Of a stretch of DNA of 64,000 nucleotides, positions 1 to 64,000 are shown one piece after another. The first letter of the stretch is position 1, and every line of letters starts with the position of its first letter. This DNA comes from Brachycybe producta (Eukaryota > Arthropoda > Diplopoda > Playtdesmida > Andrognathidae), in the NCBI GenBank assembly GCA_036925085.1, contig JAUPFP010000012.1, positions 3,392,460-3,456,459 on the forward strand. Direction: 5' to 3'. Under the pieces are notes generated by a model. The model searched no databases. It saw nothing but the letters and a program-made list of their open reading frames with translations, and was not told the DNA's origin. A program made the position numbers and the translations under genes.

Positions 1-714
1 TTGGGTATATGATGAGCCCGTGTTTTTATGCACAGAACAGAGAGTTTTGGAAATCGAAATAAACTGTTAATATATGTGCAAAAAGTTGCTGAATTAAGTC
101 TTTATTTTGTATTTTAATAAGTAGGACAAGGAACTTTAACATTTTCTTATTTAGGGCAGCCAATCCTGGTGCAAACCTGGGTAGAAAACACTAAATGAAA
201 CCAGGGAAGGTTACAAGCCTGGAGAGTAACATATTGCAAAAATATCCTTTAAGCTGTAAAACTTCTTAAGAGGAACTTGTGAGGAAACGAAAGGGACCAG
301 TTTGTTCCTTTCCTCAGGAACCAGAGTAGGATAAGTGCATGGTCTAGCTACCCACTTTCGGTCCGCCCAAAAGAGCAAACCGAACCCCTGAGTTAATTCT
401 ATCCCTTCCCCCCCCCCAAGAAAGTGGTTCGTTACAAAATGAAACCCGAAAAATTGCAGTTTCCCTAAACTCTTAAGGTTAAACAAATTATCTACCAGGA
501 TACGAGTGTAAAAACGAAACGAAAACATCTCAGAATGTAACTGTGTGAACTATAAAGTCTGGACTCTCTGGAGGCAGACAAAGACGAAGTGTGTACTCGG
601 CAAATATTCGTCATTCAGTAATGAACTCGCAAGCCATAATGTGGCAGGAACTTTGTTTAATATTTTCGAGAACAAGCAACAGCAACACAAAAGTTCCTCA
701 ATGTTCCTCCGGTG
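1..714. other. No supported gene
   Basis: AT-rich sequence with only short chance reading frames and a run of C near 409-417. I see no splice-supported coding potential, RNA gene or clear element end here. The right edge passes into a dispersed hAT-type MITE copy whose left end I cannot place. Confidence 0.5.
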
Positions 715-1648
715 GAAACGTAGCTTTGGGTGGCATGGTGTGCGACGTGCAAAACTCGCTTGCAGAACTTTCATGCCAGAAGTCTTGAGGAGAAGGATCA
801 AGAAGAACTTTTTCCTTTTGCCACGATGAAAGGAACAGCACACAGCGGCATGCGTGTAGGGGTAGACGAAAGGAACCAAGGGAAAAACGTGCTTAGACAT
901 GACCACTGAAGTGTCTTCGTTTGCCAAGCATACCTAGTCATAGGCAACATACGTGTTCATTTGTATTGTAAAGTGTGAGCATTTAAGTTGTCTTGCAAGC
1001 AAGTGGCAGAGTCGTGGTGGCACAATTATATAGGTGGAGTCTCAGATGAAATTTTCCACACCGTGGTTCGGGGGAGCGCAGTGCTGCGCACCATATGATG
1101 GTGGCGAGACAGAAAGTGAGTTCTATAGGTACAGGTAGACCTGTGCGCCGTAGCATATTGATCGGCGGCGGCGGGCGAGGGTAAATACGAGCAGCGGCGG
1201 CGGCGACTACCGGCGTCTGGAATTGAACATATCGAACAAATATATCGATTTATCGATATATTGAATGTGGTAATTATCGATATAAATTGAAATCGATATA
1301 TATCGAATATGGTATCATTTCCTTCCTATAGCAGTTTTTGAAACAAAACCAACCAAAACAAATTTGAATTCGGCAGCCGCCAGTCATACACCGGCGGCGA
1401 GTGGCGGCGGGTTTTTAAAAAAAAGTACAAGCGGTGAGCGGCGGCGTTTTTAGCTTCAAAAACACCGGGGGCGGTGGTTTCGCCCGGCGGCGCACAGGTC
1501 TAGGTACAGGTTAAGAGAATGAAAAAGAGAATGAGAAAAATATAGAGAAAAAATTATCACATGTAAACACAATTCTTTTTGGTATGTAGATAGAATTTTG
1601 GGAAGGGGGTCGGGTCCCAATGTCCCATGCCCCCCTGGCTACGCCTCT
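715..1648 (+). mobile_element. Degenerate hAT-type MITE, copy 1, interrupted
   Basis: This stretch is collinear with the complete copy at 36417-37189. Shared blocks include GGTGGCATG..TGCGAC near 728, AAGAAGAACTTTTTC near 799 and a degraded right end, TGGCTACGCCTCTA near 1635, where the intact copy has TGGCTACGCCACTG. The left terminal repeat is not recognisable. A second MITE (1136-1502) sits inside. No coding capacity is visible, so it would depend on a hAT transposase supplied elsewhere. Confidence 0.65.
1136..1502. mobile_element. Nested hAT-type MITE with 8-bp target duplication
   Basis: A 367-bp insertion bounded by perfect 15-bp inverted repeats (TAGACCTGTGCGCCG and its complement) and flanked by the direct repeat GGTACAGG at 1128-1135 and 1503-1510. 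An 8-bp duplication and a TAG-type terminus are hAT hallmarks. The interior is GC-rich (runs of GGCGGC) around an AT-rich core of repeated ATCGATAT motifs. It carries no reading frame of note and is younger than its host element. Confidence 0.85.
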
Positions 1649-2094
1649 ACTTGTGTAGACCACTTATCACCAAAATAAAAATACTTAATAAAAGCAATCT
1701 AGTGATGCAAGTTGCTAATAATGTTGTATATGGGTGAAAGTTGACTTCAAGATGTGTTCAATAAATAACCTTGTAAAATTCCAAGAATGGAGCCCGAATT
1801 TGCAGCTGTTGGGAAATGGCAAGTTCAGAAACAATTTGCCATTGACTTCTTATGTAGAAGCAGTGTAAATTTGAGTAAAGACTGTCAGTTCTGGCTTGTT
1901 CATCCTTTGGTTTTCTTTTGAAGTTTTGTGTGTGCAGTGCCTGTTTTTTCCTATTTTTTTTTACTAATTGCTCCTTTTGCTATCATTGATTTCGAAAACA
2001 AATGTGTAGGCCTCTACGTCCAAACACACACGGATTGACGAGCCAGAATTGACCGTCTTTCCCTTAGCTTTAGGGGTGTATATATGTATATAAT
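1649..2094. other. No gene seen
   Basis: Plain AT-rich sequence. No element ends, RNA genes or coding exons are recognisable. Confidence 0.4.
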
Positions 2095-2660
2095 GGTGGG
2101 GTGTGTGACATTTGCCCTAAAGACACTTGCCCTAAAAACACCTGCCCTAAAACCATTTGCCCTAATGGGATATTTGCCCTAAAACCATTTGTCCTAATGG
2201 GTCATTTGCCCTAAAACCATTTGCCCTAATGGGTCATTTGCCTTAATGGGACATTTGCCCTAAAACCATTTGTCCTAATGGGACATTTGCCCTAAAACCA
2301 TTTGTCCTAATGGGACATTTGCCCTAAAACCATTTGTCCTAATGGGACATTTGCCCTAAAACCATTTGTCCTAATGGGACATTTGCCCTAAAAACACTTG
2401 CCCTAGAGGGACATTTGCCCTAATCAGTAGTGGAAATTTGTCATTTGGTGTTTTTGCCACCCGCAGCATGCAGAACCTATTTAACATGCTCCATCAAATA
2501 CACTAAACAGTATGAAAAGAGAGAACAAAAAAGTGGTTTTAGGGCAAATGTACTTTAGGGCAAATGGTTTTATGGCAAATATCCCTTTAGGCAAATGGTT
2601 TTAGGGCAAGTGTCCTGATGGGAAGTGTCTTTAGGGGAAAATGTCTATATCCCATAAGGG
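2095..2660. repeat. Foldback minisatellite of ATTTGCCCTAAAACC units
   Basis: From about 2105 to 2432 the sequence is built from about 32-bp units alternating CATTTGCCCTAAAACC and ATTTGTCCTAATGGGA. After a spacer of about 100 bp the same motifs return in reverse complement (TTTTAGGGCAAATG, 2532-2650), so the whole can fold back. Ends read GACATTTGCCCTAAAG and CTTTAGGGGAAAATGTC. A small relic of the same motif lies at about 37227-37265. It is probably the body of a foldback-type DNA transposon. It is not a telomere, despite the CCCTAAA strings. Confidence 0.7.
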
Positions 2661-3448
2661 TGTAGTGTCATTGCTAGTGTGTATATTTCATAATTTGGCT
2701 TATATAGAACAATAAGTACTATACAAACGATTTTCTATGTGAAAATACATGTCGTAATAAGGGCCCAGGCGTATACACGGTTCATTAGTAGGTTGGTTCA
2801 TTAAGAAGAATTTCTGGCTTATTGACTTTATAAGATTAACACGACTGCTTCTACTATAATAGAGCTCACATAATACAGTATATGAGCTATTTTTAACATA
2901 ATTGTTATTCACGTTTATTCACATTGTTAAAAAATATTTTAATTAATGCAGCTCACAACTGCTTATTATAATGAAACAGCAAATTATGTAAATTAGGTCC
3001 TATAGTAAGCTCATAATGGTTATATCTATACATGATTCTACTGTAGTGTTGCCTCAATGTCATTTGTTTTATTTCTTATTTTTGAAAGTGGAATCCTACG
3101 TTTATTCATTTGCAATGATTTTTCAGCAGGGTGGATAAAAATGTTTTAAAAAATAACTTAATCGGATTTTTTTATTGAAATGAGATATATTTTTTAAAAT
3201 TTAAACAATTTTTTTTAATTATTTAGAATTTCATAAGAGAGAAAAAATTCACTTTTAAAAAAAATGAAAAATTCTGGAAATAAAGTAATAATGTGATTTA
3301 AATACAATTCAATTCAATTTTACTCAGTACACCTGCAATTAGCTTAAAAGCTACGTGGCAGGGTGGGGGATTCCCGGATTGCTGCCGATCACAAATGATT
3401 ATCATTCAGGTAAAACAGGACATCATTGTTAAATTGAAATCATCCTAA
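2661..3448. other. No gene seen
   Basis: AT-rich, with homopolymer runs around 3160-3270. Nothing codes convincingly; the reading frame at 2700-2912 on the minus strand has no family resemblance. Confidence 0.4.
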
Positions 3449-3755
3449 TACCTAGTACACACACCTGATAATTTAAATGCATTTAAATAATAAATGTGTT
3501 CTACAGAGCTCTGTGAAGGGCAAACAAACAATATGTCGAATTCAATTTATTCAGTTAATAATCTGAAAATATTGAGTTAAAATACTTAAATATAATATAT
3601 AAACTATTGAGAAAATATTTATTTAGTATTTCAATTTAAAATATTAATAATAAAGTCAATTTTTATTTGGTTTATGTCCTTAACTGGATTCCGTATAATT
3701 AATTCACCTAAACGCATTTAATTTGAATTTATTTAACTCGTGTGTGTACAAGGTA
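3449..3755. mobile_element. MITE-C copy 1
   Basis: A 307-bp element with imperfect inverted ends: TACCTAGTACACACACC on the left and the complement of TACCTTGTACACACACG on the right. It contains the internal marker CAAACAAACAATATGTCG, shared with copies at 32072-32655 and 62037-62320. It is non-coding and AT-rich. No clean target duplication is visible, so the superfamily stays open. Confidence 0.7.
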
Positions 3756-4112
3756 TTCGAAAGAATTATCAATTGGAAGAGAATTCCATAGTCTAATATA
3801 ACATTTGGGGGAAAAAAGACCAAAAATAGGCATCAGTTCTAGTTATTAAATGCCCGTGAATGCCCGTGTCTTCCCTTACGAGGATGTGTATTCAATAAGT
3901 CATTAAGTAGGGCAATATTATCATCTGCCAGTAAATTTCCGAAAAGGGCAAGGCTTTTTCATTTCTTCGGCCTCCTAATGATTCCCATTTTAGTTCCTGA
4001 AGCATATAATATACAGTCAGTTAACACGTATCTTCCTTTCACAAATCTTGCAGCCCTATGCTGTACCATTTCTATTTCGGGGCTCCAAATTGGGGAAAAA
4101 TATTGTAATGAC
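3756..4112 (-). pseudogene. CR1/L2-like LINE reverse transcriptase C-terminus, decayed
   Basis: Read on the minus strand in shifting frames, this gives the usual tail of CR1/L2/Jockey-type polyproteins. First comes a segment containing RAARFVKGRY, then ELKWESL in another frame, then an RTDAYFWSFFP-like motif and a tryptophan-containing segment matching the family's final WNSLP region. Stops and at least two frameshifts make it a dead 3' fragment. A second, shorter copy of the same LINE lies at 8402-8612. The clade within the CR1/L2 group is not resolved. Confidence 0.7.
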
Positions 4113-4335
4113 TAAGGTAAAATAACAAAGCTCTTTTACATTTGTCTTTACAATGTTTAAGAGTGGCGTTGGAGAAAACGCAAACTGTGGTTAGCTTTAC
4201 TTGGCTGCATTGGTTATATGTTTATTTTATGGTGTTTTCGAGTTATTTGATTCAATGAAAAAAAATAATCAATTGATGTAGGTTATATCAGATGTAAAGC
4301 AATTCACCCTGGTTTTGCAGCTTTTTTCGGTTCAT

Positions 4336-4853
4336 ACTATACTTGTAGAAGAAAGTTACCTATAAAATTGAAGGGAAAGTTTTATAGGACAGTAGTCAGA
4401 CCAGCTATGTTGTATGGATCAGAATGTTGGGCAATCAAGAAGGTGCATGAGGATAGAATGCAGGTAGCTGAGATGAGAATGCTAAGGTTTATGAGTGGGG
4501 TAACCAGAAGGGATAGGATCAGAAATGATTTTATTAGGGGTAGTGTAGGGGTAACAAATATAGTAGAAAAGATGCAGGAAAATAGGCTGCGGTGGTTTGG
4601 GCATGTCCTCAGGAGTGGAGAAGATGGACCGCTGACGCAGGCAATGAACTTAGACCTGGGAATAAAACAGGGTAGAGGAAGACCCAAGCAAACCTGGGAC
4701 GGGGTAGTAAAACGGGATATGGTGGCATGTGGGGTCACTGGGGGCTTGGTGCAAAATCGGAACGAGTGGAGAGTTAGAACCAGCAAGGCCGACCCTGCTG
4801 CTTGCGGGATAAGGTACAGAAAATGATGATGATGACTATACTTGTAGAAGAAA
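4336..4853 (+). mobile_element. 5'-truncated RTE-type LINE insertion with 19-bp target duplication
   Basis: The insertion occupies 4355-4834 and is flanked by an exact 19-bp direct repeat, ACTATACTTGTAGAAGAAA, at 4336-4354 and 4835-4853. The 3' end finishes in ATGATGATGATG, the short-repeat tail typical of RTE LINEs, instead of poly(A). Only the last 480 bp or so of the element is present, the usual product of incomplete target-primed reverse transcription. The perfect duplication suggests a fairly recent insertion. Confidence 0.85.
4368..4826 (+). pseudogene. RTE-type reverse transcriptase C-terminal fragment (152 aa)
   Basis: The open frame encodes the conserved tail found at the end of RTE-clade ORF2 proteins, downstream of the catalytic palm. 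Motifs visible include YRTVVRPAMLYGSECWA, EMRMLRFMSG, NRLRWFGHV, GRGRPKQTW and a final ADPAACGIR. No catalytic YxDD, endonuclease or upstream sequence is present because the copy is 5'-truncated. The frame is uninterrupted to its stop just before the TGATGA tail, consistent with a young insertion. The Met chosen as start is only the first in the fragment; no independent protein is implied. Confidence 0.85.
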
Positions 4854-5454
4854 AAATCCTCTAACTCATCACAAGAAAACTTTTTAAAATTACCATTCGT
4901 TTTTGACCTCCATTGCTCTAAAGAGCAATGGAGGTATATAGGATCATGCAAGAAAAGGGGCAATAAAGGATGTCTGTGTGGCTGTGTGTGTGTATGTGTG
5001 TGTGTGTCCGGAACCCGATTTAGTTCCTCGAACAACTCAAGAACGGAATGAGATAAAGACATGCAGTATTTTTTATTTGATTCCGTGGGTCAATATGAAG
5101 CTCCTGACAAAAAATTAGAAAATTTTACCCAGGGGTTATTTTTTTATGAATTTTTTAGAAACAAATTTTGAGTTTTTGGTCATAATTTTTAGTGGGTCGA
5201 ACAACTCGAAAACGGGGCCACCTACAATAAAATGTCATCAGACTTAAAATGATGTAAACATTCTGACGATGAAACTGGAAAAAAATTGGAATTTTAGAGC
5301 GATTCGATATATAAAATTTCGATTTTTTAAAAACGTAATTTTTTTTTCAAAAAATCGAGATTCTTCCTCTTTCCAGTTGTAGCATTCGAAAGGAGGGACT
5401 TTTCTATTATTTAGGAGGGGTGTTCCTTTTTATGTTCTGTTATTATTTTTGTAT
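4854..5454. other. No gene; short hairpin and TG tract
   Basis: A short perfect hairpin of CCTCCATTGCTCT and its complement lies at 4909-4936. The GCAATGGAGG motif recurs at the far side of the D element near 5950. A GT/TG tract spans about 4975-5007. The remainder is AT-rich and non-coding. Confidence 0.5.
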
Positions 5455-5985
5455 ATTAGAATACATGTGACGTATTTTCATTTTAAACCCATATTATTAC
5501 AAATGAATGACGCATGCGCATCACATGTAACTATGTCATGTACATGAGTACATACATGTGTGATTATCTATATACACATGCGCACACGTGTGTACATGTG
5601 CGTACACATGCGTACATGTGCGTACACATGCGCACACGTGTGTACATGTGCGTACACATGCGCACACGTGTGTACATGTGCGTACACATGCGCACAAGTG
5701 TGTACATGTGCGTACACATGCGCACAAGTGTGTACATGTGCGTACACATGCGCACACGTGTGTACATGTGCGTACACATGCGCACACGTGTGTACATGTG
5801 CGTACACATGCGCACACGTGTGTACATGTGCGTACACATGCGCACACGTGTGTACATGTGCGTACACATGCGCACAAGTGTGTACATGTGCGTACACATG
5901 CGCACAATGAAAAAAAGTTGGTTATTGATATATGAAAGCATATATTAAAGCAATGGAGGTCTATAGGGTTCCTTGAATCCCTTGT
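5455..5985 (+). mobile_element. Repeat family D, copy 1, carrying a minisatellite
   Basis: The left flank (ATATTATTACAAATG, GACGCATGCGCATCACATG) and right flank (GGTTATTGATATATGAAAGC, GCAATGGAGGTCTATAGG) recur in inverted orientation around the minisatellites at 12855-13125 and 13517-14240. This makes it a dispersed unit that carries its own tandem array. No terminal repeat or coding frame is evident, so the mobilising mechanism is unknown. Confidence 0.6.
5575..5906. repeat. 30-bp alternating purine-pyrimidine minisatellite
   Basis: About eleven units of a 30-bp repeat built from ACACATGCGCACACGTGTGT and a GTACATGTGC half. Units differ at single positions, for example CACGTG versus CAAGTG. 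The tract is almost wholly alternating purine/pyrimidine and internally palindromic, so Z-DNA or cruciform formation is plausible. Reading frames through it on both strands are repeat artefacts. Confidence 0.9.
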
Positions 5986-6023
5986 TAAAATCAGGGTATG
6001 TATTCAAAGAAACTGTAAGGAAG

Positions 6024-6213
6024 CAGCTCAATCACTCAATCAGCTCAGTGGGTATTTTCATGTTGATATCTTTCTAAACAAACTTTTTATAGACCAAAAA
6101 AAAAACTATTGTCTGCTGAGCTTTGTCTACTTAAAGTTGGATCACTGTTATTCTCACACGAAAAGCTTATTTTGAAAGATGTTAACATGAAAATACCCTT
6201 GAGTGATTGAGCT
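6024..6213. mobile_element. Small inverted-repeat MITE abutting PAL-A
   Basis: A 190-bp segment with inverted arms: AGCTCAATCACTCAATCAGC, then GGGTATTTTCATGTT on the left; AACATGAAAATACCC and GAGTGATTGAGCT on the right. Its right end directly touches PAL-A copy 1. A partial related arm is seen near 57675-57720. It is non-coding. Confidence 0.6.
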
Positions 6214-7408
6214 AAGAGGCTAACATCACAAAAATCTTCGCAAAGAGAGCGCTAGCATCGTTTTTCTACTGAGCCCATAGACCCAATGTTAAAAATAAAT
6301 TGTCATTTTTGAAAATAGTCACTCCCAGCAATATGTTTATTTTTCATTAAGGCTGTACCGAGCCGATTTTGCCGAACCAATTTTTGCCGATTTACTGCTA
6401 ATCGGCAAAAATCGGATCAGTGAACAAATGTTAACCGATTTCCGCACTCAACAACTAGGTCTGCTCCCCGATAAAAAGGCAACGGTGGCGGGTCAATCAA
6501 TATTACCAACTTTATCACTAATTCATCTTTAAAAGAAAATTGTTGTCTTGTCATTGCTTTGTAAACTCAAAAATTATAATTTAACTTTTTTTTTTCATAC
6601 ATTCTTGCATGTGCGAACCGCTTCTTTCTTGGCTGACGCAAGCAGCCAAAATCGGTAGTGAAAATCGGCATGCCAATTTTTTTTGTGCGTGTGATCGGTT
6701 CGGTATTGGCTCGGTAAAAGAAGTGTGATGGGTACAGCATTATTTTTCATATTTAAAGTTGTCCAATGTTTTCAAAGTGCAATGTGCACCTTAAATATAT
6801 GCTGATCGAGTGATAGAATGACAAATAAAATGGTAAGTGCGGTTCTATTAAAAAAAAAACTATTTCAAAATCGTGAATTTCTAACTTTTATGTTAAACTC
6901 CATTGAGTGCTCCCAAATAAGAAGAAGAAAAAAACATCCATTAAGATGCTCGTAAAAATACGTAAAAATAATTTTTAAAAAACAGAAAAAAATCAGCACG
7001 TGCGCCAATGTGTTGGCTTCACTGTGGTTTAACTGTGGTTTTTTAAAATTATTTTTAGGTATTTTACCAGCATTTTAATGGATGTTTTTTGCTTATGAGC
7101 ACTTACTCAAAAGAGGAGTTAGAAATTCGCAATTTTGAAATAAGTTTTTAAAAATATAATCGCACTTACCAATTTTTTTGTCATTCTGTCACTCGATCAG
7201 CAATATATTTAAGGTGCACATTGCACTTTGAAAACTTAATATTGGACAAAATTTAAATAAGAAAAATAAACGTATTACCACGACTGTGTGTATTTTAAAA
7301 AATTAACATTTTTTTCTTTAACATTGGGGTCTATTGGGCTCAATAGAAAAACGATGCTAGCGCTCTTCGTGGAGATTTTTCGAAGTAATTTTGCGATGTA
7401 GCCTCTTA
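6213..7408. mobile_element. PAL-A palindromic MITE, copy 1 (contains hAT insertion)
   Basis: The first of nine copies in this window of an element that is essentially one long palindrome. Ends read TAAGAGGCTAAC and TAGCCTCTTAA, with inner landmarks GAGCGCTAGCATCGTTTTTC, AAAGTGCAATGTGCACCTTA and a central AATCAGCACGTGCGCCAATG block. Removing the nested 395-bp insertion and its duplication leaves about 0.8 kb, matching the other full copies. It does not code for protein. Confidence 0.85.
6340..6750. mobile_element. hAT-type MITE nested in PAL-A, empty site known
   Basis: The element is 6348-6742 (395 bp) with 12-bp inverted ends, TAAGGCTGTACC and TAATGCTGTACC, differing at one base. It is flanked by the 8-bp repeat TTTTTCAT at 6340-6347 and 6743-6750. 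Other PAL-A copies carry a single TTTTTCAT at this point, so they show the empty site. The interior is rich in GCCGATTTT/AAAATCGG motifs and is non-coding. Confidence 0.85.
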
Positions 7409-8133
7409 AGACGACTTCAAAGCAACAACAACAAAAAACAATAAGGGTATATTTTTTTAAAAAAAAAATTTTGTATTCATGCACTGCATATTAATAATTA
7501 TGAGTGTTTTAAAATTTGCATAATATCTGTCATGCGGATTTCATACTATTAATAAACATAATAAAATTTAAGCATATCGAAATAAAAAGCGTGTCTCAAT
7601 ATATTTTCCTCATAATGAGCTTTTAAATAAAAACCACATGAGACAAACTTGAAATGGTAAATTAATGTGCTGCAATAAGAATTATAATGAGAAGAGTATT
7701 TTTTTTTTATTTAATTTTTGACTGAAAAAAAGGGAAGTTCAGCTAAGATTTACGTTTTGACACTAGATTTTCTAAGTCTTAAGAAGGATATAAGATAACT
7801 CGTAAAGAAATTGTCATTTTCATGGTTTGTGTTGCATGCAAATCTAAAAGGAAGCAACAACAAGAACTCAGCCATTTGCTTCCTTAAAAAAATATGCATG
7901 CCTCTTAAGGATTAATATAATGATACTTATGTTATACATTAGCAAATTTCTAGCATTTTAGACACGGGATAATTCTATAGATAAAACAAGAAAGTAATTT
8001 ATGTGGGAATGCACATTAGGTATAATGCAGTGTAGGTGAATTGCCATTTATATTTATGATGTGTATTACTTACATGTATGAAGCTTGGTATCTAAATTTG
8101 GCATACAATTGAAAATAACTCTTTACGAAGGAA
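7409..8133. other. No gene seen
   Basis: AT-rich intergenic-type sequence without recognisable repeats, exons or RNA genes. Confidence 0.4.
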
Positions 8134-8402
8134 CTAGTGGAGTAACCCGTCATAAATGACGGGAACGAAATTCACAGGCAGTTGTGCCCAGCATTAGAAT
8201 TTTTTTTCCTACGCCCTTTTATGACGTTAGACCAAGTAACAAACCAATTAGAAATTGATGACGTTCATAAAAGGGCGGAGCAAAAGAAATTCTAATGCTG
8301 GGCACAATTGCCTGTGAAAAATTCTAGTTTTATTTTGCTACTATTATCCCCTCCCCTTTTTTATATTTGAAAGAGAAAAGGAGCTTTTCATTTTCTCTGG
8401 TG
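8134..8402 (-). mobile_element. Helitron-type element, minus strand, 5'-truncated
   Basis: Read on the minus strand, the 3' terminus has the 8-bp-stem hairpin CCCGTCATTTATGACGGG followed by TTACTCCACTAG, matching the Helitron pattern of a hairpin a few bases before CTRR. CTAG is at 8134-8137 and the next minus-strand base is T. It carries the ACAGGC palindrome inside and breaks off at a LINE remnant near 8402. No Rep/helicase is encoded. Confidence 0.7.
8174..8315. mobile_element. ACAGGC palindromic MITE inside Helitron
   Basis: A near-perfect palindrome with ends ACAGGCAGTTGTGCCCAGCA and the complement, and AGAAATTGATGACG/TGACGTTAGACC at its centre. The related copies at 49901-50048 and 21867-22071 have 9-bp target duplications. 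Here the flanks (ACGAAATTC and GAAAAATTC) agree at only part of the nine positions. It is non-coding. Confidence 0.65.
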
Positions 8403-8612
8403 AGGATTCAATAAGTCATTAAGTAGGGCAATATTATCATCTGCCAGTAAACTTCCGAAAAGGGCAAGGCTTTGGTCATTTCTTCGGCCTCCTAATGATT
8501 CCCATTTTAGTTCCTGAAGCATATATAATATACACTGTCAGTATACACGTATCTTCCTTTCAAAAATCTTGCAGCCTTACACTGTGCCATTTCTATTTCG
8601 TGCTTTAATTAG
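8402..8612 (-). pseudogene. CR1/L2-like LINE tail, second copy
   Basis: Close repeat of 3880-4085: shared runs include AATAAGTCATTAAGTAGGGC and CCTCCTAATGATTCCCATTT. On the minus strand it encodes the same decayed reverse transcriptase C-terminal region, with frame breaks. Its right side is fused to the truncated Helitron at 8402. Confidence 0.65.
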
Positions 8613-9000
8613 AATACTTTATTGAGAACTTTCAGATTATATTAATGACTTTTGGTTCACAAGTTTTTATTTAACTTGACAATGACCGTTGTGCATTGAC
8701 TTATATTTCTCCTATTTTAACCAAAAATAAAGTAGTGCGTTCCTATAGTGGCCAATTTTAATTGACCACTGCTATCGCCAATGACCAGTCCAGATTTTCA
8801 TATTCCAACTACATATTAAAATTTGTTTCAGCCAACGTTAAAAAGTGTTGAAAACAAAGATGGCCGCCATTGTAAATGTACCTAACAGACACCAGATGGC
8901 ACTATCATAATTATGACGTCAGAACGATAACCTAGCTTCCACCCCCCCCCCCCCCTTCCTGGTCGCCATGTTTATGTATAAGTGAACGACGTGAATTACA
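8613..9000. other. No gene seen; poly-C run
   Basis: AT-rich, with a C14-type run around 8941-8955. Nothing codes convincingly. Confidence 0.4.
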
Positions 9001-9119
9001 AAAAGATTTCAGCATTATTCATTCCGTTTTCTAGTAATTTTGACTTTATGTTTTGTGGTGCAGGCAAAACATAAAGTCAAAATTACTAGAAAATGAATGA
9101 ATAATGCTGAAATCCTTTT
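9001..9119. repeat. Near-perfect 55-bp-arm hairpin
   Basis: The left arm at 9001-9055 (AAAAGATTTCAGC...ACTTTATGTTTTG) is repeated in reverse complement at 9065-9119 with about one indel and one or two mismatches. The loop is 9 bp (TGGTGCAGG). The arms do not match other families in the window. It could be a small foldback element, or a transcribed hairpin precursor if expressed. Confidence 0.8.
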
Positions 9120-9404
9120 GAAATTATATCAGATTGCAGCTACTCCACATTTATAGCATCTCATCATCTCATGTGTATAAGTGAACTGAGTATGTAACAC
9201 TGTAACTGCCAGTTGTTGGCGATAGCTTTGTTCAATTTGAATTAGTGTAGTTTTGATAGGGCGTGGTCCTAACCTACCAATCATGTCCTAATTTTTCTTT
9301 ATTAAAGAATTATGCTGAAGCGCCACCAAGTGGTGTGTAGGGATGCTACAAAAATTAGCCTACGTGTTGTCAACACATAGCTCCATTGAACTTAAACACC
9401 CCTG
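9120..9404. other. No gene seen
   Basis: Short non-coding stretch between the hairpin and PAL-B copy 1. It reads through AT-rich sequence with no terminal repeats. Confidence 0.4.
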
Positions 9405-9708
9405 GCCTAGATACACGTCCATCTTGTTGTTGTGAGCAGACCACGAGACAAATGAGTGTTCTTATATGGTGTTACTAAAACTGCAAGAAATCGCCTCACA
9501 ATCGCTCAATTAAAATACAGGAAAGCGCAAAATGCAATAAAAAGTATTGTTCTTTACGTGCTTGGTTTATATAATTTTTGAAAAGGTCCTTCTATTTTTA
9601 AACAAGGTTCAAAATCGTTCGTTTTTTAACCAGATGTTAAATTCCATTGGATCAAAAACCGTCCCACAAACATTTGAAAAACTCTCGTTAAAAACGATTT
9701 AGAACAAT

Positions 9709-9779
<71 letters not shown>

Positions 9780-10538
9780 CCCAGGTCTGTGTGTGTGTAA
9801 TGTCCGAATTTATATAAATTTGAATAAATGAACCGTTTTTTTCTCAAGGTCAACTATATGTTGAACTCTTCCCATCCAAGAACCCCATGATATTAAATTC
9901 ATGATATTAAATTGGAGAGGGAAAAATGTTGGAAAGTGTAGAAGGGGAGAGAGAGAGAAAACTGGGAGGGGGTGAGGAGAAAAGTTTGGAAAGTGTAGAA
10001 GGGGGGATAGAGAGGGAAAAGTGGGAGGGGGTGACTGAAATTGAAATGAAAAGAGTAAAAAAAGGAAAAAAAACGACGCGCATGCACACTATTGCCTGTG
10101 AATTTTGCTGCCGTCATTTATGACGGGTTACCCCGCTAGTAACAAAATAATTAGCACATACTTTCATGTATTGGCTTCACGATGTTTCCTTTTTTATAAA
10201 TTTTGAAAAGGTCCTTCTATTTTTTAATAACGTTTAAAATCGTACATTTTTTAACTCCATGTTAAGTCCAATAGGACCAAAAAACCGTCCCCGAAATATT
10301 TGAAGAACTCCCATTAAAAACGACTTAGAACAATCACATAAAAATTAGCACGTGCATTAATGTATTGGTTTCTCGATGTTTCCTTTTTATAAGCTTAGCA
10401 CGTGAACTTGTTTTTCTATTAATTATTATGTGACTTGAAACCTGAAAAACCCCGTTAAAAACCGTTTTTTAATCAAAAACGATCGCAGCGCCTAAATTTG
10501 GAGAAGTTTTCAACAAAACGCTGTATCTAGGCTTTTAA
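9405..10538. mobile_element. PAL-B palindromic MITE, copy 1 (contains Helitron)
   Basis: The left end is CCTAGATACACGTCCATCTT and the right end ACGCTGTATCTAGGCTTTTAA. Both match PAL-B copy 2 at 20351-21062, which lacks the middle insertion. Comparison with copy 2 (GATTTAGAACAGTAACC) shows that the Helitron at about 9717-10139 went in between AACA and TAAC. It does not code for protein. Confidence 0.75.
9717..10139 (+). mobile_element. Short Helitron with (TA)n 5' end
   Basis: The left part is a (TA)n run (about 9717-9775) leading into ATAATATCCCAGGTCTGTGTG, a start shared with copies at 13129, 35800 and, inverted, 48.6 and 49.2 kb. The right end has the hairpin CCGTCATTTATGACGG, then TTACCCCGCTAG and a host T. 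There is no target duplication, as expected for rolling-circle insertion. The small open frames inside (9899-10123, both strands) come from a purine-rich GGAGAGGG tract and are not genes. Confidence 0.75.
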
Positions 10539-11553
10539 GTTTTTTTGTTTCGAATAATAAAATGTTCCTCAACTTCTAGTGTTTCCCCCCTAGGAATTCA
10601 TGAATATGACTTTAATAATTGAGACCATTTTAACATTGTTTGTGTGGTTTTTTTTTGAAAAAAAAGGGGTGTGGTGTAATTCTAAACGTGATGATGATCA
10701 TGAGATAAAATTTTAATTTCATTTTTAGACTAAGCTGCTAGTCTATAACTTATTAATGTATTTATGTTAATAAAGAAGTGAGAACCATGAGGACCACTAC
10801 CTCCTACACTAGTACAATTCCCGTGAGATTCTAAACTACTATTCATTGTTGCAATTTGCTTTGCTGATGACATAGAATACAACAAAAATAAAAAACAAAA
10901 ACAAGGAACCTTTTGCGTTACTCAATGAGGTCTGTTCAGTTCTATATACTTGTAAGTTTAATTAATGTGTTCAGCTATGCTATAATTAGCTAATTATTTT
11001 GCTAATTAGCATTTAAATGACATAATCACAATATGCAAGATCAGCGTTCACTTTCCTCCTTTTTTTTTGTTTGTTTACAATGATTTTCAAACTTGTCACA
11101 GGTGAAGGAATTGTGGCCTAAAATTCAGGAAGAAAACTCTAAACTTTTACTTCAAAACAGATTTGTAAGCAAAACTTGGTGCTATTACCTTTAGGTGATT
11201 TTTATTCAGGCACAATAGGCCCTTGCCTAGAGGCTAGAGCCCCCCCCCCCCCAATTATTTGGGTCCGTAAAAATCAATACTTTATTCAAGTGTATTAAAA
11301 AAAATAAAGCAATTCATATTTAACCTTGATATTGTGAAGGGCGTAGGGGAGGAATCACATATGCAAGTTAGGGTTTCCATGACTGGTCACCTTATAGTAT
11401 TACCGGTTTTTCGGTAATGTGCAGCGTTATACCGAAACATGTAATACCGGTAAATTTCGCTAATAAAGCTAAAAAATTAATAAGCTATACTACTTCCTAA
11501 AACAAATAAAATACAATATAAATTAACCCACACCACAGTCAAGAATATCCTAC
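10539..11553. other. No gene; one fragment of a TTACCGG-type hAT end
   Basis: Mostly plain AT-rich sequence, with a poly-C run near 11232-11243. At about 11370-11475 lies GGTTTCCATGACTGGTCACC followed by TATTACCGGTTTTTCGG, a one-ended fragment of the element seen complete at 21611-22295. Nothing codes. Confidence 0.5.
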
Positions 11554-12152
11554 TACAGGGTGGGCCAAAAAAAGTGAGAACATCGCGTAAAAAGTAATAT
11601 AATTACATCAAAATTTGTTTAACTGTATCCATAATAGATGAAATTGTTTACTCATTTACTTACTTACCTATTTAGCTATATAATGTCTTTATTTCGACAA
11701 TTTCTGGGCGCCATCTTTGGTTTTAATATGCCAATTGTTTACATCAGCAGGTTAAATTTTTTTTTTACCAAGAATGACAAAAATTACCGCGGAAGACCGT
11801 ATTCTGATTAAACATTTGCGAATTGAAAAACAGTGGGGTGCTAGGAGAATGACCAATGAGTTTCCAAACAAAGTCTGGAGCATAGCTAGTGTTAGTCGGG
11901 TTATCAATAAAATTGACAACGACGGTACAACAGAACGTAAACCCAGAAGTGGTAGACCAAAATCTGGCAGAACACAACAGAATATTGAGCGGGTGAGTGG
12001 GCTGATCTGCAGTCAAGATGATGATCCTCACAGTCACAAAAGTCCGCGGGAAATACAAACAAAATTACATGAAACAATATAATTAATTAAATTATATTTT
12101 TAAATAACTCGTATGCTACAAGATGTTCTCATTTTTTTTGGCCCACCCTGTA
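11554..12152 (+). mobile_element. Tc1/mariner deletion derivative with TA duplication
   Basis: The element at 11556-12150 (595 bp) is bounded by CAGGGTGGGCCAAAAAAAGT and, in complement, CAGGGTGGGCCAAAAAAAAT (about 28 bp of inverted repeat with one mismatch). It is flanked by TA on both sides. The interior retains the 5' part of a transposase gene (11774-12082) and lacks the DDE/D catalytic domain. A lone relic of the same terminus (GGGCCACCCTGTA) lies near 21165. Confidence 0.9.
11774..12082 (+). CDS. Truncated mariner transposase: DNA-binding domain only (102 aa)
   Basis: The product is a compact N-terminal DNA-binding region typical of Tc1/mariner transposases. Residues about 1-50 form the first helix-turn-helix (start ITAEDRILIKHLRIEKQWGA, recognition segment SVSRVINKID). 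A basic linker with GRPKSGRT, resembling the family's GRPR AT-hook-like motif, precedes the start of the second helix-turn-helix. The frame ends in AT-rich sequence before any catalytic Asp. Full-length relatives are about 330-350 aa. The ATG is the first in frame, about 220 bp inside the left end. If expressed it could bind element ends without cutting; that is inference. It may equally be an unexpressed leftover. Confidence 0.75.
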   Translation: MTKITAEDRILIKHLRIEKQWGARRMTNEFPNKVWSIASVSRVINKIDNDGTTERKPRSGRPKSGRTQQNIERVSGLICSQDDDPHSHKSPREIQTKLHETI

Positions 12153-12210
12153 TATGAAATGATGTTAGTCAACGCACAGTATAATCTAGAAACCTACATT
12201 GTGCAAAAAA

Positions 12211-12372
12211 TTGAAGCCCAGCCCAGACCATGAAACTTTATACCAGGCCCACGAAGCCCATCAAGCCCACCAGGCCCATGAAGCTCATCAGGCCCACAAA
12301 GCCCACCAAACCCATGGCCTTTAAAATAAAAATGACAATCCAAGCCCAGCCCAGCCCATGGGCTGGGCTGGG
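12211..12372. repeat. GCCCA-rich imperfect tandem repeat with terminal palindrome
   Basis: Repeated AAGCCCACCAGGCCCATGAA-type phrases run from about 12212 to 12320. The block ends in a palindrome of CCAGCCCAGCCCATGG and its complement (about 12343-12372). Its composition contrasts sharply with the AT-rich surroundings. It interrupts or truncates PAL-A copy 2. Origin unknown. Confidence 0.6.
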
Positions 12373-12655
12373 TGCAATATGCACATTAAATATATGCTGA
12401 TTGAGTGATAGACTGACAAAAAATTGGTAAGTGCAGTTATATTTTTTTAAAAAAAAACTATTTAAAAATCGCGAATTTCTATCTCTTATGTTAAACCCCA
12501 TTGAGTATGTGCTCGTAACCAAAAAAAAAACATCCATTAAAATGCTCATAAAAATACCTAAAAATAATTTTTAAAAAACAAAAAAAATTCAGCACGTGCG
12601 CGAATGTGTTGGCTTCACTGTGGTTTAATTTGTTTTTTTTAAAATTACTTGTAAT
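12373..12655. mobile_element. PAL-A copy 2, partial
   Basis: Left-half fragment running from the GTGCACCTTAAATATATGCTG-like landmark to the central AGCACGTGCGCGAATGTG block and TTGGCTTCACTGTGGTTTAA. Both outer ends are missing. Confidence 0.75.
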
Positions 12656-12673
12656 ATAATTGATGTAAAAGTT

Positions 12674-12852
12674 TGTAACACTCAGTAACTACTAACTTGT
12701 GATCCCGCCAAAACCATGTAGCCTGGGGGGTAAACAACTCGTGCTTGTCCCTCCCTCCTTTAATCAATATTCAAGTGGCGGATGGATACTCTTAGGACCA
12801 TAATCACTTGGGCCTGGTTACACCTCGTAGGTGTACACAGGTCCAAGGTATA
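12674..12852 (+). mobile_element. LTR fragment (U3 part), coding-sense orientation
   Basis: Begins TGTAACACTCAGTAAC and runs through GATCCCGCCAAAACCATG to GGTCCAAGGTATAA, matching the coding-sense start of the LTRs at 22356/31255, including the region just before the TATA box. It breaks at 12852 next to repeat D. Diverged relic. Confidence 0.75.
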
Positions 12853-12854
12853 AC

Positions 12855-13125
12855 AAATGATTCAAGGAACCCTATAGACCTCCGTATATACGCTTTCATA
12901 TATCAAACAACCAATTTTCTTTAATTGTTACATGCGTATGCAAATGTACCCACGTGCGCGCATTTGTACGCACATGTACACACGTTTGCATATGTGTACG
13001 CACATGTCCACACGTGTGCGCATGTGTGTTAAACACACAAGTATGTAACACGTACATGACATAGTTACATGTGATGCGCATGCGTTAAATATCATTTGTA
13101 ATAATATGGTTTAAAATGTATTTTA
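12855..13125 (-). mobile_element. Repeat family D, copy 2 (short array)
   Basis: Inverted relative to copy 1. It opens with ATTCAAGGAACCCTATAGAC and CTTTCATATATCAAACAACC, then about 110 bp of the ACACGTGTGCGCATGTGT-type array (12930-13040), then GTACATGACATAGTTACATG and GATGCGCATGCG. The array is much shorter than in copies 1 and 3. Reading frames are artefacts. Confidence 0.65.
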
Positions 13126-13128
13126 ATA

Positions 13129-13149
13129 TATATATAATATCCCAGGTCT

Positions 13150-13180
<31 letters not shown>

Positions 13181-13487
13181 GAGTAACAAAAACCATTGAA
13201 GCACTTCGGAATTTATATAAATTTGAATAAATGAACCGTTTTTTTTTTTTCTCAAGGTCAACTATATGTTGAACTCTTCCTTTAGAAAGTGTAGAAGGGG
13301 GGAGAGAGAGAGAAAAGTGGGATGGGTGAGGAGAAAGTGTAGGTGGAGAGAGAAACGTGGAGGGGGAAAAGTGGAAGGGGGAAACTGAAATTGAAATGAA
13401 AGGAGTAAAAAAAGAAAAAAACGACGCGCATGTGCAAAATTGCTTGTAAATTTTGCTCCCGTCATTTATGACGGGTTACCCCACTAG
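13129..13487 (+). mobile_element. Short Helitron
   Basis: The 5' end is TATATATAATATCCCAGGTC, followed by a (GT)n tract. The 3' end has the hairpin CCCGTCATTTATGACGGG, then TTACCCCACTAG, with T next. The body shares GTCAACTATATGTTGAACTC and the GGAGAGAGAGAGAAAAG tract with the other copies. No coding capacity. Confidence 0.75.
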
Positions 13488-13516
13488 TACAAAAATAATA
13501 ACATAACATAGAATCA

Positions 13517-14240
13517 AGGAATTCAAGGAAGCCTATAGACCTCCATTGCTTTAATATACAGTATGCTTTCATATATCAAATAACCAACTTTTTTTATTGT
13601 TACATGTGTGCGCATGAGTATGCACATGAACACACGTGCGCGCATGAGTATGCACATGAACACACGTGCGCGCATGTGTACGCACGTTTACACATGTGCG
13701 CGCATGTGTACGCACGTTTACACATTTGTGCGCACGTGTACGCACGTGTACACACTTGTGCGCACGTGTACGCACGTGTGCGCACGTGTACGCACGTGTA
13801 CACACGTGTGCGCACGTGTACGCACGTGTGCGCACGTGTACGCACGTGTGCGCACGTGTATGCACGTGTACACACGTGTGCGCATGTGTACGCACGTGTA
13901 CACACGTGTGTGCACGTGTACGCACGTGTAAACACGTGTGTGCACGTGTACGCACGTGTAAACACGTGTGCGCACGTGTACACATGTGTGTGCACGTGTG
14001 CGCACGTGTGTGCACGTGTGTGCACGTGTACGCACGTGTGCGCACGTGTGTGCACGTGTGTGCACGTGTACGCACGTGTATGCACGTGTGTGCACGTGTA
14101 CGCACGTGTGTGCACGTGTGTAAGCACGTGTGTGCACATGTGTAAGCACGTGTGTGCACATGTGTAAGCACGTGTGTGCACGTGTGCGCATGTGTAAGCA
14201 TGTGTACGCACATGTGTGCATGTGTATATAGATAAACACA
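13517..14240 (-). mobile_element. Repeat family D, copy 3 (long array), truncated
   Basis: Left flank AATTCAAGGAAGCCTATAGA, CCTCCATTGCTTTAATATAC and CATATATCAAATAACCAAC, then the array. The far flank seen in copies 1 and 2 is missing; it is replaced at about 14240 by an LTR fragment. Confidence 0.65.
13604..14235. repeat. 630-bp alternating purine-pyrimidine array
   Basis: Nearly continuous alternation built from CACGTGTGCGCACGTGTACG-type units with a local period of about 12, 18 or 30 bp. The left third is rich in CACATG and CGCATG variants; the right end shifts to GTAAGCACGTGTGTGCACAT units. It has strong potential for Z-DNA, and CACGTG is densely repeated. Long Cys/Thr/His/Val reading frames on both strands are pure repeat translations. 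Confidence 0.9.
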
Positions 14241-14244
14241 CAAG

Positions 14245-14705
14245 CAGCTACATCTGCTCCCTAGCTGCTACAGCTAGCTCCTGCCTTATATAGTCTCCGG
14301 CCTCTGAAGAGAAGTTGATTACATATACATAAAGACCACGCTGTTTCTTGTTATAACGCTTTTATTCATCACTCGTATAGAAACACAGAATACAAGGATG
14401 ACTTACAAATACTAACGGTGTGTCCTCATGCCCATATTGTGGTACGGATAAGATCAACGTAATACAAAGGCAAGGACAAGAACTAACTACAAAGAGGAGC
14501 ACGGCCCTTTTATACCTTGGACCTGTGTACACCTGCGAGGTGTAATCACTACTAATCAGGTCCAAGTGACCATGGTCCTAAGTGTATTAATCCGCCACTT
14601 GAGTATGAGTCAGATAAATGAGTCAGAGGGGAGGGAGGGACGGTTGAGAGTTGTTTACCCTCCGGGCTATGGTTTTGGCGGGATCACGAATTACAGGGTG
14701 TTACA
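14245..14705 (-). mobile_element. LTR fragment, antisense, 5' part missing
   Basis: Homologous to the last two thirds of the LTR as written at 22356-23042. Shared blocks are CTCCGGCCTCTGAAGAGAAG, CCTTTTATACCTTGGACCTG, GTCCAAGTGACCATGGTCCT and the end GGGTGTTACA. It has a small internal insertion (AATCACTACTAATC) absent from the young LTRs. It lies head to head with the fragment at 14755-15105. Confidence 0.8.
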
Positions 14706-14754
14706 GTACTATGCTGATTAATATATCCGTATCACATCATGGGACCGTGGACCC

Positions 14755-15105
14755 ACCTTTGATTATGTATATTCATTCTTGTAATGTTTATGTTTCTCGA
14801 CAAGAATGAATAAAAGCGTTTACAATAAGAAACTACGTTGTCTTCTGTGTTGAAACTAATCCTTCTCTAGACAAGCCGGAGACACCATAGGGCAAGAAGA
14901 CATATTGACATATTGATCCCTGAGGAGCAACAACAACTTCCATCCAAGAAGGAAGATGCACATCAACAGGGGGCAGAAGAGATGGTCACCATCCTTCTGA
15001 GCAGATTACACCCCTATGCAGAAGGATGACTACAATCCATCACTATCCGACTACTTCTATGGCTCGAATCTTCTCCGTGCGGTCACCGCGCCATAAAGAG
15101 AAGAG
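14755..15105 (+). mobile_element. LTR fragment (R/U5 part), coding sense
   Basis: Contains AAGAATGAATAAAAGCG, matching the LTR polyadenylation signal region in coding sense, then AAGCCGGAGACACCATAGGG and CATCCTTCTGAGCAGATTAC, closer in places to the solo LTR at 60661 than to the young LTRs. Diverged and lacking its ends. Short open frames across it are not genes. Confidence 0.7.
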
Positions 15106-15169
15106 ACAAGCTATAGAAAAAGAGGATAATGAATTGTTAAATATTCATGAGGTCGCCATAAAGCTCACA

Positions 15170-15516
15170 AGTTGTTTGGATAAATTACTTGTAATTGTTA
15201 TAAAAGTTGCTTGAAAAAATTAACTTAGTTTATATTTGCATTTAAACTTGGGTAAATTTAATTTTCATAATTATTTAATTTTTTAAAATTATTTTTAGGT
15301 ATTTTTACGAGCATTTTAATGGATTTTTTTTGTGTATACTCAATGGGGTTTAAAGTAAGAGTTATAAATTCGCGATTTTGAAATTGTTTTTAAAACTAAA
15401 ACTGCACTTTCCAATGTTTTGTCATTCTATCAATCGATCTGCAAAATATTTAAAGTGCACATTGCACTTTGAAAACCTAATATTGCTGCGACTGTGTATT
15501 TAACATTTTTTCTTTA
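15170..15516. mobile_element. PAL-A copy 3, right-half fragment
   Basis: Begins with TAAATTACTTGTAATTG and AAGTTGCTTGAAAAAATTAA, an extension also found inverted in copy 6 (about 19700-19800). It then runs TTTACGAGCATTTTAATGGA, AAAGTGCACATTGCACTTTG and GCGACTGTGTATTTAAC. The outer terminus is missing. Copies 3 and 6 may form a subfamily. Confidence 0.65.
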
Positions 15517-16067
15517 TACTAATTACAGGCCTATTACATAAGGTTATTACTTTCATAAACTATTTCACTTATGTTAAATTCAAGTTTTATACGTCGGAGT
15601 CATTATATTTAGCCGCCTTATAAAAACTTGAACAAAAACTTGTGTTGTTTTTTTTCCATAAAATTAGAAAATAACTGAAAACAATTGGATTTTGTTTTTG
15701 TGGCTAAAAGTAAAATTCTCAAGTTGTTACTGCAGCTGTAGTGGATGCTGCGTGTAGCTAAAGCAGCCATGTGCATCTGGCAATATATACTTTTTAAGTA
15801 CATTGCTTCACATGTGTTCTTGAGAAGTGGATTTATAAAAATTGACAACTTCAGTGTCAATGCCAAACAGTAGAAAACAAAGCCAGTGTTTGAGAACACA
15901 GAGTGAATGGCCTGAGACATAAACTGCCTGGGGTACATGTATAGTTAGTTGCCTCACTCTAAGATGAAGTTTGTGACGTCAGAGTGGTTTGCAGAAAAAA
16001 AAAATTAGAGTTGTATCGTTTAGTCTAATTAATATGAAAGGAATGGATAGCAAACGTTTTTAACAGT
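15517..16067. other. No gene seen
   Basis: AT-rich. The minus-strand frame at 15618-15938 has no family resemblance and I do not call it. Confidence 0.4.
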
Positions 16068-16867
16068 TTAAGAGGTTACATCACAAAATTAGTTCGAAAA
16101 ATCTCCGCAAAGAGCGCTAGCATCGTTTTTCTATTGAGCCTATAGACCCAATGTTAAAAAAAAAATGTTAATTTTTAAAATACACAGTCGCGGCCAATAT
16201 GTTTATTTTTCATATTTAAAGTTGTCCAATATTAAGTTTTCAAAGTGCAATGTGCACCTTAATCTATCGAGTGATAGAATAAAAAAAAATAGGTAAGTGC
16301 GGTTCTATTTTTAAAAACTATTTCAAAATTGTAAATTTCTAACTCTTATGTTAAACTCCATTGAGTAGGCTTATGCACTCGTAAGCAAAAAAATCTATTA
16401 AAATGCTCGTAAAAATATCTAAAAATAATTTTAAATAACCACAATTAAACCATAGTGAAGTCAACACTTTTGCGCATGTGCTGATGTTTTTCTGTTTTTT
16501 TTTTTTAAATTATTTTTACGAGCATTTTAGAGGATGTTTTTTTGCTTACGAGCACGTACTCAATGGAGTTTAACATAAGAGTTAAAAATTCGCGATTTTC
16601 AAATATGTTTTAAAAATAGAAAGACACTTACCAATTTTTTGTCATTCTATCATTCGATCAACATATACGGCGATCATTGCACTTTGGAAACTTAAATATT
16701 GGACAACTTTAAATTTGAAAAATAAACATATTGCCACCGCGACTAACTTGTATTTTAAAAAAATAACACTTTTTCTTTAACATTGGGTCTATTTGGCTCA
16801 ATAGAAAAACGATGCTAGCGCTCTTTGCAGAGATTTTTCGAAGTAATTGTGTAATGTAGCCTCTTAA
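16068..16867. mobile_element. PAL-A copy 4, full length
   Basis: Ends TTAAGAGGTTACATCACAAA and TGTAGCCTCTTAA, with the complete palindromic landmark set between. The flanks AACAGTTT and AACAATTT resemble a target duplication with one mismatch, but the exact boundary is ambiguous. Confidence 0.85.
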
Positions 16868-18091
16868 CAATTTATCACCAACTCTTCTAGTTTCTAAAAC
16901 ACGTTGAAATTTTTTTTTGTAGTATTTGGGCTAAAAATTTGCTTGAAAAATCATAACTTTTCTCAAAACTACGGGTTTGGGCCGGTAGGAGAAGTGGGAG
17001 AGGAAGGAAACCTATAGAACATAATAATCATGCAGGCGTGACAAAAACAAAATAAATATCTATAAAACTCACCATAAAGTCTAAATTTGAACATATATTC
17101 TAAACGCAATTAACTTAATTTGTTAACTTGTTTCATTTGTTATGTTTAGATACTGGTTATGATCTTTTTATGTTGTTTACTCGAAAGGCTTTGAAAATAT
17201 GAAATTTTTTGTTTAAAAATGATATATACATATATATATTTTTTTAAGGTAAACAAAAATATAAGTAACATTACAATAATAATGGTGTGTGAACTATTTC
17301 TAAAATTAGATTAACTTTGAACGGCACTGTGGGGACATGAAGAGGGATCTTACCTTTTTTATTTTAAGGACTTCATCATTAACAGTTACTATATTGAGAA
17401 AACTAATTTTCTGACAGTAAATCAACATATGGTACATCTATGATAGGTTTATATTTTTGTTCTTTTTTCTCGTTTTTTGTGTTTAAAAATATGAAAAACA
17501 AAAAAAAAAAAAAGAAGTAGAGATATTCGAGAGATATTCTGTCTTTTTTTTTTTTTTGAATTTTGCTGTTTCTTCTGCTTACAAAATTACACGGGGCGAA
17601 ATTTCAGCTGCTAGCTCACTTTTTGAACATAAATAACTTTTTTTTTCTTTCTGGGTGATGGGTATCGTATGACACCCTGCAAAATGGGTGTTTTGAAGTA
17701 ACGTGATCGTTTTTTGGCCTTCCCTTCTAATATTATATTTTGTATACCAGTTCTAGGATCCGACACTATTTGAAGTCAAAACATATTCTCTTCAAGAGGG
17801 GTTTTTTTTGCATGCTTTAATAATAAGTTAATAACACTTTTAGGTAGAAGATATACTGGAAACGTTCCTAAGAATGGTACAATTCCATTGGTTTATATAT
17901 ACATAGACCTATATATATTACACTATTCCCTGGTGTAGTGCAGTATAGCAGCTTTACTATCAAGAATGATACCTTATATCTACTAAGTATATCAATATCA
18001 TGATATCATTTTGAGATATATATATTTTTGTCCCTAATTATGGTAAAAAAAATTTTTGTAAAATTCTACTAAAGTAGACCTCCGTTGTAGC
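16868..18091. other. No gene seen
   Basis: About 1.2 kb of AT-rich DNA. A14 and T15 runs flank GAGATATTCGAGAGATATTC near 17500-17560. No exon, RNA gene or element end is recognised. Confidence 0.4.
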
Positions 18092-18899
18092 TTAAGAGGT
18101 TACATCGCAAAATTACTTCAAGAAATCTCCGTAAAGAGCGCTAGCATAGTTTTTCTATTGAGCCCCATAGACCCAATTGTTAAAGAAAAAAATGTTAATT
18201 TTTTAAAATACACAGTCGCGGTGGCAATGTTTATTTTTCATATTTAAAGTTGTCCAATATTAAGTTTTCAAAGTGCAATGTGCACCTTAAATATATGCTG
18301 ATCTAGTGATAGAATGACAAAAAATTGGTAAGTGCGGATCTATTTTTAAAAAACTATTTCAAAATCGCAAATTTCTAACTAAATTGAGTACGCCCAATTA
18401 AGAAAAGAAAAAAAACATCTATTAAAATGCTCGTAAAATACCTAAAAAAATAATTTTAAAAACCCACAATTAAACCACAGTGAACATTGGCGCACGTGCT
18501 GATTTTTTTTCTGTTTTTTTAAAAATTATTTTTACGTATTTTGCGAGCATTTTAACGGATGTTGTTTTGCTTACGAGCGCGCGTACTCAATGGAGTTTAA
18601 CGCAAAGAGTTAGAAATTTGCGATTTTGAAATAGTTTTTTAAAAAATAGAACCGCACTTACCAATTTTTTTGTCATTCTATCACTAGATCAGCATATATT
18701 TAAGGTGCACATTGCACTTTGAAGACTTAATATTGGACAACTTTACATATAAAAAATAAACATATTGCCACCGCGACTGTGTATTTTAAAAATTAACATT
18801 TTTTCTTTAACATATTGGGTCTATGGGCTCAATAGAAAAACGATGCTAGCCGCTCTTTGCGGAGATTTTTCGAAGTAATTTTGTGATGTATTCTCTTAA
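18092..18899. mobile_element. PAL-A copy 5, full length
   Basis: Ends TTAAGAGGTTACATCGC and TGTATTCTCTTAA. It shares ACACAGTCGCGGTGGCAATG with copy 4 and has slight expansions at the central block. No coding frame and no clear target duplication. Confidence 0.85.
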
Positions 18900-19458
18900 G
18901 TATTACATCCATGTATATGGCAAAAAGGCTAAATGTTCAATATGCTGATGTGTTCAACACAATGTGGTAATTTACATTAACGGTAAACTGTATGTTTTAT
19001 TGTACTGTATGTATAAGCTAACAACATATACTGTATAATTGCATTAAATCCGCTTCCTAATTACAGCATGTTATTCTTGTGCTGAATGGATAGAAGTACA
19101 GTACAGTATGTTACGTAAATAATGAAACCAGTAGCGACCATTCCCTAATAATTCTCTAGCTGTTGTAGTAAACTTTTAAAGAACTCCGCTACTACTGTCT
19201 TGTTGAATTTTGCTGGTATTTATTTATTTTTTTTTGGTTGAGAAAAAGGCAACTGTTGCGGTTTCTGTAAAGTGGTTTTAATAGCCCCATTAGTAAGCAT
19301 CTAATAGATGTTCTTCTTGTATTTAAAAAAAAACACACTTTCAGAAAATGAAAGTGAAACCTGGACCACCGGAAATACATGTTAGCTCCAACTGAGATTT
19401 GGCGCCTAGATTTGCTTGCAGGAAGTTAACCAAACAGGTGCAAGGGAGAAAAGGGAGC

Positions 19459-19460
<2 letters not shown>
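18900..19460. other. No gene seen
   Basis: AT-rich sequence with repeated ACAGTATGT-type words (about 19000-19110). The minus-strand frame at 19192-19380 is not recognisable. Confidence 0.4.

Positions 19461-19541
<81 letters not shown>
19461..19541. repeat. (GA)n microsatellite
   Basis: About 40 uninterrupted GA dinucleotides preceded by the purine-rich AAAAGGGAGCAAAAGAG. Confidence 0.95.
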
Positions 19542-19543
<2 letters not shown>

Positions 19544-19664
19544 CTCAAAAAAGGAAAAAGAAGCAACAACTTAAATGAAATTTTAGATTTTGTTTATAAA
19601 TGTTACAATTTGTACCATTCAAAACTATGATATGTTCCATTCTATTTCTTAAAATCAAAAAGGT

Positions 19665-20190
19665 TTGCATAATTAATTAGAGCAATTTTATTTAACTAAG
19701 TTTAAATGAAAATATAAACTGAGTTAATTTTTCCAAAGCAACTTTTATAACAATTACAAGTAATTTTTCCAAGCAACTTTTACAGCAATTATAAGTAATT
19801 AAAAAAACACACACACAATTAAACCACAGTGATGCCAACACATTGGTGCACGTGCTGGTTTTTTAAATAGTTTTTTAAAATTATTTTTACGTATTTTTAC
19901 GAGCATTTTATTGGATGTATTTTTTTTGCTTACGAGCGATGTTTTTTTCTTATTTGGGCGTACTCAATGGAGTTTAACATAAGTTAGGAATTCGCGATTT
20001 TGAAATACTTTTTAAAAATAGAAGAACACTTACTAAGTTTTTGTCATTCTATCACTCGATCAGCATATATTTAAGGTGCACATTGCACTTTGAAAACTTA
20101 ATATTGGACAACTTTAAATATGAGTCTATGGGTTCTATAGAAAAATGATGCTAGTGCTCTTTGTGGAGATTTTTCGAAGTAATTTTGCAC
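19665..20190. mobile_element. PAL-A copy 6, partial
   Basis: Contains the extension shared with copy 3 (AAGCAACTTTTATAACAATT), the centre AATTAAACCACAGTGATGCC and the right half to GAGATTTTTCGAAGTAATTT. It breaks before the terminal CCTCTTAA at about 20188. Confidence 0.7.
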
Positions 20191-20350
20191 AGGACTATCC
20201 AGCTGCTTAATGACAACATTCGGGAAGAAATTCAAGCACTGGAGCCAGACATGTTAAGAGCCAGCATGGAAAATGCTGTACATAGTGAGAGCCCTTGCTT
20301 GCGAAGTGGAAAATGGAGGTGATTTACATGACGTCATTTTTCATACATAG

Positions 20351-21062
20351 TTAAGAGCCTAGATACACGTCCTCCATCTTGTTGTTTTGAGCAGACGACA
20401 ACGAGACAAATGAGTGTTCTTACATGGTGTTACTAAAACTGCAAGAAATCGCCTCACAATCGCTCAATTAAAATACAGGAAAGTGCAAAATGCAATAAAA
20501 GTATTCTTCTTTGCATACTCGATTTATATAATTTTTCAAAAGGTCCTTCTATTTTTAAACAAGGTTCAAAATCGTTCGTTTTTTAACTCCATGTTAAATC
20601 TTATTGGATAAAAAACCGTCCACAAACATTTGAAAAACTCTCGTTAAAAACGATTTAGAACAGTAACCAAATAATTAGCACATACTTTCATGTATTGGCT
20701 TCAAGATGTTTTCTTTTTCTAAATTTTCAAAAGGTCCTCCTATTTTTTAATAATGTTTAATATCCTACATTTTTAACTCCATGTTAAGTCCCATAGGACC
20801 AAAAAACCGTCACCCAAACATTTGAAGAACTCCCATTAAAAACGACTTAGAACAATCACGTAAAAATTAGCACGTGCATTAATCTATTGGCTTCACGATG
20901 GTTTTTTTTGTAAGTTTAACACGCGAAATTATTTTTCTATTAATTATTAAGTGACTTGAAACATGGAGAAAAAACGTTAAAAACCCGGTTTTTTAATCAA
21001 AAACGATCGCAGTGCCTACATTCGGAGAAATTTTGAACTAAACGCTGTATCTAGGCTCTTAA
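20351..21062. mobile_element. PAL-B copy 2, full length
   Basis: Ends TTAAGAGCCTAGATACACG and CGCTGTATCTAGGCTCTTAA. Inner landmarks are GACGACAACGAGACAAATGA, GGTCCTTCTATTTTTAAAC (repeated with variation) and AATTAGCACGTGCATTAATC. The last resembles the PAL-A centre AATCAGCACGTGCGCCAATG. It is non-coding and serves as the empty-site reference for the Helitron in PAL-B copy 1. Confidence 0.8.
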
Positions 21063-21610
21063 AAAAATTCGCATGTTCTGTACTTTTGTTATAAAAAAAA
21101 TAATGAAACAAAAAAAATTAACAAAAAAAAAGTTATTAAATTTTTAAATGGTAAAGCGTCTTATGGGCCACCCTGTATTAAATTTTTTGAAGCACTTGAT
21201 CATTTTGGTGTCAAGACGGTATGCAATATGTCCAAAATATACAAGTAGATATGCATGAATTAATTATATACCATAATTACTTAATTATTAATTAAAAAGG
21301 TCGAGTTTGCATATTGCATTAAAAACAATACGACAGCTTCAGTATTATACTGAGATGAATTTATTCATTTTAGTAGAAGCCAACGTTTCGGACCCAGTTT
21401 TGAGCCCATAATCAAGGGCACTGATAAATAATTTAAGTAGAAAATAACAATTAATAAATTTTAATTTGAGTACAAAAATAAAATTTATCAACAACAACAA
21501 CAACAAACCGACCATTGCATTAAAGAGAAGAAAAAAGAACATGAATTTTGAAAAAAAGTAAAAATTAAATAAAAGTAAAAAATTGTAAAAAATTAAATAA
21601 AAGAGAGTAG
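21063..21610. other. No gene; mariner end relic and hammerhead-like motif
   Basis: GGGCCACCCTGTA at about 21165-21177 is a relic mariner-type terminus. On the minus strand, 21370-21430 reads CTTGATTATGGGCTC, then GGGTCCGAAACGTTGG. That layout resembles a decayed hammerhead ribozyme core (CTGANGA, stem, GAAA), as found in Penelope-like elements and retrozymes. The core bases are not intact. No gene seen. Confidence 0.35.
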
Positions 21611-22295
21611 TAGTGTTTCCATTACCGGGTCACCTTATAGCATTACCGGTTTTTGGTACGTTACCGAAACCGGTATTACCTGTAAATTTAGGTAATAAAG
21701 CTAAAAATTTATATTCCATTTAAACTAAACAATTTTATGATTTTTAAATTCATATTTTATTACAAAATTAAATAACAAAAAGGGGGGGGGGAACATAAGA
21801 AAATCTCTTCAGTTCTCTCAGTGAATTTGCACACACGCGCACACACACACAGAGGCACACGCACAGACAGGCAATTAGAAATCAGGACAAACAGAAGTTG
21901 GCTCCGCCCTTTTTATGACGAACGCAACTTCTAATGGGTTGGTTATGTAGTATGACGTCACATGCTCCGCCCTTTTCAACGTCGAATCACACAACAAACC
22001 AATTACAAGTTGCCGGTCGTCATAAAAAGGACGGAGCCAACTTCTGTTTGTCCCGATTTCTAATTGCCTGTCACACACAGTACAAGCTACAATATATTGT
22101 ATCTTGTATGTGGACAGTGAAATTTTAATTCCAAACTCAGTGGTTCTTATATATTGGTTTTATCCCAAATTAATATAAAACTTATTACCGAAAAACCGGT
22201 ATTTGAAAGGTCATTTTACCGGTAATACCGATGTAACAAAATAGACAGGTAATACCAGTTTACCAGTAACGATAAAACCGGTAATGAAAATCCTA
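21611..22295. mobile_element. hAT-like element with TTACCGG-rich ends
   Basis: The left end is TAGTGTTTCCATTACCGG and the right end, in complement, TAGGATTTTCATTACCGG. Inner copies of TTACCGGT and ACCGGTAA are scattered on both sides. Flanks GAGAGTAG and GAGCAGTA could be a decayed 8-bp duplication. It hosts the ACAGGC MITE at 21867-22071. No transposase frame. Confidence 0.6.
21858..22080. mobile_element. ACAGGC palindromic MITE with 9-bp duplication
   Basis: The element at 21867-22071 has ends ACAGGCAATTAGAAATC and its complement, with inner inverted blocks AAACAGAAGTTGGCTCCG and GTCCTTTTTATGACG-like arms. The 9-bp flanks are CACGCACAG and CACACACAG (8 of 9 identical), though they lie in a CA-rich tract. 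A near-identical structure is at 47546-47751. A 9-bp duplication with long inverted arms points to the Mutator-like group. Confidence 0.7.
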
Positions 22296-22355
22296 GAGCA
22301 GTAAGTCAATTGAGACTAAACTGTCATCATGATGAATAAAAAAAACATACAATAG

Positions 22356-23042
22356 TGTGAGCTTTTGACATCAACCAATATTTTATTACCAACCTTTAGA
22401 TGACATTTTCTACTTTTCGTTTCTTCTCTGAGCAGTATGACACCTGCACAGAGAAGATCCGAGCTGTAGAGAGAGCTGGATGGAGATAGATTGTAGTCAC
22501 TCTTCTGCATGGGGGTGTAATCGATGCAGGAGAGTGGCGGCCATCTCTCTCTCTTCCGGTTGATGCTGATATACATCTTCTCCATCGGTATTCCGACCAG
22601 AGAAGATGTTGTAGCTGCTGAGAATCGTATAGCTCCTGCCCTATGAAACCTCCGGCCTCTGAAGAGAAGTTATTTACATAAACATAGAGACAACGCTACT
22701 TCTTGTTACAACACTTTTATTCATTCCTTGTAAGAAGTACAGATACAAGGGTGAATAGTAATATACTAACTGGAAATCCTCAGGCCCATTGATTTGGAAT
22801 GTATCGCAAAAACAGGCAAAGGAAAGAACTGAGGAACAAAGAGGAACATGGTCCTTTTATACCTTGGACCTGTGTACACCTGCGAGGTGTAACCAGGTCC
22901 AAGTGACCATGGTCCTTTATGTATCAATCCGCCACTTGGGCATGAGTCAGAAAGGTGAGTCAGAGAGGAGGGAGGGACGGTTGAGAGTTGTTTACCCCCC
23001 AGGCTATGGTTTTGGCGGGATCACGATTTACAGGGTGTTACA
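22356..23042 (-). repeat. 3' LTR (687 bp)
   Basis: Same length as the copy at 31255-31941. By eye the only difference is G at 22558 versus C at 31457. On the coding strand it starts TGTAACACCC and ends AAAGCTCACA, a TG...CA terminus. It holds its own TATAAAAG (22854-22861) and AATAAA (22716-22721). Confidence 0.95.
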
Positions 23043-23060
23043 TACCCTCCAACTTTGCTT
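23043..23060 (-). other. Candidate polypurine tract
   Basis: On the coding strand the last bases before the 3' LTR read AAAGTTGGAGGGTA, with GGAGGG nearest the LTR. This is a short, imperfect purine run in the position where plus-strand DNA synthesis is primed in LTR elements. Confidence 0.5.
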
Positions 23061-23445
23061 GGAGTACGTCCTCGTACTCCAGCCAAGGGTGGAAGGTTTT
23101 CAAGTTACGCAGCGGGGAGACATGGGTGGCTGAGGACTTACCGTGTACAGAGGTGGTTATGGAAAGGCACTGGCACCGAAGTGTCAGCGCCCTTAAAAAT
23201 TGGAAAAGGCTGAAAACATAAAACAAGGATAATTAATGCTCGCTGAGTGGCGAGCCGCTATTGAAATCTAAAAAGAAAAGAACAGTTGCAACGTATTTTA
23301 TTTTTTTATAAATTTTTCGATAATGCCACCCGGATGGGTGGCAACCACATGAGTACATGTGGCGCGCAGCTATCCCTGCTGCGGAGGGTGGGGAGGATCC
23401 TGGGTCCATGAACCGTACGGGGGGGTAATCCCGCCGGACCTGGCC

Positions 23446-25623
23446 TCATCGGTAGCTGGATGCGGCAGACAGCCATTGTCCCTGGTCGTCAGGTAGATCC
23501 CGGTGGAAGATATTGAAGATGTCCCGGTCCCCGATAATCTTACGGGAGGACCGCTTGTTGTACAGTGTAGCCCAAGCGGCGTCCCATAAGACGGCGATTC
23601 GATAACGAGGATCCGGTTCCGGAATGTAGTGACGACTGGTACGGAACGTCTGTCCAGCTGGCAGTCTAAAGACGGAGTTGACGAAAGCTCCCAAAAGGGC
23701 TTCCGTGGCTTCATCGATGGCATCTCCGGCGAAACTGGTGGTTTCAACAATCCGTCTTCTTGGGAAGACGATGGTGATGAGGACACTTGTTAGGCGGGAG
23801 AGTCCCACGACATATCGCTCCCGGGGAGGGAGGTCCAGACGGGGAAACCCTTCCTCCAAAGAGAAGTGTCCTACGTAAAGGGTGTTGGCAGAGCGCACTT
23901 CGCGCTGCCAAGTGACCCACCGATTGTTGAGCAACCTCTCGCCGGAGGTGGCTGCACGGAACGGATGATCCAGCGGTAACCGCCCCAGAGTAGCCCCGGC
24001 ATGGGGTACAGTGGGCGGTGCGGCTGGTCGGGCTGGTGTTGGAGCCGCAGGTTCCAAAGAAACTGATGCGCCCGTGATAGGCCTGGCATGGCGCAAGGCG
24101 GACCGGGCCATATCGCGGGCCCGCTGACGTAGTCGCTTCGATGCTGACTTCCTGCTCAGCGCCTCCAGTGGCTTGGCACTTCCTGGTGCACGGCCCAGTG
24201 CTTCCATGGGGTCACCTCCCTGTCGCATGACGTCTTGCAGAAGGTTTGTGATGGCCTTCTGTTTTTTCAAGAACGCGGCACGCTCTGCGGAAGGTGGCGG
24301 CATCAAAGGTGTAGGCGTAGGTTGTCCAGAAGGGCGGCCCGGAGGTGGCGGAGGAGGAGAGCGATGCGGGACCCGATTAGGTGGGCCCCGAGTTTCATAG
24401 CGATGGTCGCGGTCCAGTCGGACTCGGTGATCCTGTAGATCTTGCCTGACCCTTGGGTCGAAGTTATTACGCGGCGGGAGGCCGCGTCCAGAGGAACCAC
24501 ATTGTTCCTGCTGACTTCTTCCGTCGGATCGGCGTCGGGGCGAAAGATGGGAACCACGTGGCGAAGAGCGACGTGGCTGTGGCCGTTGAAGAGAGTCTCG
24601 AGAAGAGTGGTGGCCCCTGTAGGACTGTTGAGGCTCCTTGGGGCGAGCCCCAGTGGGAACCTGAACACGAACAGGTTGGGGGACCACCACTATGGAAGGT
24701 AACTTTGGAGTCGGAGTTGGTGTGGCGGCCTCGCTGCGTGGAGGCGTGGCACATCGGGAGGTTGGTGGTGATAATAATGGTGTATGAGGAGGAGGCGGCG
24801 GAGTGATTGACGGCACCGGTGAGCAGTGTTGGAAAGGCTCTGGTGGCGTTATGGGTGGAGAAGGAGATGTGGAGAGGCCAGTTGTCAGGGTTGCTGGCGA
24901 GTCGGAGGATGGAGATGATGACGTAGCTGACGACGTAACTCGGGCGGTTTCTTGGAGTCGGGCCTCGATTCGCAGGAGCTCCTCCTTCGGGAGTTGCGCC
25001 GTACACGGTAAGCCCAGCTCGACAAGGCGGGCGCAAACCGCACGGAGGTACGCCAGATTGTCCTCCCCTTCCTTCTTATCTCTGGCTGCCCGACGAAGAG
25101 CAGCCTCCCTTTGCAGCTCCAAGTGGAGGTCTTCGAGGGGGGAGGGCACAGATCCACCTCCCCCACGCTTCCCTCTTGCTTCAGCTCCACCCGGAATGGG
25201 TTGACCAGGCGCGATGCTATCGCGGAACGCCTGGTTAACCCCCCATGCCATGAGGTTGATATCGATGCGGTCTTCCCGCTCCTCCCAGTAGTGTTTTGAT
25301 GTCGTGACGTCGAAGGGGACGATGCTGCTTGGAGCAGCAGGCTTCCCTTCGCGCCCGACATTGGCAGGTCGCTTGAAGCTTGCTTTTAGGTGCTTCTCCC
25401 CACGCCGGTGAAAATTCTCCGGTTCGGAGGAGGTGCGGCGCCTATCTATTATGTTTGGCGACTCTCTTCTTGTTGTGGGCGCACTGGCGGCGCCCGCCTT
25501 TTGTAGCTGGCAGGTAGATTGAGAGAGGGGTTCAGCGGCCCCCGCCGTTCCACTCTCCGTCTCATCTTCACTAGAAGAGGCAGACATCATTCTGCCTCCT
25601 CTCCATGAGCCTCTACCTGGCAT
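23446..25623 (-). CDS. ORF2: 725-aa protein of unknown family in LTR element
   Basis: One uninterrupted frame from ATG (25621-25623) to its stop, 1.5 kb downstream of gag. I do not recognise the product. Visible layout: residues 1-100 are Ser/Arg/Gly-rich and low in complexity. 104-135 is a short aromatic segment (HYWEEREDRIDINLMAWGVN). 162-228 is charged, probably helical, with heptad-like leucines (LEDLHLELQREAALRRAARD). 230-440 is Pro/Ser/Thr/Arg-rich, presumably disordered, with SPRR-type clusters. 445-515 is basic and helical. 550-725 is a compact mixed domain containing NRWVTWQREVRS, YVVGLSRLTSVLITIVFPRR and IAVLWDAAWATLYNKRSSRK. There is no signal peptide, convincing membrane span, zinc motif or polymerase/integrase motif. 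Intact length beside near-identical LTRs suggests selection. A packaging, RNA-binding or Gag-partner role is speculation. Confidence 0.8.
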   Translation of the reverse strand: MPGRGSWRGGRMMSASSSEDETESGTAGAAEPLSQSTCQLQKAGAASAPTTRRESPNIIDRRRTSSEPENFHRRGEKHLKASFKRPANVGREGKPAAPSSIVPFDVTTSKHYWEEREDRIDINLMAWGVNQAFRDSIAPGQPIPGGAEARGKRGGGGSVPSPLEDLHLELQREAALRRAARDKKEGEDNLAYLRAVCARLVELGLPCTAQLPKEELLRIEARLQETARVTSSATSSSPSSDSPATLTTGLSTSPSPPITPPEPFQHCSPVPSITPPPPPHTPLLSPPTSRCATPPRSEAATPTPTPKLPSIVVVPQPVRVQVPTGARPKEPQQSYRGHHSSRDSLQRPQPRRSSPRGSHLSPRRRSDGRSQQEQCGSSGRGLPPRNNFDPRVRQDLQDHRVRLDRDHRYETRGPPNRVPHRSPPPPPPGRPSGQPTPTPLMPPPSAERAAFLKKQKAITNLLQDVMRQGGDPMEALGRAPGSAKPLEALSRKSASKRLRQRARDMARSALRHARPITGASVSLEPAAPTPARPAAPPTVPHAGATLGRLPLDHPFRAATSGERLLNNRWVTWQREVRSANTLYVGHFSLEEGFPRLDLPPRERYVVGLSRLTSVLITIVFPRRRIVETTSFAGDAIDEATEALLGAFVNSVFRLPAGQTFRTSRHYIPEPDPRYRIAVLWDAAWATLYNKRSSRKIIGDRDIFNIFHRDLPDDQGQWLSAASSYR

Positions 25624-27128
25624 ATTTTCTTAAGAGTTTAAAAGTTCTTACTTTTTCAAAAGTCCCGCTGCTGGAGGTTACTTCCAAATAATAACAGAAA
25701 TCGGTCCCCGATCACTCTTATTATTTCAAGAGGTCCAAAGAGTTCTGAAGGTCTGATGCACTGCACGTGAGTTCAAAGGCTTGAAGGTGGCACTCAAGCT
25801 TTGGCTTAACAACAAAAACTGAAGAAGTTCGAAATTAAGATTTGGAACTTGGCACAGAAGTAGATTGAAGATTTGATGATATAAAGAGATGAACAAAAAC
25901 GAGTGCTTCTTTGAAGAGAGCAAATCAAGTGGTAATTGACCAAGTTTGGTCACTTTTCTTGTTTAATTTTAAAAGTTAGAAGGGCCGGCCCCTTTTAGAA
26001 TAAGACACCTTACTCTAATTGGTTTCTTCACGACTTTATTTATTGGGGGTGGGGGTTGTCCCACCGACATTAGATGTGAGAGGTGTTGATCTAATTCTTA
26101 TCAGAGTCGGTCCTGTTTATTATTTTTAGATAAACAAAAGGACTAAGGAATCTCGAGGGAGAAGGGCCGTTATTTTATTTCACACCGAGGTGTGAAGTTG
26201 CCCATTAACTTTCTCCCCTTCTTTTCCTTAATGCCTTTTTTCGGAAAGAATAGGTCAGCAAGGTTACTAATGTACCTTGCTGTTTGTTATTATTTTTAGG
26301 GGGGAGTGGGACAGGAGTTGGTGTCCCACAATTCGATCTTAATTGAGAGGGTGACAGGTTCTTCAATTTTATTTTTTAATTGAAGGTGTCCGCTCTCACA
26401 AAATCTTCAAAACTGATTTTCTTCCTTTTTTTATTTGTTTATGGCCAGCAGTTTTTGTTGTTTGTTTTTTTTTCTTTGAAGTCCCAGTGCATTGGTCTGG
26501 CCCCCAGAGCAATTGTCTCTTTGAAGTTTTCTATCCTCTACTGTCAACATCATGGTCAATGACGTCCGTCCATAATAAAGGGGAGCACGGTGTTTTCCTT
26601 TTGCTGACCCTTTTATGGCTCTTGATTTTTCTTCTGAACGTCCTTGACTGGCCTTCGGCGTTTTTCCCAGGTGTACCACGTGGTTGACAGTTGTTTGTGA
26701 AGGCCACGTGGTTCCGGTGTAGTTTATTGCATGTTTGAAATGGTTGCCAATATGTAAATATCGGCGGCCATTTTGAAAAGTTTAAAAGTGTTTCAAAAAT
26801 TAAAGTTGTATGAATTTTGTAGAGTTTTGGGAGTTATTTGAGAGTGTTTAGAGGGGTTGTTGATGCTGTGGGGTTGTTTATTCGTTGGGGGGTTCCTTTT
26901 ATCCCCTCCCCCACCTCTTGACAACTGTCCTCAGTTGTTTCTCAACACAACAATTCTCAAATTCCTCCCGCTCTTCTATTGTTGATATTTGATGGTTGCT
27001 GGTGTTTATTTCCATAGTCATGAAATAAACACTGGTGAATTATTGTTTTATTTTCCTCGCGTTTGGTTTCTTGACAGCGTGGGTGGCCACTTGATCGGCT
27101 CGCCCGAGGTCCATTTGTGTGCAGGAGC
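25624..27128 (-). other. 1.5-kb spacer between gag and ORF2
   Basis: Non-coding on the element strand: no long frame and no reverse transcriptase, RNase H, integrase or protease motifs, although pol would be expected here. It is more AT-rich than the coding parts, with short poly-pyrimidine and GGGGGTGGGGG-type tracts (about 26046-26058, 26300-26312). It may hold a splice acceptor or internal ribosome entry for ORF2, but none is evident by eye. Confidence 0.6.
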
Positions 27129-28799
27129 TCAGTCGAGCACTTTGATTGGTATGTCCTCAGAGTGGTCAGAGCTGTCATTGTCGGATGTGTCAGGAGGAGG
27201 TGCTCCGGCGGCTGAGTCTGCTGCTGGAAGAGGGATCCGGCGGATTTGTCCCGCCACTCTTATCAGGGCAAACTCAATGCCGTCTTCGGTGATGATATCC
27301 GTTTCAGGCACCTCTCCTTTGATGTCATAGTCGGTAACCGGCTCCCCAAACTGCTTGATTGCAACCTTCTTCTTTGGTTGCCGACACTCACGGACGAAAT
27401 GCCCCAATTTGCCACAATTATAACACGTCGACTTACTCTTGTCGAACGTGCGAGTGGTCTCTGGTTGGGGGTCCGCTGCAGAGTGTCGGTTTGAATTGGT
27501 GGCAGCAGTCTGACTAGGCTTTTTATCATGCCTAGACCGGTGTGGTTTGTCTTTAGGGCTGGCGGCTGCCGCCGGCTCCTGGTCGGTCTTCGATGCTCCT
27601 TTACCCGACTGTGAATCAGCTGCGGGTTTTGGTTCCGTCGGCCATTTATCCAAGGACAGCAAGACCACCTCCATATTGAGGACGGCGTTTGCGAAGTCCT
27701 TGAACGACGTCGTAGATGCGTGGTGCGCGGCGTTCTGTATGGTGGGGTGTAGAGCGTGGCGCAACTGGCTTATACGCAGCTGATCGTCAAGTTGCGGGTA
27801 AACTCGGTCGCCGAGTATCATAAACTCCCAGATGAAAGCTTGTGTACTCTCGCCTTCCTTCTGGAGCATCTCTGTATACTTTTTCTCCAAGATGGCCAGT
27901 TCGTTCGGCTTCCCGAACGTATCTACCATCTGTACTCTCAGTGCTGGCCAAGGAATGTCCTGAAGCTCATACCTCAGTTTACTCAGCCACGTACGGGCGG
28001 CCCCAGTGAAACACCCCGTGATGTATTCCTCCTTGTGGTGGTCTTTCCAACCGTACAGGTGTGCCACTTCCTCGAATTCTTCCAGGAAGGGACGGAAACC
28101 TGTCAATCCGTTGAATTTTTGGATTGAGTCGGCAGGGTGGCGACCGCTGTATTTCTTATTGAACTCTTCCACGGAGGGTTCTCTGGGGGTTGGTCGATAG
28201 ATGCCATCCTGGACGTTTGGCATTCCAGCCGGCATCAGACCTACCCCTTGCGGTGGAAAACGTGGTGCGTAAACTGAAGTGCCTTGTGTCGCTCCTTGGC
28301 TAGGCTGTTGTTCCGGGGGTGTCGAGCGGCGACCGCTACGTGCAACCCGGGCAAGCGAGTGAGGAGAATCAGCACGTGTCGTAATCGGTATTTCCGCACG
28401 CTCATCTCTGTGACGCGGATCATCTGACTGCCCTTGTTGTTGCCAGTCAGGGTTACGCGGTAGACGACGTGTGTGCGGTGTGTAATGTCTTTCGTAACGA
28501 TCGTGACGCTCTCTGTAGCCAACATAGGGAACTGAAGAGGCGTCCGAGTCATCGTCGCGAAGTCGGTGTGTGCGTGTTGTCCGCCGTGGTGTAGTCGGTC
28601 GATTCGGTGTGAATCGGTCGTCTATGAGCTGAGACATACGAGTCGAGAGTGCAGCCACTTGTTGTGACAGGTGGTCAAACTCGGCCCCAGTCGGCCGCGG
28701 CGGTGGTGTCACATCAGTAGTCACGGGTACTTCCAACAGATCTTCGTGTGAACCCTGGTGATCAGACAGGGACCCCGTATTGTCGTGTGAGGCAGCCAT
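27129..28799 (-). CDS. gag: Gag polyprotein with CCHC zinc knuckle (556 aa)
   Basis: The structural protein that would build virus-like particles and package the element RNA in the cytoplasm. Residues 1-215 are Arg/Pro/Ser-rich, with an early helical stretch (FDHLSQQVAALSTRMSQLID). About 225-385 is a retrotransposon-type capsid region: QKFNGLTGFRPFLEEFEEVA, then GCFTGAARTWLSKL, then FGKPNELAILEKKY and LRISQLRHALHP. 390-450 is a Lys/Ser/Pro linker. The nucleocapsid knuckle is C459-C462-H467-C472 (CYNCGKLGHFVREC). An 84-residue acidic tail follows. The start ATG at 28797-28799 opens the frame. The frame stops with no visible frameshift signal and no in-frame protease, unlike typical Ty3/Gypsy elements in which gag runs into pol. 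It is intact, so it probably still works. Confidence 0.92.
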   Translation of the reverse strand: MAASHDNTGSLSDHQGSHEDLLEVPVTTDVTPPPRPTGAEFDHLSQQVAALSTRMSQLIDDRFTPNRPTTPRRTTRTHRLRDDDSDASSVPYVGYRERHDRYERHYTPHTRRLPRNPDWQQQGQSDDPRHRDERAEIPITTRADSPHSLARVARSGRRSTPPEQQPSQGATQGTSVYAPRFPPQGVGLMPAGMPNVQDGIYRPTPREPSVEEFNKKYSGRHPADSIQKFNGLTGFRPFLEEFEEVAHLYGWKDHHKEEYITGCFTGAARTWLSKLRYELQDIPWPALRVQMVDTFGKPNELAILEKKYTEMLQKEGESTQAFIWEFMILGDRVYPQLDDQLRISQLRHALHPTIQNAAHHASTTSFKDFANAVLNMEVVLLSLDKWPTEPKPAADSQSGKGASKTDQEPAAAASPKDKPHRSRHDKKPSQTAATNSNRHSAADPQPETTRTFDKSKSTCYNCGKLGHFVRECRQPKKKVAIKQFGEPVTDYDIKGEVPETDIITEDGIEFALIRVAGQIRRIPLPAADSAAGAPPPDTSDNDSSDHSEDIPIKVLD

Positions 28800-30781
28800 G
28801 ATTAATGATGTGGCTTGTGTAATGTGAATGTGTGGTGACGAACGAGTCCGGCGAAGTCCAAGTCGTTGTGTGCAGCTCCGAGGGTTCTCGAGTACACTCT
28901 GAGCTATACTTTCGGGTTCCAGTATGATGGGACTCGTTCAGTTCGTGAAGTTGTAGGTCGGTGATGTCACTGTGCGTTGGTAATTTAGTGCTTGTCGGCA
29001 ACCGACACTATCGTACTCTTATACACTGAGTAACGATAGATTACCTAAGCTTGTGACGTGTATAACGAAGTGGCCGTTCACTCCGTTAGTGTGGTGATGG
29101 TTGTATCGTGTTGATCGTGTTCTCAGTTGGGCGTGTGACGAGTTTTGGTTCCCAACTGGTGTAGCGTCGTGAGTTCTTTATTGAGTGTCAGATTTTAGAA
29201 GGATCTCTCTCGACACGTGGTATTTGGCGACCACGTGGAGGTTATGAGAATTCCAAAAATTTCAATAAAGAAACTGAAGATGTACAATACAATCCCGAGC
29301 GTGGTGCACCACCCAATCGAAATTGCACTGCGGAAAGTGAATTAGAAATGAAAGTGTATTGCAATTGCCTGAAGAAGAGGAAAGCAATACGAAGAGTAAA
29401 GCTAGAGCGCGGTGCCCGCACTTTTAGTTTTACTTGGAAACAAGAATGAAGAGTGTGTGTGTAAAGAACACACAAAGAACAAAAAGTTCAAGATGGCTGA
29501 ACTTTTTAAATGCACAAACAAAGGAGAAGTTCAAGATGGCTGAACTCTCCAAAGAAGCAAGAAAAGAAAGCTGTTTTACTTTGAAAGTTTAAAACTTAGG
29601 TGCGGTGCCCGCACATCAAAAGTTTTAATTTAGTTTTATTAAAACAGTAAAACAGTGTAGAAATTGAAGTGTGTTCAACAAGCTAAAGGCTTGGTGAACC
29701 AGAAGAAATGTTCAGATTGTAGAAATTTTGAGTCCTCACTGCTGGATGGCTCTGGATGAAAAAGACAGAGTCGGTGCCCAGTGAGGGACTATGTTGAGTA
29801 GAATGAAGAAGTCCGTAGGTGGCGCTGTGGTGGCCACTTCCGGTCAGTTTATTGCAATGTCCAAAAATTGATGATTGAAAAGTTCCTCCGGGGCACGTTT
29901 TTATGGGGGCCAGGAGAAAGACACCAATAGAGAGAAAATTCAAAGAAAAAGAGAAGTTTTCTCTAACAAGAGGAACTCCGCCAGGGGGCGCATGAGTGCA
30001 ACCCTCTGGAAGAGAAGAAAAGAGAAGAGGACACAAAAAGATGAGAGAAGGTACAACAATGAGTCACATGGAGCGAAAAACCGCTCCGTTGGCGCTTTTT
30101 GAAGAGTGTCCGGTCGATCCAAGATGGCGGCCGGGCTTCAGTGCTGTCCAATGGAGAAAGTTCATGTGATGATGCATTGAGGTGATGATGATGAAGAAAT
30201 TGAAGAACATGACTTGGGACATAGAGGGTCCCAAGGGAAACACAAATGTAAAAACAAAGAACAAAGAAAAAGGGGGGACAAGAAAGTCCCACGTGGCTAG
30301 GAAAAGTGTGTTTTAAGCTTGTAAGCCCCCTAACAATGAAATAGAGTTAGGAAGAATCTTGCTTGAAAATTAAAGATGAAGAGTGAAGATAATAGGACAT
30401 TTTAAAAGACACACACGTCCTTTAAAAGCCTATTAATAGGTGGATAGATTAGTAGATGAGATTTGTTTGCTCATCTCATAATGAGACTGCAAACTCCTCT
30501 CGGAGAGTAAGAAGAATTTGTTTAAAGTGTTGCCCACGTGGTGTGGGTTTCACTTTGAAAATTAAAGAAGAACAAAGGTGAAAGTGGGTGATGATAATGG
30601 AAACATAAAATACAAAAACACGGACGGAAACACATGTGTCAAAGAACTACTACCAAGGTGTTGCCCACGTGCTTGATGGATGTCGATGCAGCAGTTCCTT
30701 TAACATGTGTCTCTAAGGACAGGACACAGAATCGCGCGGTCGACACGTGGTGTGTGTAGCCACAAGTCTCTTTCGCGATTC

Positions 30782-31145
30782 CACAAAAACGGTACCATGC
30801 GGTTGGCTTTGACGTGATCGAGGGCCTCCATACATGGTCCCAACATAAAAAGGCGCCACGCGGTTGGCTTTGACGCTATCGAGGGCCTCCATACGTGGTT
30901 CCAACACAAAGGACGCCGCGCGGTTGGCTTTGACGTGATCGAGGGCCTCCATACGCGGTTTTACAAAGGCGCCACGTGGTCGACTTTGACGCTATCGAGG
31001 GTCTCCACACGTGGTTCCAACACAAAGGACGCCGCGCGGTTGACTTTGACGTGATCGAGGGTCTCCATACGCGGTTTTACAGACAGGCGCCACGCGGTTG
31101 ACTTTGACGCTATCGAGGGTCTCCATACGTGGCTCCAACATAGAA
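30782..31145 (-). repeat. About 60-bp tandem array with dimeric higher order
   Basis: Six units of 56-61 bp, each carrying GGTTGGCTTTGACG or GGTTGACTTTGACG followed by ATCGAGGGCCTCCATAC or ATCGAGGGTCTCCATAC. Units alternate between TGACGTGATCG and TGACGCTATCG and between ends with CCAACA and TTTTACA, giving a dimer period of about 118 bp. It begins roughly 100 nt after the primer site on the element RNA. Frames such as 30713-30952 are repeat translations. Confidence 0.85.
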
Positions 31146-31235
31146 AGGACGGACGAAGCCTCGTGAGGCACAATCACGAGACTTAGGACAAAGGACGGCT
31201 TCTGTTTACAGGTCGGAGAAGGCAGATGGAGCTAT

Positions 31236-31252
31236 ACCCCGCACCTCCACCA
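31236..31252 (-). promoter_or_regulatory. Primer binding site, tRNA-Ala type
   Basis: Two bases after the 5' LTR the coding strand reads TGGTGGAGGTGCGGGGT. Its complement, ACCCCGCACCTCCACCA, has the form of a tRNA-Ala 3' end: CCA, discriminator A, and acceptor strand CACCTCC with U at position 70, which would form the G3:U70 pair that identifies tRNA-Ala. Seventeen contiguous bases fit. The assignment rests on knowledge of tRNA-Ala, not on a search. Confidence 0.75.
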
Positions 31253-31614
31253 AATGTGAGCTTTTGACATCAACCAATATTTTATTACCAACCTTTAGAT
31301 GACATTTTCTACTTTTCGTTTCTTCTCTGAGCAGTATGACACCTGCACAGAGAAGATCCGAGCTGTAGAGAGAGCTGGATGGAGATAGATTGTAGTCACT
31401 CTTCTGCATGGGGGTGTAATCGATGCAGGAGAGTGGCGGCCATCTCTCTCTCTTCCCGTTGATGCTGATATACATCTTCTCCATCGGTATTCCGACCAGA
31501 GAAGATGTTGTAGCTGCTGAGAATCGTATAGCTCCTGCCCTATGAAACCTCCGGCCTCTGAAGAGAAGTTATTTACATAAACATAGAGACAACGCTACTT
31601 CTTGTTACAACACT

Positions 31615-31620
31615 TTTATT
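31615..31620 (-). terminator. LTR polyadenylation signal
   Basis: AATAAA in the context GAATGAATAAAAGTG, about 135 nt downstream of the TATA box, in the expected U3-R-U5 order. The working copy for the element RNA would be its twin in the 3' LTR (22716-22721). Confidence 0.65.
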
Positions 31621-31752
31621 CATTCCTTGTAAGAAGTACAGATACAAGGGTGAATAGTAATATACTAACTGGAAATCCTCAGGCCCATTGATTTGGAATG
31701 TATCGCAAAAACAGGCAAAGGAAAGAACTGAGGAACAAAGAGGAACATGGTC

Positions 31753-31760
31753 CTTTTATA
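31753..31760 (-). promoter_or_regulatory. TATA box of the 5' LTR
   Basis: TATAAAAG on the coding strand within GGTATAAAAGGACC, about 180 nt into the LTR. U3 would end and R begin roughly 25-30 nt downstream. Confidence 0.7.
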
Positions 31761-32071
31761 CCTTGGACCTGTGTACACCTGCGAGGTGTAACCAGGTCCA
31801 AGTGACCATGGTCCTTTATGTATCAATCCGCCACTTGGGCATGAGTCAGAAAGGTGAGTCAGAGAGGAGGGAGGGACGGTTGAGAGTTGTTTACCCCCCA
31901 GGCTATGGTTTTGGCGGGATCACGATTTACAGGGTGTTACAATAGCTTATACAATATAGGGGAAAAAATGACCTAGAACAACCTAAATAAAATTTGCATA
32001 AGTTACACTAACACCATTTACACTGACAATTGAATTGTGGATACTCATGACTGAATTGCGGATATCTCTAA

Positions 32072-32655
32072 TACCTAATACACACACCTGATAATTTAAA
32101 TGCATTTAAATAATAAATGTGTTCTAATACCTTGTACACACATGAGTTAAATGAATTCAAATTAAATGTGTTTCAGGTGAATTATACAGAATCCAGTTAA
32201 GGACATGAACCCAAATAAAAATTGTTATTATTATTATTTTAAATTGAAATACTAAATCAATATTTTGTCAATAGCTTCTATAGGGTTGTATTATATTTAA
32301 GTATTAACTCAATATTTTCAGATTATTAACTGAATAAATAGAATTCGACATATTGTTTGTTTGCCCTTCACAGGGCTCTGTAGAACACGTTTATTTAGGT
32401 ATAACAGAACCCTGTGAAGGGCAAACAAACAACAATATGTCGAATTCAATTTATTCTGTTATTAATCTGAAATTATTGAGTTAATACTTAAATATAATAT
32501 ATAAACTATTGACAAAATATTGATTTAGTATTTCAATTAAAATATTAAAAATAAAGTCAATTTTTATTTGGTTCATATCCTTAACTGGTTTCCGTAAAAT
32601 TCACCTAAACACATTTAATTTGAATTCATTTAACTCATGTATACAAGGTATAACT
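32072..32655. mobile_element. MITE-C copies 2-3 as a head-to-head inverted pair
   Basis: A left-end fragment (TACCTAATACACACACC, about 32073-32130) is followed directly by an inverted copy beginning TACCTTGTACACACATG. After a short centre (GTTTATTTAGGTATAACAG, about 32390) a direct copy ends at ATGTATACAAGGTA. The arms match for about 250 bp, so the segment can fold into one long hairpin. Internal markers CAATATGTCGAATTC and GGGCAAACAAACAA occur in both orientations. Confidence 0.75.
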
Positions 32656-33167
32656 GAATTGTTTATATTCATTATTAAATTTGCATATGGATAGACCAAA
32701 ATTCGTCAATTTTGTCATGAGATTGTGGCTCCTCCAATAGTGGTCATGAATTTTTCTACCACAAAAGTGCAGGGGGCAAAAAAAAAAGAACCACGCGTTA
32801 TTATTGCTGAAACGACTTTCACGGTTTCACCTTTCTATTTAGGAAGCCTATAAGGCTTTATAAGGACCTAAGGGGGCATCGTTATGTATGCCATGTCCTG
32901 CCAAGTGATGATGCCCACTCAGACAATTGATTAAATAAGAAATTTCTCTTAGTATATATTAATACATGTATGACTTTTTGTTTTCTTTTCCATTCCCCCC
33001 AAACATGAATAAAACAAAAACAAAAAATTGAAGAAGTAATATAAATGGTAACAAAACACAAATCTAATAAAAAAAAATATATCACAATACCACAGTATAG
33101 CCCTATGGCCAAAAAAACTTTAGAACTTTTTTCATAACATTTTTTTAAAAACAAAAATTATATATTT
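32656..33167. other. No gene seen
   Basis: AT-rich. The minus-strand frame 32882-33154 is hydrophobic but unrecognised and probably fortuitous. Confidence 0.4.
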
Positions 33168-33438
33168 TTATATATATTATAAGCTCTGTCTGTCTGTGTA
33201 TAACGCTGTAAAAGAAGAACAAAAACGTTTAAGCACGTCCGAATTTATTTAAATTTAAATGAACAGGTTTTTTTTCTTTTCTTATGATGGTCGACTTTAT
33301 GTTGCGCTCTCCCGATCCAAGAACCCAAACAATAGTAAAGGTGTTTATAAAGTATTTGAATAAAATAGTTAAATAATTTTAGGAGCCAAATTAAACTAGA
33401 TTGTTGCTCCCGTCATTTATGACGGGTTACCCCACTAG
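33168..33438 (+). mobile_element. Short Helitron, variant 2
   Basis: The body differs from the main type: TATAAGCTCTGTCTGTCTG start, GTATAACGCTGTAAAAG, TTATGTTGCGCTCTCCCGAT. It keeps the same 3' end: hairpin CCCGTCATTTATGACGGG, TTACCCCACTAG. It shares this body with the copies at 51527 and 55756. Confidence 0.7.
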
Positions 33439-34199
33439 CATAAAATATTTAACACTAAAATATTTAACACTAAAATATTTTAAATTACTATATTAAAGAA
33501 TTATTTAAAAAATATTAATTAAACTTGTCTTACCATCTCTGATAATCATAGTATCATTATTATTACTATTATTATTAATATTAAGACTTTCCATTGTGTA
33601 ATCCTCTCTCTCTCTCTCTCTCTGCTAATTGTCTTCACTTTTTGTTGTTGTTGTTTTTGTTTGCACAATGTGTTAATTAATTCTTCAACAAAACAAAACA
33701 AACAAAAAAATCTTTCCCTTGTTTATTGGGATGACTTCACCGCAAACTGTCACATGAATGCCATCAAGTGATGCTTTTTATACGGCAGGATATTTACGAA
33801 GAAAAAGCGTTGCAATTTTGTTTTTGTTTGTAACTCTGTTGCACTTCACATTGAGTGTTTGCGGTCGAATGATATACTGTAGTGTTTGGTTGTTGGCGGC
33901 ACCAGCTCGTGCCATGCTTTTAACCGGAATAGCGCTATCTGGCGACGGCAAGTCGAGCATATTATCTCGGCAAATACTAACTCTAGATTTTGAATTGGAT
34001 TATTATTATGATGATGATGGGGAGGCTGTATCGTATGAGATGAGGAGGGGGTGGGGATATCTGTAAATATGCAGCTGCTGGTTGCACATCTCCAGGGGGA
34101 AAAAAAGATTACACAACAAATTGATGATAATTTCATCACTATATGAAAGAGAAATGAAATTTAATATTAATTTCAATTATTTGTAACTGATATATATTA
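33439..34199. other. No gene; short CT tract
   Basis: A (TC)n run lies at about 33603-33622. The plus-strand frame 33758-34066 has a hydrophobic start but no family resemblance, and I do not call it a gene. Confidence 0.4.
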
Positions 34200-34204
34200 T
34201 ATAT

Positions 34205-34256
<52 letters not shown>
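34200..34256. repeat. (TA)n microsatellite
   Basis: About 25 TA units between ACATATATA and ATGTACATATAG. Similar runs occur at 9717-9775 and 39877-39924. Confidence 0.9.
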
Positions 34257-34263
<7 letters not shown>

Positions 34264-34447
34264 CATATAGCAAAGACAAAATAATACAAACAAACACCTG
34301 CACTTAACAAAAGTGATGATATTCTTGAGGTTATTAATGACGCTTTCATACATTCTATGGAATGTGGTGAAGTGTTGTCAGTTTATTATTCAAAATCATT
34401 AATTTTTTCATTACAACATGAACGTATCCTGATAAGAGAGAAAAGAT

Positions 34448-35226
34448 TTAAGAGGCTACATCGTAAAATTACTTCGAAAAATCTCCGCAAAGAGCGCTAG
34501 CATCGTTTTGCTATTGAGCCCCATAGACCCCCAATGTTAAAGAAAAAAATGTTAATTTTTAAAATACATACAGTCGCGGGCAATGTGTTTATTTTTCATA
34601 TTTAAAGTTGTCCAATGCTCAGTTTTTAAAGTGCAATGTGCACCTTAAAGATATGCTGATCGAGTGATACAATGACAATAAATTGGTAAGTGCGGTTATA
34701 TTTTTAAATGAACTATTTCAAAATCGTGAATTTCTAACTCTTATGTTAAACTCCATTGGAGTACACCCAAATAAGAAAAAAAATCCATTAAAATGCTTGT
34801 AAAAATACATAAAAAATAATTTTAAAAAACCAGAAAAAAATCAGCACGTGCGCCAATGTGTTGGCTTCACTGTGGTTTAATTGTGGTTTTTTAAAATGAA
34901 TTTTAGTTATTTTACGAGCATTTTAATGGACGTTTTTTGTGTGCTTATGAGCACGATTTTGAAGTACGTTTTAAAAATATAACCGCACTTACCAATTTTT
35001 TGTTATTCTATCACTCCATCAACATATATTTAAGGTGCACATTGCACTTTGAAAACTTAATGTTGGACAACTTTAACTATGAAAAATAAACATATTGCCC
35101 GCGACTGTGTATTTTAAAAATTTAAATTTTTTTCTTTAACATTGGGTCTATGGGGCTCAATAGAAAAACGATGCTAGCACTTTTTGCGGAGATTTTTCGA
35201 AGTAATTTTGTGATTTAGCCTCTTAA
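34448..35226. mobile_element. PAL-A copy 7, full length
   Basis: Ends TTAAGAGGCTACATCG and TTTAGCCTCTTAA, with all inner landmarks, including AATCAGCACGTGCGCCAATG at the centre. No target duplication is visible. Confidence 0.85.
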
Positions 35227-35799
35227 ATGTGTGTGGGGGAGGCGGGAAGGTAACAAAGTTATTTTTGCTATTTTTTTTGGCCTATATAAGTATAACTTTT
35301 CATTTTAAACCAAAGTGAAAAGTGGAAAACCCTAGCCTATATAAAGTATGTTAGTGATTTTAAAATCTGAGAAGAAGAAAAACACATAAAAAGTTAAAAG
35401 TAAAAACAGTGAATTTTCAGGGTTGGATGGGGATGCCTATAGGGAGGGGAAGGCAGTCAATCTTCAGCAGCGTGTTATCAATCAATTTTTCATCTAGGGA
35501 TGACTCCAAAAAATTTTAATGTAAACACACCACTTTAAAGAGTTTTAAGAGGAACCAGAGAGGCAAGCAGAAACTGCGTCGGTCTACGGACTAGATTATA
35601 ACTACAGTATGTACTGCATGCCTGTTGGCGCAGTTAAATCGCATCGTTTTCATAATCCTTAAAAATTCATTTTAATATTTTACTATCAATTACTTATTGC
35701 TATATATTTTATTACTATTGTTAAATTAATATTTTTTTTTAGTAATTAATTGAATGTAATATTTGAAATTGTTATTTAACTTATTTATACAGAGTCGAT
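35227..35799. other. No gene seen
   Basis: AT-rich non-coding sequence ending in a run of ATTATTATTATATATA that leads into the next Helitron. Confidence 0.4.
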
Positions 35800-36095
35800 T
35801 ATTATTATATATATAATATCCCAGGTCTGTGTGTTTGTGGGTGTGGAGTAACAAAAACCATTGAAGCACGTCGGAATTTATATAAATTTGAATAAATGAA
35901 CCGTTTTTTTTTTCTCAAGGTCAACTATATGTTGAACTCTTCCTTTGGAAAGTGTAGAAGGGGGGGAGAGAGAGAAAAGTGGGAGGGGGTGACTGAAATT
36001 GAAATGAAAGGAGTAAAAAAAGGAACAAACGACGCGCATGCGCACAATTGCCTGTGAGTTTTGCTCCCGTCATTTATGACGGGTTACCCCACTAG
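35800..36095 (+). mobile_element. Short Helitron
   Basis: Start TATATATAATATCCCAGGTC; end hairpin CCCGTCATTTATGACGGG, TTACCCCACTAG, followed by T. The body is shortened relative to the copy at 13129 but shares ACAAAAACCATTGAAGCACG and TATGTTGAACTCTTCC. Confidence 0.75.
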
Positions 36096-36408
36096 TTAAT
36101 ATAGTTTTCTTTGTTTGTAAGTTTGTAACGTCATGCTCAAAACTTACTAATATTTTACTATGTTGTAATAACTCTAAAATTAGCGAGTGTCTGAATAGCC
36201 CGACGTGGTAATGTCTCTGAGGACCAACCTTGAGGTGTGTAATTCGGATCAACCTTGAGGTGTGTAATTCGGATCGTGCTGGTGCCGATTCACTATTTAT
36301 TTAAAAACTAACAGTGGAGCCCCTATTAGTACAGTTTATATTTAATTTAAATTTAAGAAGCATACAAATGATATTTTTTAAATTTTAAATTAAGGATAAA
36401 CCATCCTA
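36096..36408. other. No gene; small tandem duplication
   Basis: A 28-bp phrase ending CCTTGAGGTGTGTAATTCGG is repeated once at about 36222-36270. Otherwise AT-rich. Confidence 0.5.
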
Positions 36409-37197
36409 GGACGGGCCAGTGGCGTAGCCAGGATGTTTTTATGGGGGGTCCAAAATTATTTCTTCAGAATAATGCTAATCATGCACCCACTATACAGCAT
36501 ACACGCCGCACCACACCGCCTAAAGAACTTTCCAGTGTATGCATCACATTTAGCCCTTAAACCTTCGGGGGGAGGGTTAATAAGGTTCATGTATGCATCA
36601 TATGAAATCAAATTGTGCAACGTCCGCTATAAGGTGGCATGCTGCGACATGCAAAACTGGCTTGTAGAACTTCCATACATTCCATGCCAGAAGTCAAGAG
36701 GAATACCAAGAAGAACTTTTTCTTTCCAAGTGGCAACGGAAGGAACCAGGGGAATAACGCGCTCATGTGACATTCAGACACAACTCGGGTATCTTCATTT
36801 GCCAGCATACTTTGTTGTAAACAACAACATGTGTTCAATTGTATGGTGAAGTGTGAGTGTTTAAGTTGTCTTCAATAAGTGGCGCAGTTGTGGTGGTGCA
36901 TATAAAGTATATGGGCTGTTTCTTGGATAGAATGTTCCACATAGTGGTTTGGGGTGGCATGGTAACATGTGCTGTTGTTGGCAACTAGCTAAAATGTCGC
37001 TTAGTTGAGCATTTATTATGGTGGTGGGACAAAATAGTTCTGAAGGTACAGATTAAAAGGAAGGGAGAAAGAAAAAAAAGACCGAGAAAAAACTATCAAA
37101 TATACGTGTAACCACAGCTCTTTTTGGCATGTATATAGTCTCTCGAGAGGGGGGTCCGGACCCCTGGACCCCAATTGGCTACGCCACTGGGACGGGC
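36409..37197. mobile_element. Complete hAT-type MITE with exact 8-bp duplication
   Basis: The element at 36417-37189 (773 bp) has ends CAGTGGCGTAGCCAGG and TGGCTACGCCACTG. It is flanked by GGACGGGC at 36409-36416 and 37190-37197. It is the reference copy for the damaged one at 715-1648. The frame at 36433-36849 is not collinear with any coding sequence in the other copy, so it is unlikely to be a gene. Confidence 0.9.
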
Positions 37198-37955
37198 TCT
37201 TAAATTTTAAATTAAAGATTAACTAAACAAACCCTTTAGGGCAAATGGTTTATGGCAAATGTTCCTTTAGGGACCATGGCTAATATTTTTTTGTAATGTT
37301 TACTCTTAATTATAAAATTAAATTAAAAAACATATTGTATAATATGTATATTCCTATACACTTATTCACACATTGGTATAAACCAAGGTCAATAGACTTA
37401 CAGGTTTTCTGGTAACCAAGGAAACTTTCTCCCACCCAAGCCATTTCTAGAAATAACACTGGCACGAGTCCACCGGACCAACAAGACGGAACACAGGATG
37501 GTGTTTTTCCCCAGAAAATTCACCCTCCCTGGTAGAAACCACAATTAACCGTCAAGAGACACAGTGGTAAAAGGTAATAAAATTATAAATTTAATAAATA
37601 CTGCTGGCCACCTTGCAGCAGGACACCAAATACACAACACAAAAGTAAATAAAATTCAAAAACGATGAGTGTTGACCTGGAGGCTAACCAGGCCTCAAGC
37701 AAGGTTGTCCACCACAGAAACTACCACTACACACTGTCCAGAATAATGGCTAGCCTGGCCATTAAAAACCTCCAGGTAAGTCCACCGGGTGGGGGGACAG
37801 TAGTAACCTCTGATCTCTCACACGTAAACACCTATGATGAGAGGACCACTGAACACAACATGGTATCTGCCTGGCTGCCTACTACATGCAGCCTGGTAGC
37901 CAACCATCAGGAATTTCATCTGCTCCTTCAATTTCAGAAGGAGCCAGACCAGGTT
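37198..37955. other. No convincing gene
   Basis: A relic of the GGGCAAATGG repeat lies near 37227-37265. The region 37390-37960 is less AT-rich than its surroundings, and a 113-aa frame starts at 37665, but the product is unrecognised. A GGTAAGT-like donor falls inside it (about 37772). It could be an old retroelement or a host exon; the evidence is weak. Confidence 0.35.
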
Positions 37956-38169
37956 GTCACACAAGTGTCAGTAACAAGTTTGTTAATTATTATACTTGTT
38001 AGTTAGTTACAAGTGATTTTTTGTGGTTTACAGGTAATTTGCTTGTAATTACAAGTACACACGTGTACTTTCGTGAAACACTAGTAAGTAGATATTTTAC
38101 AAACTTGTAAAAATGTACTTGTTACTGACAAGAATTTGTCAAGACCTGTAGTTTTGTGAAACGGGCCCC
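37956..38169. mobile_element. Possible small palindromic MITE ending in GGGGCCCGTTTCACAAA
   Basis: The right end (38152-38169), in complement, reads GGGGCCCGTTTCACAAA, the style of many animal MITE ends. Inside, TACTTGTTACTGACA and TGTCAGTAACAAG are inverted, as are other ACTTGTAA/TTACAAGT phrases. The left terminus is not matched exactly. Confidence 0.4.
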
Positions 38170-39126
38170 AGGAGAGAAATGCTCAGATCACTAGACCCTA
38201 GAGGGTCTACATCTTCATCTTGTCAACTTTCTTGGTATTGTCTAATTTCCTTTACCGTTTGATTGGTCTCACTATATAATTGAAGATTTAAAAGTCTGAG
38301 TAATAATAGTAACATTTTGAAAATTTTTTTTTTAAAAAAAATTTGTCATTTGTCTATTAATGGTAATAATAGCTGTTTAAATTCTAATGTTTCCACAATT
38401 ATTCACAGTCACAAACTATGCTGAAAGAAAAAAAAATCATTTATTGACCTCGGGTCACGCACAACCAATAACGAATTAGCTTACAGGTTGATAACTTAAT
38501 ATATACATAAAGCTGTCACTAACAGAGTTGGGCAAACTACATTTTGAATAGATGAATAACAAATATGAACACTGTTCGTTCAAAGTATATGTGTATAACG
38601 AATACATATTGTCCCATTTGTCCCACTCTGCAAACTACACAAAACAGTAATAATGATGCGGATAGTGTCCGTGAATGCAGGTTATTCATGAATACGAAGA
38701 ATTCATGATTAATTTCGTCATGAATCCTGAATATTCGATTAAAATTTATGCATGAAGGAAATGCCGCAAATGCGTATTGATTCAGGAACAATTGAATACC
38801 ATATTCGTATTCATGAATACAGCATAATAACTTGTTTTTCTCTTTCCACCTCCTACCATAGCTTTGGGTTCCTCGTACCCAAAGAGCCGCATTTCCAACC
38901 CTTTCGTTACCCTCTGAAACCCCAAACCATAAAGTCACATCCTGGTTCCGGTATTTGCGGATGGATATACCCATCAAGGCACGGTACCTTGGGCATGGGT
39001 GCACCTACTGTATATAGTTACACACAGGCCCTAGGTATAAAGGTCCATGTCTCAATTGATTCAGGGTCCAATCTCTGATATTGAAATATGAAATAACTCA
39101 TTTAATGGTCTGGTGGCTAAGCAGAG
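38170..39126. other. No gene seen
   Basis: Contains many short words around TGAATACG (38680-38820). Frames at 38537-39004 and 38752-39078 on opposite strands overlap and neither is recognisable. Confidence 0.4.
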
Positions 39127-39290
39127 GAACATGGGATTAAGGGGGATGAACATGGTTTAAGGGGGATGAACATGGGTTTAAGGTGGATGAACATGGTTTA
39201 AGGGAGATGAACATGGGTTTAAGGGGGATGAACATGGGTTTAAGGGGAATGAACATGGTTTTAGGGGGATGCACATGGGTTTAGGGGAAA
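39127..39290. repeat. 21-22-bp minisatellite
   Basis: About seven to eight units of AAGGGGGATGAACATGGGTTT with small variations (GGTGGATG, GGAGATG, GGGAATG). Confidence 0.85.
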
Positions 39291-39871
39291 GGTTATTATT
39301 CTTAGGGAAAAGTTATTTCTTTTAATTGTTTACTTTACCCGAGATAAGCTGGGTAGTAATGCTAGCAAGTTTATACTTTCTGATTTTCAAAATAAGAAGC
39401 GTTTTATCTGCGCCATTCAGTATATACGGATCTTACTGGTGTTGATGAATGCACTATGTGTTTGTGTAAGTGTGCGTGTTTTTTTTTTGGAGCCATACAC
39501 CTCGCAAACGGCTTTCACGACTTGAAGTGTGCCAGCTGTCCACTAAAGTCTCTTCTTGTAAGATGACACTTGTCGGTGCAAACACAGAATAAGTCCCCCA
39601 CCCCCCAAAAAAAGTTCTCAACGAATATGTATAGTTTAAAAAAAAACTTATAGGTTCTCACTTGTATGTGTAGTTCCATGCTTATATTTTGTAAAATGAT
39701 CTTCTATGGCAATAATGTTTCTTTTATATGAGTCGCAAACATGATTTAAACTTTTATGAACAGTATAGTATGTGATGAATTCGATAAAACCAAGGGAATT
39801 TATGTACTGAACAGAATATTCATTTTTGAAATATTGTTGAAAATGTCGAATTTTCAAAATGTGTAAATTTC

Positions 39872-39927
<56 letters not shown>
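39291..39927. other. No gene; (TA)n at right edge
   Basis: AT-rich non-coding sequence with a poly-T run near 39480. A (TA)n tract at 39877-39924 borders the foldback element. Confidence 0.45.
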
Positions 39928-40109
39928 GTGGTAGAAATCTGAGCAGCCCGAAGAAATCAGCAGCGGCGGCAGCCTCCTCTAGAGCTTTCTGCTACTGCAA
40001 TCTCATTCGAGTATTCTGCAGCCAGTCTCTCTCCCTATTTTAACAAGGAAGTGTTAGAAAGAAACAAAAGAAAGTTGGGAAGGAAAACACTTTTTTCTCT
40101 CTTTGAAAG

Positions 40110-40412
40110 TAGGTTAGGCGTTAGGTTCGGTTATATTGGGTTATGTTAGGTTTGGTTAGGTTAGGTTACCAAACCAAACCAAACCTAACCGAACCTATCC
40201 TAACCGAACCTATCCTAACCGAACCTATCCTAACCGAACCTATCCTAACCGAACCTAACCAAACCGAACCAAACCAAACCAAACCAAACCAAACCTAACC
40301 AAACCAAACCAAACCAAACCAAACCAAACCAAACCTAACCAAACCAAACCAAACCAAACCAAACCTAACCAAACCTAACCAAACCAAACCTAACCAAACG
40401 AAACCTAATTTA
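40110..40412. repeat. Interstitial telomere-like pentamer array with strand switch
   Basis: It starts in TTAGG-like orientation (GTTAGGTTTGGTTAGGTTAG, to about 40166) and switches to CCAAA/CCTAA/CCGAA/CCTAT pentamers to the end. A 15-bp higher-order unit, CCGAACCTATCCTAA, repeats about four times at 40188-40250. It is degenerate, so not a functional telomere, but strictly pentameric. TTAGG is the ancestral arthropod telomere repeat. Confidence 0.85.
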
Positions 40413-40464
40413 CTTTCGATAAGATAGAAGTGTTTTTCCTCCCCTACTTTCTTTTGTTTCTTTC

Positions 40465-41122
40465 TAACGACGGTATTACACTAGCAACCTCCAATGCAAT
40501 TCAACTTGCAATGCAACCTGTGATGTGACTTGCAACTAGAACTTTGTAAGAAACTTCTATATCACACTATGCAACCTAGTTGCCAATCCAAGTTTTCAAA
40601 ACTTCGTTTATGTCAAGTGGCCGACACATTCGGGTGAATCTCGTACGGTATCGGAAGCCATTTTACTTTTAATCCGCGTTTTACTGAATTTTAAAATTTC
40701 AATTCTATTCTGCATATTCAGTAAAATGCAGCTAAAAAGTAAAATGACTTTCCATCCACACGATCTGTTGTGAATCTTAGTGAAAATCGTACATGATTTT
40801 CTTCAATGTCTACCCCCTTGGTTTGGGTCCATATTGGGATCAACTAACAGGAAGTTCATAAACCTGAAGTCATGAAACCGGGAATTCGTTCAATGTTACA
40901 TATGTCATTTCCGGTAAACGGCCTGATTGGTTGTTTGTCAGAAAGTTTACTTGAAAAGTCTCTCAAAGTTGAACCTGTGCAACTCAATGAGACTGAGTTT
41001 AACACTAGTTAAAAGGAAAGTTTTATCAAGTTGCATGTCATATCACACTATAAACAAGGGCGTTGCATGTCACATTGCACAATTTATTGCATTAAAAGTT
41101 GCTAGTGTACTAGTGGCTTAAC
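40465..41122. mobile_element. Insertion in the foldback right arm, 4-bp duplication
   Basis: The insertion at 40469-41118 is flanked by TAAC on both sides; joining the flanks restores the symmetry of the host palindrome. Subterminal inverted words are TTACACTAGCAAC and GTTGCTAGTGTA, with TGCAATG-type motifs beside them. An inner block (about 40662-40835) also occurs diverged at 59225-59400. Non-coding. Confidence 0.65.
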
Positions 41123-41248
41123 ACTTTCTTGTTAAAAATAGGGGGAGAGACTGGCTGCAGAATACTCGGAGGAAATTGCAGTAGTAGAAAGCTCTAGAGG
41201 AAGCTGCCGCGGCTGCAGATATCTCTGGGCTGCTGAGATTTCTACCAC

Positions 41249-42039
41249 ATATATATGTATCAATGCAGATGAACCACACATACTTGTCATATATATTCAA
41301 TTTTCATCCTTTGAAAAGGTTTCCGGCATCGAAGAACTTTTTTTTCCAAAGAGTACCAGTACTCTAACTACTACTCTTGAATAGGTTTTTTTAGTAGCAT
41401 TGAAGTATAAATAACCACACACCTGAGTAGTTGGGATGGAAATATTGAGGAGTGAGGGGGAAAAAAAAGGTGGGAAAAAAAATCCAGTGCCATGCAGGGC
41501 ATAAAAAATCCAGTGCCATGCAGGGCATAAAAAATGCGTCCAAAAGTTAGAATTTACATGGAGGTCTATAGCCATAGGCGTAAATTAGTGGGGGCACGTG
41601 GGGTGTCGGCCTGCCCCCCCAAAAAAACTGAATTAATTTTCTTTTAATTATTTTTTATTTTTTTTGGAAGTTTTAACTTGCAATAAAACAGTTTACAAGT
41701 TCACACATTTGTCACCAGTTCATTTGTTCCTGTTCATGCTGCTTGGCCAGCAGGAAGCATTTTTAGTACTCTAAGGGTATTTTTATACTCCAAACTTTGC
41801 TAAGACTCACAAGATTTGAAGCTTCTAAAAATGAGCTCACCAAAGCTTAGCTTGTTCATACAAACATGTGGTCTTGCAAACTTCACAATATTTTCCAACC
41901 TTCATACTTTATAATACAAAACAATAGAACCCTTCCCCTTCTGGAAGAAAAAAGGTGTGACTTGTTCACCCCTTTTATGTATCCGTTTCCTGGAGAGTTA
42001 TCCTTTGAGTTATACATAGACACACTAGTGGCGCTAGTG
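41249..42039. other. No gene; small direct duplication
   Basis: AAAAATCCAGTGCCATGCAG with GGCATAA is repeated in tandem at about 41479-41536. An AGGCGTAAATTAGTGGGGGC motif at 41577 resembles a MITE end without a partner. Otherwise non-coding. Confidence 0.45.
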
Positions 42040-45000
42040 TGCTGTGGCAAATTGAAACAAAGAAGAGATGCCATTTGAGTGGAGAGTTTTATGTTTTGCT
42101 GTGTTTTCTCTACATGGGTTTAGATGACTTATATGATAATAAAAAATAATGGTTAAGTCTTGTGTTGCATATAACTGCAATGCTGTGTTTGAAAAAGGTA
42201 GCAATCGGACATTTCACAAGTAAGTCACAGCTTGTGGGACATGTTTTACTGTACTATATATAATTGGAGTAGGTAGATAAAAAACACATTTATGTACTTT
42301 GTTAAGATTTCCAATGAAAAATGAAGAACTGTGCAAGGCTTGGGTTACAGCTTTACACAGAGAAAATTTTAAGCCTACTCAATACCAGTACATTTGTTCT
42401 GATCATTTTGGAGAAGATTGCTATTTAACAAGTTACGTTAATAGACTCCAACTTAAAGACGATGCAGTGCCAACAAAATTCTCTCTTCTAAGCCATCTCA
42501 CAAAGGTAGTTTATAATTAGACTTACACTTTAAATATGGGAGAATCATTATTCAATTTGTAATATAATTAATTAAGAGATGTTATAATTTATGAACTGTT
42601 TTCTGTATTGAGAAGGAACGGCCTCCACCAAGAGTGCGATCTTGCAGCCCACTGCCAGAGGATGGATTTTATACAGCACAAGAATTGTCTACGGATCATT
42701 CCTATTCACTTTCATCGAGCCCTACCAAGCTTCAAAGTAAATTGACTTCTGTTATTAATAGACATTAAAGAAGCTTACAAATGTACAGGAAACAGTTGGC
42801 TACTTGTAAAAGAAAGTGTGATAGACAAATGGGAAAAACTTTCAAATTTCCAAGATATGATTAAGCACCTTAAGTCCCAAAACCTAGTTAATGAACATGC
42901 AGCTTTAACTCTAGATACTTGTTTTTCAGATGTAGCAAAAGATGCATTCAAAAAACTAAAATTTGCTAAAGGCAAGTTTTCAAATACTTTAAAGGCATTT
43001 GCACTTACTCTTTACTTTTATTCGCCACGTGCATATGAATTTGCGAGGGATTCATTTAGTCATTCATTACCGCATGTCAACACTTTGCACAGATGGTACA
43101 ATACTGTTGATGGTAAGCCAGGGTTTACATCTGAGGCTGCAGATGCAATTTCAGAAAGAGTAGCTTCAACAAGTCATCCAATTTATGTAGGGATTACGTT
43201 CGATGAGATGTCAATAAAAAACAAATTGATTGGAATGGTACAGAGTTCATTGGCTATGTTGACTATGGTGGGGTTTGCACAATTGAGCAGACAGAGGGAA
43301 GGGTAGCTAAAGAAGCTTTAGTTGTTATGACTGTTGGGATAAATGTATTTTGGAAAATTCCAATTGCATATGTTTTAAGTGATGGATTATCATCATCTCA
43401 ATGAGCTCGTATTGTAACTAACAGTATTCAAATGCTAGAACATCTAAACGTAAATGTTGTTTCTGTAACATTTGATGGCCTTGCAAGTAATATTGCAATG
43501 GCAACTGAACTAGGAGCCAATATGAATGTCGAGCATTTGAAGCCATTTTTAAAAAATCCTGTTTCAGGCAATAATGTGTATGTCTTGCTTGATGTATGTC
43601 ATATGTTGAAATTGATGCGAAACCTTGTTGTCTATTTAAAAACAATAATGGATTCAAATGGAAATAACATTTCCTGGCATTACATTGTGTTGTTACATGA
43701 ACTGCAGACCAAAAAAGGCTTGTGCCATGCAAACAACATGAAAACAAATCACATCAATTTTGATATTTAAAAAATGAAAGTGAAATTGGCTGCACAGGTA
43801 TTAAGTTCATCAGTAGGAACAGCATTGAATTATTTGGAAAAAGATTTGAAATTAAGATTTTCTTAAATCTGATGCCACGGCTGAACTTTGCTTCATATTT
43901 GACCAATTGTTCAATATTGGCAACAGTAAAAATGTGTTTGCGAAAGGATTCAAAGGAACACTGTGTATGCACAATAAAGATGTTTAGGAGCCATTTTTGG
44001 ACAAATTGGACAAAAACATGTTGGGCCTAACAGACATTTAGGGCAGACATAAGCTGGAATAACAATCCCTCTCCTCTTCAGTTCATGACTGCTTATAAGC
44101 ACCTTTTAGTAAATAATGAAGTCAGAAGCAAAATGAATGCAAACTGTATCCCACAAGATGGAACATCTCTTTTGTCATGGACTGGAAAGAAATCTGTCTA
44201 ATCTTGTCTTTGATATTGATCCTGTTGTATTTTCTAATAATCGATAATGTGATAAACTTGATGAATGTAGTGTAGTTTCCGACCATGATTATGTTGTATT
44301 ACCTGACCATTTAACAGAGTATGCTTGTAACATTGTTGTTTACATTGCAGGGTTTGTTTCAAAAACAGCTATTGAGAAGATTAATTGTGAAGTTTGTGTT
44401 GTTTCTTTAATCAGTAATGATGTGACAAACATTAGCAATTTTGATTTTGTAAGCAGAAAGAATAATGGAGGCTTAATATTTCCAGCAAAAGATGTTATAA
44501 CAATTTGCAAAGAGGCTGAAAAGAGATGATGGGAAAACCTCCAAAAGGTTTCGTGTTTTTAAAAATGAGACAAACTGTACTAGAAAAAATGGCAAGTTTA
44601 AATGTGTTTCCAGAATTAGAAGAACATATGTTCGAGAATGTGTATCCTGAAAATCACATCAGTTTGTTGATGAAATGCATAATCGATTTGTATATAAAAA
44701 TTAGGTGCCACCATACAGCTAATTTACGTAAACCATCAGTTGCATAAAAAAGTCGTTAGACAATAGTTGACTAAATCAATACTTTTCCAGAATCAATCGA
44801 AAGGTACTTAGTTAATACTAATTTGTAATCACAAATTATACAATGTTCATTTTGATAAAAAAAAATAGTTGTTAGTATTTGTTAACTTCATGTGTTTTAT
44901 TCCAATGTCTTTGTATTGAGTATGCATTGTATCCAAAATTAAACATGTCAAAATGTAGAAATGTGATGTCAATGTTTTTGTTTCTTACCAACCCTAATCA

Positions 45001-45230
45001 GTAATAATGGATCAAGAGCAAAACATAACCATTTGGGGAACTGAAAACAATTATTACTACTGACTACTGATTATTACTTATTAATACTTATTACGATTTT
45101 TAGGACATGTAATGTGCCTATGTAGTTATTTTGTCAATTGTAAATGCATTTGTGAATACATTTAAAATTGCCGCCTCTTTCCTCCACTCAAACGGCAGAT
45201 TTCATGCTGTTCAATTTGCAATCATCTCTC
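42040..45230 (+). mobile_element. Decayed P-element-type DNA transposon
   Basis: The transposase pseudogene (42149-44790) is bracketed by inverted subterminal repeats. CAAATTGAAAC and GCCATTTGAGTGGAG at about 42049-42084 mirror CTCCACTCAAACGGC and CAATTTGCAAT at about 45183-45221. The true termini may lie further out; the right side is interrupted by a solo LTR at 45252. Confidence 0.65.
42149..44790 (+). pseudogene. THAP/P-element transposase pseudogene (THAP9-like)
   Basis: Exon 1 (42149-42219) encodes a THAP zinc finger start, MVKSCVAYNC...FHK. An intron (42220-42306, GTAAGT...AG) leads in frame to FPMKNEELCKAWVTAL, the CSDH motif and AVPTKF, completing the C2CH finger. A second intron (about 42506-42616) precedes a proline/arginine stretch and a coiled-coil-like segment. 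After a frameshift near 42830 comes the transposase core: FYSPRAYEFARDSF, ITFDEMSI (first catalytic Asp type), VTFDGLASN, LLDVCHMLKLMRN and KMKVKLAAQVLSSSV. Further breaks follow, then VYIAGFVSKTAIEKINCEVC, NGGLIFPAKDVITICKE and a final HISLLMKCI/RCHHTAN region. A stop near 43402 and several frameshifts make it inactive. The family cuts and pastes DNA using GTP. Confidence 0.88.
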
Positions 45231-45247
45231 ATCATTACCCATTGTAG

Positions 45248-46084
45248 GAGTTGTGACACCCTGTAGAAACAGAAGGTGAAACACTTAAGTCAAAATTCAG
45301 TCTTGACAGTATGGCACCCCTTGGTGCACAGATGTTCAGACTTGGGTGGCCCGAATTCCAGTGAATTCGTGGAACCAAGACCGACCGTGAGAAAATTGGG
45401 AATAAGTCCCAATAAAATATTTCTCCCAGGGCAATGATTGGCCCAGTCGGTTAATCATTAAGCCCTGAGGTGACAGTTGCCCCTCCCAGGAGACCAAACA
45501 AGTGAGCTTGAGACTTGAGTGTGAGGACAGGCAGAGTTTGGACACTTAAGTGGAAAGGTCAGTTCTATAGAGTCAGTCTGAAGAATTCAAAGAGTAAACT
45601 TGAATCAGAGTAGAGAGTTAAGCCTGACTTAAAGTAAAACAATAATGTAAAGAGTGTTAACAATAATGTAACAAAGAGCCAGTAAAGAGTTATATTATTA
45701 TACATAAACCTGTGTAAGTGTTGTGTATTTGAACTATATTGGGTTTCTGTACTCTTAAAATAGAGGAGTATCCAGCAGAAGGTCCTCAGACACAGCCTGA
45801 GTCTCTCTGCCTGGAACCTCCAGCAACCCAACGAAAAGGACTAGAGTGACTTCGGCATCATCAAGCCCTATATCCAAAGATCCCTAGGAAAGACGGTCTT
45901 TTTGTGGGCTGTTACCAGGCAAGGCAAGTAAATGTCGCACCCGGTAAAATCAACCCCAAGAGGTACAACAGAGGCTGGCCCGCAGCAGTCGACAACAGAG
46001 TCGACCCCGGCACCACTGGTTCGCCAAGAACGTCCAAGAAGTTTGAGAAATGGCGGCGCCAAAGGGCCAGCAACGTCACAGAGT
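45248..46084. mobile_element. Solo LTR (829 bp) with GAGT duplication
   Basis: The LTR at 45252-46080 begins TGTGACACCCTGTAG and ends AGCAACGTCACA, an inverted TGTGAC/GTCACA terminus. It is flanked by GAGT at 45248-45251 and 46081-46084. The 4-bp duplication fits a Ty3/Gypsy-type integrase. It is unrelated in sequence to the LTRs at 22.4/31.3 kb. No internal region remains, so it arose by recombination between LTRs. Confidence 0.8.
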
Positions 46085-46733
46085 GGTAGGGCCTTGTGTA
46101 AACCAGCCTAGTGTGAATGCGCCTTTACAGTTCAATCCTTCCCAAAATGCAATGCAATACTAGGTATTTTTTGTTCTTGGTCAACTCGTTGCACGTGCAG
46201 AGATACACGCATATGAAAAAGTACATTATAGTGTACTTTTTCTATATTAGAACAAATCACACCTCAGAGAGAAGAATGGCACAACTCAAAAAACCACTGT
46301 TTTGGGGAAAATGATTTTAAAGTTGCATTTTTTCTGTCTCAATCTATTGTTAGGGAGCCAAATAAAAAGATATTGTAAATAGTTAAAATGGTTTTTGCAC
46401 TTGAAAAGCTCAGAAAAGTAAGCCATGAATCTTTTCTTAACTTTAAACTCATTTTCAGGTATGTACCGAGCTCTAAAAAATTCTAGGTCGGCCATATCCA
46501 GCATCGGCACTTTATCTCCTTCATCTCCAAAGCGAGCCAAAAAAAACAGCAACATTTTTTTTGATATAGCACCATATATGTAAGAATGTATGAAATTGAA
46601 GTATATGTAGTTTCTTAAATTTTGGTAAATATAAATTTACATTTGACAGTTATGAAAGAGGCTCTCGAGGTCCATCCAATTTTGGGAAGTTCCCAAGGGC
46701 TTCACGATTTCTATATGCATAGGGGGCTTCTTA
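46085..46733. other. No gene seen
   Basis: AT-rich with an inverted AAAGTACA...TGTACTTT word near 46220-46240. The minus-strand frame 46286-46555 is not recognised. Confidence 0.4.
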
Positions 46734-47325
46734 GCTTTGAGAGGCTCCCAATGGCCTTCCAGTTTTGAGAGGTTTGGGAATGTCTCGCATTTCAAGAACA
46801 TCCCAAAGGCCTTCCAGTTTTGAGAGGTTTTGGGATGTCTCGCATTTCAGGAACAACCCGATGGCCTTCCAGTTTTGAGAGGTTTTGGGGTGTCTCGCAT
46901 TTCAGGAACATCCCGATGGCTTTCTAGTTTTGATAGGTTTTGGGATGTCTCGCATTTCAGGAACATCCCGATGGCCTTCCAGTTTTGAGAGGTTTTGGGA
47001 TGTCTCGCATTTCAGGAACATCCCGATGGCCTTCTAGTTTTGAGAGGTCTTGGGATGTCTCGCATTTCAGGAACAACCCGATGGCCTTCTAGTTTTGAGA
47101 GGTCTTGGGATGTCTCGCATTTCAGGAACAACCCGATGGCCTTCCAATTTTTATAGGTTTGGGGATGTCTCGCATTTCAGGAACATCCCGATGGCCTTCC
47201 AGTTTTGATTGGTTTTGGGATGTCTCGCATTTCAGAAACATCCCGATGGCCTTCCAGTTTTGAGAGGTTTTGGGATGTCTCACATTTCAGGAACATCCTG
47301 ATGCCTTCACAATTTTGTTAGGCTC
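46734..47325. repeat. 55-bp minisatellite
   Basis: About eleven units of 55 bp containing ATGGCCTTCCAGTTTTGAGA, GGTTTTGGGATGTCTCGC and ATTTCAGGAACATCCCG. Outer units are more diverged than inner ones, as expected for unequal exchange. No open frame runs through it. Confidence 0.92.
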
Positions 47326-47545
47326 CTGTTGGCTTCTTTATCCTGTAACATTTTTTAAATTTTCAAGTAATTCAGTATATAGTTAAAATTGTATATTTTA
47401 ATGTGCTGTAAACAATTACCTTAAATTACAAAAATGTAGGTATTAATAATTTTTGAAATAAATCTACGTGCACCACTTGACCGTGTATAAAAGTAAATAT
47501 TTGACGCACCGGTGCCTGGAAGGACCGGCGCAGGTGTCCTTTGCC

Positions 47546-47751
47546 ACAGGCAATTCGAAAACGGGATAAACAGAAGTTGGTTCTGCCCTTTTTAGGACGA
47601 ACGGCAACTTTTGATTGGTTTGTTGTGTGGTTCGACGTTGAAAAGGGCGGAGCATGTGACATCAGACTACATAACCAACCATTTAAAAGTTGCCGTTCGT
47701 CATAAAAAGGGCGGAGCCAAATTATGTTTATCCCGTTTTCTAATTGCCTGT
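47546..47751. mobile_element. ACAGGC palindromic MITE
   Basis: Ends ACAGGCAATTCGAAAACGGG and the complement; inner CAGAAGTTGGTTCTGCCC and GGGCGGAGCCAAATTATG. Same structure and length as the copy at 21867-22071. The flanking nine bases (TCCTTTGCC, CCATTTTCC) match only partly. Opposing short frames across it are palindrome artefacts. Confidence 0.7.
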
Positions 47752-48029
47752 CCATTTTCCACCTTGCCACCCAGACCAGTACGTCCCTGCTCATTTCCTT
47801 AAAAAGCGTTTTTTTAGTTGTGCCACTCTTATAGCCAAGGTGCTCTATTCAGAAATAACCATAATTTGGGGCAATTTAGGACAAACACCTTTCAAAATGA
47901 TATTTTTGTATTATTTCTTTGAAGTTTGTAATGAATATTACGAAAATATATACGAAAATGAAGAGTGAAATAATGGTATAAAATTATTCTTGTTGGGGTG
48001 CCGTAAGAAATATGACTGAAGGGGGGGGT
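47752..48029. other. No gene seen
   Basis: Short non-coding stretch ending in a poly-G run just before the hAT element. Confidence 0.4.
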
Positions 48030-48243
48030 GTCTACTGCAGCGGTCGCCAACCCTTCGGACCTCATGGACCACTAAATTCAAAATTTTAAATCACACGAAC
48101 CACTAATATACTCTTTTTTAAAAGATTGTACGTATATACGTTTGTCAAATAATGATCAGAGAATTTCCATTTTATTAATATAAAATCTTTAAAGGTTGTT
48201 TAATTGTAACAAAATTATTAAAGTTAGTTTAATTATTACAAAA

Positions 48244-48595
48244 CTAGTGGGGTAACCCGTCATAAATGACGGGAGCAAAATTAACAGACAATTGTGCGCA
48301 TGCGCGTCGTTTTTTCCTTTTTTTACTCCTTTCATTTCAATTTTCATCACCCCCTTCCACTTTTCTCTTCCCCCTCTACACTTTTCAACCTTTTCCCCTC
48401 TCCAATTTAATATCATGGGGTTCTTAGATGGGAAGGGTGCAACATATAGTTGACCTTGAGAAAAAAAAAACAGTTAATTTATTCAAATTTATATAAATTG
48501 CGATGTGCTTCAATGGTTGTACAGCGTTATCCCAGAAAGAGAGATACATGTAGAAAGACACACAGAGACACAGACCTGGCAAAATATATATATAA
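48244..48595 (-). mobile_element. Short Helitron, first of a tandem pair
   Basis: On the minus strand it ends CCCGTCATTTATGACGGG, TTACCCCACTAG at 48244-48247. Its TATATATA 5' end lies at about 48595, touching the 3' CTAG of the next copy. Both point the same way. Confidence 0.75.
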
Positions 48596-49168
48596 CTAGT
48601 GGGGTAACCCGTCATAAATGATGGGAGCAAAATTCACAGGCAATTGTGCCCAGCATTAGAATTTCTTTTCCTCTGCCCTTTTATGACGTCAGACCAAGTA
48701 ACAAACCAATTAGAAATTGATGACGTTCATAAAAGGGCTGAGCAAAAGAAATTCTAATGCTGGGCACAATTGCCTGTGATAAACTGTAGTTTAATTTTGC
48801 TACTACTGTATTATCCCCTCCCCTTTTTATATTTGAAAGAGAAAATGATTTTTCATTTTCTCTGGTGTGCGCATGCGCCTCGTATGTTCCTGTTTTACTT
48901 CTTTCATTTCAATTTCAGTCTCCCCCTCCCCCTTTCCCTCCCCCCAGTTTATCTATCCTTCTTCTACACTTTCCAACCTTTTCCACTCTCCAATTTAATA
49001 TCATGGGGTTCTTAGATGGGGAGTGTGCAACATATAGTTGACCTTGAGAAAAAAAAGCGGTTCATTTATTCATTTAAATTTATATAAATTCCGACGTGCT
49101 TCAAGGTTTTTGTCCTTGTTTGTACAGCGTTAATCACACACACACAGACCTGGCTTAATATATATATA
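48596..49168 (-). mobile_element. Short Helitron, second of a tandem pair
   Basis: Longer version that includes the ACAGGC palindrome near its 3' end and a C/T-rich tract (CCCCCTCCCCCTTTCCCTCC, about 48923). The minus-strand 5' end is at CAGACCTGGCTTAATATATA (49145-49168). The frame at 48770-49015 is an artefact of the pyrimidine tract. Confidence 0.75.
48636..48777. mobile_element. ACAGGC palindromic MITE in Helitron
   Basis: ACAGGCAATTGTGCCCAGCA with its inverted partner; same site within the Helitron as at 8174-8315. The shared position suggests the insertion preceded the spread of this Helitron subtype. Confidence 0.65.
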
Positions 49169-49442
49169 ATTGAAGCTTACGTGGAGAAGCGTGTGGTGGG
49201 GAAACTGAACGAAATGTACCTCTCGCGTGCCGTATTTTACGAGAACTGTACTAGGCTCTAGTACATTTCGTCAATTTAGTGCAATATGAAGGCGAAAATT
49301 GTCATTTAGAACAGAAGAATTTATTAAGAATATTTTTTTTGTTTTATTAATAATGACTAATAATAAAACTACTTGTCCAGATTTTTCTGCAGACCACGAA
49401 AAATTTCTCGCAGACCACCGGTTGGTGACCGCTGGTCTAGTG

Positions 49443-49891
49443 TGCACTGACCCTACTACAATTCAGTCTGCCACCAATTGTCTGTCGTCTGCGCTCGCCC
49501 TTAGTCTTATGATGAAAACATAAATAATGTTTTAGAAAATTCTTTTAAAAAACAAAATAAAATCATTAGATTTTCTAAAAAAACAAACAAATAAAATTGT
49601 TTTGTGAAGCATAAAACAAACAAAAACAAAGCTGTGTTATTTAAGTAGCAAAAAAAAACAAAAAACAAAATTTAAATGTTGCAATTTGTATAGGAATAGA
49701 GGTTGTTATGAAAATGCAATCATTTGAATAACAAAAATAAACATGCTGTTAAGTGTTTGCATATCATTCACACACAAAAAATACAACACAAATCTATAAT
49801 ATATTGTTTGTGTTTGAATGAAACATTTTATGGTTTACACGCATGACTGACACTTATGATTGTGTGTAATGGAACTTTTGTTTTTGTGCTT
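49443..49891. other. No gene seen
   Basis: Very AT-rich, with many AAACAAAA runs; no element ends or exons. Confidence 0.4.
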
Positions 49892-50057
49892 GTTTTTAAC
49901 ACAGGCGTCTATGCCCAGCACTAGAAATTCGTTTGCACCGCTTTTTTTATGAGATCAGACCAAGTAACAAAAACCAATTAGAAAAATTGATGCTGCTCAT
50001 AAAATGGGCGTGGCAAACGAAATTCTGGTGCTGAGCAGAGCTGCCTGTGTTTTTAAC
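49892..50057. mobile_element. ACAGGC palindromic MITE with exact 9-bp duplication
   Basis: The element at 49901-50048, with ends ACAGGCGTCTATGCCCAGCA and a partly diverged inverted partner finishing GCCTGT, is flanked by GTTTTTAAC on both sides (49892-49900, 50049-50057). This is the copy that best defines the target duplication of the family and supports a Mutator-like origin. Confidence 0.8.
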
Positions 50058-50295
50058 CAATGATATGTTTTAATATATGTATATTTTTCTCTTTTTTTTT
50101 CTTTCCCTTGAATCACGGTTTAATGTTACGTGAATAATTATATTAAATTTATTATTGCTAAAAGTTCTTCAGTTGTGTTGAACTCATTCAATTTCATTGA
50201 ATAGTTTGCTTTCTTTGATGAAATGATTCAAACAACATTTAAGACCTTAATATAAAGGGGTTGTCATATTTCTGAAGCCAGCTGCATATCTTTTA
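50058..50295. other. No gene seen
   Basis: AT-rich non-coding DNA leading to PAL-A copy 8. Confidence 0.35.
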
Positions 50296-51133
50296 ACTCG
50301 CTTTTAAGAGGGCTACATCACAAAATTACTTTCGAAAAATCTCCGCAAAGAGCGCTAGCATCGTTCTTCTACTGAGCCCATAGACCCAATTGTTAAAGAA
50401 AAAATGTTCATTTTTAAAATACACACAGTCTCTGCAGTATATTTATTTTTCATATTTAAAGTTGTCTAATATTAAGTTTTCAATGTGCAATGTGCACCTT
50501 AAATACTGTATATGCTGATATAGTGATAGAATGACAAAATATACCATGGTAAGTGCGGTTACGTTTTAAAAAAATATTTCAAAATCGAAAATTTCTAACT
50601 AAATTGAGTACGCTCAATTAAGAAGAAAAAAACATCCATTAAAATCCTGGTAAAATACCTAAAAAATAATTTTAAAAAAACCACAATTAAACCACAGTGA
50701 AGCCAACACATTGGCGCACGTTCTGATTTTTTTTAAAATTATTTTTAGGTATTTTTACGAGCATATTTCAATGGATGTGTTTTTTTTGCTTACGACTCAT
50801 GAGCACGTACTCAATAGAGTTTAACATAAAAGTTAGAAATTCGCGATTTTGAAATATTTTTTTTAAAAATATAACCGCACTTACCAATTTTTTGTCATTA
50901 TATCAATCGATCAGCATATGTTTAAGGTGCAAATTGCACTTTGAAAACTTAATATTGGACAACTTTAAATATGAAAAATAAAGATATTGCCGCATGCATT
51001 GTTGTGTATTTTAAAAATTAACATTTTTTCTTTCACATTGGGTCTATGGGCTTAATAAAGAAACGATGAGCACTAGCGCTCTATGCGAAGATTTTTCGAA
51101 GTAATTTTCTGATGTAGCCTCTTAACTCGCTTT
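50296..51133. mobile_element. PAL-A copy 8, full length with 9-bp duplication
   Basis: TAAGAGGGCTACATCAC at 50305 and TGTAGCCTCTTA ending at 51124 are flanked by ACTCGCTTT at 50296-50304 and 51125-51133. The repeat can be read as up to 11 bp if the boundary is moved inward. This is the only copy with a clean duplication and suggests a Mutator-like mechanism. Confidence 0.8.
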
Positions 51134-51526
51134 TAAATGCAATGATTCCTTAAATATGGCCTTCACAACTCGGTCGAGGAGGATGACGGCCAATGTTATC
51201 TCCAAAAAAAGCCACTACGAGCTGATGCAAGTGTATGTTTATGAATATTTTATTAAGGGGTAATTAATTAAAGAATAATAATTTACCTATTTTTATTTCA
51301 TAGACCAAGGCGAGCGTAGCGAGTAAAAAAAGTTTAAAATTAATTTATGTATAATAGTGGCTCACGCATTTTCTTTTAAAATAAAATATTTGGCTTTTAA
51401 ACGGTGGGGGGGGGAGAGAGGGACAATCTTGCCAATGTCTGTTGGCGCTCATAGGCTTTGCCAAAACATGCATGTTACATATGCAAGTAAATATGTTTAT
51501 GGAATCATTTTGAAGAATCAATCAAT
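51134..51526. other. No gene seen
   Basis: Short G run (GGGGGGGG) near 51406. The small plus-strand frame at 51357 is unrecognised. Confidence 0.4.
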
Positions 51527-51879
51527 TTTATATATATTAAGCTTTGTCTGTGTATAACGCTGTAGTGCAAACAAGGACAAAAACGTTTAAGCACCGTCGG
51601 AATTATTTCAATTTAAATGAACCTGTTTTTTCTCATGGTCAACTTTTATGTTGCGCTCTCCCGATCCAAGAAACCAAACAATAATAAGGTGCTTATAAAA
51701 AAAATGCAAGCGGCAATGCAAATTACTTCATGACACCCGGACAGTCACACAAAATGTCATTTATAAATTTATAATAATGAAGTAAAAAGTATTTGTATGA
51801 AATAGCTAGTTAAATAATTTTAGTAGCAAAATTAAACTAGAATTGTGTTCCCGTCATTTAGGATATGTTATCCCGCTAG
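51527..51879 (+). mobile_element. Short Helitron variant 2, first of tandem pair
   Basis: TATATATTAAGCTTTGTCTG start, GTATAACGCTGTAGTGC, TTATGTTGCGCTCTCCCGAT body, and a damaged 3' hairpin (CCCGTCATTTAGGATATG) followed by TTATCCCGCTAG. Confidence 0.65.
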
Positions 51880-52478
51880 TTATATTATACATGTATATAT
51901 ATTAAGCCCCGTCTATTGGTGTTTCCTTCTTTCTCTCTTTCTTTGAGTAACGCTGTACAAACAATTAAAGACAAAAACCTTGAAGCACCTCGGAATTTAT
52001 ATAAATTTAAATGAATAAATGAACCGCTTTTTTTCTCAAGGTCAACTATATGTTGCACTCCCCCCATCCAAGAACCCCATGATATTAAATCGGAGAGGGG
52101 AAAAGGTTGTAAAGGGGAGGGGGAGAGAGAAAGAGAAACGTGGAGGGGAAAAAAGGGGGAGTGGGAAACTGAAATTGAAATGAAAGGAGTAACAAAAGGA
52201 ACAAACGACGCGCATGCTCACACCAGAGAAAATGAAAATATTTTCCTTTTTCAAATATAAAAAAGGGGAGGAAATAATAGTAGCAAAATTAAACTAGAAT
52301 TTATCACGCTCAATTGTGCCCAGCATTAGAATTTCTTTTGCTCAGCCCTTTTATGAACGTCATCAATTTCTAATTGGTTTGTTACTTGGTCTGACATCAT
52401 AAACGGGCGGAGGAAAAGAAATTCTAATGCTGGGCACAATTGCCTGTGAATTTGGCTCCCGTCATTTATGACGGATTT
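51880..52478 (+). mobile_element. Helitron abutting the previous copy, 3' end lost
   Basis: It starts directly after CTAG of the preceding copy with TTATATTATACATGTATATA, has the main-type body (CTCAAGGTCAACTATATG, GGAGAGGGGAAAAGG) and an ACAGGC palindrome (52308-52447). It reaches the hairpin CCCGTCATTTATGACGG but lacks the final TTACCCCACTAG. Confidence 0.65.
52308..52447. mobile_element. ACAGGC palindromic MITE, left end worn
   Basis: The right end GGGCACAATTGCCTGTGAAT is intact, while the left reads TCACGCTCAATTGTGCCCAG. The centre has the usual inverted ATTTCTAATTGG/CATCAATTTCTAATT words. Located as in the Helitrons at 8.2 and 48.6 kb. Confidence 0.6.
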
Positions 52479-52515
52479 ATGGCCCGAGGACGTTTCTTCT
52501 GAATGGAGGACTGTC

Positions 52516-52679
52516 CTCCACAGCAGGCCCGGACTGGCCCGGCCGGCTGACCGGCGATCGCCGGTCAATTGGGGTCCAAAAGAAAATGGGGGCCAAAAAT
52601 AAATAAATTAAAAAATGGGGCCAACACAATTTCATAGCCGGTGGGGCCAACCACTAGCCAGTCCGGCCCTGCTCCACAG
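52516..52679. mobile_element. 148-bp hAT-type MITE with exact 8-bp duplication
   Basis: The element at 52524-52671 has ends CAGGCCCGGACTGGCC and, in complement, CAGGGCCGGACTGGCT. The flanking 8-bp repeat is CTCCACAG (52516-52523 and 52672-52679). Among the smallest complete elements here; it inserted into a GGAGGACTGTCCTCCACAG palindromic repeat related to that at 63788-63892. Confidence 0.9.
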
Positions 52680-54182
52680 AGGAGGAAAGGTGGCAAGCCT
52701 AGTTACCACTGACACAATGGCAGCTAGAGCGTTGCTGCTGTTGTAAACGTCATCTAGCAGCCTAAAGATAAAACGGTTACCACCAACACAACATCAGAGG
52801 GTTCCACGTCAGACCGTTTCAAAAAAGGAGAGATAGATAGATAGATGTGTTTGGTTATAATAATAATAATTTCCAGAATTCGTTGCGGGCAATGCGGGGG
52901 CTGCACGGCGATACCCGACGGGCCACATGCGGCACACGAGCTGTATATTGTGCAGTCGTGCTTTAAATGTTTGTTATTTTGAAAAAAAAATACGCAAAGA
53001 AAAAATCTTTTCAAATTTATTGTACAAAAAAGGAAGAAATAAATAGAAACTTTTTTCTATAGGTTTAATAACAATGCTAGAACTAATTTCGAACAAATTC
53101 TTAGAAAACTGTCAGCAAAAGATGTTATTTTTGGAAGAAAAGAAAAAAAATTTGGGAAATTCAGCTTGACAATTTGTTTATTGTATTTAAAAAAAAGTTT
53201 TAACCATGTGAACATGGTGTTTTTGTGTAAAATTAGACAAGAAAATACCTCATTCGAAACTAAAGAAATACAGGTGTTTGCAGATTGTGCATGTGAAAAT
53301 TTAAACAATGTTGTATTTTGTACTTTAAGGGAAAGTGGAGAGAATAAACAAGTCGGGTGGTGGAAATAAGAGTAGACGAGTCCTAAAGTCAGATAGTGGA
53401 AACTGAAAACGAGGTCATTTTGTAATAAGTGTGTAGATAATTATGGGCTTTATGGTCTGCAGCTATAAGGAAGATCATGTAGTGCAACCATAGCATATAT
53501 AACTGCTTTGAAAACATCTTCCTGACATGATTTGAAACTTAAAAGCTGCTTGACCCCTATGGGCATGTTTTTAAACATATTTTATCCATTAATTCAGGAT
53601 AAAAACCCAAATATGTTTACGTTTGCATTCATAGTGGAAGAAGTGGTGTTTTTATTTCTACTGAAAATAAAAAGGCTGGATGCCAAAATACAAGAAAATT
53701 AGCAAAAATAATTGAGTCCTTTAAAATAAAAGTAGTTTTTACCAAACAAAAGTCGGTTTTACCAATTTGGCAATTTGTAAGATAGATATCTAACAGATAA
53801 TGAGGAGTTTTGTAATGTTCTTCTAACAGGCTAACACTAGTTCGCCTACTGCAGGAGTTCTCAACTAGGGGAGAATTTTTTCAGGGGGGGGGGGATGAGA
53901 TTTTAGTTTCAATGGGGGCAGTGCCCACCACTTCTAAGTCAGAAGTGGAGGGCATGCATGGGTTATAAAAGTAGGTAACTGGTGTTTAAATGTAACATTT
54001 GTGGGTGAGCCTGTAGGGGCCCTCATTTTTCACTTAGCCTAGGGCCCCAATAATTCTTAAGACGGCACTGAATGAGAAAACTGTTGTTTAGTCAGTTTAG
54101 ACTGCTGTGTAATTACTTGTGAATATCAAAAACTACGTTTATTCAAATTTTAAAATCCAGCAATATTTTCTATATTTACTAT
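52680..54182. other. No gene; some repeat fragments
   Basis: A short (GATA)n-like run lies at 52835-52848 and G runs near 53886. GAGTTCTCAACTAG (about 53852) and CTTAAGACGGCACTG (about 54057) look like unpaired MITE ends. The frames at 53166-53369 and 53057-53308 are not recognised. Confidence 0.4.
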
Positions 54183-54385
54183 TCATCATCATCATTATTT
54201 CCTGCACCTTTTCCCGCAGTATGCAGGGTCGGCCTTACGGGTTTCTATCTCTCCACTCCTTTCGATTTTGTGCCAAACTCCCAGAGACATCACATGCCCT
54301 CCATATTCCGTTTTACCACCACATTCCAAGCTTGTTTGGACCTTCCTCTAACCCTTTTAAACTCCAGGTCCAATCCCATCACCTA
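54183..54385 (-). pseudogene. RTE-type LINE 3' fragment, decayed
   Basis: On the minus strand it ends in the TGATGATGATGA tail preceded by GGCCGACCCTGC. Upstream, the words SLAQNRKEWRDR and an ADPA-like end match the RTE C-terminus also present at 4368-4826. Stops interrupt it, and it is older than the 4.3-kb copy. Confidence 0.7.
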
Positions 54386-55013
54386 AACCAATTTTCTCTT
54401 GAGTTTTATATAATGCTATTAAATTTGTAAAACTCCACTATAAAAATAATCCAAGCCAAGGTTGGTCCACACACATGACATGCCGACACAAGGCCGGGAT
54501 GAGCAATCAATCTGCTTCGAGTTCGTGATGTGGCATGTTGTTTTTTAACGGCCTCACGACGAGAGTGGACCCATTGCTGAGAAAGAGTAAACATAACACT
54601 ATCTACCAGGGCTAGGTGGCTGGATCAAGGCACTGTTCTGTCAAGGCATGCTGTTCTTAGAACAGATGCTGTGCATTTAATGGTGTAATTCCTCCACTGG
54701 GTGACGGATGTCACTTGGCCAACCACCGATCACCTGACTCAGCCCGGACATGTGTGTGTCCTGACCTTAAAACTGTATATGAACTCTTAAGCAAAATGGG
54801 CCACATTAGGCCACATGGGTAACATTTCGGTATAAAAAAACAGCATCTGTAATATTTGTATGTTCCGTGACTTCACTGAACAGATTGGGAACGAAGCAAA
54901 AGCAAGCATCTCGGACATGACCGATGCATTCTGTTGTTTTTACCCGTTTTTAATCAGACAAAATGAAATGATACAAGCTTAAATTTTTGTCAAACCTGCC
55001 TGACATCACAAGA
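54386..55013. other. No gene seen
   Basis: Moderate GC content with an inverted CAAGGCATGCTGTTC area near 54640, but no exon or element ends are recognised. Confidence 0.35.
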
Positions 55014-55568
55014 TCACTAGATACACGTCCATTTTGTTGTTGTCAGCAAACGACAACGAGACAAATGAGTGTTCTTATATGGTGTTACTAAAACTGCAAG
55101 AAATAGCATCACAATTGCTCAATTAAAATACAGAAAAGCGCAAAATGCAATAAAAAGTATTGTTCTTTACGTGCTCGATTTACATAATTTTTGAAAAGGT
55201 CCTTTTATTTTTAAACAAGGTTCAAAATCGTTCGTTTTTTAACCCAATGTGTTAAATCCCATTTGGATCAAAAACCGTCCCACAAACATTTGAAAAATCC
55301 TCATTGAAAAAGATGTAAAACAATAACAAAATAATTAGCGCATACTTTCATGTATTGGCTTCACCATGTTTCCTTTTTATAAATTTTCAAAAGGTCCTTC
55401 TATTTTTTAATAACGTTTAAAATCGTACATTTTTTAACTCCTTGTTAAGTCCCATAGGAGCAAAAAACCGTCACCCAAACATATGAAGAACTCCCATTAA
55501 AAACGACTTAGAACAATCCCATAATAATTAGCACGTGCATTAATCTATTGGCCTGTATCTAAAGCTTG
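55014..55568. mobile_element. PAL-B copy 3, internal deletion
   Basis: The left end CTAGATACACGTCCATTTTG and left half are present to AATTAGCACGTGCATTAATC. It then jumps directly to a short right end, CTGTATCTAAAGC. Most of the right arm is missing. Confidence 0.7.
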
Positions 55569-56336
55569 TTACTTAAATCCTAGTACACACTTCCATAAAG
55601 TGCATGGGACTGTCTAACGACTGTCCATATACAGTTGCGATCTTAACAGTATCAATAGATTATCACGCGTCTATGCCTAATTTAATTAAAGGCAAGTGAG
55701 GAAGAAGGAGCCCCTGAATCAAATATGCAAATGCCGTCATCCTTTATATTTTATTTTATATATATATATTAAACCTTTGTCTGTCTGTGTATAACGCTGT
55801 ACAAACGAGGACAAAAACGTATAAGCACGTCGGACTTTTATTTAAATTTAAATGAACCGGTTTATTTTTCATGGACAACTTTTATGTTGCGCTCTCCCGA
55901 TCCAAGAACCCAAACAATAGTTAAGGTGCTTATGAAGTATTTGAATAAAATAGTTAAATAATTTTAGTAGCAAAATTAAACTAGAATTTTGCTCCCGTCA
56001 TTTGTGACGAGTTACTCCACTGGTATTTGAATATTATAAGTTTATAATCTTCATTTCATCAATCATCACTAAACAAGGTGTGTAGGTGTGAGTGCTGGTG
56101 TTAGCGAATTCCTTATCTCGTAACACGTCCATGCACACTATGAAATATTGCATGCAGCATGTTGTATCATATTTATCATTTCGGGGTATAGGATACAAAA
56201 GACACGGAAATTTTCCCTCACAACAGTCCCGAGACTTTGGAACATTATCACTATATAGACAGGCTAGTGACTATCTCGACAGTCGCTAGACAAGGCCAGA
56301 TACTATAGAATTGTTTTACCCAAGCGTGTACTAGGC
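55569..56336. mobile_element. TIR element with CCTAGTACAC ends, interrupted by Helitron
   Basis: Left AAATCCTAGTACACACTTCC and right, in complement, AAAGCCTAGTACACGCTTGG. Inner inverted GTCTAACGACTGTC and GACAGTCGCTAGAC strengthen the pairing. A Helitron (55756-56023) lies inside. No target duplication was resolved and there is no coding frame. Confidence 0.65.
55756..56023 (+). mobile_element. Short Helitron variant 2
   Basis: TATATATATATTAAACC start, GTATAACGCTGTACAAACG, TATGTTGCGCTCTCCCGATC body. The 3' hairpin is partly mutated (CCCGTCATTTGTGACGAG), followed by TTACTCCACTGG and T; the CTRR rule still holds. Confidence 0.7.
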
Positions 56337-57525
56337 TTTAGAATGTGGGCGCCATTCTAGGAGCTCTTTAACCTTTTGCTCTCTTTTGTGATCAGGCGAT
56401 TTTTGACACTTTGCCTCGGGCTCGAAAAACTTTAGCTACGCTATATTGGTATATGCATACGTTCTTGAAGGTGCAAAACTTTTGTTTTACATGATGATTC
56501 ATAATTTTGGTGGTTGAAGTATTTTTAGAACAATATTGATGAATGTGAATCAACAGCTTTTTGTTGTTGGTTTTTTTAGAAGTTTCATTGTGTAAATTTT
56601 AAGTGCGATTTCTTGTTGTACTAACTTGTATAAACTTCGTAAGTGTCTCGAAAGACTGGTGTACTATATTTTAATCAAGCTGTTGCTTTGCTTTGGGCAA
56701 ACACAAGCAGCTGTGCCATTTTTACTATTTGTTTCTTTTGCTAGCATTTCCGTGCTTAGAATAACAATGGTGCATCAAGGGATGTCTTCAACACTTCTCA
56801 CTTTTAGTGAGACACAGGCTTCACTTATGAGTGACTTACGACTATATTTAAGTATGGATTTACAAAAATGGATGAATTATGGGGCATAGCTGGTTAAGAT
56901 TATAATTTAAAATATTTTGTCAAACCATTATGACTCATGACTCATCTACTTTTACATGAAATATCTATCAGAAGTTTGTGATTTTAGCAATACCTTTGAG
57001 AAAGTATCTTACAGTGTTAGTAAAGTGTGGTAGAATAATTTTGAGCAAATATTTTAGACTGCCATTGAAGTTGCAACAATAAAAAACAACATTCTTCTCC
57101 ATGGGAGAAGCTTTGTGTTGTCCTCAATAGAATTACTGTGTCAAATGGAATTTTCTAGCATGTGACACTGTAGGCAAAAAGGGACAGAACAATTTAATAA
57201 GAGGCTAGGTATTACCAAGTGCACCTCATATCCACCCCTCTGTTTTCGAAGTTCTACCTAAAAATTCAAACTTATAGCTATTAAAAAAAAGCAAAAAACA
57301 ATAACCAACATCTTCGTTGTCAGCATTTTTGGACAATAACCAAAAACAGTTCTTCAACTGACTAAAACATTTTATTTTACATCATTATTTTAAATTTCAA
57401 AAATAAAAATTTTGTGAAAGGGGGGACGACTGGCCGCTATGTGTGGGTGCCCGTGATTGGATGAGACCCATAAAAATAAATTAGTGGCATAATTTAACAG
57501 ATATGTAAAGTAAGATACAGGGTGT
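56337..57525. other. No convincing gene
   Basis: AT-rich. The frame 56626-56889 (87 aa, hydrophobic start) has no recognisable family. No splice-supported structure is apparent by eye. Confidence 0.4.
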
Positions 57526-57559
57526 TACATCATTGAGCGATTGTGAGACTAATTCTTGC

Positions 57560-57652
57560 AAGTTTAGTAACACAATATAGTAACCACTCGTTTGTTTCGT
57601 TGTCGTCTGCTCAAAACAACAAGATGGACGTGAATCTAGGCTCTAAATTTTT
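57560..57652. mobile_element. PAL-B copy 4, terminal fragment, inverted
   Basis: TTGCAAGTTTAGTAACAC, then GTTGTCGTCTGCTCAAAACA and CAAGATGGACGTGAATCTAGGCTCT-like end, the complement of the PAL-B left end. Only about 90 bp remain. Confidence 0.7.
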
Positions 57653-58822
57653 TTTTTTTACATATTAGAAGATTAAATGAATCACTTAAGTATTAATGGC
57701 ATTTCCATGTTGACATCTTTTTTTAATATAAACTGTAGGCAGATTACAAAATCTGAAATTTTTATTATTTATACTTCAATTTGGAAGTATATAGGCCCTA
57801 TCAATATACGGTAAAAGTTTATAGAATTTTTTGAATCTCTTGTTTTAACTGTAGTGGTTTAAGATAAAATGGAAACTAAACAATGTTTTTTTCTTTAAAA
57901 AAAACACAAAGTTTTTAAAGTTATCAAGTGTTTGTTTATCAGTTGTCAATCCTGTTGAATTTTCATCTTTTTGATCCAATCTAAGCTAATGTAATTCTGC
58001 CTAAACAATTTTCATAATAGAAAGGTTTACTACATATATACATGTTACTGTAATCTTAGTCAATCTGCAGATTGCCTAGGCAATAGCAATCTGCAAAAGC
58101 ACCAAACTGCTATATTGATTTTGCAAAATTCATTACAATTTCTACATGTTGAATTTTGCAGAATCACTAGCATGTTGGTTGTTTTGCAGATTCACTAGCT
58201 GATTCAGAAGATTGACAGTAACATTTATATATTTTGAAAAGTTTCTAAACATATGTCATAATTTTTCTATTTTTGTTCGAAACCATCACGATTGAGGTTC
58301 ATGGAGTGTAGTCCGTTTTAAGATGCGCGCCACTTTCCATTATTGCAATTTCAAATAACAAACATGTTTTTTTAAAAAAAAAAAAATAAGTCATTGAAAC
58401 TACAGAAACTCATCGCCTAAAATAGAAATTATGAGTTTCACCCTGCCCTATACCTTCCCCTCCACTTCACACTCCCTCCCCCTCCTACCGGCAAGAATCA
58501 ACTCTATACGCGTTTTTTTGTGAATATATCTGTCTCCACTTCACCCCCATCTTTTCTCCTCTATTTGCATTATGTCGGCAACAGAAAAAAAAATTGCCCA
58601 TGTGATTCTATGTATACTTTAGATTTGGTGGTAGATGAGTGACAGAAGTTACAGAACATTTCATCGCCTAACAGCAGTTTCATTAAAATGCACTAAACTT
58701 ATATAAACTTTTGCATGAAAAAAAAAATGCACCATGCTATAGAACATCATCTTTGAATTTTTTCCCGTTTATTCTCGTTTTTTCCACTAAGCTGTTAAAT
58801 GTTTTACAGTATGTCCTACTAG
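57653..58822. other. No gene seen
   Basis: AT-rich, with repeated TTTTGCAGAATCACTAG-type words (58150-58200) and a CCCTCCCCCTCC tract near 58465. No exon or RNA gene. Confidence 0.4.
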
Positions 58823-58829
58823 TTAAAGA

Positions 58830-59572
58830 GACCATTACCTCCAGAAATTTAAATTTAAATTAAAATTTAAAATAAGTCGTTAATATAATTAAAAAAATTA
58901 AAAATCAGTTGACTTCCTGTAAATGGACTTTATCAGAAAGATGCGCCACCAATCAACAGACATTGGCAACAAAACCTCCCAAAGTCTAATCCTCTACTCG
59001 AATTCTGATGTGTTGTCACCATATTTGAATTATTTCCACATGGAAGGTTGTATCTTAGACTATTACTTTCCTAAACTAGCAACTTCCTATCTTCTCCATG
59101 TTAAAGTGTTGAATGCCTGGTCGAAGGCAAAAGTGAAGCTCCGTCTGGTGGCATTATTTGAGCGTAAAATCCGAGTGAAAGTCAGTTTTTTACAAAGGGG
59201 AAGACATTGGGGGAGAATCATGTACTGTATGGTAAGCCATTTTAGTTTTTCCACGTTTTACTGGATTTTCAGATTTTAATTCTATTCTGGGAATCTAGTA
59301 AAACATGGATAAAAGAGTAAAATGGTTTTTCATATGTACGATCTGTTGTGAGTCTTTGCAAATCTTAGTGAATCTAGTACATTTTTTCTTCAATGTCTGC
59401 CCCCTAGAAATACACCCTCTATAACAGCAAAATGAACTCGTCCAAACTTGACATCTTCTCTAAATTTCATATACCATAAGTCCCACTAGACTAGACTAGG
59501 CGCTGTTTCTAAAGCGACATTGCATATCAGTCGAACACAAAATTTCGAGAGTTGCTAGTCCAGTAAGGTAAA
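58830..59572. other. No gene; block shared with 40.7 kb
   Basis: The 118-aa frame at 58923-59279 is unrecognised. From about 59225 to 59400 the sequence repeats, with divergence, 40662-40835: inverted GTTTTACTG/AGTAAAAC words, ATCTGTTGTGA and TTCTTCAATGTCTGCCCCCT. Confidence 0.45.
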
Positions 59573-60036
59573 GGCCGCCTTATACTTCATTCTTTTTATT
59601 CCATTCTGTTCCTTTTCTTTCCGTTCTGTCAGTTCAGTTCATTCAGTTCATGTCAAATGAAAGCTCATATACTATCAATGACTAAACGGAACAGCATAAC
59701 AACTGACCAATAAGAAACACAGAGGGCAAATCTTAGGGGAAAATAGGAAAGGGAAACTGGCAACATAATTATTTAATAAAATAAGAGAAACTGGCATCAC
59801 ATGTCTCCATCCCATAATAGGAAGTGGACAATAAACAGGATAAGGTGTGGCTTATGACGTCCTATGTTATTCTGATTGACTACCATGAACAGATTTCCCT
59901 CCAAAGTTCAGCAAAGTTCTATCCATTCTGTTCATTCCTTTTATGCCAACGGAATGGACATTTGAACTGTTTTTTTAAGTATATGACCCCCAATGGAAAG
60001 AATGGACTGAACAGAAAAGAATGAAGTATTCATCCT
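59573..60036. mobile_element. Inverted-repeat MITE with ATACTTCATTCTTTT arms
   Basis: Left GCCTTATACTTCATTCTTTT and right AAAAGAATGAAGTATTCATC are inverted. Further in, CCATTCTGTTCC and CTGTTCATTCC-type words recur on both sides. Ends are imperfect; the solo LTR that follows may have cut the right end. Confidence 0.5.
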
Positions 60037-60043
60037 GTATTCT

Positions 60044-60564
60044 TGTTGTAGCTTCTGGGCCACTCGGTACTTTTGGGTACCGATTGAGCCAGATTCTATT
60101 TTTGTAATTGACCTTTTCATTTCCCCTCATGTCTACTTCCACATGAGTGGATTTTTATCGTTTTTTAATTGTTTTGTTTTCGTTTTCTTCTGTTATCACT
60201 TAGGTGTGATAACAGATGATTGATGAGTCATGGTTTTAGCCAAGTAGACCAATCCTTTGATTGGTCTATTTGGGCCCAAACTCTTATTTAACCAATCAGA
60301 AGTTTGTGCTCTGAGAGTCCAACTTGTGGATTCTCAGGGTATATAAAGAGTCATTTTTGTATGATTGAGAGAGATTTTCTAAAGACCGAACCTATGCCCG
60401 ATTTTGGCTAGGTTCTTTGCATTAATTTTCCAAACATTATTTTTAAGTGCTGTGATTTTCAAACCAGTTATCATTTCGCTTATTTTTATATTCGGAATAA
60501 ATCCTCAATTTTATTGTCTTAAAACAGTGGTGATCTTATTTATTCAAAACTAAATCATTTCACA
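60044..60564 (+). mobile_element. Probable solo LTR, second type
   Basis: Starts TGTTGTAGCTTCTGG, holds TATATAAAG (about 60341-60349), then AATAAATCC (about 60497) downstream, and ends TTTCACA. The promoter-then-poly(A)-signal order is that of an LTR on the plus strand. Flanking bases ATTCT and ATTGT match at four of five. Unrelated to the 22.4-kb LTR family. Confidence 0.55.
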
Positions 60565-60656
60565 ATTGTGCATTTCATCATTTCTTTGCAGCTGTACACC
60601 ATTTGAATACTTCATGTCTTCAACAGGTGCAAACCTGCAACATCAAGTTCATAAGT

Positions 60657-61324
60657 ATATTGTGAGCTTTTGACATCGACCTTATAATTTTACCAACTTC
60701 ATGATGATGTTTTCTGCAACTCGTTTCTTCTCCTAGTCGTGCAGTGACCGCATGAAGAAGATTCGAGTTACAGAAGTAGTCGGATGGCGATCGATTGCAA
60801 TCATCCTTCTGTGCAGGGGTGTAATCTTTGCAGAAGGATGGTGGCCATCTATCCTGGTCGACGTTGATATGCATCTTCCTTTGTCTGTTGCCAATTGAAG
60901 ATGCTGTAGCTGCTCCAGGATCTGTATGTCTCCTTGCCTTATGGTGTCTCCGGCCTGTTTAGAAAAGTATTAGTTTCCAAACATAAAGACAATGTAGTTT
61001 TTCATTGTAACGCTTTTATTCATCCTTGCTCAGAAACATCAAGAGTACAAGAATGTGGTACGGATAAGAATCTACGTAATACAAAGTTGAGCAAAGAGAA
61101 GGATGCCGAACAAAGAGGAACACGGTCCTTTTATACCTTGGACCTGTGTACACCTACAAGGTGTAACCAGGTCCAAGTGACCATGTTCCTAAGAGTATCA
61201 ATCCACCACTTTGATATGACTCAGAAGTATGAGTCAGAGAGGAGGGAGGGACAAGCAGGAGTTGTTTCCCCCCCCCCCAGGCTATGGTTTTGGTGGGATC
61301 AAGAGTTACTGGGTGTTACAATAT
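60657..61324 (-). mobile_element. Solo LTR of the pol-less element family, ATAT duplication
   Basis: The LTR at 60661-61320 (660 bp) has the same orientation and termini as the young LTRs: TGTGAGCTTTTGACATC at one end and GGGTGTTACA at the other. ATAT lies at 60657-60660 and 61321-61324. TATAAAAG and AATAAAAG are conserved on the minus strand. It is clearly diverged from the 687-bp LTRs, so it marks an older wave. Confidence 0.88.
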
Positions 61325-61564
61325 TCACATTCTTACCAAGGGCAAATTTACGAATGAAAGTCTGCGACGTGCAGAGGCAAAAGATCCTCAAGACTGTGAG
61401 AGTCTTAGCCAGAGAGACTAGTGAGGACATTAAATAGACGTCATATTGGTCTATTTCTCCTGGGCCGATAGAATTGGTGACTTAGTCAATCACCTTTAAT
61501 ACGAGTGAAAACTCGCTCGTACCCTTTAAAAAGAGCAGATTCTATCAGTGGAAAAAGGTTCGTC

Positions 61565-61732
61565 ACGATATATAAACTTTTGACAAAATATTGATTTAGT
61601 ATTTTAATTTAAAATATTAATAATAAAGTGAATTTTTATTTGGTTTCATGTTCTTAACTGGATTTCGTATAAGTCAACCTAAACACATTTAATTTGAATT
61701 CATTTAACTCATTTGTGTACAAGGTATAAGGT
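61565..61732. mobile_element. MITE-C copy 4, right-half fragment
   Basis: ACAAAATATTGATTTAGTAT through ACACATTTAATTTGAATTCA to the end TTGTGTACAAGGTA. The left half is missing. Confidence 0.7.
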
Positions 61733-62036
61733 TGTATTGAGTTGAATATGAATAGGGAATACCTATATTTCATTAAGAAATTTTGGAAATGTGAGGAGAC
61801 AACCTTTGCCACAAAAAAAACTGAGGGGGGGGGGGGGAGACTTTCGGTTTTGGAAATTTAAAATAGCTTCATTTGGTGACTCATGAAAAGTCACTTCATT
61901 TTCAAGTTTTTTTTATGGTTTTAATGACATTTTAAATTTTAAAAATCGTTTTCGCAATCTTTGGGTAAGTCTTCACAATATTTTGAAAATAAATTTCTGG
62001 AGGTAATGGTGGTCTCTTTAAGGAATATACAGCAGG

Positions 62037-62320
62037 CTTATACCTAGTACACACCTGATAATTTAAGGGGGGGGGGCAACCCGGCAAACAAACAATATGT
62101 CGAATTCAATTTATTCAGTTAATAATCTCTTAAAATATTGAGTTAATACTTAAATATAATATCTAAACTATTGACAAAATATTGATTTAGTATTTCAATT
62201 TAAAATATTAATAATAAAGTCAATTTATATTTGGTGTTCATGTCCTTAACTCGATTCCGTATAATTTACATAAACACATTTAATTTCAATTAATTTAACT
62301 CGTGTGTATAACAGTGTATA
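62037..62320. mobile_element. MITE-C copy 5
   Basis: TACCTAGTACACACCTG start, a poly-G run replacing the inner left part, then CAAACAAACAATATGTCG and the right arm to TAACTCGTGTGTATAAC. The right terminus is worn. Confidence 0.65.
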
Positions 62321-62381
62321 TCTGCAAGTTTATAAACTTATATCTGAGAATTAAAAATTAGTTCTTTTGATGAATTTGTAT

Positions 62382-63182
62382 TTAAGAGGCTGCATCGAAA
62401 AATTACTTCGAAAAATCTCTGCAAAGGATGCGCCAGCATCGTTTTTTGATTGAGCCCATAAACCCAATGTTAAAGAAAAAACGTTAATTTTTAAAATACA
62501 CATTCGCGGCAATGTGTTTATTTTTCATATTTAAAATTGTCCAATATTAAGTTTTCAAAGTGCAACGTGCACCTTAAATAGATGCTGATCGCGTGAAAGA
62601 ATGACAAAAAATTGTTAGGTGCGGTTATATTTTTAAAAAATATTTCAAAATCGCGAATTTCTAACTCTTATGTTAAACTCCATTGAGTACGCGCTCGTAA
62701 GAAAAAAATATCCATTAAAATGCTCGTAAAAATACGTAAAAATAATTTTAAAAAACCAGAAAATAATCAGCACGTGCGCCAATGTGTTGGATTCACTGTG
62801 GTTTATTCGTTTTTGTTTTTTATTATTTTTAGGTATTTTTCTGAGCATTTTAATAGATGTTTTTTTCTTACGAGCACGTACTCAATGCAGTTTAACATAA
62901 GAGTTAGAAATTCGCGATTTTGAAATATTTTTTAAAAATATAACCGCACTTGACAATTTTTTGTTATTCTATCACTCGATCAGCATATATTTAGGGTGCA
63001 CAATGCACTTCGAAAACTTAATATTGGATAACTTTAATTATGAAAAATAATTGCCCGCGACCTGTGTATTTTAAAAATTAACTTTTTTTCTTTACCATTG
63101 GGTCTATGGGCTCAATAGAAAAACGATGCTAGCGCTCTTTGTGCAGATTTTTCGAACTAATTTTGCAATGTAGCCTCTTAAA
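62382..63182. mobile_element. PAL-A copy 9, full length
   Basis: TTAAGAGGCTGCATCG and TGTAGCCTCTTAA ends, with the complete landmark set and centre AATCAGCACGTGCGCCAATG. The flanking bases do not form a clear duplication. The two similar 67-aa frames on opposite strands are products of the palindrome. Confidence 0.85.
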
Positions 63183-63430
63183 TAATTATGAAAATGGGAG
63201 GTGAAAACATTTTTGTTTTTAATTTTAAAATAATGTTGTTTAGAGACTCATGAAAAGTGACTTAAGTTTTAAGTTTTTTTTTATGATTTTAATGACTTTT
63301 TCGTATTTTAAAAAAATCATTTTGGCAAACATTGGGTAAGTTTTGACAATATTTGAACAAAAAAAAAATTATGAGGCTCATGATCTTTTTAAACTTAAAG
63401 TTTACTTGATATTTTAAGGAATTGCTATTG
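63183..63430. other. AT-rich repeat block and likely 3' flank of the exon
   Basis: GACTCATGAAAAGTGACTT with TTTATGATTTTAATGAC (63245-63300) repeats the block at about 61878-61935. It would be the 3' untranslated or downstream side of the minus-strand exon; no clear AATAAA is seen on that strand here. Confidence 0.4.
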
Positions 63431-63687
63431 TCAAATTGAAGCAATTACTCTCGTAGGAGCTCCCGTTCCTCCACGAATCTTCATAGGATATGCTCGAATT
63501 GTAGCACCTACAGGTGGTAGTTTATCCAGGTTTGCAATGTTTTCCAAGATGAACAGATTGTTGTCGAACATTTGGCTGTGGCATGGAAGTGATTGGCTAT
63601 TTCCAGGATCCCCTGAAAGTGTATCAACTCCAATTCCATTTATCGATCTTTCTTCAACTAACCATTCACAAGTTTCAGCTTGAAAAC
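63431..63687 (-). CDS. Terminal exon of a cyclase-family metal hydrolase (PF04199-like)
   Basis: On the minus strand, CTTAAACAG at 63688-63696 is a splice acceptor. The exon then runs open for 84 codons to TGA (63431-63433), entering in phase 1. The product reads FQAETCEWLVEERSINGIG, then VDTLSGDPGNS, CHSQMFDNNLFILENIANLD, KLPPVGATIRAYPMKIRGG and TGAPTRVIASI. This is the conserved C-terminal third of the cyclase/isatin hydrolase/kynurenine formamidase-like superfamily: GVDTLSxDxGxS, the H in the CHS segment, the LENIxNL helix, and the closing PMKIxGGxGAPxRV. The exact substrate is unknown. Earlier exons with the metal-binding HxGTHxDxP motif are not in the window and would lie to the right. 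No stops or shifts, so it may be a live host gene. Confidence 0.8.
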
Positions 63688-63787
63688 CTGTTTAAGATAA
63701 CATCACATAAAAAAACAATTGAATATAGTTTGCATAAAATGCACAAAAGGCATAATCACGGTTCCAGTTAGGCTTACCACCTGTGGG

Positions 63788-63892
63788 GACAGTCCTCCAT
63801 TCGGAAGAACTGTCTTCCGGCCAGGAGGACATGTTTACCTTGGTGGAGGACGGTCCTGGCTGAAGGACAGTTCTTCCGAATGGAGGATTGTC
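63788..63892. repeat. Palindromic repeat, GGACAGTCCTCCATTCGGAA arms
   Basis: GACAGTCCTCCATTCGGAAG at 63788 and CTTCCGAATGGAGGATTGTC near 63870 are inverted, with an inner GGAGGAC/GTCCTG pairing. Related words (TTCTGAATGGAGGACTGTCC) surround the hAT MITE at 52.5 kb. Small opposing frames here are palindrome artefacts. It lies in what would be an intron of the minus-strand gene. Confidence 0.65.
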
Positions 63893-64000
63893 TTCCACAA
63901 AGATGGAACGGCGGCAAGAATAGTTCTAGCCCTTTTTGGGTACACTATGGATTCGTATAAGTGACATATCGCACCTCAGCCTGGCACAACTAAAAAAAAA

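What the first reader, a model, noticed from the sequence alone, without database searches (positions are those of the whole stretch)
22352..31945. Recently mobile LTR retrotransposon with Gag but no pol, plus a second large ORF
Seen: 687-bp LTRs with one visible difference, ATAG duplication, primer site, intact 556-aa Gag, intact 725-aa ORF2, and no polymerase or integrase motif anywhere in 8.2 kb of interior. Known: pol-less, gag-bearing LTR elements have been described in plants (TR-GAG type), and they rely on a partner's enzymes. Inference: this animal element keeps Gag under selection and adds a novel protein, a layout I do not know from described families.
Basis: partly seen in the sequence, partly recalled or inferred. 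Interest (0 to 1): 0.88.

Follow-up and report, generated by a model that had tools for sequence, protein, structure and literature searches.

The report
Retrotransposon split into two complementary halves
This jumping element carries the shell protein but none of the copying enzymes, and the same genome holds a matching element with nearly identical ends that carries the enzymes but no shell protein, so the two most likely move only together, like a two-part virus.

Summary
In detail: a young 9,586-bp LTR element (22356-31941, minus strand) with Gag, a 725-aa ORF2, and no RT, RNase H or integrase. It is one of hundreds ("type A"; 323 capsid sites). Pol is absent from all 12 A copies read, but this copy has also lost about 690 bp encoding the protease that 8 of the 12 carry. 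The partner was found. "Type B" (136 RT sites) has nearly identical LTRs, the same primer site and 2-kb leader, and an intact protease-RT-RNaseH-integrase protein in 6 of 6 copies, but no capsid or zinc knuckle; it also has a shorter ORF2 relative. Of the 100 listed 5' ends (of 476), 72 are A, 28 are B and none was found to carry both halves. The leader has no fixed A/B difference over about 2,050 columns, with 43 shared polymorphisms, while shared protein domains are 37-50% identical: the ends recombine. Both halves are under purifying selection. Best reading: a reciprocally complementary, two-part LTR retrotransposon. One-way gag-only and gag-less families are known in plants; I saw no report of such a pair in a limited search. 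A third, undetected helper is not excluded.

The parts
22352..22355 (.). target-site duplication copy 1 (ATAG on +, CTAT on element strand)
22356..23042 (-). 3' LTR, 687 bp, TG...CA
   Evidence: 40 near-identical LTRs scored genome-wide, a lower bound
23043..23050 (-). purine-rich run before 3' LTR (likely polypurine tract)
   Evidence: read from sequence; present in the A and B copies printed
23043..23193 (-). 3' terminal block shared with type B partner (about 150 nt, 0-2 fixed differences per 50 columns, 12 A and 4 B copies)
23238..23255 (-). small hairpin; type B has a matching hairpin whose outermost pair is changed on both sides
   Evidence: read from sequences; only two sequence classes, so weak
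23446..25623 (-). ORF2, 725 aa: P/S/R-rich N-terminal part (about 540 aa) plus conserved C-terminal domain (about 23449-24003) shared with type B ORFb
25624..27128 (-). spacer between gag and ORF2; no pol remnant detected (spacer of L042 tested)
27088..27098 (-). site where about 690 bp (protease end of Gag-Pro) is missing in this copy
27129..28799 (-). gag ORF, 556 aa (truncated form of the 793-aa Gag-Pro)
27378..27428 (-). CCHC zinc knuckle (nucleocapsid)
27747..28022 (-). Retrotrans_gag capsid domain
29213..31254 (-). 5' leader shared with type B; no fixed A/B difference until element position 2730
30790..31140 (-). tandem 56-61-nt repeats in the leader, also in type B
31237..31252 (-). likely primer-binding site (16 nt; looks like tRNA-Ala, recalled, not tested)
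31255..31941 (-). 5' LTR, 687 bp
31942..31945 (.). target-site duplication copy 2

Best explanation
The window element is one half of a two-part (bipartite) Ty3/gypsy-type LTR retrotransposon. Type A RNA makes Gag (capsid + zinc knuckle, in most copies fused to a protease) and ORF2. Type B RNA makes a protease-RT-RNaseH-integrase polyprotein with no capsid or nucleocapsid, and a short ORF2 relative. Both RNAs carry nearly the same LTRs, primer site, 2-kb leader and 3' end, so both would be packaged into type A particles, copied by type B enzymes and inserted. Shown: the anatomy, the mutually exclusive gene content of the copies examined, the shared recombining ends, purifying selection on both sides, and recent insertion of type A. 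Inferred: co-packaging, and that neither half moves without the other.
For: Domain content by tblastn: CA and NC in 12 of 12 A copies and 0 of 6 B; RT, RH, IN in 0 of 12 A and 6 of 6 B. Genome-wide at up to 3 mismatches: 323 CA sites, 136 RT sites, 476 LTR-PBS ends. Of the 100 listed 5' ends (all exact matches, C1-C8): 60 lead to a listed CA site, 27 to a listed RT site, 0 to both, 13 to neither; 11 of the 13 have the ORF2 site, and 251-nt reads class the last two as one A and one B. PBS-to-RT distance 4,024-4,981 bp in 27 of 27, which leaves no room for an added capsid. CA-to-ORF2 distance at most 3.8 kb in 76 of 76 A copies with both sites, which leaves no room for RT-IN. 84 of 100 listed RT sites have the B-specific no-capsid junction upstream in the listing. 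Leader: 0 fixed differences and 43 shared polymorphic columns between 12 A and 6 B before element position 2730; 5 of 12 A copies carry the B allele in one block; a B 3' LTR (L023) is identical over 687 nt to an A 3' LTR (L024) (types assigned from neighbouring sites). Shared coding parts have diverged: protease 47% aa identity, ORF2 domain 37%, pS about 0.7. Purifying selection: A capsid pN/pS 0.11, A protease 0.21, ORF2 C-domain 0.16, B RT-IN 0.08. Recent: 8 of 10 A LTR pairs identical, 2 with one difference; perfect 4-bp TSD in 8 of 10 (read). B pol intact in 6 of 6.
Against: No expression, particle or mobility data. The 100 5' ends are the exact-match ones listed first; 376 of 476 were not classed, and CA and RT were matched against capped lists (exact CA sites; RT sites with 0-1 mismatch). 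16 of 100 listed RT sites had no junction in the capped listing: 4 on contigs past the listing's cut, one with the normal B distance, 5 without a listed 5' end, 6 not checked; two of the 84 matched ones have odd spacing (2,592 and 1,662 bp). Older related LTRs (78-89%) exist and one spaced pair was not read, so an older complete relative is possible. Shared ends could also arise by gene conversion between genomic copies. Some leader blocks do show A/B differentiation (cols 450-750, 2/300 shuffles; cols 1800-2050, 0/300). About a third of A copies (27 of 76) are of the short class that lacks protease in the copies read. B insertion ages were not measured.
Confidence: 0.68

Rival explanations
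1. One-way parasitism: A is a pol-less and B a gag-less derivative, and both are mobilised by a third, complete gag-pol element with different or older ends (or one absent from this assembly).
For: Older related LTRs exist; gag-less and pol-less plant families are explained this way (PMC11963269 and PMC2410132, sections read).
Against: 0 of 100 classed ends belong to a complete element. The B polyprotein and the A capsid are intact in the copies read and under strong purifying selection, which a pure parasite does not need. A search for distant complete relatives was not possible.
Confidence: 0.17
2. B takes capsids from an unrelated Gag element, and A takes enzymes from B (a chain, not a pair).
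For: B lacks CA and NC and its Gag source is not proven. Other Gag families of this genome were not tested.
Against: A is a Gag source with the same leader and a related protease; A and B exchange sequence.
Confidence: 0.09
3. A simple recent deletion copy of an ordinary element.
For: This copy lacks about 690 bp including the protease; 27 of 76 A copies with both probe sites fall in the same short class.
Against: None of 12 A copies carries RT, RH or IN; the A/B coding split is old (pS about 0.7).
Confidence: 0.03
4. Shared ends reflect gene conversion between inserted copies, or a recent one-off swap of interiors, not co-packaging (compatible with the main reading of gene content, so not exclusive of it).
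For: Any homologous exchange would stop where homology stops.
Against: 43 shared polymorphisms, a B-like allele in 5 of 12 A copies and an identical A/B LTR need repeated exchange, which speaks against a one-off swap; gene conversion remains open.
Confidence: 0.2

Closest known systems
TR-GAG elements (plants)
   Same: LTRs plus intact gag, no pol, presumed dependence on a partner (recalled; the original paper is not held; other papers naming it seen in listings only)
   Different: Here a partner is identified and itself lacks gag; the element also carries ORF2 and in most copies read a protease
Athila pol-less families, Arabidopsis (PMC2410132; outline and sections 5, 7, 9 read)
   Same: pol-less gag or gag+env families under purifying selection; recombination between families
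   Different: In Athila all potentially autonomous, pol-bearing elements also have gag, so helpers are complete; LTRs of different families are in general highly divergent
BARE1/BARE2, barley (PMC3735527; abstract and passages read)
   Same: gag-deficient element packaged in particles made by another; conserved packaging signals
   Different: [quoted passage not shown] here the Gag donor has no pol and the pol donor has no capsid
gag-less Retand clusters (PMC11963269; passages and Discussion read)
   Same: recently amplified elements without GAG but with other domains; extra ORFs beyond pol
   Different: No reciprocal gag-only partner with the same ends was mentioned in the parts I read; plant lineage; extra ORFs mainly antisense
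Mini-Ty1 donor-helper system (PMC4974528; passages read)
   Same: terminal sequences suffice for mobilisation when proteins come in trans
   Different: Laboratory construct; here two natural halves each keep the terminal blocks
Segmented RNA viruses (recalled)
   Same: different genes on separate genome pieces with common ends
   Different: DNA-integrated retroelement; no particle shown; an analogy of working, not membership

Membership tests
Ty3/gypsy-type LTR retrotransposon (the pair) | LTRs TG...CA with short TSD | tested here: met
   (perfect TSD in 8 of 10 A pairs)
Ty3/gypsy-type LTR retrotransposon (the pair) | Gag with capsid and CCHC | tested here: met
   type A only:
Ty3/gypsy-type LTR retrotransposon (the pair) | PR-RT-RH-IN order | tested here: met
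   type B only:
Ty3/gypsy-type LTR retrotransposon (the pair) | gag and pol in one element | tested here: not met
   0 of 100 classed 5' ends (of 476)
Ty3/gypsy-type LTR retrotransposon (the pair) | RT tree placement | not tested
   no tree built
TR-GAG | LTRs, gag ORF, no pol | tested here: met
TR-GAG | no other coding capacity (recalled) | tested here: not met
   ORF2 under selection, protease in 8 of 12 copies
BARE2-like gag-deficient parasite (type B) | a complete gag-pol relative serves as host | tested here: inconclusive
   none among 100 classed ends, but 376 ends and older relatives unread
Athila-like pol-less family | pol-bearing helper also has gag | tested here: not met
   CA and NC absent from 6 of 6 B
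Bipartite/segmented genome | complementary genes on separate units with common ends | tested here: met
Bipartite/segmented genome | co-packaging and mutual need | not testable with these tools
   needs particle or expression work

The most novel reading that the evidence does not exclude
An obligately bipartite LTR retrotransposon: capsid and enzyme genes live permanently on two integrated 'segments' that share and exchange their ends, each useless alone, with the Gag:Pol ratio set by the two segments' copy number or transcription instead of by frameshifting.
Probability: 0.6. Interest if true: 0.92.

Novelty: new variant of a known kind. Interest (0 to 1): 0.83.

Why it matters
Non-autonomous LTR elements are usually seen as parasites of a complete master. 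Here no complete master was found among 100 classed elements, and both halves keep selected genes. If true, genome segmentation is a route open to retroelements, cooperation between transposable elements can be kept by selection, and there is a natural system for asking how enzymes without a Gag fusion enter particles. It also warns annotation pipelines that a 'non-autonomous' family can be half of an autonomous pair. In the listings (titles and abstract starts) of ten paper searches I saw no reciprocal gag-only/pol-only pair; that is a limited search of open-access text.

Tried and rejected
Rejected: pol deletion in this copy alone; an ordinary autonomous partner with the same LTR, within the ends classed; ORF2 as a known domain (Pfam at E<=1 and <=10, PDB by sequence and by profile; the best PDB hits, E=0.91 and 0.73, are not credible). 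The spacer as a pol remnant gave only weak short hits (tblastn E>=0.98; tblastx best E=0.009, in short stretches on both strands). A relation between the N-terminal part of B Pol and A Gag is weak: E=1e-4, 22% identity in one blastp without composition correction, nothing at E<0.001 by tblastn. tRNA and Rfam scans of the window found nothing. The first pattern search for primer sites was uninformative.

The script failed and was redone; the leader comparison lost most A copies and was redone; two searches were rejected for argument errors; the paper is not held; one search was this report with fields in the wrong form.
Full report
What is in the window. The element runs on the minus strand from 31941 (5') to 22356 (3'), 9,586 bp. 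The 687-bp LTRs differ at one base and are flanked by a 4-bp duplication. Gag (27129-28799) has a Retrotrans_gag capsid domain and a CCHC knuckle. ORF2 (23446-25623) has no Pfam match and no credible PDB match (its C-terminal domain also as a profile or member by member).

Copies. A search with the LTR scored 40 candidates of 1,979, all near-identical except one extra partial match, so the number is a lower bound. I fetched 12 elements found as LTR pairs; 11 have the window's layout ("type A") and one does not. Among 12 A copies including the window's, 8 encode a 793-aa Gag-protease. The window copy and three others lack about 690 bp there and end at 556-583 aa. On C1-C10, 76 of 90 listed capsid sites have a listed ORF2 site downstream, in two distance classes: 27 short (3.08-3.28 kb) and 49 long (3.58-3.80 kb); the four protease-less copies read are short and the eight others long. 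So the protease deletion is a common subtype and not a private defect. ORF2 is 725 aa in 9 of 12, in-frame shorter in two (703, 713) and broken in one.

The partner. The odd element (L050, C7) shares the LTR and leader but has an interior of its own: a protein with protease, RT, RNase H, integrase zinc-binding and core domains and no capsid or knuckle. A DNA search with 3.6 kb of this pol scored 40 candidates of 1,372; all 40 match over the full 3.6 kb at 99-100%. Five more copies were fetched. All six B copies read have an intact 1,558-1,562-aa polyprotein, and five of six an ORFb of 325-333 aa. tblastn by domain at E<0.001: capsid and NC 12/12 A, 0/6 B; RT, RH and IN 0/12 A, 6/6 B; protease 8/12 A, 6/6 B; ORF2 C-domain 12/12 A, 6/6 B; ORF2 N-part 12/12 A, 0/6 B. 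A and B proteases are 47% identical over 246 aa (E=7e-68) and the ORF2 domains 37% over 221 aa (E=4e-39).

Is there a complete element? Fixed probes at up to 3 mismatches found 323 capsid sites, 136 RT sites, 106 B no-capsid junctions, 282 ORF2 sites and 476 LTR-PBS ends; reversed-pattern controls gave 0 in each. The tool lists only about the first 100, fewest mismatches first. Of 100 listed capsid sites (exact, C1-C11), none lies closer than 10.9 kb to any of 51 listed RT sites on those contigs. Of the 100 listed 5' ends, 60 lead to a listed capsid site, 27 to a listed RT site, none to both, and 13 to neither. Eleven of those 13 have the ORF2 site; the other two were read at two points each and are one A (95% in the capsid region, 83% further on) and one B (96-97% in RT and IN). 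Result: 72 A, 28 B, 0 complete. Spacing supports this: PBS to RT is 4,024-4,981 bp in 27 of 27 B, and capsid to ORF2 at most 3.8 kb in 76 of 76 A with both sites, too short for the missing half. The listed ends are exact matches on C1-C8, so older or diverged complete relatives would not appear. Of 100 listed RT sites, 84 have a listed junction upstream, 82 of them at 1.70-1.80 kb and two at 2,592 and 1,662 bp; 16 do not. Of these 16, four (C91, C92, C96, C109) lie on contigs past the cut of the one-mismatch listing, and one of them is the fetched B copy L055. C3:12093819 has the normal B distance to its 5' end. Five others have no listed 5' end. Six (on C12, C20, C26, C51, C10, C11) were not checked further.

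Shared, recombining ends. In an alignment of 12 A and 6 B leaders there is no fixed A/B difference before element position 2730 (column 2060), while 43 columns before it carry the same polymorphism in both types; 102 fixed differences follow as the coding regions begin. In columns 450-750, five of 12 A copies (L040, L043, L044, L046, L047) carry the allele seen in all six B and seven a divergent one. Label shuffles show no strong A/B separation in columns 0-450 (31/300) and 750-1800 (17/300), but do in 450-750 (2/300) and 1800-2050 (0/300), so exchange is not complete everywhere. With 12 A and 4 B copies, the last 150 nt before the 3' LTR have 0-2 fixed differences per 50 columns, against 10-31 in all but the first, nearly empty, block further in. 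One B 5' LTR (L050) and one B 3' LTR (L023) were compared with the 29 other LTR loci held: the closest and farthest rows printed put L050 at 1-5 differences, and L023 is identical over 687 nt to an A LTR (L024); ten A elements differ among themselves by 0-6. L023 and L024 were typed by their distance to RT or to capsid and ORF2 sites.

Selection and age. pN/pS within types: A Gag 0.17, capsid 0.11, A protease 0.21, ORF2 0.35 (C-domain 0.16, N-part 0.39), B RT-IN 0.08, B protease 0.09, B N-terminal part 0.41, ORFb domain 0.21 (12, 8, 11, 6 and 5 copies respectively for Gag, A protease, ORF2, B pol, ORFb). Between A and B, pS is about 0.7 in both shared domains, so the coding split is old while the ends are kept alike. 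In 10 A elements with both LTRs read, 8 have identical LTRs and 2 one difference; 8 of 10 have perfect 4-bp duplications, the other two one mismatch (read).

How it probably works (inference). Type A supplies particles, type B the enzymes. The common leader and ends would carry the packaging, priming and strand-transfer signals; for Ty1 and Ty3 the terminal regions suffice when proteins come in trans (PMC4974528, passages). Two different RNAs in one particle would explain the recombination, though gene conversion between inserted copies would also do so. Gag excess, usually set by frameshifting (recalled), could here come from more A than B (323 to 136 sites). How a Pol without a capsid fusion enters the particle is open. 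ORF2/ORFb has no assigned function; both halves keep its C-terminal domain under selection, so it is probably needed by both.

Comparison. Athila has pol-less gag families under selection, but its pol elements keep gag (PMC2410132). BARE2 lacks Gag but lives on BARE1 (PMC3735527). Gag-less Retand clusters exist (PMC11963269). The reciprocal arrangement is what differs. The listings of ten paper searches showed no such pair; I read one paper in three sections and three in passages, one of those also in its Discussion.

Noticed in passing
14275-14705, 60661-61320, 12693-12853: Older, diverged copies (72-84% over the main hits) of the same LTR; searching with one shows an old dispersed family (78-89%) with one LTR pair at C2:3155243/3162202 that could hold an ancestral interior.
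   Followed up: partly
32140-32640 and 21866-22072: Palindromic, MITE-like sequences on both sides of the element (arms 93-100% complementary); the right one has relatives near 61.5-62.3 kb.
   Followed up: no
5540-5907 and 13533-14241: Two related arrays of a 10-nt-register tandem repeat, also complementary to each other; the second gives long ORFs of low complexity.
   Followed up: no
46636-47460: Tandem array with a 55-bp unit.
   Followed up: no
30790-31140: Six 56-nt repeats inside the leader, spaced 56-61 nt, that alternate between two subtypes; also seen in type B, so possibly a packaging signal.
   Followed up: partly
23138-23225 (minus strand): Splice-acceptor-like and splice-donor-like motifs close together just before the 3' LTR, present in the A and B copies printed.
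   Followed up: no
L050 8010-9012: The first B copy found has a broken ORFb (230-aa remnant) although its pol is intact.
   Followed up: partly
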